Part shown: positions 1 to 5,966 of the stretch, piece after piece
Layout of the letters: every line of letters starts with the position of its first letter
How positions within the stretch are numbered: position 1 is the first letter of the stretch
Assembly (NCBI GenBank): GCA_903893935.1
Contig: CAITOD010000617.1
Location: forward strand, 1-5,966
Reading direction: 5' to 3'
Source of the DNA: an uncultured Sphingomonadales bacterium
Lineage (GTDB): Bacteria; Pseudomonadota; Alphaproteobacteria; Sphingomonadales; Sphingomonadaceae
DNA: 5,966 nucleotides
The notes under the pieces: model-generated
Databases searched by the model: none
What the model saw: the letters and a program-made list of their open reading frames with translations, nothing else
Told to the model about the DNA's origin: nothing
Translations under genes and position numbers: made by a program

Positions 1-563
1 TCCATATCCCTGCCCTGATAGGCGATCAGATCCTTGAGCCGATCGGCCGAGCCCGACAGCCGATCGACCGCGACCCGGCCCAGCGATTCGAGATCGCGGC
101 TTTGCGCGGCGATGAAATCGCGCGCGAGCGACAATTCGGTGTTCATGTTGCGCAGCCGCGCATCGAGCTGACGGCTTTCGTCGGCAAGCGCGCCGATCAC
201 CGCCGCGTGGCGGCTGGCATCGCGCAAAGTGGTGCGCGTGATCAGCACGCCGATCAGCACCAGCATGACCGGCAGCACCCACACCGTCACCAGATTGACC
301 AGCGTATCGGGCGTTGGCGCCGATCGCAGCTGCGGCGCCTTGGCCAGTGCAAAGAGCCCGGTCCAGCCCACGATCAGCAGCGTTGCGAGTGCCGGAACGA
401 TCCAGCGCAATCGCCCGCGCGGCTCAAGCGCATAGCCGGTTTGTGCGGCTTCGGCATGGTCGTCGCCATATGCTGCGACCGTCGGCGGTGCGTGACCTTC
501 CGCACCCGCGGTGTCGTCGACCGGCTCTCCATCGAGCGCGAAAATGCGTGATCCCCCGTTCAT
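1..563 (-). CDS. Two-helix membrane protein with coiled coil, N-terminal part (3' end outside window)
   Basis: I do not recognise the family. The reading frame is open from the ATG at 561-563 on the minus strand to the window edge and gives 187 residues. Residues 1-50 are acidic and Ala/Gly/Pro-rich with no signal peptide, so they are probably cytoplasmic. Residues 54-74 (WIVPALATLLIVGWTGLFAL region) and 89-108 (VNLVTVWVLPVMLVLIGVLI) are clear membrane helices forming a hairpin. From residue 111 the chain becomes charged and heptad-like (ESRQLDARLRNMNTELSLAR, then SRDLESLGRVAVDRL), which indicates a coiled coil that continues beyond the window. The predicted topology puts both ends in the cytoplasm. 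The gene diverges from the HPt-like gene across 72 bases that hold a CtrA box, which on this strand lies 34 bases before the ATG. Only a weak GGGA-type ribosome site precedes the start. The function could be scaffolding or envelope organisation, but that is a guess. Confidence 0.75.
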   Translation of the reverse strand, partial: MNGGSRIFALDGEPVDDTAGAEGHAPPTVAAYGDDHAEAAQTGYALEPRGRLRWIVPALATLLIVGWTGLFALAKAPQLRSAPTPDTLVNLVTVWVLPVMLVLIGVLITRTTLRDASRHAAVIGALADESRQLDARLRNMNTELSLARDFIAAQSRDLESLGRVAVDRLSGSADRLKDLIAYQGRDM

Positions 564-596
564 GCGTCCCGTTCTAACACGGTTTTTGCCTGCTGT

Positions 597-612
597 GTAA
601 CCCCGCCTTAAC
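597..612 (+). promoter_or_regulatory. Near-consensus CtrA box in divergent intergenic region
   Basis: The bases read GTAA-CCCCGCC-TTAAC, matching eight of the nine fixed positions of the alphaproteobacterial CtrA consensus TTAA-N7-TTAAC. The second half-site ends 23 bases before the ATG at 636, almost the same as the 22 bases at the second box (2339-2354), and both share the run CCGCCTTAACC or a close variant. On the other strand the site lies 34 bases before the ATG of the divergent gene, so it could control both. The TTAAC half-site falls in the loop of a small hairpin (CCCCG 601-605, CGGGG 613-617). Binding by CtrA is inferred from the motif only. Confidence 0.6.
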
Positions 613-635
613 CGGGGAGAGGGCATGAATGCGCC

Positions 636-941
636 ATGGCCTATCTTGGTGAAGCAATCGATGCGCATCTGGTTTCTGCGCTGGGCGACGATCCCGCGCT
701 GTTGCGCGAATTGCGCCGCGCGTTTCTTGACAGCGCGCTCGCCACGCTCGATCTGATGCGCCGCGCGCGGTGCGATGCCAATTGGCGCATCGCGGCCGAA
801 CGGCTCAAAGGGCTGGCGGCCACGTTCCACGGCAACGAACTGATCGCGCTGGCCGACGAGGCAATTGCCGGCGTGCCGGGCGACCCGGGGGTCTTGCGCC
901 GGATCCGCAAATTGCTCCAGGAAATCGACCCGACCGCGTAA
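636..941 (+). CDS. HPt-like protein lacking the phosphoacceptor histidine
   Basis: The 101-residue product has the length and helical pattern of a stand-alone histidine phosphotransfer (HPt) domain, the intermediate carrier in multistep phosphorelays. Helices run through residues 7-20, 22-44, 48-62, 67-78 and 85-96. The diagnostic stretch is residues 50-70 (W-RIAAERLKGLAATFHGNEL), which aligns with the family signature A-H-x-L-K-G. The position of the phosphorylated His is Glu55 (codon GAA, 798-800), while Leu57, Lys58 and Gly59 are kept. The only His nearby is His65, ten residues on, where most members have Gly or Leu-Gly. The protein therefore probably cannot carry phosphate in the usual way; Glu might mimic a phosphorylated state or the protein may only bind a kinase or receiver domain. 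The ATG at 636 is preceded by a GGGGAGAGGG tract (614-623) at a long spacing of 12 bases. An upstream ATG at 625 is out of frame. A CtrA box lies just upstream. Confidence 0.8.
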   Translation: MAYLGEAIDAHLVSALGDDPALLRELRRAFLDSALATLDLMRRARCDANWRIAAERLKGLAATFHGNELIALADEAIAGVPGDPGVLRRIRKLLQEIDPTA

Positions 942-952
942 TCTTAGCACTT

Positions 953-975
953 TTGCAAGGACAAGCGGTCCGCAA
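953..975 (+). other. Bulged inverted repeat after the HPt-like gene
   Basis: TTGC (953-956) pairs with GCAA (972-975) and GGAC (959-962) pairs with GTCC (968-971), around a five-base loop and an AA bulge at 957-958. It starts 12 bases after the HPt-like stop codon. No T-tract follows, so it is not a classic terminator; it could stabilise an mRNA 3' end or be an operator. It may also be chance in GC-rich DNA. Confidence 0.3.
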
Positions 976-1007
976 TCGTTAAGCTCCCGCTCACTAAGGT
1001 GATCGCG

Positions 1008-1024
1008 CGGCTTGGCATAAGCCG
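1008..1024 (+). other. Small hairpin in the leader of the 1129 gene
   Basis: CGGCTT (1008-1013) and AAGCCG (1019-1024) form a perfect 6-bp stem with loop GGCAT. It sits about 105 bases before the start codon at 1129 and is followed by GGCGCC-rich DNA rather than a T-tract. A role as terminator or regulatory element is unproven. Confidence 0.25.
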
Positions 1025-1113
1025 GAGCGGCGCCTAGCCTGACGACGCACCGGCGCCTATGGCGACGGGCAGACGCGCCCGCAGGCCCCGATCGGCGGCG
1101 TGGCAACGCGAAC

Positions 1114-1118
1114 AGGAG
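1114..1118 (+). promoter_or_regulatory. Ribosome binding site selecting the TTG start at 1129
   Basis: AGGAG lies 10 bases before TTG 1129. The GTG at 1100 is out of frame with the gene, and the product begins MRVALLSI, a plausible first beta-strand of the nucleotidyltransferase-like domain. This supports TTG as the start. Confidence 0.55.
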
Positions 1119-1128
1119 ATCAGGGTCG

Positions 1129-2367
1129 TTGCGGGTCGCATTGCTGTCGATAACCGAAGCCGCGAGCGGTGAACCCGCGGGCTTGCGCGCAAGCCTGACG
1201 ATCGGCGGGCGGTCGCTGGTGCGGCACCAGCTTGGCCTTGCGCTTGCGCTTGGGTGCACGCGCGTGGTGGTGCTTGCCGAAGCGCTGACCGGTGAAGTGG
1301 TCGCCTTGCAACAGGCGGCAGAAGCGTCGGGCGCACGGTTTCACGTGATCACTTCGGCGCACGGTCTCTTGCCGCTGGTCATGGCCGAAGACGATCTGAT
1401 TGTGCTGGGCGATGGCCTGCTGGCGCAGCCCGAACTGGCGCTGGCGCAGCTCGACGAAGCCAATGCGGTGCTTGCGCTGCCGGTCGAAGCCGGGCTCGCC
1501 GCCGGGTTTGAACGGATCGATATCAACCATGCCTATGCCGGCGCGATGCATGTGCCGGGCCGCGTGGTTGCGGGGTTGGGCGATCTGCCGCCCGAATGGA
1601 ACGCGCATGCCGCGTTGTTGCGGCTCGCGGTGCAGGGGCGCGTGCCCTTGCGCGCACTGCCCGATGCAGCGATCGCCGACGGGCGCTGGGCCGTGGTGCG
1701 TTCCGAGCCAGAGGCGCAAGCGATCGAACTGGTATGGCTGCGGCTGCACAGCGCGAGCGCGCATGTTCGCAGCCCGGGCGAATGGATCGCTGAAAGGTTG
1801 GTGCAACTGGTGGGGCCGGCGCTGCTCCACGCCGGCACGCGGCCCTGGGTGGTGGCCCTTGGCGGGGTGGTCGCCTTGTTGCTGGCGCTGGGATCGGGCT
1901 GGTTCGGCTGGCGCACGCCAGGCTTCGGGCTGCTCGCGGTGGCCTGGGTGCTGGCGCGGGTCGCTGCGCTGATCACGCGGATCGAGCGCCAGTCGCTGCT
2001 CGAAACCGGCAAGCAGCCGCCCACCGGCATGTGGTTCGAACTGATGATCGATGCGGCGCTGGTCGTGCTTGCGGCCTGGCGCAGCCAGATCCCGGCCGGG
2101 CCCGGCGTGCCGTTCGCGATCGGCTGGTTCGCCCCGGTCATGTTGCTGCTGCTGCTGCATTTTCTGCCGCGTGTGGTGCCCGAGGGGCGCATGACCTGGT
2201 GGCTGCGCGACCGGCTGGTGCTGGCACTGGCGCTGGCGGCGACGAGCATGCTGCTGCCGTTCGATCTATGCTTGCGCGCGGGTGTGATCGGGCTGGTGAT
2301 CTGGGCGCTGACAATCACCCCGAAACGATCCGAAATGGTTAACTCCGCCTTAACCCGATTCGATTAA
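1129..2367 (+). CDS. Nucleotidyltransferase-like plus CDP-alcohol phosphatidyltransferase-like membrane protein, probably degenerate
   Basis: The 412-residue product has two parts. Residues 1-200 resemble a GT-A-fold nucleotidyltransferase: a start like ...GLRASLTIGGRSLVRHQL, Gly42 before a VVVL strand, and EDDLIVLGDGLL (87-98) with Asp95 at the usual metal-binding place. The glycine-rich GxGxR loop and following Lys are not recognisable. Residues 238-396 contain six membrane helices (about 238-256, 265-283, 302-316, 327-346, 361-377, 382-396). Between helices 2 and 3, where CDP-alcohol phosphatidyltransferases carry DGxxAR...GxxxDxxxD, this protein has ITRIER (282-287) and G300-x3-E304-x3-D308. 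The spacing of the second half is exact, but the first Asp-Gly pair is gone and one Asp is Glu. The order matches bifunctional enzymes such as inositol-1-phosphate cytidylyltransferase/DIPP synthase, which use CDP-alcohols at the membrane, but catalysis is doubtful here. The start is TTG at 1129 with AGGAG at 1114-1118; no in-frame ATG is near. Fold assignment is inference from motifs. Confidence 0.65.
   Translation: MRVALLSITEAASGEPAGLRASLTIGGRSLVRHQLGLALALGCTRVVVLAEALTGEVVALQQAAEASGARFHVITSAHGLLPLVMAEDDLIVLGDGLLAQPELALAQLDEANAVLALPVEAGLAAGFERIDINHAYAGAMHVPGRVVAGLGDLPPEWNAHAALLRLAVQGRVPLRALPDAAIADGRWAVVRSEPEAQAIELVWLRLHSASAHVRSPGEWIAERLVQLVGPALLHAGTRPWVVALGGVVALLLALGSGWFGWRTPGFGLLAVAWVLARVAALITRIERQSLLETGKQPPTGMWFELMIDAALVVLAAWRSQIPAGPGVPFAIGWFAPVMLLLLLHFLPRVVPEGRMTWWLRDRLVLALALAATSMLLPFDLCLRAGVIGLVIWALTITPKRSEMVNSALTRFD
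2339..2354 (+). promoter_or_regulatory. Perfect CtrA box upstream of the helical-protein/kinase operon
   Basis: TTAA-CTCCGCC-TTAAC matches all nine fixed positions of the CtrA consensus. It lies within the last 29 bases of the preceding gene and ends 22 bases before the ATG at 2377. A third TTAA follows at 2364-2367, overlapping that gene's stop codon, and a GANTC site sits between them. If the first half-site overlaps a -35 element, GATTAA (2362-2367) would fall at the -10 position with a 17-base spacer and transcription would begin close to the start codon. Control of the two downstream genes by CtrA is inferred. Confidence 0.7.
2357..2361. promoter_or_regulatory. GANTC (CcrM-type) methylation site beside the CtrA box
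   Basis: GATTC is the recognition site of the alphaproteobacterial cell-cycle methylase CcrM. I found only one other GANTC in the window (85-89, inside the first gene). This one lies three bases after the CtrA box and 15 bases before the start codon, where hemimethylation during replication could alter promoter activity. Confidence 0.5.
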
Positions 2368-2376
2368 GCCGGTCCC

Positions 2377-3267
2377 ATGGTGCTTACGCTTGGTGCGGAT
2401 CGCGCGGGGGACGCAAAAGAGGCGCTGGCCGGTGCCGAGCACCGGCTGGTGACGGGCCTCGCATTGCTCGAACGCCACGCGGTGCTTGGACCCAGCCGCC
2501 TGATTGATGACGAGACCGTGGCGCGGGTGCGCGCGCTGGCGGGGGATCTGGCGCGGCAGTTGGCGGGTGAAGACCATGGCCTGGCCGAACGGCTGCGCGA
2601 CATGTTGCTCGCGCACCGCCCGATCCTGCTGCATCTTCACGCGCTCGCGATCGAGACCCGGTTGACCATCGCACTCGCGGTGCACCGCGGGCTCGATCCC
2701 GTGCTGCCGCCGCTTGTTGAGCACCGGCTCGATCCCGCCGCAGCCGGGCATGATGTTGCCGCGCTGGCTGCGGCCATGCTCGCAGCGCAGAGCCGGATCG
2801 GGCAGTGCTTGCGCCAAATGCGCTTGCCGATCGATGAATTGCCGGCGGACTTGCAACACCTGGCCCGGGCGACGCGCGCTGCCGCGCGGGCCGAACACGG
2901 GCAGCTCGATGATGCAACGCCATTGAGCGGCAAAGCCGAACCTGAAACGCGACTTGGGCTGCTGCGGCGACTGCTTGCGTCGCTCGGAGATGACATCACG
3001 CGCGCGCTGCAGATCGACCAGGCCGGATTGCCGCTGTTCCTCAGCGCGCTCGCGCTGGCGTCGGGCCATCCACGCGAACGCGTCGCGCTGGCGCTTGCCG
3101 AAGATCATGCGGTCCGACTGGCATTGCTGTTGCGCGCAGCCGGGCTGTCGGGTGTCGAGGCGGCCGCGCAATTGCTCGCGATCAGGCCCGAAGCCGATGC
3201 CGCGCTGGTCATGCTGGTCGAACAGGCCGGCGCTGCCGATGCGCTGCTTGGCGAGGTGTCGGCATGA
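2377..3267 (+). CDS. Uncharacterised all-helical protein, coupled to the kinase gene
   Basis: I do not recognise this 296-residue family with confidence. The product is Ala/Leu-rich, almost entirely helical by eye, with no signal peptide and no membrane segment, so it is probably cytoplasmic. Residues 37-62 (LGPSRLIDDETVARVRALAG onward) form a conserved-looking start to a helical bundle. A flexible, polar stretch at about 174-190 separates an N-terminal half from a C-terminal half with short helix pairs (about 192-210, 216-229, 232-253, 256-269, 272-293) that resemble HEAT-like repeats. Similarity to the alphaproteobacterial DUF2336 helical-repeat proteins is possible but weak. Its stop overlaps the kinase start as ATGA (3264-3267), so the two are probably translated together and may bind each other. 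There is no clear ribosome site before ATG 2377, and the CtrA box lies 22 bases upstream, suggesting a very short or absent leader. Confidence 0.75.
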   Translation: MVLTLGADRAGDAKEALAGAEHRLVTGLALLERHAVLGPSRLIDDETVARVRALAGDLARQLAGEDHGLAERLRDMLLAHRPILLHLHALAIETRLTIALAVHRGLDPVLPPLVEHRLDPAAAGHDVAALAAAMLAAQSRIGQCLRQMRLPIDELPADLQHLARATRAAARAEHGQLDDATPLSGKAEPETRLGLLRRLLASLGDDITRALQIDQAGLPLFLSALALASGHPRERVALALAEDHAVRLALLLRAAGLSGVEAAAQLLAIRPEADAALVMLVEQAGAADALLGEVSA

Positions 3268-4631
3268 CGCGGGTGACGCCGATCGAGGGCCGCTGCGATG
3301 CCGCCGACCGACTGATCGAAGCCGGGCCGGCGCTTGCCGGGCTGCAATTGCGCTGCGGCGGCGATATGCCGGGAACGCTGGCGGTGCCAGCGCTGCTGAC
3401 GCTGGTGCGCCGCACGCGCGCGTCGGGCGTGGCGCAATTGCGCACTGTGAACGCGGTTGACGAAGGCAGGCAGATTGCATTTCTGGCGCATGTTGCGCCA
3501 GCCGGCGAGGGCACGCATATCGCGCTCAGCCATTGGCGGCTGGCGGGTGAAGCCACGGCGGATCAGGGCGCCGACGCCGCTGTGCTCGGCCAGATCGCTG
3601 CGCTGCACGCGGTGCTCGATCGTGATCAACGCGTGCTGGCGGTCGACCTGCGGCTTGAAGACAATGATCTTGTGCACGACGCGGGCGCGTTGCGCGCGCT
3701 CGCGGACCAGTGGCGCGAGAGCGGCCGGCCATGGAGCGAGGCGGTCGAACTGATCGGCATTGCCCATCGTCAGCCGCTGCACTGGCGTCTGCTCGACGAC
3801 GCCGTGCTGCGGATCGAGGGATCGGACCGGCCGTGGCGCGCACGGTTGCTGCCGCGCGGCGAAGCCGGGTTCGAATTGCTGCTTGCCGCCGACGGCTTGC
3901 GCGCGCCGCAGTCGCCGGCTGAGCCCGAACCGTTGCTCGCTGCCGAAACGACGCCGGGCAGCCGGCTGATCGGGCGCGATCTCGCGCCCGCGCTGCGCCA
4001 GCCGATCAACCGGATCATCGCCAACGCCGAAACCATCCGCACCCGGCTGGCGGGGCCGCTGTCCGACGCCTATGCGGGCTACGCCGCCGATATCGCAGAA
4101 GCGGGGCGGCACTTGCTGGCGCTGGTCGAGGATCTTGCCGATCTTGACGCAGTCGAAGCACCCGAATTTTCACCTGCACCCGATCGCATCGACCTTGCCG
4201 ATTGCGCGCGCCGTGCGGCCGGCATCCTGGCCATGCGTGCGCAGGAACGCGGCATTGCACTTGCGCTGCCCGACGACACCGCCAAAGTGCCCGCGATCGG
4301 CGAATTTCGCCGTGTGTTGCAAATCCTGCTCAATCTCGTCACCAATGCGATCCGCTACAGCCCGCCGCAGTCGACCGTCACAATTGAATGCGGCGGCGAT
4401 GCCACGACCGCGTGGATCGCGGTGCGCGACGAAGGCGCGGGGCTGCGCGAAGACCAGATCGCGCGCGTGTTCGAAAAGTTCGAACGGCTGGGCCGCACTG
4501 GCGATGGCGGCAGCGGGCTCGGTCTTTATATTTCGCGGCGCCTCGCGCGCGCGATGCACGGCGATCTTACCGTTGCGGCGGGACCGGGGGCGCGGTTTGT
4601 GCTGACATTGCCGGGGCGACCGGCGAGCTGA
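3264..4631 (+). CDS. Histidine kinase-like protein with Pro at the phosphoacceptor position
   Basis: The 455-residue product ends in a HisKA-HATPase_c module. Residues 1-225 are a soluble N-terminal region of mixed strands and helices, possibly PAS-like, without membrane helices, so the protein is cytoplasmic. The dimerisation helix starts near 236; the H-box reads APALRQPIN (241-249), which aligns with S-H-E-L-R-T-P-L-N and puts Pro242 (codon CCC, 3987-3989) in place of the phosphorylated His. The second helix follows at 266-294. The ATP domain looks complete: N-box LNLVTNAIRYS (356-366, Asn361), G1 DEGAG (389-393), F-box FEKF (403-406) and G2 GGSGLGL (415-421). It could bind ATP, phosphorylate a partner, or act allosterically, as DivL does with Tyr in place of His. 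It is the second gene of a coupled pair with the helical protein, under a perfect CtrA box. Its last 65 bases overlap the convergent MFS gene. Confidence 0.85.
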   Translation: MTRVTPIEGRCDAADRLIEAGPALAGLQLRCGGDMPGTLAVPALLTLVRRTRASGVAQLRTVNAVDEGRQIAFLAHVAPAGEGTHIALSHWRLAGEATADQGADAAVLGQIAALHAVLDRDQRVLAVDLRLEDNDLVHDAGALRALADQWRESGRPWSEAVELIGIAHRQPLHWRLLDDAVLRIEGSDRPWRARLLPRGEAGFELLLAADGLRAPQSPAEPEPLLAAETTPGSRLIGRDLAPALRQPINRIIANAETIRTRLAGPLSDAYAGYAADIAEAGRHLLALVEDLADLDAVEAPEFSPAPDRIDLADCARRAAGILAMRAQERGIALALPDDTAKVPAIGEFRRVLQILLNLVTNAIRYSPPQSTVTIECGGDATTAWIAVRDEGAGLREDQIARVFEKFERLGRTGDGGSGLGLYISRRLARAMHGDLTVAAGPGARFVLTLPGRPAS

Positions 4632-5883
4632 AAGTCGGTTGCACCGCCGTCCAGTCGATCGGTTCAATGCGGCGCACCAGGAAAATCCATGCCAGCAGTC
4701 CTGCCACGCCAACCACGGCGGCGGACACGAAGGCGAGGCTGAACGAGCCGGTGCGGTCGACGATCATCCCGGTGACGAGCGGCGCGACGACGCCTGAGAG
4801 GGTGCCGATCCCGTTTTGCAGACCAACCCAGCGCGCCGCAGCGTGCGGACCGCTCAGTGTCTGGCCGATCGCATAGAAATTGAAGCCGCACAGGCCATTG
4901 GCGAAAGCAAAGACCAGCAGGCCGGCGATGGCGACGGGCGCACTGCCAAGCGCGCACGCGAGCATCGTGCCGATCCCGATCACGGTGCCGGTGCAGACCA
5001 TCGTCATGCGGACGCGATGCGAAGTGGCTCCGGCGCGCATCCACACGTCGGACAGGCGCCCGAACAGCAGCGAAAGCCCGGAGGACAAAAGATAGACGAG
5101 CCCCGCCAGTTCGCCCATCACCGGCAGCGACAGGCCTTGCACTTTGACAAGGTAGAGCGGGAGCCAGGTGATCAGGAGAAACCACGTATAGTTCCCGGCA
5201 AATGTGCCGATCGTGGTTCCCCACAACTGGCGCCGGCACAGCAGATCGCGGTACGGCGGCTCGCGCCGGTGTATTTGCGCAGATGCCGCAGTCGAAGCGT
5301 GGCGCGTACCCGACAGCCAGGGGATCAACCACAGCAGCGAGCCGCCGCCAAACACGACGAACATCGGCCGCCAGCCAAACCGCGCCAGAAATGCGGCGCC
5401 GAGCACCGTGCCGAGGGCCGGCCCGAGATAGATGCCGGCGAGGATCGCGGCATTGGCCGAGCCCAGCTTTTCGGGCGCGATATGCTGGGCCAGAAGTTTG
5501 GAAGTCGCGGGCCAGCTTGCGCTTTCGCCAAGGCCCAGCAGCAAGCGCAGCGCCAGAAGGGCGGCAAACCCGCTGGCAAGGCCCGACAGCATGGTTGCCA
5601 GCGACCACAAAGCCAGACTGAACGCCATCGTGCGATAGGGATTGAGCCGGGCGATCACCCAGCCGGCCATGACCTGGCCCGGCGCATAGACAAAGAAAAA
5701 GGCCGAACCCAGCGCGCCGATCTGCGTGTTGGTCAATCGCATCTGGTCTTTGATCAGCGGCGCCGCCGTCGCCAGATTGCCGCGATCGAGGTAATTGATG
5801 AACAAGGCCAGCGCGAGCAGACCAACGATCATGCCGGACCCCGGCGCCTTATGCGCTCCCGCCAACACCTTGTCCGGTTTCAT
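4567..5883 (-). CDS. MFS transporter, anion:cation symporter (ACS) type
   Basis: The 438-residue inner-membrane protein has twelve predicted helices and the length of the major facilitator superfamily. Helix 1 ends in INYLDRGNLATAAPLIKDQ (29-47), and the pattern LTNTQIGALGSAFFFVYAPG (50-69) is typical of the ACS family, which moves organic anions such as sugar acids with protons or Na+. RLLLGLGES (113-121) marks helix 4 and GRLSD (275-279) the motif-A equivalent after helix 8. Residues about 195-220 are the central cytoplasmic loop. The exact substrate cannot be read from sequence. I chose the ATG at 5881-5883; a TTG at 5895 would add four residues, but a TATAAA -10-like element at 5901-5906 would place transcription initiation close to it. 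The tail from about residue 415 is Pro/Ala-rich, is not part of the fold, and is encoded antisense to the end of the kinase gene. No catabolic or regulatory partner gene lies in the window. Confidence 0.9.
   Translation of the reverse strand: MKPDKVLAGAHKAPGSGMIVGLLALALFINYLDRGNLATAAPLIKDQMRLTNTQIGALGSAFFFVYAPGQVMAGWVIARLNPYRTMAFSLALWSLATMLSGLASGFAALLALRLLLGLGESASWPATSKLLAQHIAPEKLGSANAAILAGIYLGPALGTVLGAAFLARFGWRPMFVVFGGGSLLWLIPWLSGTRHASTAASAQIHRREPPYRDLLCRRQLWGTTIGTFAGNYTWFLLITWLPLYLVKVQGLSLPVMGELAGLVYLLSSGLSLLFGRLSDVWMRAGATSHRVRMTMVCTGTVIGIGTMLACALGSAPVAIAGLLVFAFANGLCGFNFYAIGQTLSGPHAAARWVGLQNGIGTLSGVVAPLVTGMIVDRTGSFSLAFVSAAVVGVAGLLAWIFLVRRIEPIDWTAVQPTFSSPVAPAMSAQTAPPVPPQR
4610..4624 (+). other. 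Short hairpin at the end of the kinase gene
   Basis: GCCGG (4610-4614) and CCGGC (4620-4624) enclose a five-base loop just before the kinase stop codon. There is no T-tract on either strand, so it is a poor candidate terminator for either convergent gene. No better terminator is visible in this convergent overlap. Confidence 0.2.
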
Positions 5884-5900
5884 CCGCTGCCCCAATGATT

Positions 5901-5906
5901 TTTATA
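5901..5906 (-). promoter_or_regulatory. Possible -10 element for the MFS gene
   Basis: On the minus strand this reads TATAAA, within an AT-rich patch that stands out from its surroundings, about 18 bases before the chosen ATG. No -35 resembling TTGACA is seen 16-18 bases further upstream. The remaining bases to the window edge (5907-5966) show no clear operator. Confidence 0.3.
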
Positions 5907-5966
5907 CTTTGAAGACGTGGTGTTGCTTGGATCGCGGTCGGTGTCACGCGAAAAACCATCACAACA

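What the first reader, a model, noticed from the sequence alone, without database searches (positions are those of the whole stretch)
636..4631. Candidate non-catalytic signalling module of adjacent genes
Three of the four consecutive plus-strand genes (HPt-like, membrane enzyme-like, kinase-like) keep folds but lack the defining catalytic residues, and two are preceded by, or sit in a pair preceded by, CtrA boxes. Independent decay is unlikely because all frames are intact and overlaps are tight. A plausible reading is a scaffold or allosteric circuit tied to the cell cycle, with the coupled helical protein as partner of the pseudokinase.
Basis: inference. Interest (0 to 1): 0.7.

Follow-up and report, generated by a model that had tools for sequence, protein, structure and literature searches.

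The report
Conserved cluster of dead signalling enzymes
Across sphingomonad bacteria a conserved row of genes keeps three proteins that lack the catalytic residues of the families they come from, and together they likely act as a non-catalytic switch tied to the cell-cycle regulator CtrA.

Summary
The four plus-strand genes encode an HPt-like protein, a membrane protein with the IPCT-DIPPS fold, a diverged DUF2336 protein and a histidine-kinase-like protein. The first, second and fourth lack their catalytic residues. The HK phospho-site is Pro in the window and its 119 best-listed homologues and non-His in 57 of 60 family loci, while ATP-binding motifs stay invariant. HK and DUF2336 genes adjoin in 55 of 60 loci; all four genes are in line in 41 of 60. 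dN/dS is 0.03-0.44. CtrA-like boxes (TTAA-N7-TTAA) precede the HPt and DUF2336 genes far above chance. Early-branching relatives and 20 of 20 loci from six sister families carry a catalytic kinase site (HELRT/HELKT), so the loss is derived. A divergent coiled-coil gene lies beside the cluster in 49 of 60 loci. Against one tight module: in 11 genomes the degenerate membrane gene stands without the pair. Best reading: a CtrA-linked pseudokinase hub that works like DivL but is not DivL. Partners, ligand and output are untested.

The parts
1..563 (-). 5' part of a divergent gene (runs off the left edge): by eye two hydrophobic segments followed by a long coiled coil
   Evidence: Relatives of the 904-aa open frame of L097 lie beside the cluster in 49 of 60 loci at E<=1e-20; no Pfam or NCBIfam family above cut-off
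597..611 (+). CtrA-like box GTAA-N7-TTAA, starting 39 bp before the gene 1 start
   Evidence: 7 of 8 positions; a box of 7 or 8 in 27 of 45 family loci against 1.4 expected
636..941 (+). HPt-like protein without the phospho-acceptor His (Glu55, codon 798-800)
   Evidence: No His at this column in the 34 rows of A3 or in the 20 Novosphingobium copies; 13 of 34 match Pfam Hpt
1129..2367 (+). Membrane pseudoenzyme with the IPCT-DIPPS fold (nucleotidyltransferase-like domain plus CDP-alcohol-phosphotransferase-like membrane domain); TTG start
2339..2353 (+). CtrA-like box TTAA-N7-TTAA (8 of 8) inside the last codons of gene 2, starting 38 bp before the gene 3 start
   Evidence: A box of 7 or 8 in 52 of 57 family loci against 2.7 expected
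2377..3267 (+). Diverged DUF2336 protein, all-helical
   Evidence: 19 of 39 aligned members match PF10098; AF2 pLDDT 89.6; directly upstream of the HK gene in 55 of 60 loci
3264..4631 (+). Pseudo-histidine kinase, start overlapping the stop of gene 3 (ATGA); phospho-site His replaced by Pro242 (codon 3987-3989), ATP-binding motifs intact

Best explanation
The window holds a gene cluster conserved across Sphingomonadaceae in which an HPt-like protein, an IPCT-DIPPS-fold membrane protein and a histidine-kinase-like protein lack their catalytic residues, and it likely works as a non-catalytic signalling hub in which the pseudokinase would read a phosphorylated receiver and feed back on the CtrA pathway. 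Shown: conservation, absence of the catalytic residues, invariant ATP-binding motifs, boxes of CtrA type in front of two genes, and relatives with the catalytic residues in early branches. Inferred: CtrA~P turns on gene 1 (and the coiled-coil gene that shares its promoter region) and the gene 3-4 pair. The DUF2336 protein and the pseudokinase, made from overlapping frames, form a pair. The membrane pseudoenzyme would hold them at the membrane, the HPt-like protein would occupy a receiver without passing phosphate, and ATP binding by the pseudokinase would set its conformation. Output would be on CckA-ChpT-CtrA, as DivL does in Caulobacter.
For: HK phospho-site: Pro in the window and its 119 best-listed homologues. 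In the 49-row family alignment it takes 12 states (His in one row, L153), the acidic +1 residue is absent in 49 of 49 and T or N at +4 is present in 2 of 49, while N357, N361, D389, G391, F403, G416, G418 and G420 are invariant in 49 of 49. HK present in 184 of 195 genus genomes, 147 of 149 of high quality. HK and DUF2336 adjoin in 55 of 60 loci, all four in line in 41 of 60. dN/dS 0.03-0.44. CtrA-like boxes upstream of genes 1 and 3. In 20 of 20 loci from six sister families DUF2336 sits by an HK with HELRT or HELKT, so the kinase state is ancestral; trees put the His-bearing family members at the base. All 9 genomes without a ChpT (PF10090) match are among the 24 of 119 without the HK at 1e-30, against 15 of 110 with a ChpT match.
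Against: No binding, localisation or phenotype data exist here. In 11 genomes (G013, G027, G028, G036, G045, G046, G053, G056, G057, G063, G110) the degenerate membrane gene has no DUF2336-HK in the fetched stretch, so it may have a life of its own. ATP binding is inferred from motifs; DivL itself binds an ATP analogue weakly (PMC4211667, passages). The gene 1 box is weaker outside Novosphingobium: 18 of 20 Novosphingobium loci but 8 of 24 others score 7 or 8. L153 and L214 (one genus) have His at the site, followed by Ser. The ChpT association is not corrected for kinship (7 genera); G017, which has the HK, has only a weak PF10090 match inside a 664-aa frame; in G117 the HK would lie beyond the contig end; and G005, counted as lacking the HK, has a diverged one with DUF2336 and membrane gene. 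The window's DUF2336 sequence alone found relatives in only 50 of 119 family genomes. I did not test whether this genome has a true DivL; a paper says divL is more widely conserved than the other polarity genes (PMC8116508, passages).
Confidence: 0.45

Rival explanations
1. The genes share CtrA-type promoters and a place on the chromosome but act separately: the DUF2336-pseudokinase pair is one unit, the HPt-like and membrane pseudoenzymes are others.
For: Two separate boxes split the row into gene 1(-2) and genes 3-4. In 11 genomes the degenerate membrane gene stands without the pair; HPt is found in 44 of 60 loci while HK-DUF2336 adjoin in 55.
Against: Order and strand are kept over the family (41 of 60 with all four). 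In the main clade the HK His and the CDP-alcohol motif were lost on neighbouring branches, just before and just after G017.
Confidence: 0.33
2. The HK-like protein is still an enzyme: it binds ATP and phosphorylates another HK, or uses another His, in a heterodimer.
For: ATP-binding motif residues are invariant in 49 of 49. His283 in the second DHp helix is invariant in the 49 rows.
Against: His283 is equally present in the relatives that keep the normal site (L154 and L155), so it is no new site. The acidic residue after the site, needed for transfer (recalled), is gone in 49 of 49.
Confidence: 0.12
3. The genes are decaying remnants under weak constraint.
For: Gene 3 evolves fastest (dN/dS 0.12-0.44), and dS is near saturation in many pairs, so the ratios are rough.
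Against: Every pair with a finite value is below 0.45; the HK is in 147 of 149 good genus genomes; ATP motifs are invariant.
Confidence: 0.03

Closest known systems
DivL pseudo-histidine kinase of Caulobacter (CckA-ChpT-CtrA regulator)
   Same: HK fold without a phospho-acceptor His, ATP-binding motifs kept, linked here to CtrA-type promoters; profile match to DivL 4q20 at E 1.2e-28
   Different: Pro or other residues, not Tyr, at the site (no Tyr in 49 rows); DivL is only the 12th listed profile match, below ordinary HKs; a DUF2336 partner and the other pseudoenzymes do not appear in the passages of the DivL paper that I saw
DUF2336 - HK pair of the sister families, kinase site intact
   Same: Same two genes in the same order; the HK tree joins them
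   Different: Kinase there keeps HELRT or HELKT; no HPt-like or membrane-gene relative at the thresholds used in those 12-18-kb loci
IPCT-DIPPS bifunctional membrane protein (4mnd) and CDP-alcohol phosphotransferases
   Same: Same two-domain fold over 360 residues
   Different: CDP-alcohol motif absent in 49 of the 51 rows compared, the window among them
HPt / ChpT phosphotransfer proteins
   Same: HPt fold by homology
   Different: No His at the phospho-site; a ChpT gene lies elsewhere in this genome (G000:C692)

Membership tests
DivL | Tyr in place of the phospho-acceptor His (Ala in one genus, PMC4211667 passages) | tested here: not met
   Pro242 in the window; no Tyr in 49 rows
DivL | HK core with kept N, G1, F, G2 boxes | tested here: met
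DivL | Several N-terminal PAS domains | tested here: inconclusive
   PAS families match at most 3 of 49 members each, not the window; the N-terminus looks PAS-like by eye only
DivL | Binds DivK~P and controls CckA | not testable with these tools
   Needs protein
Active histidine kinase (HisKA/HATPase_c) | Phospho-acceptor His and following acidic residue | tested here: not met
HPt phosphotransfer protein | His in HxLKG | tested here: not met
   Glu55; none in 34 rows
CDP-alcohol phosphotransferase / IPCT-DIPPS | Motif DG..AR........G...D...D (recalled) | tested here: not met
CDP-alcohol phosphotransferase / IPCT-DIPPS | Two-domain fold | tested here: met
IPCT nucleotidyltransferase | Sugar-nucleotidyltransferase signature (recalled) | tested here: inconclusive
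   NTP_transf_3 matches 4 of 44 members, not the window
DUF2336 (PF10098) | Match to the curated model | tested here: inconclusive
   Window copy does not match; 19 of 39 aligned members do
CtrA regulon | TTAA-N7-TTAA box upstream (motif recalled) | tested here: met
CtrA regulon | CtrA binding and CtrA-dependent transcription | not testable with these tools
   Needs ChIP-seq or a ctrA mutant

The most novel reading that the evidence does not exclude
Sphingomonads rebuilt a membrane polarity or cell-cycle hub out of dead enzymes: a pseudo-HPt, a pseudo inositol-lipid synthase and a pseudokinase, with DUF2336 and a divergent coiled-coil membrane protein, became one CtrA-driven scaffold that stands in for the degenerate DivJ-PleC-DivK layer.
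Probability: 0.2. Interest if true: 0.9.

Novelty: new variant of a known kind. Interest (0 to 1): 0.7.

Why it matters
A published survey reports that Sphingomonadales keep CckA-ChpT-CtrA while the DivJ-PleC-DivK layer is degenerate or lost, with DivK or PleC found in several of them (PMC2877005, passages), so what reads the cell's state for CtrA there is open. This cluster is a concrete and widespread candidate in that family. It also gives DUF2336, which no paper of the held library mentions, a partner and a testable role, and it offers a natural series from catalytic to non-catalytic versions, so that the question of why signalling enzymes become pseudoenzymes can be tested with living intermediates.

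Tried and rejected

Rows dropped before counts: A1 used 38 of 56 DUF2336 loci plus window (L151 left out because its domain lies at the end of a 920-codon open frame whose start I could not set; L151 therefore also counts as lacking DUF2336); A2 43 of 56; A3 33 of 44; A4 48 of 60 (L154 and L155, which keep the His, and ten other loci left out), each plus window. The 60 loci were chosen because they hold the HK: 20 of the genus genomes and 40 of the other family genomes. Of the 24 HK-less genomes four (G106, G110, G113, G117) are known by subtraction, as one search lists twenty.

Full report
What is there. The window is one contig of a draft genome (G000, 755 contigs, 82% complete); where a source names the best homologues of gene 4, they are mostly Novosphingobium. 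Four plus-strand genes follow each other. Gene 1, 101 aa, is HPt-like. Gene 2, 412 aa, TTG start, is a membrane protein. Gene 3, 296 aa, is all-helical. Gene 4, 455 aa, is histidine-kinase-like and its start overlaps the stop of gene 3.

Gene 4. HATPase_c matches at E 9.8e-24 and HisKA at 1.5e-5, below its cut-off. The phospho-acceptor position is Pro242, and it is Pro in the window and in its 119 best-listed homologues; 6197 proteins matched in all and only the best 120 rows were looked at. The gene is present at E<=1e-40 in 184 of 195 genomes of the genus, 147 of 149 of good quality, and at E<=1e-30 in 95 of 119 genomes of the family. In the family-wide alignment A4 (49 rows) the site takes 12 states, the acidic residue after it is never present, T or N at +4 occurs in 2 rows, and eight ATP-binding columns are invariant. 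So kinase and phosphatase chemistry are both unlikely, while nucleotide binding is likely kept.

Gene 1. Thirteen of 34 aligned members match Pfam Hpt, but none has His at the HxLKG position; the window has Glu55.

Gene 3. The window copy matches no family, but 19 of 39 aligned members match DUF2336. The window sequence alone finds relatives in 50 of 119 family genomes; the model (pLDDT 89.6) has no significant PDB match. No paper held mentions DUF2336.

Neighbourhood. In 60 loci chosen for the HK (20 Novosphingobium, 40 others of the family), a membrane-gene relative is found in 56, DUF2336 in 56 (L151 in an over-long open frame), HPt in 44. With strand and distance limits, DUF2336-HK adjoin in 55, membrane-DUF2336 in 48, HPt-membrane in 44, all four in 41 of 60. 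Fifteen of fifteen sphingomonad loci among the titled records (L217-L231), including Sphingobium sp. SYK-6 and two Sphingopyxis, show membrane gene, DUF2336 and non-His HK; HPt is found in 12 of 15. The membrane gene occurs in 110 of 119 family genomes at 1e-15, which includes motif-bearing copies. A divergent gene, whose first part is window 1-563, lies beside the cluster in 49 of 60 loci; the downstream MFS gene is found in none of the 60 at 1e-40.

Selection. Nei-Gojobori dN/dS over 13 pairs per gene lies at 0.03-0.16 for gene 1 (one pair saturated), 0.09-0.29 for gene 2, 0.12-0.44 for gene 3 and 0.11-0.26 for gene 4. Many dS values are above 1, so the ratios are rough, but none suggests neutrality.

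Promoters. The best TTAA-N7-TTAA match from -150 to +30 scores 7 or 8 of 8 upstream of gene 3 in 52 of 57 loci (2.7 expected from dinucleotide shuffles) and upstream of gene 1 in 27 of 45 (1.4 expected). Upstream of gene 2 it does so in 1 of 57 (2.0 expected) and of gene 4 in 4 of 61 (0.7 expected, slightly above chance). Counted from that listing, 26 of the 27 gene 1 boxes and 34 of the 52 gene 3 boxes start 37-42 bp before the assigned start codon; the gene 1 box is kept in 18 of 20 Novosphingobium loci but 8 of 24 others. The gene 3 box lies in the last codons of gene 2 and goes with an N..LT peptide in most of the 20 Novosphingobium rows, by eye. That CtrA is the binder is inferred from the motif, which is recalled.

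Ancestry. DUF2336 sits next to an HK with HELRT or HELKT in 20 of 20 loci from six sister families of the order. Within the family, G007, G012, G040, G052 and G085 keep that His. G085 also keeps the CDP-alcohol motif and an HPt with AHRLKG in the same row of genes; HPt-like proteins with His also occur in G040 (another contig), G056 and G007. In G085 the membrane gene lies beside a myo-inositol-phosphate synthase and a nucleotidyltransferase, which points to an inositol-lipid role in the ancestor. RpoB and HK trees agree that G040, G085 and G017 branch before the rest, with weak support for the order of G085 and G017 in the RpoB tree (85/47). The HK His was lost on the branch above G017 (25 rows, support 100/99); two of these rows of one genus (L153, L214) have His again, followed by Ser. 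The CDP-alcohol motif of the main clade was lost just after G017 (17 rows, 100/100) and on at least two other branches, so one common event is not the answer.

Link to the CtrA pathway. ChpT (PF10090) matches in 110 of 119 family genomes. All 9 without a match are among the 24 without the HK at 1e-30, against 15 of 110 with a match (Fisher p 1.4e-7; by genus 7 of 7, p 4e-6). This is not corrected for kinship. G017 has only a weak match in a large frame; G117's HK would fall beyond its contig; G005, counted as HK-less, has a diverged cluster. Five of the nine (G030, G038, G072, G101, G113) keep a membrane gene with the intact motif and have no DUF2336-HK within the fetched stretch. Sphingomonadales keep CckA-ChpT-CtrA while DivJ-PleC-DivK is degenerate or lost, with DivK or PleC found in several (PMC2877005, passages).

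Against one tight module. In 11 genomes the degenerate membrane gene stands without DUF2336-HK in the fetched stretch (G013, G027, G028, G036, G045, G046, G053, G056, G057, G063, G110). All but G110 of these still have a PF10090 match, weak in G063.

How it likely works. DivL shows the principle: a pseudokinase that no longer catalyses reads DivK~P and controls CckA-ChpT-CtrA (PMC4211667, passages). I propose the same logic here, with gene 4 as reader, gene 3 as its coupled partner, gene 2 as membrane anchor, gene 1 as a receiver-occupying adaptor, and CtrA as the promoter input that closes a loop. Only the anatomy, conservation and history are shown; every contact and the output are inferred. 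It is not filed as DivL: the Tyr is absent and the profile match is no better than to ordinary kinases. Whether a true DivL is present in this genome was not tested.

Change on checking. The number of sister families was corrected from seven to six and HPt among titled loci from 13 to 12.

Noticed in passing
window 1-563 (-); L097:2545-5256: Divergent gene sharing the 564-635 region with gene 1: by eye two hydrophobic segments and a long coiled coil; relatives beside the cluster in 49 of 60 loci, listed homologues about 680-1010 aa; its build recalls Caulobacter TipN (recalled, not tested).
   Followed up: partly
L208/L354 (G085): Membrane-gene relative with intact CDP-alcohol motif beside a myo-inositol-phosphate synthase and a nucleotidyltransferase, with a His-bearing HPt and a DUF2336-HK pair that keeps the kinase site in the same row.
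   Followed up: partly
L153, L214 (genus g25): HK phospho-site is His but followed by Ser instead of an acidic residue; regained or kept on a long branch.
   Followed up: no
L357:5962-7485 (G196, same genus): A second copy of the membrane gene with an intact CDP-alcohol motif coexists with the cluster-type copy in the same genome.
   Followed up: no
L331-L335, L337, L338: Five genomes without a ChpT match, and G003/G097 with a weak one, carry the membrane gene with intact motif and no DUF2336-HK in the fetched stretch.
   Followed up: partly
L336, L340, L342-L344, L346-L351: Eleven genomes with a degenerate membrane gene and no DUF2336-HK in the fetched stretch: the pseudoenzyme can stand alone.
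   Followed up: no
window 2339-2353: The CtrA-like box overlaps coding sequence, so the gene 2 C-terminus ends in an N..LT peptide in most of the 20 Novosphingobium rows.
   Followed up: partly
window 4567-5895 (-): MFS transporter, E 1.1e-54 to MFS_1; no relative at 1e-40 in the 60 loci.
   Followed up: yes
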